A DNA stretch of 51,160 bases, from contig QNYQ01000028.1 in NCBI GenBank assembly GCA_003978665.1, positions 1 to 51,160 of the forward strand, read 5' to 3'. Position 1 is the stretch's first letter. Each line of letters opens with the position of its first letter. The position numbers were made by a program, and so were the translations under genes. This document shows, one piece after another, positions 1-51,160 of this stretch. The notes under the pieces were generated by a model that worked only from the letters and a program-made list of their open reading frames with translations, did no database searches and had not been told where the DNA came from. The stretch is from Hyperthermus sp. Its GTDB lineage: Archaea; Thermoproteota; Thermoprotei_A; Sulfolobales; Pyrodictiaceae.

Positions 1-192
1 GTACTCTTCGGCGCGCCGGACCGAGGCCTATTTGAGATAGCGCGCGAAGAACGCTTAGAACTCAATAGTCACGTAGACTACGTGCTCAACACCATACCGG
101 GCCAGGGGACGAGAACGGTTAGGGTCGAGGAGGCCGTTGCAGCCACGCTGGCAATAATAAACATTAACGCTGCACAGCAGCTGGAGCAATAA
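1..192 (+). CDS. C-terminal end of an archaeal SPOUT RNA methyltransferase (COG2106-like), truncated by the window edge
   Basis: An open frame enters from the left edge and ends at TAA 190-192, giving 63 residues with no start inside the window. The visible part carries the run NTIPGQGTRTVRVEEA, which in SPOUT (alpha/beta-knot) methyltransferases of the COG2106/DUF171 family forms the C-terminal knot that binds S-adenosylmethionine. The upstream segment FGAPDRGLFEIA fits the preceding knot loop. Family members are thought to methylate rRNA. Only the last quarter or so is present, so substrate and full domain order cannot be judged. The family call rests on recognition of the knot motif. Confidence 0.72.
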   Translation, partial: VLFGAPDRGLFEIAREERLELNSHVDYVLNTIPGQGTRTVRVEEAVAATLAIININAAQQLEQ

Positions 193-260
193 AATTAAGC
201 CCAAGAGCCCAGGCGAGGGTGACAGCCAGCTGGAGCACACAGCCAAGCATGCCTCAGCAT

Positions 261-282
261 CCTTCTCCCCTGAAGGGGAAGG
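261..282. terminator. Small C-rich/G-rich inverted repeat after the SPOUT gene
   Basis: CCTTCTCCCC at 261-270 can pair with GGGGAAGG at 275-282 across a short loop (about eight pairs with one bulge). It lies about 70 nt after the SPOUT stop and just before the preferred start of the next gene, so it could be a 3' end hairpin or an mRNA leader structure. No T-run follows. Weak call. Confidence 0.25.
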
Positions 283-293
283 GTGGTGTAGGG

Positions 294-974
294 GTGGGTG
301 AACGGGCTGTCACGGGGCTCCGCGGGGTTGTGGTTGAAACGCTGCTCATAACTCCGAGCGGCGCCCTAAGCCCCGGCTTATTGTCTGCTGCAGCCGTGGC
401 CGTGGGCGTTGGGCTGGGGTTGCAGGGAGGCTTGGCGGTAGCCTTAGGGCACATGTTGTTTGAGCTGCCCTATGTGGCTTTGCTGGTTGCCTGGGCTGGG
501 AGGCTTGAGCGCTTGCTGCGTAGGGCTGAGAGGCCTCTGGCAGCGGTAACGGCTGCTGTGGCAGCATACTTCTCCTATGGATTGTTCACAGCCAGTATTG
601 ACTTGCTAAAGGGCGGGGAGGCCAGCCTAGGCGCCTCGCCGGACTCTTCACCCTTATCGGTCAGCGGTGCAGTAGCAGCCGGGGTCTTGTTCACGGGGTT
701 AAACCCCTACTTCCTTGCATGGTGGGTTACGATAGGCTTGCCATTAGTTCGTGGAGCCGCCCGCTACGGGTTCAAGGGGTTTGCGGCCATGTATACTAGC
801 CATGTATGGATGGACTATGCGTGGCTGTCACTGCTAGCCGTCTTCGGCTCAGCAGTCACATCGGCCTCGAAGAGCTATGGGCTACTCCTGCTCATCCTAG
901 GCGTAGTGCTAGTCGTCTTCGCCGCCGATGTTGCATTAAGAGCTTTTACTGGGAGGAGGATCCTACCATTCTAG
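294..974 (+). CDS. LysE-type amino-acid/metabolite exporter (predicted membrane protein)
   Basis: A hydrophobic protein of about 226 residues with five or six membrane spans. Two features match the LysE/RhtB translocator family: the N-terminal TPSGALSPG segment, equivalent to the family's SPGP turn after the first helix, and FTGLNPYFLAWW in the middle, equivalent to the NPK/NPYF-W motif of the fourth helix. Such proteins export amino acids or related small molecules. The frame is open from GTG 219, but residues before position 26 are not family-like; GTG 294 has a GGTGG ribosome-binding site at 282-286 and is preferred, with GTG 330 also possible. The neighbouring surface cluster gives no hint of substrate. 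Confidence 0.6.
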   Translation: MGERAVTGLRGVVVETLLITPSGALSPGLLSAAAVAVGVGLGLQGGLAVALGHMLFELPYVALLVAWAGRLERLLRRAERPLAAVTAAVAAYFSYGLFTASIDLLKGGEASLGASPDSSPLSVSGAVAAGVLFTGLNPYFLAWWVTIGLPLVRGAARYGFKGFAAMYTSHVWMDYAWLSLLAVFGSAVTSASKSYGLLLLILGVVLVVFAADVALRAFTGRRILPF

Positions 975-1023
975 CCCAGCAGACGCCACGAAGCTCCACC
1001 GCTCTTCTAGGTGTGGCACGCCT

Positions 1024-3753
1024 TTGCCGTCCACGGCCAGTATCGTCAAGGCTATAGCCCTACTAGCGTTCCTCGCGCCGCTCCTGGCAAGCACGGGCGT
1101 CGAGGCGCTTACGGCAGCTGGGCCTCCCGCGATCAATGTTAGCCAGGTAGTGATCGATATTCGAAGCCAGCTGGAGGCGATCTCTAAGAGCAAGGTGCCG
1201 TTAAGGGAGGCTGCACAAGTCTATGAAAACCTCTCCTCCTGCAGCAGGCCGGGCATGTTAAGGGACCTAGCCCTTTCTCTCGCAAGAGCGCTCAGCGAGG
1301 GAGATGTGGGTAAGGCTGGGAGCTTGTTGAAGAAGCTTCAGGAGAGGATGCTCCTCAACCCGAGGGAGGTTGCCGGCTGCGGGCAACACGTGGTGTATAA
1401 GGCTATCCTATACAGCCTCTACACGCCAACAAGCCTAGGACTCCTCGACACCGGAGGCGATGCAGGCGAGCTAGCCGACACCCTGTCACTGGGCTTGGCG
1501 AGGATCCTTGGCCTGGAGAAGGGGAGCGTGAGGAGATGGATAGGAGTCTGCAGCAGCGGCAGTGAGGCAGCATTACTGGCCGCCGTGATCGCCACAGACC
1601 CCTCGGACAACCCCCTGCTCGGCGACATTAATGAGACCATGCACATGAACCCCGACTGCCTGGTGGTGGCTGCAGCGTTCGAGCCCCCGCTTCCCCCCGA
1701 GTCAGCCCGGAGAATACTAAGCCTCTGGAGCATAACCCACGGCTACACCTGGAGCGCGGAGGTCTACGAGGAAGCGGCCAGGCTCGTGAGAGATAACCCT
1801 CTCGAGGCAGCTGGCCTAGTAGTGCTCCTAGAAGCCCTCTACCCCGAGCGCTTCGAGGCAGTGTCAAGGCTTACATCAAACAGGATAGAGGAGGCCCTGA
1901 ACCCTCTCGGAGAGCTTCAATCACTAGTCCACGACCCCAAAAGCATCCACAACCCCCTCCTCTCCCTACTAGCACTGCGGGCTACGAGAGAGAGGGAGCT
2001 CATCCAAGCCCTGGCTGCAAGCGCCAAGAAACACAACAACACGTACTGTGGCCTAGTCCCCAGGCTAGCCAATAGAACACTTCACCTCCACACTGAGGAC
2101 TCAATAGAGCTGCTGGGCTCGGCAGTATCCCTCTGCACGGCAGTAACCCATGACTGGAGGCTATTGACGATACTCCTATCCTACAACCCCTTCACCCCCC
2201 TAGACCCGTGGCTGATGGAGGATTCCGCCCCCCCGCATCTCAAGGCGTTGTTAAGGCTTGATGCCAGGGAGTCGGGGAGGCTTGTAAGGCCTGTGGCCAG
2301 GGATGTGGCGAGTAAGCTGCTATCAACAATAAAGGCTGAGAGCCCCCGTGATGCTGTGAGGGCGGCGCTAGACTATGACCAGCTCTCAGCGCTCGTCGAG
2401 AACATGAGCCGGGGGATGGGAGTGGAGGGGGTGTTGAGGGCCATAGGATTGGCTGCTAGAGCTGCATCGCTAAGATACGAGGATGGCCTCTTCCTTGTCC
2501 ACTACGCAACAGTACACAACATTGCCGAGGCCCTCCTAGAAAAACACGTCCCAGAGCTCGCTGAAGGCGGCAGGGGAGCGTTCAGTGAGAGGATAGAGGA
2601 GCTTTACGAGTGGGCTATTGGAGAGAGGGAGGAGCTGGCTGTAAGCCTATTTAATGAGAGCAGCTTGAAGGCTAGTCTTAAGGAGGCTGCAAGGAGGCTT
2701 GAAGAGCTTGCTGAGAGGCTGAGGAACCATAGTAGCGGTGAGGCTGCAAGCGCAGCCAGTATTGCAGACTTGTTGGCCAGGGCTGCGCTAGAGCTTAGGA
2801 ACGGTAGTATCGAGGAGGCGTTGAGGGATCTCAGCAGGCTCCAACCAAACACTTCCAGCCCCATGCCCGCAGGACTCCTCGGCAAGATCGCGGAGAGCAT
2901 AGCCTCATCGATCGGGCTTAGCCCCGAAGAGGCTGCAAGAATCATTTCCGGACTATTGTCCAACGCCTCCGGGACCCCCATCACGGTAAACTTGTCGGAG
3001 GTGGTGGGGCCGGGGAGGCTTCAGAGCAGTGGAGGCGGCGGAGGGAAGGCTCTAAGCCATGCTGCCGGCAGGCTTGTCGAAGCAGCAATTAGGGCTTCCA
3101 TGGAGAGTATAAAGTCGTTGAAGACAGGGGTGCATGGGAGACCCAGAGTAGTCAAGATCGTTGGCTTAGAGGATTTATTGTCGAGTCTTGACTACAGTGG
3201 CGTGAACAGCCTCGTAGAGGTTACTGCTAGGCTGCTGGAAATGGGCGGGGAGGGTGAAGGGAATGGTGCGGGAGCCTCCGGCGGCGTGGCACCCGGTATA
3301 AGCGGTGTGGGCGGCCTCGGCGGGCTAGGGGCTGTACGGGTGGGCATTAAGGTTGGCTGGGGCCGTGTCATCCCCCTGCTCGTACTGCTCCCCCTACTAT
3401 TACTGTTGGCTAGGCATTTTGAGCGTGTGCGCAGGCTCATTGCTGTGAGGGTTGCCTCGCTAAGGCTTAGGGGGGTCGAAGCCGAGGCCGCCGGCGCTGA
3501 TGGGGAGGAGGAGGTGCGGAGGCTTTTCTCGGGAATGCTCCTAGCGCTGTCAAGGGTCTATGGCGAGAGAGGGGCCGGTGAGACTCACCGAGAGTACTCG
3601 CGTAGGCTTAGGGGGAGGATACGTGGACTCTATAGTGATGCTGCAGGTATTTATGAGAGGGCTAGATTCAGCTCATCAATCCCTCAGGGGGCCACCGAGA
3701 GGATGAAGAGGATACTTGCCGAGCTGAGGAGGCTACTTGCCCGGGGAGGCTAG
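1024..3753 (+). CDS. Large secreted/membrane protein with C-terminal DUF4129-like domain
   Basis: 909 residues from a TTG start. An N-terminal signal peptide (hydrophobic residues 8-24) is followed by a long, mostly helical extracellular part rich in Leu, Ala, Glu and NxS/T sequons. A Gly-rich linker sits around residues 745-775, then one transmembrane helix near residues 780-797 (VIPLLVLLPLLLLLA). The cytoplasmic tail has the DUF4129 pattern, a short helix pair ending GAGETHREYSRRLRG. DUF4129 proteins occur with DUF58 and MoxR genes in clusters thought to process or assemble cell-surface components. It is first of four genes on one strand: the next starts 6 nt after this stop. The extracellular region is not recognised. 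Confidence 0.6.
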   Translation: MPSTASIVKAIALLAFLAPLLASTGVEALTAAGPPAINVSQVVIDIRSQLEAISKSKVPLREAAQVYENLSSCSRPGMLRDLALSLARALSEGDVGKAGSLLKKLQERMLLNPREVAGCGQHVVYKAILYSLYTPTSLGLLDTGGDAGELADTLSLGLARILGLEKGSVRRWIGVCSSGSEAALLAAVIATDPSDNPLLGDINETMHMNPDCLVVAAAFEPPLPPESARRILSLWSITHGYTWSAEVYEEAARLVRDNPLEAAGLVVLLEALYPERFEAVSRLTSNRIEEALNPLGELQSLVHDPKSIHNPLLSLLALRATRERELIQALAASAKKHNNTYCGLVPRLANRTLHLHTEDSIELLGSAVSLCTAVTHDWRLLTILLSYNPFTPLDPWLMEDSAPPHLKALLRLDARESGRLVRPVARDVASKLLSTIKAESPRDAVRAALDYDQLSALVENMSRGMGVEGVLRAIGLAARAASLRYEDGLFLVHYATVHNIAEALLEKHVPELAEGGRGAFSERIEELYEWAIGEREELAVSLFNESSLKASLKEAARRLEELAERLRNHSSGEAASAASIADLLARAALELRNGSIEEALRDLSRLQPNTSSPMPAGLLGKIAESIASSIGLSPEEAARIISGLLSNASGTPITVNLSEVVGPGRLQSSGGGGGKALSHAAGRLVEAAIRASMESIKSLKTGVHGRPRVVKIVGLEDLLSSLDYSGVNSLVEVTARLLEMGGEGEGNGAGASGGVAPGISGVGGLGGLGAVRVGIKVGWGRVIPLLVLLPLLLLLARHFERVRRLIAVRVASLRLRGVEAEAAGADGEEEVRRLFSGMLLALSRVYGERGAGETHREYSRRLRGRIRGLYSDAAGIYERARFSSSIPQGATERMKRILAELRRLLARGG

Positions 3754-3759
3754 CGGGGT

Positions 3760-5013
3760 GTGGGAGTGGCCGTGGACAGGTTTACGTCGAGGCTCTTCAC
3801 TCTCGGGCTGCTTCTCGTAGCCGTCGCGGCTGCTGCCGAGGCTGCACCCAAGATCCTCGTCACGGGATCCTCCCCCTCCCTTCCACGCCAGGGCTCCTTC
3901 ATTGACAATGGCAGCATGGGGCTCTTGGATATTGCGAGAGCTATGATCGAGGACGGCTATAGGCTTCACCAGGGCATGGGGGGGCTGGACACTAATGGTA
4001 GTGTGGTATACTTGTTCGCTGGCCCCATGACATGCAGCGATGAAGAAGCCTTTAATGCTGCCGAGGTGATTGCCTCGCAGGCCTCGCATAGTCGTGTAGG
4101 CGTTATAGTAGCCTCCAGCGGCGTGTTTGACTGTGGAAGAAGAGTGCTTGACGCTCTCGGGCTTAAGCCTCCGAGGGTGCTTAGGAGTCTTGAGGGAGCC
4201 TACATAGTGTTAGGGGTTCCCGGCAGCAGCATGGCTTTATGGACCCTCTACTCCCCAGACCAGGTGGCGGCTGGGGATCCATGGAGGGTTGCGGCATGGG
4301 CTGTTAGGGAGGGAAGTCGTATACCAGGGGTTCTCGTGGCCGAGTACGATGGTATAAGGGCCGTGTACGTGCCCGACTGGTCGGCGTTCAGCAACTGGCT
4401 TGTAAGGGCCCAGGTGGAGGCTGGGCTTGACCCGGCACGGGCTGTCACGGCTCTGGTGGCCTACGCGTCATGGGGGGTTAAGGGCCACATCATACTTCCC
4501 TCGGGCTTCCTCCCCCTACCCCTCAACTATACTAGGGTTGCAGCGCTAGCCTCGATCCTTAACCCTGGAGTCCTCTTGGCCGGGGCTGTGAAAGCTTATG
4601 CTGAGGCCGAGGAGAAGGCTATAGGCTTCCTGGCCTCCAACCCCCTTCTAGTAGCGTCTGCCGCCTGGCTCCTTCTAGTGCCAATAGCCATGCTGGTGCA
4701 GCGCAGCCTTGCCCCGGCTCCAAGCGAGATAGGGGAGGGGGGAGTGTGGGCTGGGGGGAGGCCGTGGGCTGAGAGGGAGGCCATAGACATGCTGCTCCGC
4801 GCTACTGCCGGGGTAAGTGTTTCAGAGGCCTCCGTTAACCCTCCAGCTATTTTGATGGAGGCTTTCAAGAGGATAGGAGTGGGTGAGAGGGATGCGAGGA
4901 GGATGCTTGAGGCCCTGGCTAGGAATAAGAGGCCTTGGAGGGGGCTGGACAGGTTTAGGGCTCTTGCAGAGGCGTTGGCGGAGTTGGCGGCTGCGAGGGG
5001 CTCGGGGGGATGA
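3760..5013 (+). CDS. DUF4350-like surface protein with signal peptide and C-terminal anchor
   Basis: 417 residues from GTG 3760, with a GGGGAGG ribosome-binding site at 3742-3748. Residues 10-28 form a signal peptide. The outside domain (about 30-280) looks like a DUF4350/GATase-like Rossmann domain: predicted beta strands VVYLFAGP, RVGVIVASSG and AYIVLGVPGSS alternate with helices. One membrane span lies near residues 293-311 (LLVASAAWLLLVPIAML). The inner tail of about 100 residues is helical and ends in a repeated Ala/Leu pattern. The gene sits between the DUF4129-like and DUF58 genes, the usual order in this archaeal cluster. The DUF4350 assignment rests on context and fold pattern, not on a catalytic motif. 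Confidence 0.5.
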   Translation: MGVAVDRFTSRLFTLGLLLVAVAAAAEAAPKILVTGSSPSLPRQGSFIDNGSMGLLDIARAMIEDGYRLHQGMGGLDTNGSVVYLFAGPMTCSDEEAFNAAEVIASQASHSRVGVIVASSGVFDCGRRVLDALGLKPPRVLRSLEGAYIVLGVPGSSMALWTLYSPDQVAAGDPWRVAAWAVREGSRIPGVLVAEYDGIRAVYVPDWSAFSNWLVRAQVEAGLDPARAVTALVAYASWGVKGHIILPSGFLPLPLNYTRVAALASILNPGVLLAGAVKAYAEAEEKAIGFLASNPLLVASAAWLLLVPIAMLVQRSLAPAPSEIGEGGVWAGGRPWAEREAIDMLLRATAGVSVSEASVNPPAILMEAFKRIGVGERDARRMLEALARNKRPWRGLDRFRALAEALAELAAARGSGG

Positions 5014-5070
5014 GGCCTGGGGGCTGGATCGGCTGAGGTCACGCTAACCCCTAGGGGTTATGGTTTTGTC

Positions 5071-6342
5071 GTGTTCGTCGCCGCAAGCATTGTTGCTAGT
5101 TTAATGGCGAGGGAAGAGTATGCTTCCTCGCTCCTAGCATTATCCCTTGGCCTCGCATTCTTCCTCCTACTACACTACGCGTTCTTCTCAGCCAAGGCTG
5201 CCGCTGCTAGCAGGGTTGTTGTGGAGAGGAGGATTAAGCTCGTGGGGGGAGGGGACTCAAAGGTCAGGGTTAGGGTTAGGGTGACTAATCCAAGCATGAT
5301 GCCCCTCGAACTACTCGTCGTACGCGATAAGCCTCCTAGCAGCCTGGGCGGCGGGGAAGGGGCTGTGCTCGCTTTCTCCCTGCCGCCTAGGGGTAGCGGC
5401 GAGGCCGCCTATTTCCTTGATGCAAGGGTAGGGAGGCATTCTTGGGGGGATGCTGGCGTCGAGCTTATCGACGTGATCGGCTTGTTTAGGGCCAGGGCAT
5501 GGAGCGTCGAGTCCAGGGGCGAGAGGCATGTCTTGGTTCCGCCATTGGTTAGGGTTGAGGTTTTGAGAAGAGCTGCGAGAGTTGTAGGCGAGGCCTTCAC
5601 CTCGGGGACGGCCTTGCGCAGGGGGGTTGCAGGGTCTTTTCTCGGGCTTAGGGACTATGTGCCTGAGGATGACTCTAGGCTCATAGACTGGAAGTCGAGC
5701 GCTAGGCTGGGAAGGCTTATGGTGAAGGTGTTCGAGCAGGAGTATGGCTCAACCACACTGTTATTGTTCGATGTCACCTCAAGCTCCCTCGTGGGAGGGC
5801 CTGGGCATACTTGGGCTGAGGCAGCTGCCAGGGCTTTAGCCAGCCTCGCCTTGGTGCTTTTGACCAATGGTGCCCGCGTGGGCGTGGCCGCATTATCGCC
5901 CTCGGCCACGCTGTACTATAGTGGTATTGTGGGCTCCCGGGGTGATAGGGCGAGGCTCTTCTCTGCGATAGCCCGTGCAGTAGACTATGCTGAAGCCGCG
6001 GCGGAGGATGGCCTGGCGGCTGCTCGGAAGCTTGTGGCGCGTGTTGCTGCCAGGGCTAAGGCCTCATCGATAATACTGGCCAGCGACCTAGGCAGGGGGA
6101 GTCTGGAGGAGTACTTAGAGTTTGCCAGGCCTTTGAGAGAGATGGTCCGTGGAAGAATAATCCTATTGTGTACTCCTCCCCCAATACCTCGGAACGGTAA
6201 CCCATACATACGGCGCTTCTACGAGGCTAGGGAGAGGAGTGTTGAGGCCAGGCTTAAGAGGTTCTCTTCCCTAATTGGGGCGAGGCTCGTGTGCGTGAGG
6301 GGGGCGGAGGGCGTAGCTAGGCTCGTGGCCGGGCTGCCCTGA
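5071..6342 (+). CDS. DUF58 family protein (von Willebrand A-like), MoxR-associated cluster
   Basis: At least 423 residues. Two N-terminal membrane segments are followed by a beta-rich region and then the DUF58 signature: GLRDYVPEDDSRLIDWKSSA, RLMVKVFEQE and a vWA-like strand TTLLLFDVTSS. DUF58 proteins usually work with a MoxR AAA+ ATPase in assembling or maturing surface or metal-containing complexes; no MoxR gene is in the window. The GTG at 5071 is the first usable start in frame, but the frame is open back to 5014 and includes TLTPRGYGF, which matches the N-terminus normal for this family. An ATG at 5010 overlapping the previous stop would supply it if one G of the GGGGG run at 5019-5023 were skipped (see findings). 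Confidence 0.82.
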   Translation: MFVAASIVASLMAREEYASSLLALSLGLAFFLLLHYAFFSAKAAAASRVVVERRIKLVGGGDSKVRVRVRVTNPSMMPLELLVVRDKPPSSLGGGEGAVLAFSLPPRGSGEAAYFLDARVGRHSWGDAGVELIDVIGLFRARAWSVESRGERHVLVPPLVRVEVLRRAARVVGEAFTSGTALRRGVAGSFLGLRDYVPEDDSRLIDWKSSARLGRLMVKVFEQEYGSTTLLLFDVTSSSLVGGPGHTWAEAAARALASLALVLLTNGARVGVAALSPSATLYYSGIVGSRGDRARLFSAIARAVDYAEAAAEDGLAAARKLVARVAARAKASSIILASDLGRGSLEEYLEFARPLREMVRGRIILLCTPPPIPRNGNPYIRRFYEARERSVEARLKRFSSLIGARLVCVRGAEGVARLVAGLP

Positions 6343-6351
6343 CCGGGAAGG

Positions 6352-7479
6352 GTGTTGAGGGTGTTGGCGCGCTCCGAGCGTCTCCTCCTTGCTGGATGGG
6401 GCCGGGTCTACCTGGCTCTCTCAGCCGTCTACTTCTTCCTCTCAGCCTATGCCGCCTGGCAGCCGTTCGCGCTTATTGTAGGCAGGCTTGGGGTTGTATC
6501 GCAGCCGCTTATCTCTCTGGCAGCCTCAGTGCTCTCGGCTCTCGCCACCCTTCTGGGTTACCCCTTCGTTGCGATGGTTATTGTTGCGTGTGGTGTGGCC
6601 GTTAGCGGTAATGTTTCCCTCCCAGCACTGCTCCTTCTCGGCGGCTCCCTCCTCTACACGTTCTCCAGTCTTCCCCGGGGATGGAGGGTTAGCTTTGGGC
6701 TTGTAGCTGCTTCAATAGCCTACTATGCCCCCATAGCACTGTTATCCATTGCTGCCGCAGGCTTTACGGGAGGCCTCCTCTACGCTCTAGGCCACTCTCC
6801 CCCAGGGCTGGGTCCTTTGACGGGTTTATGGGCGCGTTTCTCCTCAACGCTTGCTGGACGGCTAGTTGTAATAGCTGCATCAGTCTCTATAATGGCCGTG
6901 GCGAGTAATAGGCTTGCTAGAATGCTGATGATGCTGCTGGCCTCCCCCACAACCTTCCTTGAGATCACCGGGAGAGAGGCCGTGGGCGCACTGTTGCGCG
7001 CTCTTGCTGCGAGGGACTGGTATCATAGCCTACTTTACGGCAAGCTATCCTATATGGCCGCAATGCCGCTGGCTATTGCCTCAGCAGTGCTCGCTGCCAG
7101 CATAGCCTATGATGCTGCATCCTTCCTCGTCCAGGCCACGGGCGGGGAGAGGGTGATGGTGTCTGCGGCAGTAAGCGCGGCTGCTGGGTGGACGGGCTAC
7201 GCTCTAATGGGGCAGCTCGTCGAGGCGCTGCTCCGTGGGCGTAGGTGGAGGCAGCTGGGCCTGGCCTCCCTACTACTCTTCGTATTGGCCTCAGCCTACG
7301 TGGCCTGGGCTAGAGGGGTTGACGTGCTTGTCGTAACAATGCGCTCGATCACCGTGGGGGAGGAGGCTCCAAGCATACTCGACCCCGCTACGGCAGGGAG
7401 GATTGAAGCGTACATGGCTTCTAGGATAAACGCTGTCGTGCAGGGTATTAGGGCTGCAGTCAACCTCCTCTGGGGGTGA
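6352..7479 (+). CDS. Polytopic membrane protein of the DUF58 cluster, unrecognised family
   Basis: 375 residues with roughly nine or ten predicted membrane helices, for example near residues 17-36, 47-82, 92-106, 115-145 and 165-185, and three more in the C-terminal half. The short loops carry Arg residues. No family motif was recognised. It begins 10 nt after the DUF58 stop and is the last gene of the cluster, so it is probably co-transcribed and may be the integral-membrane partner of the other three proteins. GTG 6352 is the first start; GTG 6361 has better spacing from GGGAAGGG at 6345-6352 and may be the true one. Confidence 0.55.
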   Translation: MLRVLARSERLLLAGWGRVYLALSAVYFFLSAYAAWQPFALIVGRLGVVSQPLISLAASVLSALATLLGYPFVAMVIVACGVAVSGNVSLPALLLLGGSLLYTFSSLPRGWRVSFGLVAASIAYYAPIALLSIAAAGFTGGLLYALGHSPPGLGPLTGLWARFSSTLAGRLVVIAASVSIMAVASNRLARMLMMLLASPTTFLEITGREAVGALLRALAARDWYHSLLYGKLSYMAAMPLAIASAVLAASIAYDAASFLVQATGGERVMVSAAVSAAAGWTGYALMGQLVEALLRGRRWRQLGLASLLLFVLASAYVAWARGVDVLVVTMRSITVGEEAPSILDPATAGRIEAYMASRINAVVQGIRAAVNLLWG

Positions 7480-7506
7480 GCCATAGCGTTCAACAGCTAG
7501 CGCCAT

Positions 7507-8433
7507 CTACCTCTTGTGCGCAGCCCCCACGGCCTCGCTGATACTCTCATACCCCTTGCCTTTCAGCCAGCTGGCTAGGCCGCTGACTATGCTGCAGACA
7601 ACCCCCTCTCCCAGCAACACGATACCCGTGCCCACTTGCACTGCACGCGCTCCTGCAAGTATGAGCTCGGCGGCCTCCTTCCACCCGGTAACCCCTCCAA
7701 CTCCTATGATCGGGGCTCCTGTCTCCCCGTAGACCTCGTATACTGCCCTTACAGCTATGGGGTGTATTGCTGGCCCGCTTAATCCTCCAACGCCGTGGCC
7801 TAGTATGGGCTTCTCAGCGTAAACGTCTATGACCATGGCTTTCAGAGTATTTATCAGCACAACGCCCTTAGCCCCGGCATCGAGGAGCGGGGGCACTCTT
7901 CTCGGAAGGTTATCCATGAGGCCTAACTTAGCGTAGACCGGAGCCCCCGCGCTAGATGCCGCCTCTACTATGGCTGCTGACAGTTCAGGGTCAACGCCCA
8001 CCTCTAGCCCCCTCTTCTCCGCATGGGGGCAGCTCAGGTTGACTTCAAGCGCTGCCGCGCCAGCCTCTACAGCCGCTTTGGCCAGAGCCTCAGCCTCCTC
8101 GGGTGTGGAGGCGGCAATGCTCACGACCACGGGGAGGCCGAGGCCTACAGCCTCGGATACCAGTGGCTTTAGCCCCTCAATGCCCGGGTTGGCTAGGCCG
8201 ACGGCGTTAACCATTCCGTAGGGCAGGGGGATCGCTATTGGTGTCGGGTACCCCTCCCTCTTCTCGATCGTAAACGATTTAGTGACCAGGGCTGCTACAC
8301 CGGCCTTCCTGAGCCTCATGAGGCCCCCCAGGCTGCTGCCCAGTATCCCGCTCGCATTCATGACGGGGTGTGCTAGGTCTAAGCCAGGGAGGCTTGTGTG
8401 CAGCGCCGGGGGCGGGTTGCAAGGGTTATCCAC
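7507..8433 (-). CDS. pyrD: Dihydroorotate dehydrogenase, class 1B catalytic subunit
   Basis: Oxidises dihydroorotate to orotate in UMP synthesis, with FMN bound in a TIM barrel in the cytoplasm. Visible motifs are NASGILG near the N-terminus, VNAVGLANPG, the active-site loop EVNLSCPH whose Cys is the catalytic base of class 1 enzymes, and the FMN/phosphate-binding segments GVGGLSGPAIHPIA and IIGVGGVTG. The length of 308 residues is normal. The GTG start overlaps the DUF89 stop by 8 nt and is preceded by a strong GGAGGGAGGGAG site inside that gene, so the two are translationally coupled. No pyrK electron-transfer subunit is adjacent, so its partner must lie elsewhere. Confidence 0.93.
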   Translation of the reverse strand: MDNPCNPPPALHTSLPGLDLAHPVMNASGILGSSLGGLMRLRKAGVAALVTKSFTIEKREGYPTPIAIPLPYGMVNAVGLANPGIEGLKPLVSEAVGLGLPVVVSIAASTPEEAEALAKAAVEAGAAALEVNLSCPHAEKRGLEVGVDPELSAAIVEAASSAGAPVYAKLGLMDNLPRRVPPLLDAGAKGVVLINTLKAMVIDVYAEKPILGHGVGGLSGPAIHPIAVRAVYEVYGETGAPIIGVGGVTGWKEAAELILAGARAVQVGTGIVLLGEGVVCSIVSGLASWLKGKGYESISEAVGAAHKR

Positions 8434-9355
8434 GCAACACTCCCTCCCTCCAGTTCTTGAGCCTCTCCTTCACGTAGGAGGCCGAGGCTATAATTGGGTC
8501 TGCCATGCTTACTTCGAAGAACCTGGAGAGGGGGTTGCATTTTGCCCGGAGGAGGAAGAGGAGCCTGCTGCCAGCGAAGTCCTCGTGGAAGTCCATGTAC
8601 GCTTCAAGATTAGCTATGCCCTTGACCAGCACGATGCTTGAAGGGTCGCTGACAAGCCTCCTCGACTCGGGCAGCGCCTTTGGATGAAACACTGGAAGCC
8701 TAGAGCCCGTAGCAATTATTCTTGCATCGAGCCCGAGCCTGCCGGCAAGCTCCTCTGCCTCGCTGCTAGTAACATCTATCTCGTAGGGCTCGCTCCTGGC
8801 CACGAAGACTAGTTCGATACCGTAGCGTGAGGATAGCTTTGATGACGCGGCCATATCGAATACTGCCTCGCCAGCATTGTCGAGTACTACTACAAGCCTA
8901 CTGGCCCCCTCAAGGTCTAGGAGGCTCTCCCGTGCAACTCCCCGGTAATGGGGTTTCTCGCCGAGGCCCTTGACGAGCCTAGCGAAGCCCGGCTTGTAGC
9001 CGGGCATTGAGATGTCTATGCCGTTTGCTGCAGCCATGAACTCCAGTGCCTCGGGCAGAGTCTCCGGGATCCTTATCTGAGGAAGAGAGGAGAGGGCTGC
9101 CTTGTTGAGCTCCTCCTTTCTCGAGCGATAATAGTCCCTCACGCCAATAAGCCTCTCAACATACTCGTAGCTGGAGACGAAAACCTCGGTTCTACTAGGC
9201 CAGCTGGCCACCAGCCCAGCAGCATAAGCCAGCACGTCCGCCTCCATCCGCAGGCTCCCCGAAACCTGCTGTAGGCGGCCATGAATAAGGCAGACCAGGC
9301 ACTCCACGGGGTCGAGGGGGGGTCTTGCCGGGCTCCTCTCTCCCTTCAAGCCCAT
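8426..9355 (-). CDS. DUF89 / ARMT1-like metal-dependent phosphatase (COG1578)
   Basis: A DUF89 family damage-control phosphatase, a family that removes phosphate from overflow or damaged sugar and cofactor phosphates using a divalent metal. Evidence is the N-terminal ECLVCLI Cys pair typical of the archaeal subgroup, the core VVVLDNAGEAVFD with the metal-binding Asp and Asn, a strand ELVFVARSEPYEIDVT, and a late Lys/Gly segment IVLVKGIANLEAY. From ATG 9355 it is 309 residues, close to family length, with GGAGGG upstream. An ATG at 9433 overlaps the ABC stop as ATGA and would add 26 residues of low-information sequence; the start is not settled. It is coupled to pyrD downstream. Confidence 0.78.
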   Translation of the reverse strand: MGLKGERSPARPPLDPVECLVCLIHGRLQQVSGSLRMEADVLAYAAGLVASWPSRTEVFVSSYEYVERLIGVRDYYRSRKEELNKAALSSLPQIRIPETLPEALEFMAAANGIDISMPGYKPGFARLVKGLGEKPHYRGVARESLLDLEGASRLVVVLDNAGEAVFDMAASSKLSSRYGIELVFVARSEPYEIDVTSSEAEELAGRLGLDARIIATGSRLPVFHPKALPESRRLVSDPSSIVLVKGIANLEAYMDFHEDFAGSRLLFLLRAKCNPLSRFFEVSMADPIIASASYVKERLKNWREGVLRG

Positions 9356-9429
9356 CCCTAATGAGCCCTCCAGGGAGGGTGTAGAGGCTCTGGAGGTTAT
9401 GGGTAAAATCCTAGAGGCTTCCACTATTG

Positions 9430-10161
9430 TCATGTCCTGGGCTGCCGGGCTAGGATGCACTGGCTTGGGGAGGGGTCTCGCGAGGCGATAATTAAGCCGT
9501 CACGGATCACGAGTATCTTCTGGGCGCAGTTAGCTACCTCGGGGTCGTGCGTGACCACCACTATGGCCTGCCCCTCCCTATTGAGATCCCTGAACACCTC
9601 AACCACCTGTCTCGCGCTAGCCCTATCGAGGTTCCCCGTGGGCTCGTCAGCTAGTACTAGCTTAGGCTTAGTGACTATGGCTCTCGCTATCGCCACCCTC
9701 TGCTGCTGTCCCCCGCTCAGCTGGCTTGGCTTCTTTGCAAGCCAGCTAGCCTCTCCCCCAACCCTAAGCAGTGCCTCCTCTGCGAGCCTTCTCCTCTCCC
9801 TTGGGGGTACTCCCCTGGCTATGAGGGGGAGCTCTATGTTCTCTACTACGCTGAGTCTATTCACGAGGTTAAACTGCTGGAACACGAAGCCTAGAAGCCT
9901 ATTGCGCAGCGCTGCAAGTCTTCGGGAAGAGAGCCTTGAAGCATCCACGCCATCCACTATTACTACGCCGCTGGTGGGCTTGTCGAGAAGCCCCATAATG
10001 TTCAGGAGTGTCGTCTTCCCGCTACCGCTCGGCCCCATTACGGCCAGGAAGTCTCCCTCATAAACCGTGAGGCTAACTCCCCGGAGGCCATAGGTTACAG
10101 TGTCACCAGCCCTATACACTTTCACTACGTTGACAAGCCTAACCAGAGGCCTACGTGCCAA
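9430..10161 (-). CDS. ABC transporter ATP-binding protein, MacB/LolD type
   Basis: 243 residues containing a complete ABC ATPase: Walker A GPSGSGKTT, Q-loop FQQFN, signature LSGGQQQR, Walker B LVLADEPTG followed by NLD, and the switch His in VVTHD. The sequence style (LLNIMGLLDKPTSG) is that of the LolD/MacB/FtsE group, which powers export or mechanotransmission through separate permeases. No permease gene is next to it, so this is an orphan subunit. TTG 10161 starts 4 nt from the Sir2 stop, with GGGTAGGGG just upstream, so it belongs to the sir2-ABC-DUF89-pyrD run. Confidence 0.9.
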   Translation of the reverse strand: MARRPLVRLVNVVKVYRAGDTVTYGLRGVSLTVYEGDFLAVMGPSGSGKTTLLNIMGLLDKPTSGVVIVDGVDASRLSSRRLAALRNRLLGFVFQQFNLVNRLSVVENIELPLIARGVPPRERRRLAEEALLRVGGEASWLAKKPSQLSGGQQQRVAIARAIVTKPKLVLADEPTGNLDRASARQVVEVFRDLNREGQAIVVVTHDPEVANCAQKILVIRDGLIIASRDPSPSQCILARQPRT

Positions 10162-10164
10162 CCC

Positions 10165-10956
10165 CTACCCTCGCCCTAGCAGGCGCTCAGCCTCTCCAAC
10201 AACAAGCGGTAGAAAACTGCCCGCCCTCGCTCGGACCACGATCTCGGCCATCCAGTCAAGGCTGGTCTCGCCAAGGTTAACAATATAGAGTCTCGCCCCC
10301 CTCCTCGCAGCCTCCTCGGGAACAAGGGCTGCCGGGTAAACGGTTAGGCTCGAGCCTACAACGATAACTACTCTAGCGGCATGAGCCAGGTCAAACGCTC
10401 TCCTAAGAGCCTCCCTAGGCAACTCCTCCCCAAAGAACACTGCAGCAGGCTTCATCAAGCCGCCGCAGACCGGGCAGCGGGGGAGAACTCCACCAGCCAC
10501 CTTCACCAGCCACCTCTCAATGCTATCAGTGAACCCGCACTCCAAGCACACGGCACGCGACCCGGACCCGTGAAGCTCTATGACGTTCCTGCTTCCAGCC
10601 GCCTGGTGGAGGCCGTCAATGTTCTGTGTTACGACACCCTGAATGAGCCCTAACGCTTCAAGCCTGGCTATGGCGTAGTGGGCCTCATTAGGCTTAGCCC
10701 CCGACATGGAGCGGTAGAGTTCACTATAGAGCCTCCAGACCTCCAGGGGGTTAGCGTGGAAGTACTCGATCGTGAACTTCTCCGGCGGAATCCGACGCCA
10801 CAAGCCGCTTGGCCCACGGAAATCGGGTATACCGCTCTCAGTGCTTACACCCGCCCCCGTGAACACGAACGCGTTGCCCCCGGCCTCTACAAGAGCCTCA
10901 GCCACCTCCCTGGCAGCTTCAAGTAGGAGCTCCTTATCCTCCCTCACCTCCCTCAA
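10165..10956 (-). CDS. Sir2-family NAD-dependent protein deacylase
   Basis: 263 residues with every sirtuin landmark: NAD-binding GAGVSTESGIPDFRG, FTIEYF, TQNIDGLH with the catalytic region, ELHGSGS containing the active His, a zinc ribbon (CLECG and CPVCG), GSSLTVYPA and the C-terminal IVNLG. Crenarchaeal Sir2 deacetylates the chromatin protein Alba among other targets. The start is TTG 10956; GTG 10947 is an in-frame alternative. On the minus strand a TTAAAG element near 10995-11000 is a plausible TATA box for this four-gene run. Confidence 0.93.
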   Translation of the reverse strand: MREVREDKELLLEAAREVAEALVEAGGNAFVFTGAGVSTESGIPDFRGPSGLWRRIPPEKFTIEYFHANPLEVWRLYSELYRSMSGAKPNEAHYAIARLEALGLIQGVVTQNIDGLHQAAGSRNVIELHGSGSRAVCLECGFTDSIERWLVKVAGGVLPRCPVCGGLMKPAAVFFGEELPREALRRAFDLAHAARVVIVVGSSLTVYPAALVPEEAARRGARLYIVNLGETSLDWMAEIVVRARAGSFLPLVVGEAERLLGRG

Positions 10957-11086
10957 GGCGAACCCAGCCCCACACGCTGCCGGGCATGCTGTAGGACAGC
11001 CTTTAAGACAGCGTTCTGGAAAGCTCCCGGCTCCTCTAGAGTGTTGTGCGGGTAAGCGTTCCCCCTTCTCCTCTCGGAGGGGAGGG

Positions 11087-12367
11087 CTATATGACTAGTT
11101 TTTCTTCCTCGACTCTCCTCTTCTTAAGGCTTAGGGCGTCTGTATCGAAGACTTCGCCTCCATAGAGTATGGCCTTTTTCTCCCCCAAGGCTATTGATGA
11201 CGCTATTCTACCTATAGCGTCAGCTTTCATGATCCCGCTGCCGCTCGTCCCACCCGCCACTACGAGCCCGCTCTCCCCGTAAACGACCGGCTGGCCGTCT
11301 ATGGATAGGTCGTAGTAGCCTGCCCATGACGATTCCGGGGCCTTGTTCTCGAACTGGGGGAAGTATTCGCGGAGGACGGGGTAGATCCCATAGGTATAGA
11401 AGTGGCTCTCCGGCCTCGGGTCGGGCTCCCAGTGGAAGGGTCTGCCGAGGTGGTCGCTTACCCCGGTCCAGAAACTATTCTCCTCGGGGACGGGCCTAAG
11501 GTAGACTCCTTTTGGAAGCAGTATGAACGGTGCCGTGGAATACTCGTTGAATCCCTCGGCTTGGAGCAGGCGCTTAAGCTGGCTTGTTGACGCACGCAGC
11601 ACGAACACCTGCCTCTTCTTAGGCTTAGCTCCAGCATCAACGCCGGCCTTGTCGAGAACCCTCTGGGCCTCAGCACCCATTGCCGCTACAACAGCGTCAG
11701 CCCTTACCTCGCCGCCCTTGGAGAGGCGCACACCCTTCACCAGGGGCTTCTGCCAGGGGAGGGGCTCGTAGGGTAGCCCTAGGGGTTTCTCGGCCTCAAT
11801 TATCAAGCTCTCAACAATAGTGTTAAACATGAACTCGACGCCTGCTTCAACGGACTTGGCATAGTAGTATTCTACCAGCTTCTCCGGCCTCATAATGCCT
11901 GCCTCCTCTGCCAGGATGCCCGCAACGATATCCTTAAGGCCCATGAGCTCTGCCTCCTCGCTGCCAGCAACCCTAACCCTAACCCCGAGCAGCTCTTCGA
12001 GCACGCTCGGCTCGTAAACCCGGTAGCCCAGCCCTCTCTTCTCCAGCTCGCCGAGCACGGGCTTTACAGCCTCATACAGCTCCTCGTCCAGGAGGAAGAG
12101 GTAGCCTACATGCTTCAGCCCGAGATCGAAGCCCTCCCTTTCCTGCACATGCCTATAGAATCTTATACTGGTGGCTGCGAGAGCCATGTTTGTCTTAGAG
12201 TAGAAGAAGGCCCTGAACGCTCCGGCACTCCTCCCCGTGTCGCCGTGGCCCGGCCCGCTGTGACGGTCTACTACAAGTATTCTACAGCCGCTACACTTCC
12301 TGGCCAGATGGTAGGCTGTGGATAAGCCTACTATGCCGGCACCCACCACTATGAAGTCATACCTCAA
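11087..12367 (-). CDS. FAD-dependent oxidoreductase, DAO/sarcosine oxidase-like
   Basis: 426 residues. The N-terminus has a dinucleotide-binding fold, FIVVGAGIVGLSTAYHLA, followed by a strand ending in acidic VVDR. The DAO-family second region GDTGRSAGAFRAF follows, and the C-terminal FAD contact VVAGGTSGSGIMKADAIGR is present. Such enzymes oxidise amino acids, N-methyl amino acids or glycerol-3-phosphate; the substrate cannot be read from the sequence. The predicted substrate domain is about residues 90-330. The start is TTG 12367. A pyrimidine/purine inverted repeat follows the stop (around 11052-11085), consistent with transcription ending before sir2. Confidence 0.85.
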   Translation of the reverse strand: MRYDFIVVGAGIVGLSTAYHLARKCSGCRILVVDRHSGPGHGDTGRSAGAFRAFFYSKTNMALAATSIRFYRHVQEREGFDLGLKHVGYLFLLDEELYEAVKPVLGELEKRGLGYRVYEPSVLEELLGVRVRVAGSEEAELMGLKDIVAGILAEEAGIMRPEKLVEYYYAKSVEAGVEFMFNTIVESLIIEAEKPLGLPYEPLPWQKPLVKGVRLSKGGEVRADAVVAAMGAEAQRVLDKAGVDAGAKPKKRQVFVLRASTSQLKRLLQAEGFNEYSTAPFILLPKGVYLRPVPEENSFWTGVSDHLGRPFHWEPDPRPESHFYTYGIYPVLREYFPQFENKAPESSWAGYYDLSIDGQPVVYGESGLVVAGGTSGSGIMKADAIGRIASSIALGEKKAILYGGEVFDTDALSLKKRRVEEEKLVI

Positions 12368-12435
12368 TATACTGGTAGCCCTCCGGCAGGGAAGCCTCGA
12401 TGGCTGGCGGCTAGTAAGCGTTGTCGAGGCTGTCT

Positions 12436-13272
12436 TTAAGGGGCTAGCGCCAGCAGTATTGAGAGGAGCATTGTGTAGAGCATCAGCCTACGCATCTCCC
12501 TCCACCCTAGCCTACGCAGCTCCTCTGCTGTAGGGTTGACCTTCAGCCTGCTGGGAACGTTTAGTGCAAACTTCACTGTGGGCTCCACGGCAGCGATCAG
12601 TGTTGTAGGCTCTGCTACAGCTGATATGAGGGGGGCTGGGAGCCAGATGAGGAGTGGGATTAGCCTATTCATGTTCCTCCAGGGCAGCAGGGTCTCCACG
12701 TAAGCTGTGGTGGCTATATTGTATATTGTGAGGAGTATCCAGAATAGCAGTGCTGGCCTCGGAGGGGGCCCGGCTATCGAGGAGAGTGTTAGTGCTGGGA
12801 GTACTGGTATAGAGGCGCCTACAATGTATGTTATGGCTGAGTGGGGGCCGTAGAGCATGTACATGGAGCCGTAGGCGGCCATTATAAAGCCGGCGGATGC
12901 GAGGAAGCGCAGAGGCATGCCCCCCGTAAGAAGGGAGATCAGGTAGGGCGCCGTGTTCACCGCTCCTATAGCGGCAAGGCGGCCGAACCTACGTGACCTA
13001 GCAAGGCTAAATGCAGCATCAAAGCTTACGAGATGAGTAAGCAACGCTAGCAGGGCCAGGAACAAGTATGGTAGGGGTGGCCGAGAGAACATTAACCCTA
13101 CGATCCCGCTGAGAAGGATCATGCCGGCAACACTCGGCTCCCGCGGCAGCAGCTTCCTCAAGCCAGCCAAACCCTCCCCTCCCCCAAGCACCGGGCCTTC
13201 TCGTGGGCTGAACAGTCGTGATAAAATTCTCCTGGGAGGCACTCTCCATATAGTCTTCTTTACTGCCAGCAC
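12436..13272 (-). CDS. Membrane protein with about eight spans, unknown (possibly YwiC-like)
   Basis: 278 residues from GTG 13272. An Arg-rich cytoplasmic N-terminus of about 45 residues is followed by seven or eight hydrophobic helices, among them VAGMILLSGIVGLMF, PYLFLALLALLTHLV and ALLFWILLTIYNIATTAYV. The last helix follows LRRLGWREMRRLMLY. The layout, with a late helix after a basic GWxExxR segment, loosely resembles bacterial YwiC-like proteins, but this is weak. It is divergent from argS, with under 60 nt between the starts. Function unknown. Confidence 0.5.
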   Translation of the reverse strand: MLAVKKTIWRVPPRRILSRLFSPREGPVLGGGEGLAGLRKLLPREPSVAGMILLSGIVGLMFSRPPLPYLFLALLALLTHLVSFDAAFSLARSRRFGRLAAIGAVNTAPYLISLLTGGMPLRFLASAGFIMAAYGSMYMLYGPHSAITYIVGASIPVLPALTLSSIAGPPPRPALLFWILLTIYNIATTAYVETLLPWRNMNRLIPLLIWLPAPLISAVAEPTTLIAAVEPTVKFALNVPSRLKVNPTAEELRRLGWREMRRLMLYTMLLSILLALAP

Positions 13273-13330
13273 TCACATCCAAGCCCTCTGGGTGTGCCAG
13301 AGGTTGGCGTGTAAGGTTACGAGCAAGGAC

Positions 13331-15295
13331 GTGTATGAGCTCACGCCCTTTAGAATCATCGCGCGCGGCGTCTCGCGCGCGCTTGAGAGTCTTGGGGTTC
13401 AGGTTGAGGAGAGGACGGTGGAGTTCATTGTGTCCGAGAGCCCCAACCCTGCCTACGGCGACTATGGCGTCCCCTTGGCGCGTTTCGCTAGGAGTCATAG
13501 TGTCGGGTTTGAAGAGCTTGCTTCAAGAACTATTCGTGCTCTCTCCTCCGAGCCCGTCGTGGAGTCTGTGAAGACTGTTCACGGCTTCCTCAACATTAGG
13601 GTTAACGCTGCGGTGGCTGCGAGGGCGCTTGTTGAGGCTTATCGATGTGAGGGAGAAGGCTTCGGCATGGTGAAATCAGAGAGGCCTCTACGGATCGTCG
13701 TGGAGCATACTAGCGCCAATCCTGTCCACCCGCTTCATATCGGGCATGCTAGGAACGCCTGCCTGGGCGACACGTTAGCCCGCCTCTTGAAGGCTAGGGG
13801 TCATAGTGTTGAGACAAGATTCTACGTCAACGATATGGGTAGGCAGATAGCAGTAATGGTTTACGGGTTTATCCTTGCTGGCCTAGAGGATGTGCCAAGC
13901 AACGTTAAGCCGGACCACTACATAGGCTTAGTGTATGCTATCACTCACACACTAGCCGATATTGAGCAGTTGAAGAGGCTCCTGGAGAGGCTTAAGGCCG
14001 AGGGGCGAGACGAGGAGTATCGTGAGAGGCTTAGGGAGCTTGACTCTCTCGTGGCTGATGCTTCGAGGCTTAGGGAGAGGAATCCAGAGCTCTTCGACAG
14101 GATAGCTGAAGCGATCAAGGGGAGGAACCCCGAGGAGGACATACAGGAGTTGATGAGGAAGTACGAGTACAGGCTTGATAGTAGCGTGGTTAGGCTTTTC
14201 CAGAGGCTCGTGTCTAGGTGCCTCGAGGGCTTCAGGAAGACACTGAGGGAGCTTGGCGTAAGCGTTGACAAGTGGGATTGGGAGAGCAGGCTGGTATGGG
14301 AGGGGGTGGTTGGCGAGATCCTGGAGAAGGCTAGGCTTTCTCCTTACGCTGTAACCTATAAGGATGCCCTGGCCCTAAACCTGCAGCCCCTCCTCTCCGA
14401 CCCTAGTCTTAGAGAGAAGCTTGGTGTCCCCCAGGGTTATGAGGTTCCACCTCTAATACTGCAGAGGAGTGATGGGACTACGCTCTACACTACAAGAGAC
14501 ATAGCGTACAGTATTGTGAAGTTTGCTGAGACTGGGGCGCAGAAGGTGATTAATGTTATTGCGGCCGAGCAGAGGCTGGAGCAGTTGCAGGTTAGGCTGG
14601 CACTTATAGCGCTCGGGTATATGGACTATGGGTTAAACATGCTACATTACGCTTACGAGATGGTTAACCTGCCGGGCAGGAAGATGAGTGGGCGTAGGGG
14701 ACGGTACGTCACGCTCGACGAGCTCCTGGCCCAGGCAAGGAGCCTGGCCCGGGAGGAGGTGGAGAAGAGGAGCCCGCAGCTCCCCGACAGCGTTAAGGAC
14801 GAGGTGGCGAAGGCCGTTGGCACTGCTGCCGTAAGGTACTCCCTCGTATCGGTTGCCGCCCCGAAGCCCCTAACATTCAACGTGAAGGACGCGTTGAACT
14901 ACGAGCAAAACAGCGCCCCCTACGTGCTCTATGCTCACGCCAGGGCTTCAAGCATACTGGCCAAGGCCAGGGAGAGGGGCATAGAGCTTGACTGGAGCGG
15001 CATAGGCTACGACGAGGCAGCCAGGAACCCCTTGAGGAGAGCGCTGGTGCTGCACGTGCTTAACTACCCTTACGTCTTTGTTAAGGCAGCTGACGAGTAC
15101 AAGCCAGAGCTTCTCGTAGCCTATCTCAACAGGCTTGCAGACCTATTTAACAAGTGGTATACCAGCGGTGACAGCGTGGTCAACGAGCCTAATCCCGCTG
15201 CAAGGAACTTTAAGCTGGCATTGGTGAATGTTGTAAAGCAGGTGCTAGCCAACACTCTAAGCATACTGGGCGTGAAGCCTCTCGAGAGAATGTAG
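13331..15295 (+). CDS. argS: Arginyl-tRNA synthetase
   Basis: Charges tRNA-Arg. The ArgRS-specific N-terminal domain is followed by the class I catalytic core: the HIGH motif appears as HPLHIGHARNA, the KMSKS-type loop as GRKMSGRRG, and the C-terminal helical anticodon-binding domain contains the characteristic YVLYAHARASSI and ends VKPLERM. The frame is open from 13121, but that extra part overlaps the divergent membrane gene and is unlike ArgRS. GTG 13331 begins the typical YELTPFRIIARGVSRAL helix and gives 654 residues, normal for archaea; TTG 13304 is a second choice. Confidence 0.95.
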   Translation: MYELTPFRIIARGVSRALESLGVQVEERTVEFIVSESPNPAYGDYGVPLARFARSHSVGFEELASRTIRALSSEPVVESVKTVHGFLNIRVNAAVAARALVEAYRCEGEGFGMVKSERPLRIVVEHTSANPVHPLHIGHARNACLGDTLARLLKARGHSVETRFYVNDMGRQIAVMVYGFILAGLEDVPSNVKPDHYIGLVYAITHTLADIEQLKRLLERLKAEGRDEEYRERLRELDSLVADASRLRERNPELFDRIAEAIKGRNPEEDIQELMRKYEYRLDSSVVRLFQRLVSRCLEGFRKTLRELGVSVDKWDWESRLVWEGVVGEILEKARLSPYAVTYKDALALNLQPLLSDPSLREKLGVPQGYEVPPLILQRSDGTTLYTTRDIAYSIVKFAETGAQKVINVIAAEQRLEQLQVRLALIALGYMDYGLNMLHYAYEMVNLPGRKMSGRRGRYVTLDELLAQARSLAREEVEKRSPQLPDSVKDEVAKAVGTAAVRYSLVSVAAPKPLTFNVKDALNYEQNSAPYVLYAHARASSILAKARERGIELDWSGIGYDEAARNPLRRALVLHVLNYPYVFVKAADEYKPELLVAYLNRLADLFNKWYTSGDSVVNEPNPAARNFKLALVNVVKQVLANTLSILGVKPLERM

Positions 15296-15316
15296 CAGGC
15301 GGAAACCCAGGCCTGC
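15295..15316. terminator. Small hairpin between convergent argS and radical-SAM-like genes
   Basis: GCAGGC at 15295-15300 pairs with GCCTGC at 15311-15316 across a 10-nt loop. It lies exactly in the 27-nt gap between two convergent genes, so it may end transcription from both sides. Confidence 0.4.
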
Positions 15317-15322
15317 CACAAG

Positions 15323-16201
15323 CTACCAGACAATCACCTCCCTGTGCATAGACCTTACCCTTCTAGTATTGCACACGATCAGCCTTTGCTGCGCCCCACA
15401 ATAAGGACATACCACAAGGCCCTCTCCCTTAACGTTGACCTTCACTCCCCAGGGCCTACGTTCTACGAGCACTCTACCGCAGCTGGTGCATGTAGTGTTT
15501 AGGAGCGTGTAGCTCTCCTCGGGGTGGGGGTAGACGTTGAGGTGTTTTTCGCGTAGTTTCTCAGCAAGGCTGTAGGCTGCGTCGCTTGCCCCGTTCAATG
15601 CAACTATGTGCAGCGCTGCCTCAGGGTACTCGGCTGCGAGAGAGGAGATGGTGGTTTTCGCTCTCTTGTCCCCGTCATAGTAGGTTATTATCTCGAGTAT
15701 GGGAAACACGTCGTATATCCTCCTTAGCCTCTCCACCACCCTATCGAAGCCCGGCGGTATCTCGTAGGGTGGGGTATACTCGAATACCACTGCCCTGAAA
15801 CCAGCAGCATACGCTTCCTCTATCACCTCTCTGCTAATAAACCCCATCGTCGAGAACGCTACATACTTTACACTCCTCCAGCTCTTCATCGCTAGTGTCG
15901 GCAGCCCGAGACCTTTATCCCTAAGCTGAGCTAAAGGCTCGGGCCCGTCTAGGAGAAGAATTTCTGGAGATAGCAGCGGCAGCCTTGCTGCCAGCTCTCT
16001 TTCAGTCAACACGCGCTGCTCAAGGGGGTCGGCGTCAACTATGCTGCTCCACCTACACACCCTACACCTCCAGGGAGAGCCTGGGATTACGAGGCGTAAT
16101 ACCGCCCCGCCGGGGCAGAGGTGGTAGAGGTAGAGGTCTTCGGCGGCCGCCATGCTTGCATAGAGTATTTTAAATCCCTCTCCTATGATACTAGTAGGCA
16201 A
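15323..16201 (-). CDS. Degenerate radical-SAM (AmmeMemoRadiSam / PflA-like) protein
   Basis: 292 residues. The C-terminus, with TCTSCGRVLVERR followed by a second CPYCG pair, matches the zinc-binding tail of COG1180 radical SAM proteins from the Memo/AMMECR1 system. At the N-terminus, LYLYHLCPGG and PGSPWRCRVCRW occupy the place of the cluster loop, where active relatives have CxxxCxxC. Here the first Cys is Ser (codon TCT rather than TGT), leaving SxxxCxxC. The N-terminal zinc domain of longer relatives is absent. TTG 16201 is chosen because GGAGAGGG precedes it with 8-nt spacing; ATG 16153 is an alternative. It may be an inactive paralog or use another ligand. Convergent with argS, divergent from mpgS. 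Confidence 0.6.
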   Translation of the reverse strand: MPTSIIGEGFKILYASMAAAEDLYLYHLCPGGAVLRLVIPGSPWRCRVCRWSSIVDADPLEQRVLTERELAARLPLLSPEILLLDGPEPLAQLRDKGLGLPTLAMKSWRSVKYVAFSTMGFISREVIEEAYAAGFRAVVFEYTPPYEIPPGFDRVVERLRRIYDVFPILEIITYYDGDKRAKTTISSLAAEYPEAALHIVALNGASDAAYSLAEKLREKHLNVYPHPEESYTLLNTTCTSCGRVLVERRPWGVKVNVKGEGLVVCPYCGAQQRLIVCNTRRVRSMHREVIVW

Positions 16202-16266
16202 GATTGTTTCCCTCTCCTATGGATCTCTGGCTCTCTTTTCGTTCCGGTGCAGCCCGGCGTGGGCGG

Positions 16267-16325
16267 TTATATTGCAAGAAGACTATACATACTGGTAAGC
16301 GCTTACTCTAAGAGAGATCCGGGTG
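16267..16325 (+). promoter_or_regulatory. mpgS promoter with 12-bp palindromic operator candidate
   Basis: Two TATA-like elements (TTATATTG at 16267-16274 and ACTATACA at 16282-16289) lie upstream of a perfect 12-bp palindrome GTAAGCGCTTAC at 16295-16306. A GGGTGG ribosome-binding site at 16320-16325 precedes ATG 16334. A dyad between the TATA box and the expected start of transcription is where archaeal repressors commonly bind, so expression of the compatible-solute operon may be regulated here. Confidence 0.5.
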
Positions 16326-16333
16326 GCTCTTAA

Positions 16334-17509
16334 ATGCTCATTGAGAGGGCTACGCGCTTCGAGCTCTACGGTGCTGTGAGGCTCTTTGAGCCCGTGAGGG
16401 TGATAGAGCTAGATGCTACTGGGGCTGACGGGGCTAACGCCTTCCTCTTCCCCCATTCAAGGCTTGAGGAGATGGCGTCGAGGCTTACAATAGTTATTCC
16501 CGTAAAGGACGACGAGTTACTGAGCCTTGAAGGAGTGATTTCTGGCGTCCCCCATGCAATGCCCATAGTAATCGTTTCTGCATCTAGCCGGGAGCCTGTG
16601 GATAGGTATAAGCATGAGTATGAGCTGGCGAGAATGGTTCATGAGCGGACCGGGAGGAGCATAGTGGTTATGCATCAGCGTGACCCAGCGTGGGCTGAAA
16701 CGCTTTATGGTACCGCTTTGGAGTCTCTTGTGGACGAGAAGGCTAAGAGCGTGAGGTATGGTAAGGGCGAGGGGATGCTGCTGGGCTTCATGGCCGCTCT
16801 ATGGTCTGGCGCCAGGTATGTTGGGTTTATTGACAGCGACAACTACGTGCCGGGCAGCGTCTACGAGTACTCGGTGGCATATCTAGCCGGCTTCTCGCTC
16901 GCTACCAGCGATAAGGTTATGGTTAGGATTAAGTGGCCTTACAAGGGTAAGATGCCCGGCGTCAGCAGCGACGTATATCTCCGTAAGCGCGGCAGAGTCT
17001 CTGTATACACGAACCGCGTGATAAACCTGGCCTTAAGCGTGGCTAAGGGTGTTGAAACGGATATCGTGCAGACAGCTAATAGTGGAGAGCATGCAATGAC
17101 TGTTGAGCTAGGCCGTGAAATGGAGTGGGCTGGAGGCTTTGCGATCGAGCCATACCAGCTGGTTAGCTTACTCTCTAAGTGCTGGCTTGAGCTCAAAAAC
17201 GATTGCCCCGGGGGTTCTGCTGGCATAGACGTGATCCAGATCGAGACCAGGAATCCTCATCTCCACGCTGAGAGGGGGGATGAGCATCTTGTTGGGATGC
17301 TTGCTGCAAGCCTCGGCACAATATACCATAGCAGCCTATGTAGCCCAAGGGTTAGGGAGGAGATCATGCACATGCTTAGGGAGCAGGGCTATAGGGAGGA
17401 GCCCCCGGCGCCAAGGGTTTATCCGCCGCTGAGCACTATTAATGTTGACCGTGTATTTGAAGAGTTCATATCGCTGAGCAAGGACACATTGATTCTCCCG
17501 GAGAGGTAA
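16334..17509 (+). CDS. mpgS: Mannosyl-3-phosphoglycerate synthase (GT55)
   Basis: Transfers mannose from GDP-mannose to 3-phosphoglycerate, the first step in making mannosylglycerate, a solute that protects hyperthermophiles against heat and salt. The 391-residue protein has the GT-A order of this family: a nucleotide-binding strand LTIVIPVKDDE, the donor segment RYGKGEGMLLGFMAA, the metal-binding DxD as FIDSDNYVPG, and late His-containing segments IETRNPHLHAERGDEHL. ATG 16334 has GGGTGG upstream. The phosphatase gene follows 10 nt after the stop, confirming the pathway. It is divergent from the radical-SAM-like gene across a 132-nt promoter region. Confidence 0.93.
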   Translation: MLIERATRFELYGAVRLFEPVRVIELDATGADGANAFLFPHSRLEEMASRLTIVIPVKDDELLSLEGVISGVPHAMPIVIVSASSREPVDRYKHEYELARMVHERTGRSIVVMHQRDPAWAETLYGTALESLVDEKAKSVRYGKGEGMLLGFMAALWSGARYVGFIDSDNYVPGSVYEYSVAYLAGFSLATSDKVMVRIKWPYKGKMPGVSSDVYLRKRGRVSVYTNRVINLALSVAKGVETDIVQTANSGEHAMTVELGREMEWAGGFAIEPYQLVSLLSKCWLELKNDCPGGSAGIDVIQIETRNPHLHAERGDEHLVGMLAASLGTIYHSSLCSPRVREEIMHMLREQGYREEPPAPRVYPPLSTINVDRVFEEFISLSKDTLILPER

Positions 17510-17518
17510 GGGCTAGGG

Positions 17519-18373
17519 TTGCTGTGCGATATGCTTGAGCCTAGGAGCGTGGTGGTGACCGATATTGACGGCACCCTTATTGATGAGTCCTACGTGCTGA
17601 GTCCCAGGGCACGCTATATTTCAGCCCTGCTTCAGGCAGCCAACGTGCCCCTCGTGCTCGCCACCAGCAAGACCAGGGAGGAGGCGTGGATTTACGCGCG
17701 GCGGCTGGGATTGAGCCCGGAGTGCCCCGGCTATGTCCTAATAGTGGAGGAGGGGGCTGTTGTCGAGGCCTCCACTCCCCGCCTGCTCCCGGAGGGGAGG
17801 ATTGAGCTGGCTAAGCCTTTGAGGCCTAGCGAGGCCCTCGACCTCGTGCCCGGAAGGTGTAAGAGTAGGGTTCTACCCATCCAGCACCTGGCCCCTGGAG
17901 TCATATCCTCCCTCACTGGCCTACCCTACTATGAGGCGGATGCTGCTAAGAGAAGGAGCTATACTGTCGCGCTTCATGGTCCTAGGGACTGCCTGGAGGA
18001 GGCACGTGAGAAGGCTCTCTCCCTAGGCCTCTACGCGAGGCTTGGGAGACACTTCCTCATTGTGGGCAGGATTAGGGGGAAACACTACGCGCTACGCGTC
18101 CTACTGGAGCGTTCACCCCTACTCCACTCTGCCACGACCATATCCCTCGGCGATAGTGGAATGGATGCTTTAATGCTCGAGGAATCCGATACGGCAATAG
18201 TTGTGCCCAAGCCCGACGGGGCATGGCTGAGGCTGAGGAAACCCTACTACCATGTAGCCATGGCGCCGGCCCCAGAGGGGTGGGTTGACGCGCTCGGAGC
18301 GCTGTTGGGGAACATTATAGGGTTTGTTAGGTGGGTGGAGGATGAAGCAGAGCCTCTGGCCTATACTTTATAG
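17519..18373 (+). CDS. mpgP: Mannosyl-3-phosphoglycerate phosphatase (HAD superfamily)
   Basis: Removes phosphate from mannosyl-3-phosphoglycerate to give mannosylglycerate. HAD motifs are visible in order: motif I VVTDIDGTLID with the nucleophile and acid/base Asp pair, motif II Ser/Thr in LVLATSKTR, a basic residue in the GKHYALR region as motif III, and motif IV LGDSGMDALML. The 284-residue length and the Cof-type C2 cap between motifs II and III fit the MPGP subfamily. TTG 17519 is the first start; ATG 17531 is an alternative four codons in. It follows mpgS in an evident operon. Confidence 0.92.
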   Translation: MLCDMLEPRSVVVTDIDGTLIDESYVLSPRARYISALLQAANVPLVLATSKTREEAWIYARRLGLSPECPGYVLIVEEGAVVEASTPRLLPEGRIELAKPLRPSEALDLVPGRCKSRVLPIQHLAPGVISSLTGLPYYEADAAKRRSYTVALHGPRDCLEEAREKALSLGLYARLGRHFLIVGRIRGKHYALRVLLERSPLLHSATTISLGDSGMDALMLEESDTAIVVPKPDGAWLRLRKPYYHVAMAPAPEGWVDALGALLGNIIGFVRWVEDEAEPLAYTL

Positions 18374-18427
18374 CCTGCAAGAGTGCCCTTCACAGTGGCT
18401 GCTGGCCTAATAGTGGGGCTGAGAAGT

Positions 18428-19192
18428 ATGCCCTATCAGCTTGAGCGTGTTAAAACGGGTATACCTGGCTTCGACGAGATACTGGACGGTGGTATACCCC
18501 GGAGAAATGTAGTGCTCATAAGCGGTGGGCCTGGGACCGGGAAGAGCATTCTCAGCCAGCAATACCTATGGAATGGGCTGCGGGCGGGCGAGAACGGTGT
18601 ATATGTTGCCTTGGAGGAGCACCCGGTCCAGGTCAGGGTTAACATGGCTCAGTTCGGCTGGGACGTTAAGCCGTATGAGAGAGAGGGGAGCTTCGCTATC
18701 GTCGACGCGTTTACTGGGGGGATAGGGGAGGCTGCGAAGAGGGAGAAGTATGTTGTCCGCGACCCCACTGACGTTGGCCTCTTGATAGACGTGCTCAAAG
18801 AGGCTATTAGGGATACTGGGGCCCAGAGGGTTGTCATAGACTCGGTGTCAACGCTCTATCTCACGAAACCCAGCGTGGCCAGGAGCGTTGTGATGATGCT
18901 TAAGAGGGTTCTAAGCGGAATGGGGACTACAAGCCTTCTGGTAAGCCAGGTTTCTGTCACTGAGAGGGGGTTTGGAGGGCCTGGTGTAGAGCACGCCGCC
19001 GACGGCATAGTTAGGCTTGACCTGGACGAGGTTGATGGTGAGTTGAAGCGTAGTCTCATAGTGTGGAAGATGAGGGGTACAAGACATAGCATGAGAAGAC
19101 ACCCCTTCGAGATAACCAGTAAGGGCATAGTCGTGTACCATGATAAAGTGCTTAAGCTTGATCGTGGAAGGGCTAGAGAGGAGAGCATCTAG
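18428..19192 (+). CDS. RadA/KaiC-family ATPase (aRadC-like RecA paralog)
   Basis: A single RecA-fold domain of about 254 residues. Seen are [18 protein letters not shown], Walker A GGPGTGKS, the KaiC-type [13 protein letters not shown] segment, Walker [13 protein letters not shown], and the C-terminal [18 protein letters not shown] that links to nucleotide sensing. There is no helix-hairpin-helix N-terminal domain, so it is not RadA itself; crenarchaeal paralogs of this size are implicated in modulating recombination or signalling. The frame opens at GTG 18383, but ATG 18428 begins the conserved part. It follows mpgP closely. Confidence 0.82.
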
Positions 19193-19233
19193 CGGGGGAG
19201 GAGCCGGGGGCTTCGGCTTGGCTCTTCCTCCGC
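19192..19233 (+). terminator. Long hairpin capped by a UUCG tetraloop at the 3' end of the KaiC-like gene
   Basis: A 14-nt left arm (19192-19205, GCGGGGGAGGAGCC) pairs with the right arm 19220-19233 (GGCTCTTCCTCCGC) as 12 Watson-Crick and 2 G-U pairs. Inside sits CTTCGG at 19211-19216, the hyperstable cUUCGg tetraloop. It begins on the stop codon of the KaiC-like gene. It could stabilise the mRNA 3' end at high temperature or help terminate; no T-run follows. Confidence 0.5.
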
Positions 19234-19324
19234 ATCCCTCCCCTTGAGAGAGGATGTGGGAGGCTTCTTTCGTCGCAGGCGCTCCACATAGCCCTGTTTT
19301 CTGAGTGTTAGAGGCCTGGTATAC

Positions 19325-19861
19325 ATGGATAAAGTTGTCTCTGGCCGGGAGGGGGGTGGTGAGGGGGCTGGGAAGGCTGCGTTGAGGGAGGCTAGGCTTA
19401 TTGGCCTCAGCATTCCCCGCCTTAGCCTCCTAGCCCCCTCCCTGGCTGCTTCACTACCCACGCTAATGCCTGGGCTCCTCCTCAGCTTTAACCCCGGGCT
19501 TGGGGGCAGCGTGTTCTACTTGTTTATTATCCTCTATTTCGTGTTGTTGCCGGTTATTGTTGCTGGACTCTATTCCTTCTACCGTATCGTGTCCAGTATG
19601 GTGGGCCGTTGTGGTGTTAGCGGGGAGAGTGTGAGTATTGTTCCATTTGTTATGGGGGTTCTTCCCCTCGGCTTCCTTATTCCCCAGTATTATGTCTTGG
19701 GTTTTCTCTCTAGGTGTGGTGGTGGTAGGCCTAGGCCTAGCCTCTTCCTTTTTGATTTGATGGTTAACTTTCTCACTTTCGGTGCTCTCATAGTGTTTTA
19801 TGGTGTCTTGTTGGAGAGGGTTGTGAGAGTGCTTGCTCGTGAGGTGGAGGAGCAGGGCTAG
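19325..19861 (+). CDS. Small membrane protein, four predicted spans, unknown
   Basis: 178 residues from ATG 19325. A basic N-terminus of about 30 residues precedes four hydrophobic helices: around LSLLAPSLAASLPTL, VFYLFIILYFVLLPVIVAGL, VPFVMGVLPLGFLIPQYYV and FDLMVNFLTFGALIVFYGV. It ends in a charged cytoplasmic tail. No family was recognised. Its stop overlaps the end of the convergent Cas4-like gene by 4 nt. The gene lies in the strongly G/T-rich stretch, which favours Val, Leu, Phe and Gly codons. Confidence 0.5.
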   Translation: MDKVVSGREGGGEGAGKAALREARLIGLSIPRLSLLAPSLAASLPTLMPGLLLSFNPGLGGSVFYLFIILYFVLLPVIVAGLYSFYRIVSSMVGRCGVSGESVSIVPFVMGVLPLGFLIPQYYVLGFLSRCGGGRPRPSLFLFDLMVNFLTFGALIVFYGVLLERVVRVLAREVEEQG

Positions 19862-20577
19862 AGTGTGCAGTGGGTGTTGAAGGGGCATTTTGGGCAGTAA
19901 CTGTTTTTTCTTGCTTGGGGTTCTCTCTTCATGGTCCAGTAGGCTAGTAGTCTTGATAGTATGGCTAGCGCTTTCTCGTGGTCGTATATCATGGTTACTA
20001 TTTTTGCGTCGCCTATTTTTGTTGGCTTTGGTTTTAGGGGGTTTTGGATGAGGTTTATGAGTTGTTTTAGGCTGTTTGGGTTTCTTGTGGAGACGAATGC
20101 TAGGTGCATGGTGTTGCATGCTATTCCCAGTGAGTGGGCTATGGCTGCATAGGCGTATGCTTTGACCAGCTGTGGGTGGTATGGTCTCTTGTTGAACGAT
20201 GCCGCGATATAGATTGCGTGGACGCAGTCTTTTACTGCCAGGGCGGGGGGCCTTGCGATTATTGGCACGCTTAGTATTGTGGCTGCCATTGGCGGCGAGA
20301 TTATTCCGCTAGTATTGTGCTTCGTTCTCAGTAGCTCTCTTAGCAGTATTGTCGCTGTGCTTGGCCTCGCGTTTGATGGGGCTCCCTTGGATAGGCGTAG
20401 GTGGAGTTTCATTTCGCAGAAGGCTTGCTCGTAGAGGATTGAGGGGGTGATGTAGGGTAGGCCGTGTCTGAGGCAGCAGTATTCTCCTCTAGCGATCGCT
20501 TCTAGTATGAGCTTTGCTTTCTCCAGTCCTTCTTCTAGCCTGCTCCTGGCCTCGGTTATAGCTGGGGTGCTGTTCAT
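19858..20577 (-). CDS. Cas4-like Fe-S protein lacking recognisable nuclease residues
   Basis: 239 residues from ATG 20577. The sequence has the Cys frame of Cas4/RecB-type Fe-S nucleases: an early Cys in ITPSILYEQAFCEMKLHLRL (like the family's S-x-CPRxxYL helix) and a C-terminal triad in YCPKCPFNTHCTL. Between them, where the family has Gly-x-x-Asp and Glu-x-Lys strands, this protein reads VPIIARPPALAV and HAIYIAASF, and no E-x-K is visible. The later LVKAYAYAAIAHSLG matches the Q-x-x-x-Y helix in position. It looks like a nuclease-dead relative that kept its cluster. No other CRISPR gene is nearby. Its Asn/Thr/Lys/Pro-rich composition reflects lying opposite the G/T-rich strand. Confidence 0.5.
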   Translation of the reverse strand: MNSTPAITEARSRLEEGLEKAKLILEAIARGEYCCLRHGLPYITPSILYEQAFCEMKLHLRLSKGAPSNARPSTATILLRELLRTKHNTSGIISPPMAATILSVPIIARPPALAVKDCVHAIYIAASFNKRPYHPQLVKAYAYAAIAHSLGIACNTMHLAFVSTRNPNSLKQLINLIQNPLKPKPTKIGDAKIVTMIYDHEKALAILSRLLAYWTMKREPQARKNSYCPKCPFNTHCTL

Positions 20578-20672
20578 TCCGGTCTCCTCGTTGAGGGTTT
20601 CTCTTGGCGTGCATGTTTAATAGGGGTTGCCTTGGATTAGTGGCCTATCCTGCGGGGTTGATTGTAGTGGTG

Positions 20673-21890
20673 GTGTATGATAGGTTCTTCTCTTCTCTTT
20701 CAAGCTCCATGCAGGTTTCTGATATACGCGAGATACTCAAGGTTATTGAGAGGGGTGGTGTAATTAGTCTTGCTGGGGGCCTTCCCGACCCTACAACTTT
20801 TCCGCGTGATGAGATAGCTGAGATTGCTCGTGATGTTGTTGAGCGTTTCGGCGAGAAGGCGCTGCAGTATAGTCCTACTCGTGGTGTATCGTATTTTCTT
20901 GAGGCTCTTCGGGTTTTCGCGGAGAGGCATGGTGTGAGGATTGCTAGTGATGATTCTTTAATGGTTACTGTTGGTTCTCAGCAGGCTCTCTACCTTATAG
21001 GCGAGAGCTTGCTTGATCCTGGCGATATTGTTTTCACTGAGGAGCCGGCGTATCTTGGGGCTGTCCAGGCCTTTAAGGCTAGGGGGGCTGTGTTCCATAC
21101 TATTCCTATCGATGAGAATGGAATGAGGGTTGACGTGTTAGAGGAGAGGTTGAGGAGGCTTAGGGGGGAGGGGTTTGCTGAGAGGATGAAGCTCATCTAT
21201 ACTGTTCCCACATGTAATAATCCTGCCGGTACTACTATGCCTAATGACCGCAGGAAGTACATGCTTGAGTTGGCTGAAGAGTTTGACTTGCTTATCGTAG
21301 AGGATGATCCCTATCGTTTTATTGCTTTTGAGGATAGGGATGTGAGGACTATTAAGTTCCTTGATGGCTATGGCCGGACGATATACATGAGTTCTTTCAG
21401 TAAGATCCTTGCGCCTGGGCTTAGGCTTGGGTGGATTGTGGCGCCGGAGCCTTTGATATCGAGGATGGAGATAGTTAAGCAGGCGATAGACCTTCATACG
21501 CCGAGTCTGAGCCAGTTTATTGCTGCTGAGGCCATACACCGGGGGGTTATTGAGCGTCATCTGCCGAGGATAAGGGAGGTTTATCGGAGGAAGAGGGACA
21601 TTATGCTTGAGGCCCTCCAAGAGTATATGCCCAGTGAGGTTAAGTGGACAAGGCCTATTGGAGGAATGTTCGTGTGGGTGTGGTTCCCGTCTACCGTAAA
21701 CACTAGGGAGCTTTTCAAGATAGCCTTGGAGAAGGGTGTCGCGTTCGTGCCTGGTGACGCATTCTATCCTAACGGGGGAGGTGATAATACTGCCCGGTTA
21801 AACTTCAGCTATCCTCCTCCACACCTTCTTAGGGAGGGTGTTAGAAGGGTTGCCGAGGCTTATAGGGAGTATCTTAGTGGGAGATCGTAG
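20673..21890 (+). CDS. PLP-dependent aminotransferase, fold type I (LysN / Aro8-like)
   Basis: Transfers amino groups between amino acids and 2-oxo acids. Motifs are SDIREILK at the N-terminus, ISLAGGLPDPTTFP, YSPTRGVSYFLEALR, the PLP-binding VPTCNNPAGTTM and VEDDPYRF, and the Schiff-base lysine in SSFSKILAPGLRLGW; the C-terminal Arg is in ARLNFSYPP. This is the LysN/ARO8 group that handles 2-aminoadipate, aromatic and branched-chain substrates. The frame opens at TTG 20604, but family members begin close to RFFSSLSSSMQVSDIRE; GTG 20673 is preferred, with TTTAATA at 20615-20621 as a possible TATA box. Confidence 0.88.
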   Translation: MYDRFFSSLSSSMQVSDIREILKVIERGGVISLAGGLPDPTTFPRDEIAEIARDVVERFGEKALQYSPTRGVSYFLEALRVFAERHGVRIASDDSLMVTVGSQQALYLIGESLLDPGDIVFTEEPAYLGAVQAFKARGAVFHTIPIDENGMRVDVLEERLRRLRGEGFAERMKLIYTVPTCNNPAGTTMPNDRRKYMLELAEEFDLLIVEDDPYRFIAFEDRDVRTIKFLDGYGRTIYMSSFSKILAPGLRLGWIVAPEPLISRMEIVKQAIDLHTPSLSQFIAAEAIHRGVIERHLPRIREVYRRKRDIMLEALQEYMPSEVKWTRPIGGMFVWVWFPSTVNTRELFKIALEKGVAFVPGDAFYPNGGGDNTARLNFSYPPPHLLREGVRRVAEAYREYLSGRS

Positions 21891-22047
21891 TGGAGTGGTT
21901 GCCTAAGGCTGCTTGGACGCCTGTTTCCCCCGGTGCTCGGATGCGTAACCTTTTCCTGAAGCGTGTCTTCTCTCTTTTTCATGATCATAGTGTTGTCTTC
22001 GTGGTTGCTGTGGTTGTCTCTCTGGCCTCGTGGAGGGGGCTGGTGTC

Positions 22048-22851
22048 TTGTCTGGGGGCCGCTTGGATGGTTTTCTTGCTGAGGCTTATGAGAAGGCTGT
22101 GCTGCGTAGCCGTTTACTGTCTTCGAGGCCTCGGGGGGAGGGTGTTGGGCTGGCATCTTCTATTAGGCGTGCGTTGAGTGAGGGGAGGCCGGGGCTTATC
22201 CTGGAGTTTAAGAGGTGTAGGCCCGGCGGGTTTGTTGCTTATGTTTCTCCGTGGGATTTTATCGCGAGGCTGAGGGATAGTGTTGATGGCTTCTCTGTGC
22301 TTGTGGAACCTTACTGGTTCTGTGGGAGCTTGGAGCTCTTATCGTTCTTTGCTTCTGCTCAGCTCCCTGTTTTAGCTAAGGATTTTGTTGTGTCTGAGGT
22401 TCAGGTTGAGGCTTATCATGCTTCTGGTGCTTCTGATGTCTTGTTGATTCTGGATCTGGTTGGCTGGAGGAGGCTGGAGGCCCTCTATGAGTTTGCGCGG
22501 CGGCTTGGGCTGGGGGTTTTGGTTGAGACTAGTAGTGGTTCTGATGCTGTGGAGGTTATGGCTAGTTATCCCGATGCTCTGGTGGGGATTAATGCTAGGG
22601 ATCTTGTGAGTCTTGAAGCTAGTTTTGATAGGCTTCTTAGGGAGATCGGCTGGGCTGCTGAGCGTAAGCCTGCCAGTTCTATCTTGGTTGCTGAGAGCAG
22701 TATTGATAGTTTTGAGAGGGCTGTGGCTCTAGCGAGGGGGGGTGCTGATGCGCTGCTTATAGGGACGTGGGCTATGAGGGATCCCGGGGAGGTGGCTAGG
22801 CTGAGGGATCTTCTTAGAGGGGTTATTGATGGGGGCGGGCGGGGTAGCTAA
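22048..22851 (+). CDS. trpC: Indole-3-glycerol-phosphate synthase
   Basis: Closes the indole ring in tryptophan synthesis. TIM-barrel active-site positions can be followed: LILEFKRCRPGG (Glu and Lys of the family IxExKRxSP motif, here with Cys-Arg instead of Arg-Ser), LAKDFVVSEVQ with the catalytic Lys and Asp, LVGINARDL, VAESSI and ADALLIGTWAM at the phosphate site. TTG 22048 is chosen because GGAGGGGG at 22032-22039 stands 8 nt upstream; GTG 22030 is an alternative. No other trp gene is adjacent. About 140 nt separate it from the aminotransferase, with a pyrimidine run (CTCTCTTTTTC near 21970-21980) that may end that transcript. Confidence 0.85.
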   Translation: MSGGRLDGFLAEAYEKAVLRSRLLSSRPRGEGVGLASSIRRALSEGRPGLILEFKRCRPGGFVAYVSPWDFIARLRDSVDGFSVLVEPYWFCGSLELLSFFASAQLPVLAKDFVVSEVQVEAYHASGASDVLLILDLVGWRRLEALYEFARRLGLGVLVETSSGSDAVEVMASYPDALVGINARDLVSLEASFDRLLREIGWAAERKPASSILVAESSIDSFERAVALARGGADALLIGTWAMRDPGEVARLRDLLRGVIDGGGRGS

Positions 22852-23176
22852 TCCTTTCGGGGTGTTGGAGGATCCCATTAAGGATGTTGTTTTGGCGGCT
22901 GTGGCTGGATTGTTTTATGGTTTCCGGGTAGTTAGGATTTCTGTATTCCGTGATGTTGGAGAGTTGAGGGTTTCTGTGTTTCTCAAGCCTAGTTCTCAAA
23001 GCTCCTCCCTATCCGCGTGGGATGTTCTTGAAGCTGAGGAGAGGATTGCTGGGAGCTTGGGTATAAGGGTTGAGCTTGCGCATGCCCGGATTGGTGTTTC
23101 TGAGGATGGTTTGCTGGTGTTGCATTATAGTTTCCGTAGCCCGGATATTGCTCCTCTACGTGGCTGGGAGCGCTAG
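22829..23176 (+). CDS. Small conserved-looking protein overlapping trpC, unknown
   Basis: 115 residues from ATG 22829, overlapping the end of trpC by 23 nt; GTG 22862 is a possible later start. The sequence alternates predicted strands (FRVVRISVF, ELRVSVFLK, RVELAHARIG, LLVLHYSF) and helices (VVLAAVAGLFYG, SAWDVLEAEERIAGSL). This is a compact alpha/beta pattern without Cys or obvious catalytic motif. The N-terminal MMGAGGVANPFGVLEDP overlaps the trpC tail. It is probably translationally coupled. Function not recognised. Confidence 0.45.
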   Translation: MGAGGVANPFGVLEDPIKDVVLAAVAGLFYGFRVVRISVFRDVGELRVSVFLKPSSQSSSLSAWDVLEAEERIAGSLGIRVELAHARIGVSEDGLLVLHYSFRSPDIAPLRGWER

Positions 23177-23246
23177 GTTTATGTCTTGACCCTGTTGCCG
23201 TCGCCGTTGACAAGGGTTGCTGGAATCCCTTTTAGGTGGTGGGGTT

Positions 23247-24488
23247 ATGGTTAGTGTTGCTGAGCGCATACTAGGAGAGCATGTGGTCGAGGGGTCTCCG
23301 AAGCCTAGCCCTGGGGAGGTTGTTGTTGCACGTGTCGATGCAGTGTTCATGAATGATGTTACTGGGCTGCTGGCCCTGAAGGTGCTTAGGGAGACTGGGG
23401 CCGAGGACCTTGTTGATTGCGAGAGGGGCTTCATAGTGTTTGACCATTATGCGCCAGCCCCAACCCCTGAGCACGCTAATGGGCATAGGGCTTTGAGGGA
23501 GTTTGCTAGGAGGCATGGGTGTAGGCTTTATGATGTAGGCTATGGTATTATGCATCAGATCTCTATCGAGGAGATAGTGGAGCCTGGCCAGCTTGTGGTG
23601 GGTGCTGACAGTCATACGATAACGTATGGTGCTTTGGGTGTTTTCGCTACTGGTGTTGGCAGCACCGAGGCTGCCTACGCTCTGGTTACGCGTAGGTTAT
23701 GGTTCCGTGTGCCGGAGCCTCTCTACTTTAGAGTGGAGGGGAGGCTTAAGGGCAATGTTATGGGGAAGGATGTTGCGCTCTCGATTCTCGGCATGCTTGG
23801 GGGGAGTGGCGCCATATATAGGTCTGTCGAGTTCATTGGAGATGTTAGTGGCTTAAAGGTGTCGGATAGGCTGACGATAGCTAACATGATGGTTGAGGCA
23901 GGCGCTAAGACGGCAATATTTCCCGTGGATGCTTTGCTCTCCACGTGGCTCGCAGAGAATAGGGGTGGTGGCAGGTACACTAGGCTCGCAGCCGATCCAG
24001 AGCCTGGTGACGAAATAATCACACTCAGCTTGCACGAAGTAGAGCCTATGCTGGCGCTGCCCGGAGCCCCTTATCGCGTTGCGAGTGTAAGGGAGCATGA
24101 GGGAGTAGAGGTGGACATGGTGTTCATAGGCAGCTGCACCAATGGACGCTACGAGGACTTGGAGGCAGCCGCAAGAATACTCAAAGGCAAGCGGGTAAAC
24201 CCTTCTACAAGGCTCATAGTCACCCCGGCCTCAAGGAGGATCTATCAACAAGCCCTGAGAAGCGGAGTACTACAAGTCCTGCATGAGGCGGGCGCAGTAA
24301 TCACACCCCCAGGCTGCGGTGCATGCTTCGGAGCACACTTAGGTGTTGCAGGCGACAATGAGGTAGTGGTGTCTACCAGCAACCGTAACTTCCCGGGGCG
24401 CATGGGCTCCATAAAAGCGAGCGTCTACCTGGCCTCACCATTAACAGCTGCCCTTACAGCAGTAAACGGGAAGATAACAAGCCCGTAG
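23247..24488 (+). CDS. leuC: 3-isopropylmalate dehydratase / homoaconitase large subunit
   Basis: A [4Fe-4S] aconitase-family large subunit isomerising 2-isopropylmalate (leucine) or homocitrate-type substrates. Visible motifs are VDAVFMNDVTG, the active-site VFDHYAP, GADSHTITYGALG with the catalytic His, the first cluster Cys in GSCTNGRYEDL and the other two in PPGCGACFGAH, then STSNRNFPGRMG. The length of about 413 residues is typical of the archaeal LeuC/HacA class. ATG 23247 fits; the frame is open from 23217. No small subunit follows. The base composition of the plus strand flips inside this gene near 24.0 kb. Confidence 0.88.
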   Translation: MVSVAERILGEHVVEGSPKPSPGEVVVARVDAVFMNDVTGLLALKVLRETGAEDLVDCERGFIVFDHYAPAPTPEHANGHRALREFARRHGCRLYDVGYGIMHQISIEEIVEPGQLVVGADSHTITYGALGVFATGVGSTEAAYALVTRRLWFRVPEPLYFRVEGRLKGNVMGKDVALSILGMLGGSGAIYRSVEFIGDVSGLKVSDRLTIANMMVEAGAKTAIFPVDALLSTWLAENRGGGRYTRLAADPEPGDEIITLSLHEVEPMLALPGAPYRVASVREHEGVEVDMVFIGSCTNGRYEDLEAAARILKGKRVNPSTRLIVTPASRRIYQQALRSGVLQVLHEAGAVITPPGCGACFGAHLGVAGDNEVVVSTSNRNFPGRMGSIKASVYLASPLTAALTAVNGKITSP

Positions 24489-24554
24489 CCAGCCCCTCGC
24501 CCCCTATAGGTTCCCGGGCATGGAATAGTTTCACCCAACCCTTAGCCATCCCCG

Positions 24555-24588
24555 CCCCCATCCCCTCCTAACTCACGGAGGATGGGGG
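24555..24588 (+). terminator. Strong C/G hairpin between leuC and the prepilin gene
   Basis: CCCCCATCCCCTCC at 24555-24568 pairs with GGAGGATGGGGG at 24577-24588: 12 pairs with a two-base bulge and an 8-nt loop. It lies 66 nt after the leuC stop and 12 nt before the prepilin start, so it may end the leuC transcript or fold in the pilin leader. No T-run follows. Confidence 0.45.
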
Positions 24589-24600
24589 TGGGCAGAGGGG

Positions 24601-24996
24601 GTGCTGAGAGGACTAAGCCCTCTCATATCCTCCGCGATCCTTCTTGCCTCAACCATAGCTATAGGATACTTGATTTACAACTATGCGTCGACAAGCACGA
24701 GCGCTATAATACAGAAGCCCCAGCTGATCATAAGCGCTAACGCAGACTATGTGGGCTCTAAGGCGTATGTTGAGGTAAGCATAAAGAATGCTGGGGGAGC
24801 TGCCGCGAACATAACGAGTGTGAAGATAGATAATGTAGAGGTTAAAGGAAGCCTGTTTAGTGGCAGCTACTATCTGCTAAGGCCTGGCTCGGAGCTACAT
24901 CGCGTTGTCGAACTAAATAACCTGGCGTCGGGAAGCCACATAATCATTGTCACCTTAAGCGATGGGAGCGAGTTTAAAGCGAGCTTCATAAGCTAG
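24601..24996 (+). CDS. Prepilin-like protein with class III signal peptide
   Basis: 131 residues from GTG 24601. The N-terminus RGLSPLISSAILLASTIAIG is a class III (type IV pilin-like) signal: a short basic leader ending Arg-Gly, Leu-Ser-Pro at the processing site and a helix of about 20 hydrophobic residues. The prepilin peptidase PibD would cut after Gly. The remaining part of about 100 residues is beta-rich (YVEVSIKNAG, SHIIIVTLSDGS) with several N-x-S/T sites, like archaeal pilin or archaellin heads. No assembly ATPase is nearby, so it may join filaments encoded elsewhere. A hairpin precedes it and a T-rich terminator follows. Confidence 0.72.
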   Translation: MLRGLSPLISSAILLASTIAIGYLIYNYASTSTSAIIQKPQLIISANADYVGSKAYVEVSIKNAGGAAANITSVKIDNVEVKGSLFSGSYYLLRPGSELHRVVELNNLASGSHIIIVTLSDGSEFKASFIS

Positions 24997-24999
24997 AAC

Positions 25000-25015
25000 A
25001 ACACATGTGTTTTTT
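25000..25015 (+). terminator. Palindrome followed by T-run after the prepilin gene
   Basis: AACACATGTGTT (25000-25011) is a perfect palindrome running into a T-tract that reaches 25015. It lies 4 nt past the prepilin stop. This is the clearest T-tract terminator in the window. Confidence 0.55.
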
Positions 25016-25120
25016 AGCATCAAATATTAAACCCCTCTTCCCCCTGCCTACTTTTCTGGCATGACTGCTTGAAGACTACACTAGGACCGAGGACGGGCCT
25101 CCAGCAATGCTAAGCCCGTT

Positions 25121-25198
25121 GGGCCCGTAGCTCAGCCAGGATAGAGCGCTGGCCTCCTAAGCCAGTGGTCGGGGGTTCAAATCCCCCCGGGCCCGCCA
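25121..25198 (+). tRNA. tRNA-Arg (anticodon CCT)
   Basis: Full cloverleaf by hand. Acceptor GGGCCCG (25121-25127) pairs with CGGGCCC (25188-25194). D stem GCTC/GAGC is at 25130-25133 and 25144-25147. Anticodon stem CTGGC/GCCAG is at 25149-25153 and 25161-25165 around loop CTCCTAA, with anticodon CCT at 25156-25158. T stem GGGGG/CCCCC is at 25171-25175 and 25183-25187 around TTCAAAT. Discriminator G is 25195 and the CCA end is encoded at 25196-25198. It reads AGG codons, abundant in this genome. No intron. Confidence 0.96.
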
Positions 25199-25276
25199 CA
25201 TGATCCCACACCAAGCCGTGCCATCCTTGTAGGTAAGGCCCTTGACAGAGCCTTCATGAAGCATAAAGCCTCCCGG

Positions 25277-25334
25277 AAACCCCCAGCGGCTTTAGCCCCC
25301 GCCACTGCAGCCCTGCGGGTTCTCCTGGGGGTTT
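25277..25334 (+). promoter_or_regulatory. Inverted repeat that could hide the ribosome-binding site of the B3/B4 gene
   Basis: AAACCCCCAG (25277-25286) is perfectly complementary to CTGGGGGTTT (25325-25334). The second arm contains the GGGGG just upstream of the TTG start at 25338. The loop holds GGCTTTAGCC and a CCCGC/GCGGG hairpin. If transcribed, pairing would block ribosome access. A similar layout is seen at 32640-32695. Confidence 0.35.
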
Positions 25335-25337
25335 GTC

Positions 25338-26048
25338 TTGAAGGAGCATTGTGAGAGCTTATGCGACAGAATTCATGGGCTTGTGGAAGTAGATAGTGGG
25401 GCGGCGCGCCTAGGGATAAAAGTCGCCTATAGCATGTCTTGGAATGGCGAACACGGGAAGGAGGAACTACTTGATGAGGAAGTGGAGGCCCTGATAGAGG
25501 AGGTAAAAGGGATGTTTACTCTAGAGGGATTGAAGCTCAACCCGGTTATCAGAGCTTACCGTGACTTCTACTGGAGGATAGGGATTGACCCAACGAAGAT
25601 AAGGCCGAGCAGTGAAGCCCTCCTACGCCGCCTCTTGCGCGGTAAATGGCCGCGCATAAATCCTGTAGTTGATGCTGGTAACATAGCGTCTGCAAGGCAC
25701 TTGGTGCCCATAGGACTCTACGATACACGGTTCTTTGAGCCCCCGGCAACTATAAAGCTATCCAACGGTAGCGAGCTATTCGAGCCAATCGGAGGCAAAC
25801 CCGAAGTAATAAGGAAAGGACTACCGATCATGGTTGACTCTAAGGGAGACGTAATGCACCTGTATCCTCACAGGGATTCCAGGAAGACGATGATAAGGGA
25901 TGATACGAGGTGCATACTCGTACTTGCCGCTGGGGTACCTGGGGTTGAAGAAGAGAGATTGATCAATGCTGTTAAGGAAGTTCAACGCCTCCTAGACAAA
26001 ATGGGCTGGAAGCGATGCAATAGAATAGCAGCCGCCCCCGCGGAATAG
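25338..26048 (+). CDS. B3/B4 domain protein (PheRS-beta editing-like, COG3382)
   Basis: 236 residues from TTG 25338. The central part PTKIRPSSEALLRRLLRGK, INPVVDAGNIASARHLVPIG and LPIMVDSKGDVMHLYPHRD is characteristic of free-standing B3/B4 domains, the fold that hydrolyses mischarged tRNA in the phenylalanyl-tRNA synthetase beta subunit. It may edit aminoacyl-tRNA in trans or act on a related amino-acid ester; activity of these stand-alone forms is not firmly known. It follows tRNA-Arg directly. The long inverted repeat over its ribosome-binding site suggests translational control. Confidence 0.78.
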   Translation: MKEHCESLCDRIHGLVEVDSGAARLGIKVAYSMSWNGEHGKEELLDEEVEALIEEVKGMFTLEGLKLNPVIRAYRDFYWRIGIDPTKIRPSSEALLRRLLRGKWPRINPVVDAGNIASARHLVPIGLYDTRFFEPPATIKLSNGSELFEPIGGKPEVIRKGLPIMVDSKGDVMHLYPHRDSRKTMIRDDTRCILVLAAGVPGVEEERLINAVKEVQRLLDKMGWKRCNRIAAAPAE

Positions 26049-26142
26049 GATGGTAAGTAAAGAGAGAAGCTAAAACAACATGACCATCCCGCTACAAGGA
26101 GTAATACCGCCTCTGGGGCTAGGAATAAAGCCCGGCCCTACG

Positions 26143-27795
26143 TTAACGCGGCAACACAGCCGCCACCTTGCTTTCGCGAACCCTTTCACGCCCTCCTCTA
26201 AGCCTCCAAGCCCCGACGGCACCCTTTCCTCTTAAGGCCAAGGGGCAGCCGGGATCCGGCGCAAATGGGTCACCATAGTATGCGTAGGCACGTGCACGAC
26301 ACCCCCCGCAAACATTGCGGTAGGGACACTCCCTACAAGCCTCATGTAGATTGCTGCGGTCTCTGAGCTTCCGTAGTAGAGGATTCCTTAGCCAGATATC
26401 CATGAACGATGACTCGCGGAGATTACCAACCTTTATCGGAAGAAAGACGCAGGGCGTGACATCACCGTTAGGCTGTATCGCCGCATAGATCCTGCCAGCA
26501 CCACACCCACCTATATACTCTGAAAGAGCCTTCACTACAGCATGCTCGCCCATATAGAAGTGGGTTGGAGCCGTAGCCCTTCCCCGACTCTCCTGGAGAG
26601 CAACCCTAGAGTACTGTGGCGCAGTACTAAACACCTCAATTCTTCTTCTCCTAGACTCACGGTAAAGATAGTGTAACAACTTCTCCCTCTCAACAGCAGA
26701 GAGATCAAGCCAGCTATTCTCCACACCACGGCCTACGGGAATAAAGTTAAACACCACAACCCTCTCCACACCTATCTTCTCGGCCAAATCCAGAATCCTA
26801 TCTATCTCATTCATGTTGACCCTAGTAAGAGTGACAGCCATGGCATTACTCACGCCAATCTCGACAGCGTTACGCAGTGCATCAACAGCCCTCCTCCAGG
26901 CCCCAGGCACTCCACGAAACCTATCATGCTTCCTCGGATCAGCACTATCAAGGCTAACCTCCACATACCTGAGCCCAGCATCCACAGCCTTCCTAAGCTC
27001 ATCCTTCCTCGCAAAGAGCCAGCCATTAGTAGCCACTGCAACATATATACCTCGCGAGGAGAGAGCACTTACAACCTTCAGGAAGTGGGGATGTATCGTA
27101 GGCTCCCCGCCGCTCAACGCTACAGCAGCAACCCCGGCCTCATCAAGCTGCCTCACAACCTCAAGCTTCTCCTCCAAAGTCAACTCGTCCGGCGTTGGTC
27201 TTGAAGCACGCTGGTAGCAGTGCATGCAACGCAGATTACACATGTTAGTGAAATTCCACACAACAAGGAATGGGGCAGGAAGCTTCTGCGGCACAGTTAT
27301 ACCGTACCGTGCAATACCGCTCAGGACAAGCGCTATAGCCCTACGTATGGCAGGATCCCTAAGCGCATCCCGGGCCTCCTCAACATCGCCGCGAAGAATC
27401 CTCACTGCGGCATGAAGCATCTCCTTTATAAGCACCGATGCAAACCTCTCACCAACACTACAATACTTGACGCTCAACCCCGCAAAAGACGCCAAGGCAT
27501 AGTAGAGTAAAGGCTTCCTATTAGCATCTAAAAGCCCCTCTCCACCAACATGACAGCTACTAGGCTTTAGGGAAGCCCTGAGAACCATGCGGCTAAGAGG
27601 AGATGAAAGAAGAATACGGAGGCCGGCTAAGAGCGAAGACATACCGCCAGAGGCTAAAGTAACCTCCTCCACCTCTACCATATCCCAGACAACCCTAGAA
27701 TAATAAGGGCTAAGAATACACGATAACTCTATAATTGTTGCTGTAGAATATCCAACGGAAGAGGCCATACCTACACGTATATCAAACGGGACCAC
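26143..27795 (-). CDS. Radical SAM / SPASM-domain protein with an extra N-terminal domain
   Basis: 550 residues from GTG 27795. The first 175 or so are a helical domain not recognised. The radical SAM core follows: VVWNFTNMCNLRCMHCYQ carries CxxxCxxC, then LSGGEPTIHP, VATNGWLF and the strand YVEVSLDSAD. A C-terminal SPASM/twitch region has GGCGAGRIY, PNGDVTPC, VGNLRESSFMDIW and CRECPYRNVCGGCRARAYAYYGD, with enough Cys for two auxiliary clusters. This class matures peptides or heme and tungsten cofactors; it resembles AhbD/tungsten-enzyme maturases most. The product is unknown. It overlaps the upstream partner by 14 nt. Confidence 0.85.
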   Translation of the reverse strand: MVPFDIRVGMASSVGYSTATIIELSCILSPYYSRVVWDMVEVEEVTLASGGMSSLLAGLRILLSSPLSRMVLRASLKPSSCHVGGEGLLDANRKPLLYYALASFAGLSVKYCSVGERFASVLIKEMLHAAVRILRGDVEEARDALRDPAIRRAIALVLSGIARYGITVPQKLPAPFLVVWNFTNMCNLRCMHCYQRASRPTPDELTLEEKLEVVRQLDEAGVAAVALSGGEPTIHPHFLKVVSALSSRGIYVAVATNGWLFARKDELRKAVDAGLRYVEVSLDSADPRKHDRFRGVPGAWRRAVDALRNAVEIGVSNAMAVTLTRVNMNEIDRILDLAEKIGVERVVVFNFIPVGRGVENSWLDLSAVEREKLLHYLYRESRRRRIEVFSTAPQYSRVALQESRGRATAPTHFYMGEHAVVKALSEYIGGCGAGRIYAAIQPNGDVTPCVFLPIKVGNLRESSFMDIWLRNPLLRKLRDRSNLHEACRECPYRNVCGGCRARAYAYYGDPFAPDPGCPLALRGKGAVGAWRLRGGRERVRESKVAAVLPR

Positions 27796-28432
27796 TCTTA
27801 AACACGTTCAAGACCGGGATATACCTCCCAACATCATCCCAGCCAGCAGGCAAAGGAATAATAGAGCCTATAACATTCCTCCAACCACTTATAATATCCC
27901 GGAGCATACCCACAAGCTGCACAGCATCCAAGTCACCCCAAACATAGCTCACCAGCCCCCTCAAGAGAGCATCAATAGCCTCAGCCGATGACCTATAAAG
28001 GAGGGTGAGTAAGCGGATAACATTCATTCTACTAGTAAAACCATCCACAGAAACCTCCAAGACCAGGTAGAGGAGTGAACCATGAGGCACACGCACAGCC
28101 TCCCTAACCCCACCCCTACTCGACAAGGGTATATGCATTCTCCCACAGACATGCTCGTAGAAGGGGCCATCATAATACACGGCCTTTATCCAGCCACGCG
28201 CACCATTATACACGTATAAAGGTATGCGCAGAGGGGAGAGAGAACGAACAACCGACCAGAAACTCCTTATACGATACTGGCTATAGCCCAGATCCTCAAG
28301 CAACCTACTACTGGAAGCAGGCGCATCAACACAATCCAAGCCTAACGTGATGCAGCACCTAGCCATCTCACGGGCTGAACGTATAGCCATCTCAACCATC
28401 AGTTTCTGAGCATAGTTCATTACAAGCACCAC
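27782..28432 (-). CDS. Unknown partner protein coupled to the radical SAM/SPASM gene
   Basis: 216 residues; its stop lies 14 nt inside the radical SAM gene, so the two are almost certainly co-translated. Predicted helical N-terminus (MVEMAIRSAREMARCCITLGLDCVD), a beta-rich middle (LRIPLYVYNG, IKAVYYDGPFYEHVCGRMHIPL, GSLLYLVLEVSVDG) and helical C-terminal part. Four Cys occur but not in a cluster motif. No family was recognised. Its position suggests it supplies substrate recognition, a scaffold or the substrate itself to the radical enzyme. Confidence 0.5.
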   Translation of the reverse strand: MVLVMNYAQKLMVEMAIRSAREMARCCITLGLDCVDAPASSSRLLEDLGYSQYRIRSFWSVVRSLSPLRIPLYVYNGARGWIKAVYYDGPFYEHVCGRMHIPLSSRGGVREAVRVPHGSLLYLVLEVSVDGFTSRMNVIRLLTLLYRSSAEAIDALLRGLVSYVWGDLDAVQLVGMLRDIISGWRNVIGSIIPLPAGWDDVGRYIPVLNVFKSGPV

Positions 28433-28663
28433 TTCGTTAGACGCGCAAGCCCTATAGACGTAACAACCCCGCTAGAGGAGGGAATAAATCCTTACCCAAA
28501 AACAAGACAACACACACGATACCTATAAGGGGGCCAGGCCAGGGACACGCCAGTAGCCAGGAGCTTCAGCCCCCGGGCTTAGGTCAGGAAGCCAGAGGGG
28601 AGGAGAAGGGAGAGGAGAAGCGTTAACGTAGAGTCCGCCCGGTCAAGAGCATGGTGATCGTGC
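28433..28663. promoter_or_regulatory. Divergent promoter region and rpl3 leader
   Basis: 231 nt without a gene. Moving right, AATAAATCC near 28485 could serve the minus-strand pair and CCTATAAGG near 28525-28534 is a good TATA box for rpl3. The rpl3 leader of over 100 nt contains AGCCCCCGGGCT near 28568-28579, able to form a small hairpin, and a purine-rich tract AGAGGGGAGGAGAAGGGAGA near 28594-28613. No ORF is supported. Confidence 0.45.
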
Positions 28664-29704
28664 ATGGGCGCACGTAAGAAGCACGCCCCACGTAGAGGAA
28701 GCCTAGGCGTAAGGCCTCGTAAAAGGGCGTCGAGACTCGTGCCTAGGATCAAGAGCTGGCCCCACGTAGAGTCAGAGACGCCTATGCTGCTGGGCTTCCT
28801 AGCCTACAAGGCCGGCATGACCCACGCCTACATAATAGATGACGAGCCCGGATCACTAACCTATGGCAGAGAAGTCTTCGTACCCGTCACAGTGCTTGAA
28901 GCCCCACCACTTATCGCGGCAGCTGTCCGAGTCTACGGCTACAACCCTAACATAGGCCTGTACACGCTTACCGAGGCATGGGCCGAGCCGAGCACTCTTG
29001 TAGAGAACTACGGCGTTGACATATACAGGCTAGTATCCAGGTTTAAGCCCACAGACACGGACAAAGCACTCGAAAAGATAAAGAACATGACCGACAGAGT
29101 ATACGATGTGAGAATAATAGCGCTAACACAGCCCAAGCTAACGGGAGGACTAAGCAAAAAGAAGCCAGACGCCATAGAGCTTAGAATCGACGGAGGCAGC
29201 ATAGAGGATAGGATAAGCTACGCGTCATCAATACTCGGAAAAGAGGTCAACATAAGAGACGTGTTCAAACCGGGACAATTCGTAGACGTAATAGCAGTGA
29301 CCAAGGGGAAGGGCTTCCAAGGAGTAATAAAAAGATATGGCGTAAAAGAGCTTCCACGATGGCACAAGCATAGGAAGGGCAGCAGAAGCGGGCCCGGAAG
29401 CAGAGGCCCAGCAACCACGTTCTCCTGGAGCGAGGTGCCACAGCCGGGTCAGACGGGATTCCACCGCAGAACAGAATACAATAAGAGGATCCTGGCCATA
29501 GGAGACAACGGCCTAGAAATAACACCTTCAGGAGGCTTCCTACACTACGGAGTAATAAGAAGCACCTACATACTCCTAGCAGGCAGCGTACCAGGCACAC
29601 CCAAAAGACCAGTAGTCTTAAGGCACCCCGTGCGACCAGCATGGACTCCCACAGAGCCTCCAAAGATAACATACATAAGCCTAGCAAGCAAGCAGGGCAA
29701 CTAG
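28664..29704 (+). CDS. rpl3: 50S ribosomal protein L3
   Basis: 346 residues, normal for archaeal uL3. The N-terminus KKHAPRRGSLGVRPRKRAS is the archaeal/eukaryotic form; the mid-protein FVDVIAVTKGKGFQGVIKRY and the loop rich in Gly and Arg after HKHRKGSRSGPGSRGP reach the peptidyl-transferase centre, and the C-terminal HYGVIRSTYILLAGSVPG is conserved. ATG 28664 is well placed. It is first of rpl3-rpl4-rpl23. Codons are strongly A/C-ending, as in its surroundings. Confidence 0.97.
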   Translation: MGARKKHAPRRGSLGVRPRKRASRLVPRIKSWPHVESETPMLLGFLAYKAGMTHAYIIDDEPGSLTYGREVFVPVTVLEAPPLIAAAVRVYGYNPNIGLYTLTEAWAEPSTLVENYGVDIYRLVSRFKPTDTDKALEKIKNMTDRVYDVRIIALTQPKLTGGLSKKKPDAIELRIDGGSIEDRISYASSILGKEVNIRDVFKPGQFVDVIAVTKGKGFQGVIKRYGVKELPRWHKHRKGSRSGPGSRGPATTFSWSEVPQPGQTGFHRRTEYNKRILAIGDNGLEITPSGGFLHYGVIRSTYILLAGSVPGTPKRPVVLRHPVRPAWTPTEPPKITYISLASKQGN

Positions 29705-29751
29705 ATTCGACACCCCCTGCCCGACACGACAGCATTAAGAGGAGAGGCAGA

Positions 29752-30582
29752 ATGAGAGGGGTAATTGGCACGTCTATGATGTTGCTTCTACGCGACCCAG
29801 GCAAGGCACTCGTCTACGACCATGAAGGAAAGGCCGTAAGCGAAGAAAAACTCCCAGCACTATTCGGGCTCCCCGTGAGAAAAGACTTGATAAAAAGAGC
29901 ATTCCTCTCAGAGTTCACTGCAAGACTACAGCCAAAAGGCAGAGACCCAATGGCCGGAAAGAGGACAAGCGCCCGGAGCTTCGGCGTAGGCCTAGGAATA
30001 GCAAGGGTGCCACGCATCCCAGGACTCGGAAGAGCAGCGTTCGTGAACTCAGCGGTCGGAGGCCACCTAGCCCACCCGCCAAGACCAGAGAAGAGAATAC
30101 ATGAGAGGATAAATAGGAAGGAAAAGCTCCTTGCAACAGCCTCAGCCCTCGCAGCAACATCCATAAAGGAGATGGTGAAGGCTAGAGGACACTTATTCGA
30201 GGCCGACACCCTTCCAGTACTAATAACTGCTGAGGCCGAACACAACATAGCCACGGCCAGGGATGCCAGGCTATTCCTAGAAAAGATAGGGTTGTGGAGT
30301 GACATTGTGAGAGCAAAAGAGAGGACGAGAACAAGAGCCGGGAAAGGTAAGAGGAGGGGAAGAAGATATATAACACCCCGAAGCATACTATTCATACTTC
30401 AAGACCACCAGTCACCACTCGCCAGGGCTGTAAGAAACTTCCCGGGAGTCAGCATAGCCGAGCCCCAGCTAGTTAGCGTGCTAGACCTAGCCCCAGGCGC
30501 CGTGCCAGGAAGACTAACAGTGATATCCCTTCCAGCACTGAAAAAACTCGAGCAGCGGTTTCGTCCACTCGCCACGCCATAA
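29752..30582 (+). CDS. rpl4: 50S ribosomal protein L4
   Basis: 276 residues from ATG 29752, preceded by GAGGAGAG; the open frame runs upstream to 29641 inside rpl3 but that part is not L4-like. Conserved archaeal uL4 segments are present: RKDLIKRAFLSEFTARLQP, GKRTSARSFGVG in the extended exit-tunnel loop, VGGHLAHPPRPEK, and RRGRRYITPRSILFI. It lies between rpl3 and rpl23 as in other archaea. Confidence 0.96.
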   Translation: MRGVIGTSMMLLLRDPGKALVYDHEGKAVSEEKLPALFGLPVRKDLIKRAFLSEFTARLQPKGRDPMAGKRTSARSFGVGLGIARVPRIPGLGRAAFVNSAVGGHLAHPPRPEKRIHERINRKEKLLATASALAATSIKEMVKARGHLFEADTLPVLITAEAEHNIATARDARLFLEKIGLWSDIVRAKERTRTRAGKGKRRGRRYITPRSILFILQDHQSPLARAVRNFPGVSIAEPQLVSVLDLAPGAVPGRLTVISLPALKKLEQRFRPLATP

Positions 30583-30611
30583 AACATGGAGCCATGCCGG
30601 GGTGCGTGTAG

Positions 30612-30881
30612 ATGAGTGCTAGAACACCATGGGACATAATAATTAGGCCGGTACAAAGCGAGAAGGCACTAAAGCTCATAGAGACAGCTAACACGTTAAC
30701 ATTCATAGTGAGGAGGGACAGCACTAAGAGCGAGATAAAGGAGGCAATAGAAAAAGCACTATCAGTCAAAGTAGAGAAGGTAAACACGCTAATAACCCCC
30801 AGAGGCGAAAAGAAGGCCTACGTAAAGCTCTCAAAGGAATACAACGCATCTGATATAGCGGCGAGGCTAGGACTACTCTAA
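30612..30881 (+). CDS. rpl23: 50S ribosomal protein L23
   Basis: 89 residues from ATG 30612 with a GGGGTG site upstream. It matches uL23: [56 protein letters not shown] and the C-terminal [13 protein letters not shown]. The protein sits at the polypeptide exit and binds SRP. In most archaea rpl2, rps19 and rpl22 follow; here the operon stops. Confidence 0.97.
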
Positions 30882-31045
30882 CCCAACCCCACTCAACCCC
30901 CACATCCTCCACGCGCACGTGCAGCCTTCACAGCAGCCTCAACACTACCCCAGCATGAGGTGTCTACCCCGGATCCTTGCAGCTTCTTTTCCAGCCCAGG
31001 TAAACTAATATTCTCTAGCGAAGGCCTGGAGGGAGTCTGTAGGAG
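30882..31045 (+). promoter_or_regulatory. Intergenic region with promoter for the isoprenoid operon
   Basis: 164 nt between rpl23 and the GHMP-like gene. The first half is C/A-rich without structure. AAACTAATATTC near 31003-31014 is the only AT-rich element and a likely TATA box; GGAGGGAG at 31028-31035 is the ribosome-binding site for TTG 31046. Confidence 0.45.
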
Positions 31046-31864
31046 TTGTATAAGTTCGCTCCACCCATCCTCTACGCTGGAGTCCCTGTCCCCGGCAAGA
31101 TAGTACCCTACATTGTCGGCATGGTGAGGAATGCCTCAGTGAACGTTTCTGTTGAAGTAAGCGCTTCGGGAGGGAGAGGGCTCAGGCTTAGTGGGCAGCC
31201 GGCACCAGACTGGCGTCTAAGAATTGCCCTGGAGAGCTTTGTTGACGTGCTCTCGGAGAGGCTTGAAGAAGAGCTCCAGGTAGACGTGAGCTACAGTGTG
31301 GCAGCCCACGATAATGTACTACTGCCCTCATCCAGCATCTACGCCATATTAACCACTGCCATCGTGGAGGCTGTTGCAAGGGAGGGAGGGTATAGCCTCT
31401 CCTCCAGCGAACTGCTTGAAGCCGCGAGAAGCATTGACGAGGAGGCAGGCGTAGGCCTAGACTACATAGACGCTTTAAGGACAGCACTGGTGCATGGAAA
31501 ACCCATGGTGTATAGGAGGGGTGAAGACTACTTCGAACTCGGCAGGGCAAGCGTAAAGCTCACAATGATGGGGGAGGTGGAGGTAGAGAGCGATATCTCC
31601 AAGAGCCTAGACGACAACACGCTATCTCTCGTAGCAAAGCTCACCAGCCTAGCGACAATCGAGGCTGCCGCGAGGCTTCGGAGAGGAGAAGACCCCCTCA
31701 CATACTTCCCCGCCCTTTCAAGGATAGAGAATAGCTGCTTCCACCTACTCTACGGCGTCAACCCTCCGGACAAGAAGTGTAAGTGGACGCCATCACTACA
31801 GCAGGCGTTCAACATATGTGTTGAAGGGGAGGGAGGAGAAGGGTGGCTGGAGGTTTCGTTATAA
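31046..31864 (+). CDS. GHMP kinase-like protein with altered ATP loop
   Basis: 272 residues from TTG 31046. The arrangement resembles a GHMP small-molecule kinase: strands NVSVEVSASGGRGL, the region VAAHDNVLLPSSSIYAILTTAIVEAVA in the place of the P-x3-GLGSSA phosphate loop, then LLEAARSIDEEAGVGLDYIDALRTALVHGKPMVYR, which resembles the family's second motif with its conserved Asp. The Gly-Leu-Gly is missing, so ATP binding may be lost or changed. It overlaps the isopentenyl phosphate kinase gene by 22 nt, which suggests a role in the mevalonate route. Family assignment is moderate. Confidence 0.5.
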   Translation: MYKFAPPILYAGVPVPGKIVPYIVGMVRNASVNVSVEVSASGGRGLRLSGQPAPDWRLRIALESFVDVLSERLEEELQVDVSYSVAAHDNVLLPSSSIYAILTTAIVEAVAREGGYSLSSSELLEAARSIDEEAGVGLDYIDALRTALVHGKPMVYRRGEDYFELGRASVKLTMMGEVEVESDISKSLDDNTLSLVAKLTSLATIEAAARLRRGEDPLTYFPALSRIENSCFHLLYGVNPPDKKCKWTPSLQQAFNICVEGEGGEGWLEVSL

Positions 31865-32616
31865 AGCTGGGAGGGAGCGCGATAACTGATAAATCAAAAC
31901 CATACACTGTCAGGCTTAGCATACTTCACGGCATAGCTGCTGAGATGGCTGAGGCCATAGCCCGGGGGGCCGAGGTCAAAGGCGTCGTGGTCGGCGGCGG
32001 CAGCTTCGGCCACTATGTTGCAACAGCGTATTCAGAGGAGAAGAGCCCTGCGGGAGAGGCGCTATCCTCTATAACCGCCTCGATGACCGAGCTGGCGCTA
32101 GCAGTCCACGACGTCCTGCAATCACACGGGATCAACACCATCATATATCCTCCCCACGCCTTCTGCAGGCCAAGAGACCTAAAGCCCAACTGTGCATGGC
32201 ACATGGTGTCTGCGTCGATAGAGCTCAATGCAATACCCCTAGTCTATGGCGACGCCTACCCCTGCAGAGGCCAGTGGTGCATTGTCTCGGGCGATGAACT
32301 CTCACTTGAAATGGCATGTAGCCTGGGGGCAGAGTATGTTGCGTACTTGAGCGATGTGGACGGCATACTGGATCCTAGAGGCAACCTGGTCACCAGTATA
32401 GAGCTAGGAAAACTGGGCAGCCTCAAAGGAGACAGCATTGAGGGGGGCAAAGGCTATGATGTGACCGGCGGCATTAACAGAAAGCTTAGAGTCATACAAG
32501 CCAACTGGTGCAGTAGGCTCAAAGGCATCTGGATCATTAACGGCACAAGGCTTGACGGGAGACTGGTAAGGCTCCTCGTAGAGCATAGGGCCAGGGGAAC
32601 GCTAATAGCACCATAG
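31843..32616 (+). CDS. ipk: Isopentenyl phosphate kinase
   Basis: Phosphorylates isopentenyl phosphate to IPP, the last step of the alternative archaeal mevalonate pathway. 257 residues of amino-acid-kinase fold: FVIKLGGSAITDK binds phosphate, VVGGGSFGHYVA contains the His that marks IPK, VYGDAYPCR and VSGDELSLEMA follow, and SDVDGIL and DVTGGINRKL are the conserved nucleotide-site segments. GTG 31843 lies inside the end of the preceding gene with GGAGGAGAAGGG upstream. fni and the prenyltransferase follow. Confidence 0.93.
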   Translation: MAGGFVIKLGGSAITDKSKPYTVRLSILHGIAAEMAEAIARGAEVKGVVVGGGSFGHYVATAYSEEKSPAGEALSSITASMTELALAVHDVLQSHGINTIIYPPHAFCRPRDLKPNCAWHMVSASIELNAIPLVYGDAYPCRGQWCIVSGDELSLEMACSLGAEYVAYLSDVDGILDPRGNLVTSIELGKLGSLKGDSIEGGKGYDVTGGINRKLRVIQANWCSRLKGIWIINGTRLDGRLVRLLVEHRARGTLIAP

Positions 32617-32639
32617 CCCTTCACAAGCCAAAACCCGGA

Positions 32640-32695
32640 AGCCCGAGGCCTTTAGCCTCCCCGGAATGCTGCGGGGGATCGTGAGCTCTCGGGCT
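32640..32695 (+). promoter_or_regulatory. Nested inverted repeat between ipk and fni
   Basis: AGCCCGAG (32640-32647) pairs perfectly with CTCGGGCT (32688-32695); inside, TCCCC (32658-32662) pairs with GGGGA (32674-32678). GGCCTTTAGCC precedes the inner hairpin. The order (outer arm, CTTTAGCC, inner C/G hairpin, outer arm) copies that at 25277-25334. It could be a leader structure or terminator; CTTTAG may also act as a weak TATA element. Confidence 0.35.
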
Positions 32696-32716
32696 CAACG
32701 AGTCTAATACCGCTAC

Positions 32717-33928
32717 ATGAGCCCACGAAGCCAGCTAAAGGACTTGAGGCTCCCACAAGCCTTTCCTCTACGGGGGGCAGCCGTGTCGACTCCGTCAAGG
32801 AAGCTTGACCATATACGCCTAGCTGTCGACGCGAGCATAGAGCACTCCAGGAGGCCCTTGTTTGAGCTTGTTGAGCTCGTGCACGTGGCTGTTCCAGAGA
32901 ATAGTCTCAAAGCTGTAGACTTGAGGGTGGAGTTTCTTGGCCGTGTATTGTCGGCGCCGATAATGATTACTGGCATGACTGGGGGGCATAGTGTTGCTGC
33001 TAAGATAAACTGCTCGATAGCTCGTGCCGCGGCAGAGCTCGGGCTCGCAATGGGTGTTGGGAGCCAGAGGGCGGGGCTCGAACACCCCGAGCTAGCCTAT
33101 ACTTACAGCGTGGTTAGGGATTGTGGTGGAGGAGACGTCGTAGTAGTAGCTAACATTGGGGCTCCCCAGCTCGCCGAGGGCTATGGGGTGGCCGAAGCCA
33201 GGAAAGCCATCGAGATGGTCGACGCAGACGCTCTTGCAGTACACTTAAACGCTGCGCAGGAATCGTTCCAGCCCGAGGGAGACACCAACTATAGGGGGGT
33301 ACTGGCAGCCATCAAAAACCTCGTCGAAAACATCGACGTCCCGGTCATAGTAAAGGAGACGGGGCATGGGATAGGGCTTGAAGCAGCCCTAATGCTCGGA
33401 AGCATAGGCGTCAACTACTTCGACGTATCCGGTGCCGGGGGGACGAGCTGGGTCAAGGTAGAATACTATCGTGCACTCACCGTTGACAAGAAGCTGGCCG
33501 AGGCGGCGAGAACGTTCTCCGACTGGGGAATAGCCACCCTCCAAGCCACCATAGAGGCTAGATGGGCTGTACCATACTCCTGCATAATAGCTAGCGGGGG
33601 CATCCGCTCGGGCCTGGACGCAGCCAAGGCAATAGCCGCTGGAGCCGACCTTGTAGGAGTAGCACTGCCGGTTATGAGGGCATACAGTGAGAGGGGAGAG
33701 GAGGGTATTAGAGAGCTGCTCGAGACATACATGTACGAGATAAAGACCGCACTATTCCTTACAGGGGCAAGAAACCTGAAGGAGCTACGCGAGAAACCAC
33801 TCATAATACACGAGCCCTTACGTAGCATCCTGGAGAGAAGAGGGGTCTACGTAGACCTCTACCTAGACACTCTAAGGAAACGCGTCACCCCCGGCAAATG
33901 GTGTAAGCCCGGAGGAAGACCATCCTAG
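32717..33928 (+). CDS. fni: Type 2 isopentenyl-diphosphate isomerase (FMN-dependent)
   Basis: Interconverts IPP and DMAPP. FMN TIM barrel with RKLDHIRLAVD at the N-terminus, MITGMTGGH, AMGVGSQRAGLE, VVANIGAPQL, the catalytic-site HLNAAQESFQPEGD, VKETGHGIG, DVSGAGGTSW and ASGGIRSGLDAAKAIAAGADLVG. 403 residues from ATG 32717, which lacks a ribosome-binding site; GTG 32783 is preceded by GGGGGG at good distance and starts just before the conserved region, so the true protein may be 22 residues shorter. Confidence 0.94.
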   Translation: MSPRSQLKDLRLPQAFPLRGAAVSTPSRKLDHIRLAVDASIEHSRRPLFELVELVHVAVPENSLKAVDLRVEFLGRVLSAPIMITGMTGGHSVAAKINCSIARAAAELGLAMGVGSQRAGLEHPELAYTYSVVRDCGGGDVVVVANIGAPQLAEGYGVAEARKAIEMVDADALAVHLNAAQESFQPEGDTNYRGVLAAIKNLVENIDVPVIVKETGHGIGLEAALMLGSIGVNYFDVSGAGGTSWVKVEYYRALTVDKKLAEAARTFSDWGIATLQATIEARWAVPYSCIIASGGIRSGLDAAKAIAAGADLVGVALPVMRAYSERGEEGIRELLETYMYEIKTALFLTGARNLKELREKPLIIHEPLRSILERRGVYVDLYLDTLRKRVTPGKWCKPGGRPS

Positions 33929-33995
33929 CAATGGTTTAGAGGCTCCCCGAGGGAGTTTAGCCGCCGGGATTGGGAGGGCTAGGCTTTAAGGGATC

Positions 33996-35033
33996 GTGAA
34001 TAGCCGGGAAAGTGGTGTAGAGGGGTTGAGCGAGGGGTTAAGCGAGCGCTGTAAAAGATACATTGCCCGCGTGGCCGGCCTTGTTGACGGATTCATCTAC
34101 GCCAAGGTTCACGGAGACCCGGAAGACATCTATGATGCATCCCTCCACTTGATCAGAGCCGGAGGGAAGAGGCTAAGGCCAGTCATCGTAGTCGCCTCTG
34201 CCGAGGCCCTCGGCGAGGAGGCTGAGAAGGCGCTGCCGTTCGCAGCCGCGGTAGAGCTTATACACAACTTCACGCTCGTCCACGACGATATAATGGACCG
34301 GGATGAGTTCCGTCGCGGAGTACCCACCGTGCACAAGCTCTGGGGAGAGCCTATGGCGATAATAGCCGGGGACCTGCTTTTCGCCAAGGCGTTCGAGGTG
34401 CTTGTGGACGCTAGAGACAAGGGTGTCCCCTCGCAGAGGGTTGTTGAGGCTGCAAGGGTTCTGGCAAAAGCCTCATCCATCATAGCGGAGGGCCAGTCAA
34501 TGGACATGATGTTTGAAGAAGAGGAGGAGGTTGAGGTGGAAGAGTACATGCGGATGGTGTATAAGAAGACTGGCGCACTCTTCGAGGCAGCAGCCGTGCT
34601 CGGCGGGCTGACTTCAACCGACGAGGACAATGTGCTTTCAGCACTCTCGGCCTACGGGAGGAATTTCGGCATAGCATTCCAGATACGCGACGACATCCTA
34701 GGCCTGGTGGGGGATGAAGAGACTATAGGCAAGCCCCTCTACAGCGATATACGTGAGGGAAAGAAGACGCTCCTGGTAATATACGCGTTGTCTAAGCTCG
34801 ACGAGGACGCGAGAGAGAAGATCAAGATGACGCTCGGCAAACGCGACGCTACGAGAGAGGAACTGGAGGAGGCTGCCGAACTGATAAAGAGCAGCGGGGC
34901 CATAGACTATGCGGAAAAACTGGCTGAATACCATGTGTCCCAGGCACTAAACGCCCTCAAGTCCCTGCCAAGCAACGAGTACCGTTCAATACTTGAAGAG
35001 CTAGCCCTCTACGCCGCCAAAAGAGTGAAATAA
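33996..35033 (+). CDS. Geranylgeranyl diphosphate synthase
   Basis: Trans-prenyltransferase joining IPP units to DMAPP to make the C20 chain of archaeal lipids. 345 residues from GTG 33996. It shows GGKRLRPVIV, the first Asp-rich motif HDDIMD after HNFTLV, GDLLFAKAF, and the second motif IRDDILGLVGDEETIGKP. Phe five residues before the first Asp-rich motif fits the chain-length pattern of archaeal GGPP synthases. It follows fni by 67 nt; the DUF2118-like gene follows 4 nt after. Confidence 0.92.
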   Translation: MNSRESGVEGLSEGLSERCKRYIARVAGLVDGFIYAKVHGDPEDIYDASLHLIRAGGKRLRPVIVVASAEALGEEAEKALPFAAAVELIHNFTLVHDDIMDRDEFRRGVPTVHKLWGEPMAIIAGDLLFAKAFEVLVDARDKGVPSQRVVEAARVLAKASSIIAEGQSMDMMFEEEEEVEVEEYMRMVYKKTGALFEAAAVLGGLTSTDEDNVLSALSAYGRNFGIAFQIRDDILGLVGDEETIGKPLYSDIREGKKTLLVIYALSKLDEDAREKIKMTLGKRDATREELEEAAELIKSSGAIDYAEKLAEYHVSQALNALKSLPSNEYRSILEELALYAAKRVK

Positions 35034-35037
35034 AGGT

Positions 35038-35568
35038 GTGAGAACACCAATGGCCAGCAGCTGCCTCCAACACCCCTACATGATACCCCGCCTCTACGTT
35101 GAAGGAGTCAAGTCAAGCGAGTACCTGGTAGCATACAACCATGACTACCTGGAAGCAGCAGGCACGTGCCCGGCCAAGGCCAAGTGCTACGGCAAGGTCA
35201 TCTACGGCTCCTACAACGGCATCTACGACCTCATAGAGAAGAAGGCTGTGAGAAGCTTCATAGTAGTCTTCCCACCAGCCTACAGCGAGGGCATAGTTGT
35301 TGAGGAGGGAACACATCTAGAGCCCATACCCGTTGAGGGCGTGAGGGTGGCCCTCGAGGTCTGCGAGGGAAAAAGCGTGAGCATAGGCGACACCATAGCG
35401 CTCGTGGCTACTAGGAAGCGTGAGGTGAGGAGAATAAGAAGCCATGTAGACGGCATAGTAGTCTACGTATACTCCTCTCCCACCGGGGGGATAGAGAGGG
35501 ACATAGTTTTCATAGCCCCAAGGGAGGCAGTCCGGAATGTCAGGGTTGCCGTGGGAGAGCGAGGTTAA
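35038..35568 (+). CDS. DUF2118-like archaeal protein (biotinyl/lipoyl-like fold suspected)
   Basis: 176 residues from GTG 35038. Conserved-looking parts are IPRLYVEGVKSSEYL, a GTCPAKAKCYGKVIYG segment with two Cys, and a C-terminal beta-rich half (VSIGDTIALVATRKREVRRIRSHVDGIVVYV) with the pattern of a biotinyl/lipoyl barrel without the modified Lys. This resembles the archaeal DUF2118 family, of unknown function. It is packed between ggpps and gltX and overlaps gltX by 32 nt, so it is probably co-expressed with both. Confidence 0.55.
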   Translation: MRTPMASSCLQHPYMIPRLYVEGVKSSEYLVAYNHDYLEAAGTCPAKAKCYGKVIYGSYNGIYDLIEKKAVRSFIVVFPPAYSEGIVVEEGTHLEPIPVEGVRVALEVCEGKSVSIGDTIALVATRKREVRRIRSHVDGIVVYVYSSPTGGIERDIVFIAPREAVRNVRVAVGERG

Positions 35569-37324
35569 GAAGCTGGCCTGGGGCTATGCCCTACTCAACG
35601 CCACAGAGCATGGAGGCAAGGCTGCAGTAGGACCGGTAATGGGAAAGATCATGGCTGAGCGCAGCGACCTAAGACCCCACGCTAAAGCAATCGCTGCCAT
35701 AGTGAGGAGCATTGTAAATGAAGTGAATAAGCTCACCCTGGAGGAGCAGAGGAGACTACTGGAGGAGGAATACAGCTGGGTCCTGGAGCATGCAAGGAGG
35801 AAGAGGGTTGAAGAGAAGAGGCTCCCCCCACTACCCGGGGCGGTTGAGGGAAGAGTTGTAACAAGATTCGCGCCCAACCCAGACTTCGTCATCCACCTCG
35901 GTAACGCGCGCCCAGCCCTTCTAAGCTACGAGTACAAGAGAATCTACAAGGGCAAGATGATACTCCGCTTCGAGGATACCGACCCGAGAACTAAAGCTCC
36001 ACTACCCGAGGCCTACGAGCTCATACGGGAGGATCTCAGATGGCTTGGGATAGAGTGGGACGAGGAGTACGTGCAGAGTCTAAGACTCCAAGTGTATTAT
36101 GATGTGGCGCGCTCCCTACTGGAGAAAGGAGGAGCCTACATAGACACCGAGCCAGCTCAAAGATTTAAAGAGTATAGGGACAATAACATGCTCGAAAAAT
36201 ACCCTCCAAGATCAAGGAGCGTGGAGGACAACCTGGAAGAATGGGACAGGATGCTAGAGGGCTGGTACGGTGAGGGGGAGGCTGTACTCCGCGTCAAGAC
36301 CGACCCACGCCACCGCGACCCCAGTGTGAGGGACTGGGTGGGCTTCCGCATAATAGACACGGGGAGACACCCCCACCCCATAGTGGGAGACAAGTACACC
36401 GTGTGGCCAACATACAATTTCGCCGCAGCTGTTGACGACCACTTGATGGGTGTGACACACATACTGCGTGCACGCGAGCACCAGCAGAACACTGTCAAGC
36501 AGAGCTTCCTCTACAGCCACATGGGCTGGGAGTACCCCCACGTGATCCATTTCGGCAGGCTCAAGCTCGAAGGATTCATTATGAGCAAGTCAACGTTGAA
36601 AAACATAATGGAGTCTGGAGTAGGCAGGGGAATAGACGACCCCAGGTTCGCGACCCTGGCTGGGCTTAGGAGAAGGGGGATAGTGGCTGAGGCCATAAGG
36701 AAGATAATAGTGGAGGATGTCGGCGTAAAGTATACTGATGCAAGCATAAGCTTCACTAACCTAGCGGCCGTAAACAGGGTTATAGTGGATCCAGCAGCCA
36801 AAAGGCTCATGGCCGTGTTCGAGCCCCTAACCCTCCAGGTCAAGGACGTCCCCTGGCAGGAGAATAGGCTAAGGATACCCTTCCATCCATCGGGCAGACT
36901 GGGAGAGAGGGAAGTAGTGTTAAAGGCTAGCAGAGGAAGACTGACGCTCCTCTTGGATAGAGCGGACAAGGAGCTACTGAAGGAAGGAAGAATAGTAAGG
37001 CTCATGGAGGCATTCAACATAAGAATCGAAAAAACCAAGGAGGACACTATAGAAGCCATCTACCACAGCGAGAGCCTAGAGGAGGCTAGGAGGAACAAGG
37101 CCCCAATAATCCAATGGGTCAGCCCCAGCAACGCGCTTCCAATCCAGCTAGTCAAGCCGGAGGGGCTTACCCTGAGAATAATGCATGGCTTCATAGAGGA
37201 GGCAGCTGCCAAGCTGGGAGTCGGCGACATAGTACAGTTGGTTAGAGTGGGATTTGCACGGGTAGATTCCATTGTAGAGGGATCCCCTAAAGCGACAATA
37301 GTAGCAGTATACGCGCACAGCTAG
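35537..37324 (+). CDS. gltX: Glutamyl-tRNA synthetase, archaeal type
   Basis: Attaches glutamate to tRNA-Glu, and in archaea usually also to tRNA-Gln for amidation by GatDE. 595 residues with the archaeal helical N-terminal domain (KKLAWGYALLNATEHGGKA), class I motif HLGNARPALLSYEYK as HIGH, RFEDTDPRTKAP, DDHLMGVTHILRAREH, the KMSKS loop as IMSKST, and a C-terminal beta-barrel anticodon domain ending in the VGDIVQLVRVGFARVD strand pair. ATG 35537 is inside the preceding gene. Confidence 0.95.
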   Translation: MSGLPWESEVKKLAWGYALLNATEHGGKAAVGPVMGKIMAERSDLRPHAKAIAAIVRSIVNEVNKLTLEEQRRLLEEEYSWVLEHARRKRVEEKRLPPLPGAVEGRVVTRFAPNPDFVIHLGNARPALLSYEYKRIYKGKMILRFEDTDPRTKAPLPEAYELIREDLRWLGIEWDEEYVQSLRLQVYYDVARSLLEKGGAYIDTEPAQRFKEYRDNNMLEKYPPRSRSVEDNLEEWDRMLEGWYGEGEAVLRVKTDPRHRDPSVRDWVGFRIIDTGRHPHPIVGDKYTVWPTYNFAAAVDDHLMGVTHILRAREHQQNTVKQSFLYSHMGWEYPHVIHFGRLKLEGFIMSKSTLKNIMESGVGRGIDDPRFATLAGLRRRGIVAEAIRKIIVEDVGVKYTDASISFTNLAAVNRVIVDPAAKRLMAVFEPLTLQVKDVPWQENRLRIPFHPSGRLGEREVVLKASRGRLTLLLDRADKELLKEGRIVRLMEAFNIRIEKTKEDTIEAIYHSESLEEARRNKAPIIQWVSPSNALPIQLVKPEGLTLRIMHGFIEEAAAKLGVGDIVQLVRVGFARVDSIVEGSPKATIVAVYAHS

Positions 37325-37438
37325 ACGCTGCCCTCCCTCTACACGGAGCCTCTAAAAACCCCAGAGACTCTTCCCGGAGAAACCCCGTGGAGGATAAGGG
37401 GGCGACGACCAGTCTCTCGCCCGGGAGGAGGATGAGCC

Positions 37439-37819
37439 TTGAGCAAACCATTCTATGTTAGGTTCGAGGTACCGCCCGAGCTGGCTGAGAAGGCGTACCA
37501 GGCTCTAGAGCAGGCTAGGAAAACGGGGAGGATCAAGAAGGGGACCAATGAGACCACGAAGTGCGTGGAGAGGGGGCATGCAAAGCTGGTGCTTATAGCC
37601 GAGGATGTTGACCCGCCGGAAATAGTGGCCCACCTCCCCCTCCTCTGCGAGGAGAAGAAGGTGCCATACGTGTATGTGCCTAGCAAGAAGAGGCTGGGGG
37701 AGGCTGCTGGAATAGAGGTGAACGCTGCAAGCGCATGCATCATAGATCCCGGAGAGGCAAAGGGGCTTGTGGACGAGATAATAAAGGCGGTAAACGAGCT
37801 TAAGACCAAGGCTGCCTGA
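37439..37819 (+). CDS. rpl7ae: Ribosomal protein L7Ae (kink-turn binding)
   Basis: Binds kink-turns in 23S rRNA, box C/D and H/ACA guide RNAs and RNase P RNA. 126 residues: [67 protein letters not shown] is the complete L7Ae core, with the G-T-N-E-T/K RNA-contact motif. TTG 37439 follows a GGGAGGAGGATGAG ribosome-binding site. The upstream 114 nt contain CTCTAAAAAC near 37347, a plausible TATA element. Confidence 0.96.
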
Positions 37820-37913
37820 TAAGCGTACCCGGGTCATGCATCGGAGCCTAGCATAGCGTTTTCCTGCCACGCTCTTTTTTAAGTGCTCATCGCATAGGCC
37901 TCCCAGAGCCTTA

Positions 37914-38615
37914 ATGTCATCCCTACTGCTGCTCCTTCAGGCTCATGGTGCTTACCTATTGGATGAGGGGTTTTCAAGGCGGCGCGAATACGAGGTCATT
38001 GTATCCGAGATATCTTCATGCAGGAAGTGTCCTCTCCACCGCTACCGGAAGAATACCGTTCCCGGCGAGGGCCCTCTTGACGCAAGCGTGATGGTTGTGG
38101 GCGAGGCGCCTGGCAGGAGGGAGGATGAGGAGGGGCGCCCGTTTGTGGGTGCTGCCGGTAAGCTTCTAGACGCTCTCCTGGAGCTTGCAGGATTGTCTAG
38201 AGGGGCAGTGTACATAACTAATATCGTTAAGTGTAGGCCGCCGGGAAACCGTGACCCTAAGGAGGAGGAGATCGAGGCTTGCATACCCTACCTCCTGAGG
38301 CAGATAGCTCTAATCAAGCCTAAGCTTGTTATAGCCGTGGGAAGGCATGCCGCCAGGACACTGTATAGGCTGGCTGGGCTACAGTGGACGTCGATGACCA
38401 GGCTTCACGGCAGGCTGGTCGACGCCAAGCTTGCGGGAGTCAGTGTGAAGATTATAGCGACCTATCATCCAGCGGCAGCCCTCTACAAGCCGCCTCTGCG
38501 TAGAGTCCTCGAGGACGACTTCAAGGGGCCTATTAAGCGTGCAGTCGAGCTAGCCCTGGGTTTGAGGGGGGAGAGGAGAGCGGGGAGCCTGCTAGACTTT
38601 CTTGGCCAGTCTTAG
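37914..38615 (+). CDS. Uracil-DNA glycosylase, family 4 ([4Fe-4S])
   Basis: Removes uracil from DNA, important at high temperature where cytosine deaminates. 233 residues. The Cys pair CRKCPLH starts the Fe-S ligands, with Cys in NIVKCRPPGNRDP and in IEACIPYL completing four. Motif A is VVGEAPGRREDEEGRPFVG and motif B is ATYHPAAALY. The N-terminal 20 residues are not conserved in type, so the start may be further in. Promoter-like TTTTTTAAG lies near 37876. The end overlaps the convergent protease gene by 24 nt. Confidence 0.93.
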   Translation: MSSLLLLLQAHGAYLLDEGFSRRREYEVIVSEISSCRKCPLHRYRKNTVPGEGPLDASVMVVGEAPGRREDEEGRPFVGAAGKLLDALLELAGLSRGAVYITNIVKCRPPGNRDPKEEEIEACIPYLLRQIALIKPKLVIAVGRHAARTLYRLAGLQWTSMTRLHGRLVDAKLAGVSVKIIATYHPAAALYKPPLRRVLEDDFKGPIKRAVELALGLRGERRAGSLLDFLGQS

Positions 38616-40322
38616 TACTGTAACGTACACGATGGCGAGTAATGCTGCCTCGGCTGCAAGCAGCGCATAGGCTTCTTCGGGCTGGAGGAGGGCTTTGAGC
38701 TGCCCCTTCTCCTCCCCGCCTCCAAGAGCCTTGAGGGCTAGCCCAGAGAGCAGCCAGGTGGTGGCGCTGGCCTCCAGGCTGGCTAGTAGGCCGATACGGC
38801 TCCCGCCAGTATAGTTGGCTACTAGGCCGGAATAGGTTGACGCGTAACCGTGGTAGAGGATGGAGGGGAATAACGCCCATGATCCTAGGAGCGATGCCAT
38901 TCTATTCCAGTGCCCAATTATGCAATCCTCAAGCATCACTGCCGCCAGGAGCCTCGACTCCATGTAGGAGACCGTGAACGCTGCAAGCCCCATTGCTAGG
39001 GGGAGGTTTCCGGCAGCATACGCCCTCTCCATATCCCCGATCCACGCAGCCAAACTCCTATTATCTATCTCGACCCTTATCACGGGTAGTTCGAGAACAC
39101 TCTTGAGATACTTGTAGGAGAGCTCCGCGTACTCGGTCATGAAGCCTACAAGCCCTCTAATCTCCTCGCAGGGGACCAGCGGCCCCGAGGTTTCAAGCGA
39201 CGCGTCAGCCCATGTACGCGCTGATAGAGCCCTCAAGAGGGAGAGAACATTGTCCATCCCCTTAACCTGCTTGGCCAGGTAGAGTCTATAGGATGCCTCA
39301 GACAGGCCTGCGAAACGCCAATAGTAGCAAAGCCCCCCGCCAGCCTTGTAGTCTACTCTCTTAACGGCCTCCTCAGCCCTCTTAATCTCATCCTCCAGCT
39401 TCAACCCAAGCCTCTCCTCTAGCTCCCCAAACGATTTCTTTGCAGCAAACATGTGGGCTGCACGGTAGAGGGCCACAAACGCTAGGCTGGCTGCCGAATA
39501 GTAGTCGCCCCTCTCCAACGCCTCCTCAACGGCAGCCTCCATAGCGGAAACCTTCTCCCTCTCACCCGGCGGGAGAGCGGGGGCGAGGCTTTCAGCGTAA
39601 CCTATCAGCTTTAGGGCATCCCTTCTAAAGGCGTCCGGGTGCCTAATAGTGCTGCTGCTCGCCGCCACAAGGGAGCCAGGGCGACCCGAGACCGGGGCCG
39701 ATAAGAGGTCGCTGGCACCGAACACATCGCATACTCCCGCAACACCCGGCCCGGCACCCTTAGCCGCATACTCCCTGGCCTCGGCGCGAGGAAGAATAAT
39801 CCTCGCATAGCCATTCTCTCTCGCCGCCTCAAGCTTCTCCGGAATACCCGATACGGGTAGAACAGCCCCAGTCAACGACAACATACCGGTCATAGTAGTG
39901 TTAGTGGTCTCCGGGACCAGGCCCAGGGCAAGATCATAGAGTGCTGAAGCGATGAAACCGCCAGCACTAGGGCCGCCAACGGGCGTCGAAGTATTAACCA
40001 CCAGCACAACCCTATACCTCAAGGGATTGTGGCCGGCAAAGAGGAGTGCTAGCCTCGAGGCCAGAAGCGTCGAATAATAGGTACTATCATCCACGGCCCC
40101 ACGCGGCAAAACATCTACATCCCCACTGCCAGGCTCGAGAAACAGCGTGGCCGGAATAACCATTCCATGATCCCTCTCCAAGTCAACGGCAAGCAGGCCC
40201 AGCCTCAGGCTACGCGTAGAAGAAGCCGAGACCACACTAGCAGCAATAAGAGCAAACAGTAGCAGCGACAGCGAGCGCGCATACAAGCCCACAGCCCCAG
40301 ACCACCCCACAGCAGCCAACAC
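38592..40322 (-). CDS. Membrane-anchored Lon-type (S16) serine protease homolog
   Basis: 576 residues from GTG 40322. Residues 15-34 form a signal peptide. A Lon protease domain follows (about 40-210): catalytic Ser in VGGPSAGGFIASALYD, then TGMLSLTGAVLPVSGIPEKLEAARENG with the dyad Lys. There is no AAA+ ATPase, so the protease faces outward. Residues 230-545 are helical. A C-terminal helix YALLAAEAALLAIVYVTVL anchors it. Similar ATPase-free Lon-like proteins are known in archaea (COG1750); substrates are unknown. TTTTAT at 40340-40346 (minus strand) is a fair TATA box. Confidence 0.82.
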   Translation of the reverse strand: MLAAVGWSGAVGLYARSLSLLLFALIAASVVSASSTRSLRLGLLAVDLERDHGMVIPATLFLEPGSGDVDVLPRGAVDDSTYYSTLLASRLALLFAGHNPLRYRVVLVVNTSTPVGGPSAGGFIASALYDLALGLVPETTNTTMTGMLSLTGAVLPVSGIPEKLEAARENGYARIILPRAEAREYAAKGAGPGVAGVCDVFGASDLLSAPVSGRPGSLVAASSSTIRHPDAFRRDALKLIGYAESLAPALPPGEREKVSAMEAAVEEALERGDYYSAASLAFVALYRAAHMFAAKKSFGELEERLGLKLEDEIKRAEEAVKRVDYKAGGGLCYYWRFAGLSEASYRLYLAKQVKGMDNVLSLLRALSARTWADASLETSGPLVPCEEIRGLVGFMTEYAELSYKYLKSVLELPVIRVEIDNRSLAAWIGDMERAYAAGNLPLAMGLAAFTVSYMESRLLAAVMLEDCIIGHWNRMASLLGSWALFPSILYHGYASTYSGLVANYTGGSRIGLLASLEASATTWLLSGLALKALGGGEEKGQLKALLQPEEAYALLAAEAALLAIVYVTVLRLAKKV

Positions 40323-40442
40323 CTATTCAACACGCCAACAATAAAAGAAAGAGACTCCTAAGGCACACAACGCTAAAGCCCCAGGGTTCACCCATACACA
40401 TACTACCGAGCACCTGAGCCTCTCCCGGGAGGTTTACATGTC
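40323..40442. promoter_or_regulatory. Divergent promoter region between the Lon-like gene and a small plus-strand gene
   Basis: 120 nt. AATAAAAGAAAG at 40340-40351 serves as AT-rich promoter element, oriented as CTTTTATT on the minus strand. GGGAGG at 40427-40432 is the ribosome-binding site for TTG 40443. No ORF or strong repeat. Confidence 0.4.
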
Positions 40443-40895
40443 TTGGTGGACGAGATCGATACCGAAACAATCCGTAGCTGGCTTGAACACGAGATAGAGG
40501 AGCTGGAGAAGAAGCTGCAGCTCTATCAGGCTATGCTATCCCTCCTAGAGGAATGCGAGGTAGAATCGCTCGCACGCGCGAGAGGAGCGAGAGAGTTTAG
40601 GAGCCCGGATGGAAGACTGGTTGCAAGACTCTACCAGTCACGCAACAAGCTAACACTAACCTTTACACACCCAGTACCCGAAGCCAACCCCTACATGAAG
40701 TACCTGGTACGCTCCCTCAAGAGGATAGCCGAGGAGAATGAGGGCATAGAGTACAGCGTGGACCGAGGAGAGGATGGTAGGATAAAGACGATAACCGTTC
40801 TAGGAGTAACACGCGATAATGCAGACGATATCATAGCGACACTAGAGTACACGGCAATGAAGATAGCCTCGGCGAGGAGAATGCAGGAGCGCTGA
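40443..40895 (+). CDS. Conserved-looking protein with N-terminal coiled coil, unknown
   Basis: 150 residues from TTG 40443 (GTG 40446 possible). Residues 5-45 form an amphipathic helix or coiled coil (WLEHEIEELEKKLQLYQAM). The rest alternates strands and helices: RLVARLYQSRNKLTLTFTH, NPYMKYLVRSLKRIAEENE, IKTITVLGVTRDNADDIIATLEYTAMKIA. It is strongly charged and soluble, without Cys clusters or known catalytic residues, so a scaffold, nucleic-acid or protein-binding role is possible. No family name was recognised. Confidence 0.5.
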   Translation: MVDEIDTETIRSWLEHEIEELEKKLQLYQAMLSLLEECEVESLARARGAREFRSPDGRLVARLYQSRNKLTLTFTHPVPEANPYMKYLVRSLKRIAEENEGIEYSVDRGEDGRIKTITVLGVTRDNADDIIATLEYTAMKIASARRMQER

Positions 40896-40964
40896 GAGAG
40901 GGCGGAGGAAAAGATCTAGGATGGCGAAACCCTGGAGGCCTCCAAAGGAACCAGCCCGCAGCCC

Positions 40965-41525
40965 CTACCCCGTCTCGACAACCCTTACCTTAAACACTAG
41001 AGGAAGCCTGCTCGCCAACACGCCCTCCTTCACCTCATAGTACATCACTGCCCCCAGCACAGCCCCCTCCCTAAGCTCCTCCGCATCAAGAGTTATCCAC
41101 GCCTTCCCATGCTGCAGGCTTAGGTAGCCCTTAACTTGACCGTTAGGCCCCGTTACAAGGATCCTGGCGTAGTCAAAGTAGTTGGCCGCCTGGTTAGCAT
41201 TAACCCAGTCTATCTCCAGCTTTACGTTCTCCACATCGCTCTGGTTAACCACCCTTATCCAGTCAGGCTTCTTAAAGACCCCCTGACCCCCCGACGACAA
41301 TGACGCGTTGGCTCCGGGAAAGCTGAAGGGGGACACAACCACGTTCACGGGCTCATTCTTCACCGACACGTCGCCATAGCCGTAGTAGGTTCTGTCGCTC
41401 GTGACAGAGGCGTAGCCCGTGAACAAGGCCAGAGCTATCGCCGAGGCAGCCAATGCCGCCAGGGGAGCGAGGCTCCCCGCTCCCGAACTACTCTTCTTCA
41501 CCCCTAACCCCTCCAGCTCCACCAT
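40965..41525 (-). CDS. Cannula-like secreted protein (CanA family, TasA-like fold)
   Basis: 186 residues from ATG 41525; TTG 41531 is two codons earlier. A short N-terminus precedes one hydrophobic helix, LAPLAALAASAIALALFTGY, followed by a beta-rich secreted domain with N-x-S sites. The sequence lines up with Pyrodictium cannula subunits as I recall them: the small-residue signal helix, VENVKLEIDWVNANQ with YFDYARI, the strand AWITLDAEEL, and the C-terminal block YEVKEGVLASRLPLVFKVRV. Cannulae are hollow extracellular tubes linking Pyrodictium cells; CanA subunits join by strand exchange. An AT-rich promoter lies just upstream. Whether this copy forms tubes is inference. Confidence 0.72.
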   Translation of the reverse strand: MVELEGLGVKKSSSGAGSLAPLAALAASAIALALFTGYASVTSDRTYYGYGDVSVKNEPVNVVVSPFSFPGANASLSSGGQGVFKKPDWIRVVNQSDVENVKLEIDWVNANQAANYFDYARILVTGPNGQVKGYLSLQHGKAWITLDAEELREGAVLGAVMYYEVKEGVLASRLPLVFKVRVVETG

Positions 41526-41531
41526 CCTCAA

Positions 41532-41754
41532 CTATAACATTGTTTAAGCAAGCAGCTTATCTTTCTATTTAGAATAGCATAATTACAGTATATCTTTATT
41601 ACTACCAGTATCAGGTTTACTGGATAGTTTTAGCCGGAAACCCCCGGCGAAACAATTGTGGCCGGGAGAAAGCATAGATAATCGGCTGGAACACTGCTGT
41701 ATGAGAGTGTAGTGCCCAGTATAGGGATGGAAAAAGGGGAGGCTGGCCTCCGGG
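41532..41754. promoter_or_regulatory. AT-rich divergent promoter region for the cannula-like gene
   Basis: 223 nt without a gene. It contains the most AT-rich tract of the window (41540-41625). On the minus strand TTCTAAATA at 41566-41574 and CTTAAACA at 41541-41548 are TATA-like elements ahead of the cannula-like start. On the plus strand the start at 41755 has GGAGG at 41739-41743. No ORF is supported. Confidence 0.5.
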
Positions 41755-42525
41755 TTGAGGAAGGTAACAGTCTATATTCACCCCACATGCCTTGCAAGCT
41801 ACAGGCTGATCAAGCATCTTCACAGCCGAGGCCTTCTTGAACGCGTGGAGGTAGTCTCGACGGCGAATAGCATGCAGCACGTGCTGGCGAACAGGGTGTG
41901 GAGTGTGCCCTGGATAGTGGTTGACGGTGAGCCTGCTGCAACGGATCCCGTGGAGCCTCTTGAGGCCGAGGCCATAATAACCGGCGCGTGGAGCCCCACG
42001 AGCAGTAAAGGGGTTGAGGAGGCATTCATGGAGGCCGTTCTCCACAGTGCCTACGCGTCGTCAATAGCCTATGTTCACGATGGACTAGAAGCTGTAGTGG
42101 ACCCCCTGCTTGTCTCAGCAGCCGTCAGGGCCCCTTTACGTAAAGTAATGGTTGAGGACGTCGTGGATCGGTTGCGGGCAAAGAGCAGGGAGCTATGGGA
42201 GGCGTGGAGGGATAAGATTATGAGGGCGCTCGGCATATCCTTCGTGAGGGAGTACTGGTGGGCTAGGGGAGGCAGGCTAGAGGCGGATGAGCTTAGAAGC
42301 AGCGTTAACACCGCCGTGATAGGGCTCTGGCTTATAGCAAAAGCCAGTCTCGGGAGAAGCGGGCTGCCCAGCAACCCTGTTCCCAGGAGGGAGCTCGTAG
42401 AGAAGCTGGCGAGGTTCGTGTTGAGGGGGGCTGCCGGCCTAGTGGCTAGGGTTGAGAGGGAGCAGAACACCATACTTGCCGATAGCGAGTACTGGAGGCT
42501 GCTCGGCAGCCTGGGCATTGAGTGA
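41755..42525 (+). CDS. Thioredoxin-fold domain protein with C-terminal helical domain
   Basis: 256 residues from TTG 41755. Residues 1-70 have a thioredoxin/glutaredoxin pattern: VTVYIHPTCLASYRLIKHL, then VEVVSTANS and the cis-Pro strand SVPWIVVDGEP. The active site is Cys-Leu-Ala-Ser, a single-Cys CxxS form, which favours mixed-disulfide or isomerase chemistry over dithiol reduction. The remaining 180 residues are helical (RKVMVEDVVDRLRAKSRELWEAWRDK) and unrecognised. It is divergent from the cannula-like gene. Confidence 0.55.
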   Translation: MRKVTVYIHPTCLASYRLIKHLHSRGLLERVEVVSTANSMQHVLANRVWSVPWIVVDGEPAATDPVEPLEAEAIITGAWSPTSSKGVEEAFMEAVLHSAYASSIAYVHDGLEAVVDPLLVSAAVRAPLRKVMVEDVVDRLRAKSRELWEAWRDKIMRALGISFVREYWWARGGRLEADELRSSVNTAVIGLWLIAKASLGRSGLPSNPVPRRELVEKLARFVLRGAAGLVARVEREQNTILADSEYWRLLGSLGIE

Positions 42526-42575
42526 AAACAAATCCACGCCCCGGGGCGCGCTAGGAGGCGTTTATGGGTGGTTGA

Positions 42576-43148
42576 ATGATGCGTGGGCTCCGGCTCCCGC
42601 CTAGGATAAAGGTTCTGGAGGCTCTTGGAGCCATAGCTGATGGCAGGATAACCCGTATTGGCGGGCCCTGCTATAGGGTTGTGAGTAGTGATGGGTCGAG
42701 GGAGTACACGGTCTATGTTGACGTTGAGAGGAGGATAGTGTATAGCGATGATAACGGTACAAGGTTCCGGGGCTACACGGGCTATCCTATAATAGCTGCG
42801 CTAATGCTTAGCCACGTCCTCCCCTTCAATAAGCGGGTAGCCGAGGGGCTTAAGGGGGTTAAGTGGAGGGAGCTCAACGAGAAATATAGGAGGTATAGTG
42901 TTGTAGAGGAGATAGTTAAAGCTAGGGCTGCCGAGAGGGGAGTTAGGAGGGAGGAGCTGGAGTCTCTCGTAGCCAGCGTCATGGCCAGTCTCAGAGGGAT
43001 GAGGCTAAAGCTAATTGACACGTTCAGAGAGGATATGTGTAGGAGCGGGGGCACGGGCCTCAGCAGGTGGCTGGGAGCGGGTGATGAACGCGCCGGAAAC
43101 GAGCCCCGGGCGGAGGCGCCTGCAGCCCCTCACGAGGCTAGTGCTTGA
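42576..43148 (+). CDS. Conserved-looking hypothetical protein, unknown
   Basis: 190 residues from ATG 42576 (ATG 42579 equally possible). The first half has short strands (ITRIGGPCYRVVSSDGSREYTVYVDVERRIVYSDDNG) suggesting a small beta domain that ends in FRGYTGYPIIAALMLSHVLPF. The second half is helical and very basic or acidic (KGVKWRELNEKYRRYSVVEEIVKARAAERG). The tail is Ala/Pro/Glu-rich and probably disordered. No catalytic motif or family was recognised. It lies between the thioredoxin-fold gene and endonuclease IV on the same strand. Confidence 0.45.
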   Translation: MMRGLRLPPRIKVLEALGAIADGRITRIGGPCYRVVSSDGSREYTVYVDVERRIVYSDDNGTRFRGYTGYPIIAALMLSHVLPFNKRVAEGLKGVKWRELNEKYRRYSVVEEIVKARAAERGVRREELESLVASVMASLRGMRLKLIDTFREDMCRSGGTGLSRWLGAGDERAGNEPRAEAPAAPHEASA

Positions 43149-43209
43149 GTGTTTCAGGCGCTGATGGCGTCAGCCGGGTTGGCTGAACCTCCTCCCCCCT
43201 ACCACACGC

Positions 43210-44088
43210 GTGGCAGGGTGGGCTGCGTTGGCCTTGAGGCTTAGGTTCGGGCCTGCGGGGAAGCCTGTGGGGTTGAAGAGTGGTGACTACGTGAAGGGCA
43301 TAGAGTACGTTGCTAGCATAGGCTTGAACGCAATGGAGTATGAGGCTGTGCGGGGGGTTCGCGTCTCAGAGCCGAAGGCTAGGCGTATAGGTGAGGCTGC
43401 GCGGGAGAGGGATGTTAAGCTCTCAATGCATGCCCCATACTTCCTGAACTTCGCCTCTACCAGCGAGGAGACGCGCAGGAAGAGTGTTGAGAGGCTTGTG
43501 GCCGCCGTCCAGGCTGCTGAATGGATGGGAGCCTACGCGGTGGTTTTCCACCCGGGCTACTACAAGGGGCATTCCTCCGCCAGGGAGGCCTTGGACACCA
43601 CTATCAGAGCCTTGAAGCCCGTTGTAGAGTTCATGGATTCTAGGAGCATTAAGGGTGTCTGGATAGCGCCGGAGACCACGGGCAAGACTAGCCAAGTGGG
43701 GAGTGTGGAGGAGGTTGCCGAGATATGTAGGAGCCTGGGCAAGTACTGTAGGCCTGCCGTCGACTGGGCCCACATATACGCTAGGAGTGAGGGAAGACTG
43801 GTCACCAGCGTGGACCACGTGGCCAGCATCGTGGAGTATTTTGAGAGAGAGCTTGGGACAAGCGCGGTCAAACCCCTCCACACACACTTCAGCAGGATAG
43901 AGTACGGTCGTGGAGGAGAGAGGGAGCACCATACTCTTGCAGAGACGGATTACGGGCCAGACTGGCAGCTGGTCTGCAGCGCTTACAGTGAGATAGGTGT
44001 TGAGGCAGTGGTGATCTCTGAGAGCCCCATCCTGGAGAAGGACGCACTGGTCATGAAGAGGATCTGCGAGGAAAAAGGCTACATCTAG
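43210..44088 (+). CDS. nfo: Endonuclease IV-type AP endonuclease
   Basis: Cuts DNA 5' to abasic sites with a three-zinc TIM barrel, following glycosylases such as the UDG at 37.9 kb. 292 residues: RFGPAGKPVG at the N-terminus, GLNAMEYEAV, LSMHAPYFLNFAS, AVVFHPGYYKG, WIAPETTGKTSQVGS, PAVDWAHIYAR, LHTHFSRIEYG with HHTLAE, and VVISESPILEKDA give the His, Glu and Asp metal ligands. GTG 43210 is the first start; TTG 43228 with GGGTGGG upstream may be the real one. Confidence 0.9.
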   Translation: MAGWAALALRLRFGPAGKPVGLKSGDYVKGIEYVASIGLNAMEYEAVRGVRVSEPKARRIGEAARERDVKLSMHAPYFLNFASTSEETRRKSVERLVAAVQAAEWMGAYAVVFHPGYYKGHSSAREALDTTIRALKPVVEFMDSRSIKGVWIAPETTGKTSQVGSVEEVAEICRSLGKYCRPAVDWAHIYARSEGRLVTSVDHVASIVEYFERELGTSAVKPLHTHFSRIEYGRGGEREHHTLAETDYGPDWQLVCSAYSEIGVEAVVISESPILEKDALVMKRICEEKGYI

Positions 44089-44093
44089 ACCCC

Positions 44094-44585
44094 CTAGGCC
44101 CCTCTCAGCTTCGCGAGAGCAGCCTTCACGAGGCCACGATGCTTCTCCTCCTCCGACACGAGAAGCTCCAGTAGCCTCCGGAGGGTCGTCCCCGGCTCGG
44201 CGAGGTCGACGAGCCCCTGGTAGCTACTCTTAGCGAAGACTTCTATGCTCTCATGGATCCTAACCATCTCCCTCAACTTGTCCTCATCTATGCCGGGCGA
44301 ATGCATGTGGGCAATAACCTCCTTAGCCAGCACCTGTATCTCGCTTACAGCTCTAAGTACTGCCCATGCGAGCTCACGGTGGAGGATACTGTCAATAGCT
44401 ATTAGGAATAGGAGGGATGCTATATCAGGCTTGTCGAGACAGCTCTTAGCCATTTCAGCGTAGGCATAGGCCTCACTCATCTCATCCAACGCTACATCCT
44501 CGATCTGAGACTTGATCTTATCCAGCCTGTCAATCATATCCCTAAGCCTCTCTGCGAAATCCTCTCCGTTAAGCCCAGAGGACAA
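44094..44585 (-). CDS. Helical ferritin-like protein (uncertain)
   Basis: 163 residues from TTG 44585, chosen because GGGAGAG lies 6-7 nt upstream and TATTAATAAG sits near 44651-44660 as promoter; the frame is open to 44684. Nearly all helical, with Glu/His residues spaced as in ferritin-like bundles: MSEAYAYAEMAKSCL, IDSILHRELAWAVLRAV, MVRIHESIEVFAKSS and LVSEEEKHRGLVKAAL. Four such helices with ExxH-type pairs suggest a di-iron or metal-binding bundle, but no exact family was recognised. Convergent with nfo, 5 nt apart; divergent from secY. Confidence 0.45.
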   Translation of the reverse strand: MSSGLNGEDFAERLRDMIDRLDKIKSQIEDVALDEMSEAYAYAEMAKSCLDKPDIASLLFLIAIDSILHRELAWAVLRAVSEIQVLAKEVIAHMHSPGIDEDKLREMVRIHESIEVFAKSSYQGLVDLAEPGTTLRRLLELLVSEEEKHRGLVKAALAKLRGA

Positions 44586-44699
44586 GGCAGCTCTCCCGGA
44601 AGCAGAGAGTACCGCGGGGGCACTATTATAAGAGGAGGCGGCGGGAACGGACCTTATTAATACTAGTCTCCACTCCAACCCCACCCCTCCGCCTGGGGC

Positions 44700-46094
44700 T
44701 TGGCTGGGATGAAGGGTGTACTGGAAGCTCTAGCTGAGCTATCGAAGTATATTCCAGCAGTCACTAAGCCCGCGCGCAGGCCTCCACTGCCTACGAGGCT
44801 CCTCTGGACCTCTATAGTAGTGTTCCTCTACCTCCTCATGGGGGAGATACCCCTCTACGGCGTTATGGGAAAGGCTGCGGGAGGCCAGCAGCCTGCAGCC
44901 TTGACGCAAATGCTGCTCGGAATGAACATAGGCTCCCTGATGACGCTTGGAATAGGCCCAATAGTCACCGCTGGTATAGTACTGGAGGTGCTTGTTGGAG
45001 GCGGCTTGATAGACATGGATCTCACCAAGCCGCGTGACAGGAAGATCTTCATGGGAGCCCAGCGAATGCTCGCCCTCATATTCGCAGCACTCGAAGCAGC
45101 AGCATACGCTGCGGGATGCCAGTTCTGGACGACAGCGCTCGGCGGCGGAGGCTGCCCCGTGGGGGCTGCTGTTAAGGCGCTGGTGGTTGTACAGCTTGTG
45201 GCCGCTACGCTGCTCCTCATGTGGTTCGACGAGCTTGTACGCAACGGCTGGGGGATAGGGAGTGCTTTGAGCCTGTTCATAGTGGCTAACGTGATGAAGG
45301 GGATGGCGTGGAGGCTTGCCGGCCCGGTTCAGGTTACGCGTGAAGGAGACTACTATGGCTGGCTGCCCCAGCTCCTGCTACGCCACGATCCAGCCATACT
45401 GAGGCATAGGCTCCCCGATCTCGTGGGGCTTATTGCAACCATAGTGCTCATAATGGTTCTCTTGTACATGCAGTTGATGAAGGTGTATATACCGGTTACG
45501 AGCCCGAGGTATGGCAGTATTAAGACGAGGATACCATTAAACTTCATATACGTCACCAACATACCCATCCTCTTCGTTGGAATCCTCGTAGCCGACCTAA
45601 ACGTGTTCCACATACTCGTAGCTGGCACAGCGGGAAGAGGAAGCCCCATAGCCAAGGTCTTCGAGACAATATACAACGTGGTCAGGCCACCCTACGGGCT
45701 GCTGGACGCCGTCTCCGACCCGCTACGCACACTAGCCTTCGCAGTATCGTGGCTCCTCCTGGGCCTCCTATTCGGCTTCATCTGGGTAGAGATAGCAGGC
45801 CTCAGCGCTAGGCAGCAAGCAGAGAACCTGGTGAGGTCCGGCATGGAGCTTCCGGGTATAAGGAGGAACACGAAAATGCTCGAGAAGATACTGTCAAGGT
45901 ACATCTACCCGCTGACCGTTATAAGCTCGCTTGTAGTCTCGGGGATAGCCGTGCTAGCCGACATATTTGGAGCCTATAGTTATGGTAGCGGCCTAGTGCT
46001 GATGGTCGGGATAATATACAACTTCTACGAGACACTGGCCTACGAGAGGACGCTGGAGATGTACCCGATGCTTCAGAGGATAATAGGAGCGTAA
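44700..46094 (+). CDS. secY: Preprotein translocase subunit SecY
   Basis: Forms the protein-conducting channel. 464 residues with ten membrane helices: LLWTSIVVFLYLLMGEIPLYG begins helix 1, a plug-like segment is followed by NIGSLMTLGIGPIVTAGIVLEVLVG, the cytoplasmic loop is PRDRKIFMGAQRM, and GWGIGSALSLFIVANV and ILFVGILVADLN follow. The archaeal cytoplasmic loop AENLVRSGMELPGIRRNTKMLEKIL is last. TTG 44700 or ATG 44709 may start it. adkA follows, as at the end of archaeal spc operons, but no ribosomal genes precede it here. Confidence 0.96.
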   Translation: MAGMKGVLEALAELSKYIPAVTKPARRPPLPTRLLWTSIVVFLYLLMGEIPLYGVMGKAAGGQQPAALTQMLLGMNIGSLMTLGIGPIVTAGIVLEVLVGGGLIDMDLTKPRDRKIFMGAQRMLALIFAALEAAAYAAGCQFWTTALGGGGCPVGAAVKALVVVQLVAATLLLMWFDELVRNGWGIGSALSLFIVANVMKGMAWRLAGPVQVTREGDYYGWLPQLLLRHDPAILRHRLPDLVGLIATIVLIMVLLYMQLMKVYIPVTSPRYGSIKTRIPLNFIYVTNIPILFVGILVADLNVFHILVAGTAGRGSPIAKVFETIYNVVRPPYGLLDAVSDPLRTLAFAVSWLLLGLLFGFIWVEIAGLSARQQAENLVRSGMELPGIRRNTKMLEKILSRYIYPLTVISSLVVSGIAVLADIFGAYSYGSGLVLMVGIIYNFYETLAYERTLEMYPMLQRIIGA

Positions 46095-46170
46095 CACTGG
46101 CATCAACAATTATAATTAATCAGGTTTTTATATCCATAAGCCGGCCGCGCCATATCCTGGTGTATGGCTG

Positions 46171-46791
46171 ATGCCTCCGAGGAACCCCTTCATAACGCTC
46201 ATAGTCACCGGGGTGCCGGGGGTAGGCAAGACCACTGTTTTAGCGAAGGTCTCCGAGATGCTCTCATCAGCCGGCAGAGAATACATGGTAGTCAATTTCG
46301 GAGACTACATGCTAAAGGAGGCTATGCGGAACGGCTGGGTAAGCCACCGCGACGAGATGAGGCACCTTCCCTTGAGGAGGCAGCTAGAGCTGCAGGAGAT
46401 GGCTGCCCGCTCGATACGGGAGGACGCGGAGAAAACGCTGAGGGGGAAGGCCCCCCTATTGGTTGACACTCACGCCATAATCAAGACCCCTACCGGCTAC
46501 TGGCCCGGGCTACCGGAGAATGTTGTGAGGGAGCTTAGGCCGGACTCCATAGTGCTTGTCGAAGCCGACCCCGAGGCGATCTATGCGAGGCAGGTGAGGG
46601 ACTCCGCTACCCGGAGGAGGAGCGACATAGGTGGAGTGGAGGGGATAAGGAGCCTCATGGAGGTTGCGCGCCAAGCAGCACTAAGCAGTGCAACCCTTGT
46701 GGCCGCAAGCGTGTTTATAGTAGTGAACGAGGAGGGGAGGCCCGAGGAGGCCGCGAAGAGGATAGTGGATCTCATAGACATGTTAGGGTAG
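46171..46791 (+). CDS. adkA: Archaeal adenylate kinase
   Basis: Interconverts ATP, AMP and ADP. 206 residues of the archaeal AdkA class, which lacks the bacterial lid signature: P-loop VTGVPGVGKTTVLAKV, AMP-site NFGDYMLKEAM, LLVDTHAIIKTPTGYWPGLPE, and late RQVRDSATRRRSDIG with the Arg-rich lid. ATG 46171. TTTTTATATCC at 46125-46135 is a good TATA box, so it can be transcribed separately from secY. Confidence 0.94.
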   Translation: MPPRNPFITLIVTGVPGVGKTTVLAKVSEMLSSAGREYMVVNFGDYMLKEAMRNGWVSHRDEMRHLPLRRQLELQEMAARSIREDAEKTLRGKAPLLVDTHAIIKTPTGYWPGLPENVVRELRPDSIVLVEADPEAIYARQVRDSATRRRSDIGGVEGIRSLMEVARQAALSSATLVAASVFIVVNEEGRPEEAAKRIVDLIDMLG

Positions 46792-46835
46792 GAGCTTCCT
46801 TCTGCGAGACCACCCTCCCCTCCCAGCGAGATCCT

Positions 46836-48029
46836 TCAGAGCCCGGCCCTGCTCTCGCCGCGGCTGTCTCGCTGTAGAAGGGTTTTCACTCCTAGGAGGG
46901 AGGCGAGAGAGGCGAGGCCAAGCACCTCGGCCAGCGCCATGGCGAGGTAGGCTGCCCGGTAACCCTCCACTTCTACCAGCTTAGAGTAGGCGACGGTGCC
47001 AAGTCCGCCACCCATGTCCACTCCCACCGCGTAGAGGCTTGCAACAGTGTTCCTCACCTCTCTCGGGACACTCGCGAGGAGAACGTACTGGCTGCTGGGG
47101 GCTACAAGCCCGCGTCCAATCCCGTATACTGTGCCGCCCATGTATAGGGCTGGCACCGAGGCATGCAGCGATAATGTTAGCAGGCCTACAGCCTCCAATA
47201 CCGTGCCCGAGGCTATCGTGGGGGCCGCCCCGACAAGCCTCATAACCCTGTGGGATAGAAGCCTGGAGGCCAGGCTCATGAAACCATACACTGCCAGGAA
47301 ACCACCGTAAACCCTTGCAGGCAGCTTCATTGCAGCAACCTGGTACTGCGGTATAGCCTGAAGAGAAATGAACACTGAGCCGTCGAGGAAGGCGAGAACA
47401 ACCATAGCTGCCACAGCCCTACCAGCAGCAGTCCTCCAGCCGGGGAGCCCCAGCCGCGGAGACCCTGAGCCACCACCCCGCCCAGGCCTCCCCCCACCCC
47501 CCGATGCCCGGATAAGGTAGAGTGGAACAAAGCCAGCCAGAGACACCAGGGACACGTAGAGGAAGGCAGCCCGGTAGCCCAGGGCATCCACAAGCCATGA
47601 AGCCAGGAGAGGAGACACTGTTATCGCGAGAGAGATTGCAGCCGACCTATAGGAGAGAGCGCGCGCAGCCTCATAGTCGCTTCCAGCAATGAGCGAGGCA
47701 GCGGCAATAGAGGGGGCAATAAACGAGGCTATACCAACACCCTGGACAAGCCGGGCAAGGTATAGGTGCTGCATGCCTGTGGAAAACACCGCTACAAGAC
47801 CGGCAACACCAACAGATGAAAGCCCAACACCCATAAACAACAGGCTACCAAACCTGTCAGCAAGCAAGCCAACGGGGACACGCAGCACAGCACTAACAAA
47901 AGAGGCCAGGGAGAACATGAAGCCAACACTACCCGCACCAGCACCCAAACCCTCAGCATACCTGGCAATAACCGAGCTCAACCCAACACTCGCAGAGAAG
48001 AAGAGGAAAACACTCACCGCAAGCAGCAA
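46836..48029 (-). CDS. Major facilitator superfamily transporter
   Basis: 397 residues with 12 predicted helices. The loop 2-3 motif is VPVGLLADRFGSLLF (MFS motif A-like), with a weak repeat between helices 8 and 9 (ASRLLSHRVMRLVG). The centre has a Gly/Arg-rich cytoplasmic loop GGGGRPGRGGGSG. It resembles drug or sugar/organic acid exporters of the YcaD/AraJ style; substrate unknown. The start is TTG 48029 with GGTGG upstream. It ends convergently near adkA. The 210 nt upstream of its start (48030-48238) contain no gene I can support. Confidence 0.82.
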   Translation of the reverse strand: MLLAVSVFLFFSASVGLSSVIARYAEGLGAGAGSVGFMFSLASFVSAVLRVPVGLLADRFGSLLFMGVGLSSVGVAGLVAVFSTGMQHLYLARLVQGVGIASFIAPSIAAASLIAGSDYEAARALSYRSAAISLAITVSPLLASWLVDALGYRAAFLYVSLVSLAGFVPLYLIRASGGGGRPGRGGGSGSPRLGLPGWRTAAGRAVAAMVVLAFLDGSVFISLQAIPQYQVAAMKLPARVYGGFLAVYGFMSLASRLLSHRVMRLVGAAPTIASGTVLEAVGLLTLSLHASVPALYMGGTVYGIGRGLVAPSSQYVLLASVPREVRNTVASLYAVGVDMGGGLGTVAYSKLVEVEGYRAAYLAMALAEVLGLASLASLLGVKTLLQRDSRGESRAGL

Positions 48030-48238
48030 GGAACGCCTAAAGCCACCCCACCCCTACACCACCGCGACAACACAGCCGGAGACACAGAACCCATAGCACG
48101 CCTCTCAAGCAACCCCGCCAAAACACCAGGAGAAATAAAAAGTGGAAGGAGGCCCCCGCCAGGATGGACTAAAAGCATGCAAGAAGAGAGGAAAGAGGGC
48201 CTCGCCGCCTCCCACGAAGAGAAGGGGAGACGAAGACT

Positions 48239-48562
48239 TCAGCTCGGCCCCGGGCTCATCGGCCCCAAACACTGCCTGTAGACCTGCTTAAGTATAAGTG
48301 TTGCCAGGTCTCTTGCACTCTTCCTTTCAACATGCTCCTGGGGCAGAATAGTCCAGCAGGTGAGCATCACAGCCCGGATTATATGCTGGTCCGTAGACGC
48401 TACAACACAGCCCATTCTAGCAGCCATAGAGTCTATAGCTCTATCGGGCAAGCTATGCCTACATACCACAAGATAGCCCAGAGGCTCCAGCCGCGCCTTC
48501 AACACCCGGCACGCTTTTAGAAGCGAGCCATCAAGCCACAGGCACCACCCCAAGAAAGGCAC
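48239..48562 (-). CDS. PIN-like / DUF5615-like small protein (candidate toxin)
   Basis: 107 residues from GTG 48562; the start is uncertain. WLDGSLLKACRVLKARLEPLGY, then LPDRAIDSMAARMGCVVASTDQHIIRA follow the order of Mut7-C/DUF5615 PIN-like nucleases: an early Asp, Pro-Asp before a helix, and a strand ending Ser-Thr-Asp. The C-terminal part is Cys- and Arg-rich. Such proteins are usually toxins paired with small antitoxins. The only upstream partner candidate is an unconvincing 72-codon frame overlapping it. It could also be a decaying fragment. Confidence 0.4.
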   Translation of the reverse strand: MPFLGWCLWLDGSLLKACRVLKARLEPLGYLVVCRHSLPDRAIDSMAARMGCVVASTDQHIIRAVMLTCWTILPQEHVERKSARDLATLILKQVYRQCLGPMSPGPS

Positions 48563-48806
48563 CCCAGAGAGTATTGCAGCCCCGGGGCGACGTAACGGTT
48601 ACAGTCCTGGCCCTCCTTTACAAGCCCAAGTAAAACCCCTCGCACCCTAATGCTGGCTTCAATGACGCAGAACATATGGTTACGTACCAGCGTCCGTAGA
48701 CCAGTTTCCCCTCTACCACCATAAATTCCTCGCATCCTACACCATCAGTCTGAACTCATTCTTATTTAGACGTGTAGGACCATATTTCATGCATAGGTGA
48801 CGGTGA
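48563..48806. promoter_or_regulatory. Upstream region of the first HEPN gene
   Basis: 244 nt. The part nearest the gene shares a block with the second HEPN copy: TATTTAGACGTGTAGGACC at 48760-48778 corresponds to TTTTTAAGACGTATAGGATC at 50529-50548. The AT-rich start of each block is a likely TATA box. The rest shows no convincing gene or structure. Confidence 0.45.
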
Positions 48807-49283
48807 GTGTCCGAGGTTGTTCTCCGCGGCCGCATAGCTAGGCGGGTACGGGAGGAGGCCGGGAAGCTGGGTCTAAGCGTTGATGAGTACGTGATAGAGC
48901 TTCTTAGCCAAGGTCTTGACCCCAGGGATAGGGCTTTGGAGTATGTTGAGGCTGCCATGGACCTGCTTGGACAGGCTCGCGGGGAGCTCGGGAAGGGGGA
49001 TGTCCGCCAGGCCTCTGAGAAGCTTTGGGGGGCGGCGGCGCTGGCAGTGAAAGCCTACGCCTACCTAAGGGACGGCAGGAGACTATCCAGCCACGGGGAG
49101 CTCTGGGAGTACAAGAGGAGGCTGGAGAGGGAGCTTGGAGAGTGGGTGTACGATGCTTGGATGAGCGCTACTGGCATGCACGTCTGCTTCTACGAGGCCT
49201 GGTGTACCGAGAGGGATGTGGAGAACGCATACAAGAGGATAGAGAAGCTGGTGAGGGAGGTGGCATCCCTAATAAAAAGATGA
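48807..49283 (+). CDS. RHH-like + HEPN (PaREP1-family) protein, copy 1
   Basis: 158 residues from GTG 48807. Residues 1-40 (RGRIARRVREEAGKLGLSVD, then EYVIELLSQG) look like a ribbon-helix-helix DNA-binding segment. Residues 43-158 match the PaREP1/HEPN helical fold: ALEYVEAAMDLLGQARGELG, QASEKLWGAAALAVKAYAY, GRRLSSHGELWEY and MHVCFYEAWC. The R-R-L-S-S-H stretch fits the HEPN nuclease pattern R-x4-H. HEPN proteins are often RNase toxins; fusion to a DNA-binding segment suggests self-regulation. A paralog lies 1.8 kb downstream with related flanks. Confidence 0.72.
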   Translation: MSEVVLRGRIARRVREEAGKLGLSVDEYVIELLSQGLDPRDRALEYVEAAMDLLGQARGELGKGDVRQASEKLWGAAALAVKAYAYLRDGRRLSSHGELWEYKRRLERELGEWVYDAWMSATGMHVCFYEAWCTERDVENAYKRIEKLVREVASLIKR

Positions 49284-49287
49284 AGAA

Positions 49288-49806
49288 TCAGATTAAGCCA
49301 TTTCTTTTAAGCCAGCCGACGTAGATGCTGAACGGCTTGTCCGCCCAGTTCCTAGTGTTGAGGTAGTGCGCCCCCGTTACAGTCAATCCGTGAGATATTA
49401 TTAGAGATACTGCGTCGAGCGGGATGCTGTTCTCCTGCGCTGGCTCCGCCGGAGCCTGGTTTAGCGAACTTGCGGTAGAGGCCCGCCTTCACGCCCAGAT
49501 TATCCAGTCTGTTCTTGAGTTGCCGATGGTTCATCGCTGGTATCCTCAGCCTCCCCGCCGCCGGGGGAGTAGATATAGTCTGCGCGCTCACTGCCCTCCC
49601 TCACCCCCAGGTAGTAACGGCACCACCCTTCCTCACAATACAATCTCGGCTCGTACCTGCCAGCGGCTAGCCGCCGTCCCCAGCACGTGCTTCAGCATTG
49701 CTAAGCCTTTCTTCCAGCTGTCTTGGCTGCTCACTTTTCTATTGGGGTTTACCTGGGTATGCGTGTAATAATGCACGTAAACATCCTGATACTGGCTCAT
49801 ATCCAT
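49288..49806 (-). pseudogene. Decayed gene, convergent to HEPN copy 1, three frameshifts
   Basis: Reading leftward from ATG 49806, four pieces in successive frames make one coherent protein of about 170 residues: MDMSQYQDVYVHYYTHTQVN onward; then RLYCEEGWCRYYLGVREGSE; then AMNHRQLKNRLDNLGVKAGL; then IPLDAVSLIISHGLTVTGAH and HYLNTRNWADKPFSIYVGWL, stopping at TGA 49288-49290. Each join needs the same one-base shift, and no single frame spans it. The family is not recognised. Its 3' end resembles sequence beside HEPN copy 2. CTAAATAAG upstream may be the old promoter. Confidence 0.5.
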
Positions 49807-49901
49807 TATTTTTTACGCTTATTTAGCAGAGCCGTATAGTGTTCTTCACTCAGCCTTTGTAGTCGTAACCCTACATGATGGTTTACTTCTCGGCTAGCTT
49901 G

Positions 49902-49954
49902 GGGTTAACCCTGGAGGGTAGACCTCCATTGGTACATGTACAACCGATATATAG
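49902..49954. promoter_or_regulatory. Three adjacent palindromes and a TATA box
   Basis: GGGTTAACCC (49902-49911), TGGAGG/CCTCCA (49912-49917 and 49923-49928, 5-nt spacer) and GTACATGTAC (49932-49941) stand side by side. They are followed by GATATATAGG (49945-49954), a strong TATA box pointing towards the small gene at 50033. The layout suggests an operator or activator site at a toxin-antitoxin-type promoter. Confidence 0.45.
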
Positions 49955-50032
49955 GCGATCCCCACTCATGGCTCGGCCCAAGCTAAAGGAGATATAGTGT
50001 GAGGAGACTACTACGGGTATTGTACGGGGAGC

Positions 50033-50233
50033 ATGGTGCCGGGTAGGGTGCAGGCCGAGGCTAAGGCTTACCGCAGTGTAGAAGAGCTGCCCGAGGTCCT
50101 CGGGCCCAGCAGGTACGTTATTGAGGGCGGGGAGGTGGAGGTTTACGAGCCCGTGGATAGGAATACCTTGCTGCGCGAGGTTAGGAAGGTGAAGGAGTAC
50201 CTGGGGCGGTACGGCAAGGAGGGCTGGGTCTAG
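50033..50233 (+). CDS. Small antitoxin-sized protein, unknown
   Basis: 66 residues from ATG 50033, with GGGGAG directly upstream. Short strands (AEAKAYRS, RYVIEGGEVEVYEP) are followed by an acidic/basic helix, NTLLREVRKVKEYLGRYG. The size, charge and helical tail are like antitoxins of type II systems, but no family was recognised. Its TAG stop (50231-50233) overlaps the stop of a RelE-like remnant on the other strand. A promoter with palindromes lies upstream. Confidence 0.42.
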   Translation: MVPGRVQAEAKAYRSVEELPEVLGPSRYVIEGGEVEVYEPVDRNTLLREVRKVKEYLGRYGKEGWV

Positions 50234-50412
50234 AGCCTCCTCCAGAACCTCTGGTAGGTCTCCTCACCCCTCTTCTCCGTCACGATAAAGGCCACAACAC
50301 TCTCTCCAGTGTTGACCCTGAATAACAGCCGGAAACCCCGTAACCCCGTTGTAACCCTCTCGCCGAGTTCTAGGGTCGAGAACGGGAGCGGTGGGTAATG
50401 ACTGTTCAGCTG
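50230..50412 (-). pseudogene. Remnant of a RelE/ParE-like toxin gene (no start)
   Basis: An open minus-strand frame of 60 codons ends at TAG 50230-50232 and is bounded upstream by TAA 50413-50415, without ATG, GTG or TTG before its core. It reads FSTLELGERVTTGLRGFRLL and FRVNTGESVVAFIVTEKRGE, then YQRFWRRL. The strand order Leu-Arg-Gly-Phe-Arg, RV, VVAFIV and a final Arg/Tyr-rich helix is that of RelE-superfamily toxins. The N-terminal half appears lost or frameshifted. The longer minus frame here (50264-50491) is less protein-like. Confidence 0.4.
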
Positions 50413-50574
50413 TTAACCGATGATCCACGTAGATTAGTTTCTCTCTGGTTTTCTGCACTCTGCCATCAATGCTCCTCTCTGCCGCCGTCAACTCTCACGT
50501 TTTACATTATCGGTTTTCTGAGCCCGTCCTTTTTAAGACGTATAGGATCATTACCTTGTACTAGGTGGTAGAGG

Positions 50575-51063
50575 GTGACCGAGGTTGTTGTTGTCCGTGG
50601 CAGGATTGCTAAGCGTGTTAGGGAGGAGGCCGGTAGGCTGGGTGTGAGCGTCGATGAGTATGTGGTGGAGCTTCTCAGCGAGGGCCTGGACCCCAGGGAT
50701 AGGGCTTTAGAGTACATTGAGGCTGCTATGGACCTGCTTGGGCAGGCTCGCGGGGAGCTCGGGAAGGGGAATGTCCGGCAGGCCTCCGAGAAGCTGTGGG
50801 GTGCAGCCGCCCTCGCCGTCAAGGCCTACGCCTACTGGAGGGATGGAAAACGTTTGACTAGTCATGGAGAGCTCTGGGAGTACATGAGGCTGATGGTGAA
50901 GGAGCTGGGCTCATGGGTTAGGGGGGCATGGATGTATGCTAACGGGATGCACACGTGCTTCTACGAGGGATGGTGTGCCAGAGACGACGTGGAAGACGCC
51001 TTTAAAAACATTGGTAAGTTGGTGAGAGAGGTGGCTTCCATGGTGAAAAGGAGATCAGATTGA
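50575..51063 (+). CDS. RHH-like + HEPN (PaREP1-family) protein, copy 2
   Basis: 162 residues from GTG 50575, clearly paralogous to copy 1 over the whole length, with identical stretches such as ASEKLWGAAALAVKAYAY. The N-terminal RHH-like part (RGRIAKRVREEAGRLGVSVD) and the HEPN part are both kept. The putative RNase motif differs: K-R-L-T-S-H replaces R-R-L-S-S-H, so the R-x4-H spacing is broken, and YEGWC replaces YEAWC. Upstream (50529-50548) and downstream flanks also match copy 1, so duplication included more than the gene. Confidence 0.72.
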   Translation: MTEVVVVRGRIAKRVREEAGRLGVSVDEYVVELLSEGLDPRDRALEYIEAAMDLLGQARGELGKGNVRQASEKLWGAAALAVKAYAYWRDGKRLTSHGELWEYMRLMVKELGSWVRGAWMYANGMHTCFYEGWCARDDVEDAFKNIGKLVREVASMVKRRSD

Positions 51064-51085
51064 ACCGTTTCTTTTTAGGCTGGTC

Positions 51086-51139
51086 AACGTAGATGTTGGA
51101 CAGCTTGCCGGCCCAGACCCGAGTGTTAGGGTAGCGTGC
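51086..51139 (-). pseudogene. Second copy of the convergent gene's C-terminal block, decayed
   Basis: On the minus strand this stretch reads ARYPNTRVWAGKLSNIYV, matching AHYLNTRNWADKPFSIYV at 49318-49371. The matching residues (Y, NTR, WA, K, IYV) stand in the same frame, so a protein-coding region was duplicated. In this copy two in-frame stops lie just before it (within 51140-51160) and the frame runs on into the HEPN gene without the old stop, so it is not functional as seen. The window ends here. Confidence 0.45.
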
Positions 51140-51160
51140 CTATAGGGCTGGCTTTTACAC

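Follow-up and report, generated by a model that had tools for sequence, protein, structure and literature searches.

In the deep-sea archaeon Pyrodictium, cells are linked by hollow tubes, the cannulae. The cannula subunit CanA folds as a jelly roll; its N-terminus, loose in the monomer, stretches out onto adjacent subunits once the tube has formed (7UII), and its polymerisation is triggered by divalent ions (PMC12326000). Polymerised CanA contains three subunit-bridging Ca2+ sites, given in the preprint as D114/E116/D24', Q54/N56/Q39'/G183', and V182/G37'/E161'/E164' (PMC12326000). AbpA, the archaeal bundling pilin (7ueg), and the TasA superfamily probably share the fold class and also assemble by donor strands (PMC11952670), but they form solid pili rather than tubes and give no sequence match with a cannula profile.

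The window analyzed here, the whole stretch of 51,160 nucleotides, contains a gene whose product can be tied directly to such a tube. A search of all PDB sequences revealed that residues 40-186 of this product match, at 100% identity, the chain in entries 9bab and 9bac, which was deposited as 'DUF1102 domain-containing protein'. The title of 9bab, released on 2025-04-09, reads 'Cryo-EM of Hyper2 tube, ~27 nm diameter', and thus gives a tube of about 27 nm for the exact mature sequence. The mature part matches without any difference, while the signal peptide is missing from the construct, everything ahead of residue 40 having been removed by the depositors. As the 9bab chain is identical over residues 40-186, this sequence has already been seen as a tube, and the identification rests on that identity. 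Judged by its sequence, the window gene is assigned to Hyper2, a cannula subunit of the CanA/CanX type that is already known and not new. The Hyper2 structures (9bab) are probably the work of Sleutel et al.

The open frame extends upstream as far as TTG 41531, from which it comprises 188 codons, and two start codons within it come into consideration (Table 1). Initiation at GTG 41501 would yield a protein of 178 residues with a signal peptide opening MKKSSS. This codon is probably the true start rather than ATG 41525, since a well-spaced GGAGGGG lies ahead of it and a classical signal peptide results. From residue 40 onwards the mature protein has 147 residues and a computed mass of 16.1 kDa. 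A reading made earlier from the sequence alone had described a signal helix, a mid-protein block, and a C-terminal pattern resembling those of CanA, and all three are present in the frame, as hydrophobic residues 20-37, DVENVKLEI, and YEVKEGVLASRLPLVFKVRVVETG, respectively.

Table 1. Features of the Hyper2 locus (window positions) and its paralogues in the same genome (G000, contig and position)
Feature	Position	Strand	Remarks
Hyper2 cannula subunit precursor	40965-41525	minus	ATG 41525, 186 aa; stop codon 40965-40967; residues 40-186 equal PDB 9bab/9bac
Alternative start GTG (residue 9)	41499-41501	minus	preceded by GGAGGGG at good spacing; signal peptide MKKSSSGAGSLAPLAALAASAIALALFTGYA; read from the sequence
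Signal-peptide hydrophobic helix, residues 20-37	41415-41468	minus	from sequence; PDB construct begins at residue 40
Residues 40-58, SVTSDRTYYGYGDVSVKNE, N-terminal in the mature protein; expected donor strand	41352-41408	minus	mostly pLDDT < 50
Jelly-roll body, residues 59-186	40968-41351	minus	putative Ca2+ ligands N61, G79, Q81, D97, E99, D147, E149, E164, E167, C-terminus G186
AT-rich upstream/promoter region	41526-41632	minus	TATA-like stretches, e.g. CTTAAA, TTATAG
Second short cannula subunit (L002)	G000:C45:5814-6305	plus	43% identical to window protein, sister in tree
Long N-linker paralogue (L003; L054:8088-8945)	G000:C11:24087-24944	minus	acidic linker from signal helix to cannula domain; lacks the usual donor motif
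Central-insert paralogue (L004:865-1791; L055:5636-6568)	G000:C13:9635-10567	minus	about 310 aa, large insert

Upstream of the gene, the 100 nt at positions 41533-41632 are 73% AT, the highest value for any stretch of that length in the 51 kb window, the runner-up reaching 63%, and the most AT-rich stretches of 40, 60, 80, and 100 nt all fall inside 41528-41632. The interval highlighted earlier, 40965-41580, takes in the gene and roughly half of this region. The claim that the gene lies behind the most AT-rich promoter of the window thus holds, but the high expression drawn from it does not follow, as AT-richness is no evidence for high expression and base composition does not reveal how strong a promoter is.

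In a single-sequence search of the PDB, the next matches after 9bab were CanX (9h8b; E 9e-17) and CanA (7uii; E 4e-7), a similarity far above chance at the sequence level. A family profile built from twelve short paralogues, when run against the whole PDB, retrieved only the Hyper2, CanX, and CanA sequences, each with an E-value of 5e-48 or better. The structure predicted from the twelve-sequence alignment has a mean pLDDT of 74, with values of 81-96 per ten-residue block from residue 81 on, and a Foldseek search with this fold returned 9bab, 9h8b, 7uii, 9hdi, and 9dlo, in that order, as its top five matches. Sequence, predicted fold, and the 9bab tube therefore agree on a CanA-type subunit with probable bundling-pilus kinship, as first proposed, strand donation being carried over from CanA. 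CanX of Pyrodictium abyssi (9h8b, from ex vivo cannulae) is also a short subunit of the same fold, with 27% identity to the window protein over the structural alignment. CanA of the same species (7uii, 9dlo, 9hdi) has in common with it the jelly roll, the N-terminal segment, the C-terminal YExKEG block, and the Ca2+ ligand positions, but is only 22-24% identical and has an extra central insert that the window protein lacks.

Weaker Foldseek scores were obtained for the bundling pilin 7ueg (E 1.3e-3, probability 0.99, with a TM-score of only 0.35), the Sulfolobus filament 7pnb, and the type 1 pilus tip complex 4j3o. TasA itself was retrieved neither as a PDB chain by the profile nor among the listed Foldseek matches, so that of the suggested kinship with TasA and bundling pili only the pilin side is suggested by a fold match. 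The family was not recognised by Pfam, which gave no match up to E 10, to TasA and DUF1102 families included, or by NCBIfam, which gave no relevant match; a FadA-type NCBIfam match of one paralogue was isolated and taken as chance. Matches in the viral fold library were all weak and of low TM-score, giving no evidence of a viral origin.

Following the signal helix (residues 20-37), the segment of residues 40-58 aligns with the paralogues and is unstructured in the monomer model. Its low predicted confidence fits a mobile donor strand but is no proof of one, as a predicted monomer is unable to show strand exchange. The window residues that align with the three CanA Ca2+ sites are D147/E149/N61, D97/E99/Q81/G186, and T185/G79/E164/E167, respectively, with D97/E99 standing where CanA has Q54/N56, N61 where CanA has D24, and T185 in place of V182, presumably as a main-chain contact. 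In the alignment, G79, Q81, D147, E164, and E167 are invariant in 12/12 paralogues, and oxygen-bearing side chains are kept at the other positions, with the single exception of a lysine at the D24 position in one paralogue (L009). As far as alignment can tell, the ligands reported for CanA are thus conserved in the window protein or swapped for oxygen-bearing residues. By analogy with CanA, donor-strand assembly with bridging Ca2+ is the best-supported mechanism that we infer for this protein. It would be exported via its signal peptide, which would be cleaved near residue 39, and would polymerise extracellularly to form a hollow tube with a diameter of about 27 nm, in which the extended N-terminal strand of each jelly-roll subunit would complete the sheet of its neighbours and Ca2+ would bridge the subunit interfaces. 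That the protein is an exported cannula subunit which assembles in this way is almost certain overall, with the donor-strand mode, the N-terminal donor, and the Ca2+ dependence expected from CanA.

The shorter central region had previously been taken as a possible mark of a cap, an anchor, or a variant of the tube. CanX and nearly all short paralogues also lack the CanA insert, CanB and CanC are likewise smaller than CanA (PMC12326000), and the protein was deposited as a tube. A short central region is the usual state in the family and is therefore no sign of a cap or anchor. The protein could still be a specialised cannula component in the living cell (a cap, an anchor, or a minor subunit) instead of the main tube subunit, given that the genome encodes a second short subunit, 43% identical, which might be the main one. 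We consider this unlikely, as the protein was itself deposited as a tube, has the canonical short architecture in common with CanX with no cap- or anchor-like addition, and is accompanied by longer paralogues (C11 and C13) that are better candidates for such roles. A solid fibre of the bundling-pilus or TasA kind in vivo, for which the fold kinship with 7ueg could be adduced, is very improbable, since cannula proteins are much closer in sequence and fold and the description of 9bab as a tube largely refutes it. The preferred reading is that of a cannula tube subunit.

A profile search over 229 genomes of the class, with the window genome (G000) itself incomplete at 61%, found the cannula family in three: G000, with four genes, G005, with 8 match places, and G015, with 15-17. 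The latter two come from a different genus within the same family, and their set of paralogues, with CanX and a CanA-like protein among them, points to Pyrodictium. The profile did not find the family in four genomes (67-88% complete) from the genus to which the window belongs, or in G012, a near-complete genome of the Pyrodictium-like genus; its presence is thus patchy, as relatives in both genera are without it. In two proteins of about 440 residues from Pyrodictium-like genomes (L015 and L025), a cannula-like domain at the N-terminus is joined by a Thr-rich linker to a second domain, which contains Cys. Beyond the family, the profile gave two weak matches, in G507 (E 7.5e-7) and G450 (E 1.2e-4), which resemble distant relatives. 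In G450, a distant archaeon, a probable signal peptidase gene (824-1684, plus strand) comes after the match (L063:232-756, plus strand, 174 aa), a pair that recalls the TasA-SipW arrangement.

The neighbourhood of the locus shows no conserved gene order: only one of 11 window-region genes (a 256-aa gene) was found in stretches from six relatives, and no empty-site comparison is therefore possible. Two genes away from the cannula gene, at 38592-40322 on the minus strand, lies a gene for a protein with a Lon-type (S16) protease domain and an N-terminal hydrophobic segment; conserved linkage of the two genes was not found in the relatives' stretches.

In the tree, the window protein pairs with its own paralogue on C45 (support 99/97), while the long N-linker protein on C11 groups with two proteins of G015 (L022 and L024; 95/85) and the central-insert protein on C13 with another (L028; 97/94), the last grouping being less sure owing to long branches. 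The C13 protein and L028 are 38% identical, and the C13 model (mean pLDDT 53.5) is too poor to name the insert. As C11 and C13 group with counterparts in G015 while the short window protein groups with C45, the common ancestor of these lineages probably already had several architectures, and the short subunits multiplied separately. The C11 protein is a candidate base or anchor subunit. More tentatively, cannulae may be a multi-subunit system with conserved accessories, in which a long N-linker form roots the tube at the cell and a central-insert form starts, ends, or cross-links it, a possibility that we rate as rather doubtful at present.

An unlabelled metagenome contig is now tied to a solved tube structure, and provides the genomic context of Hyper2. 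The accessory paralogues are possibly less documented and are the part that merits a further look, as this set offers concrete candidates for cannula anchoring and termination, on which the tube structure alone is silent.
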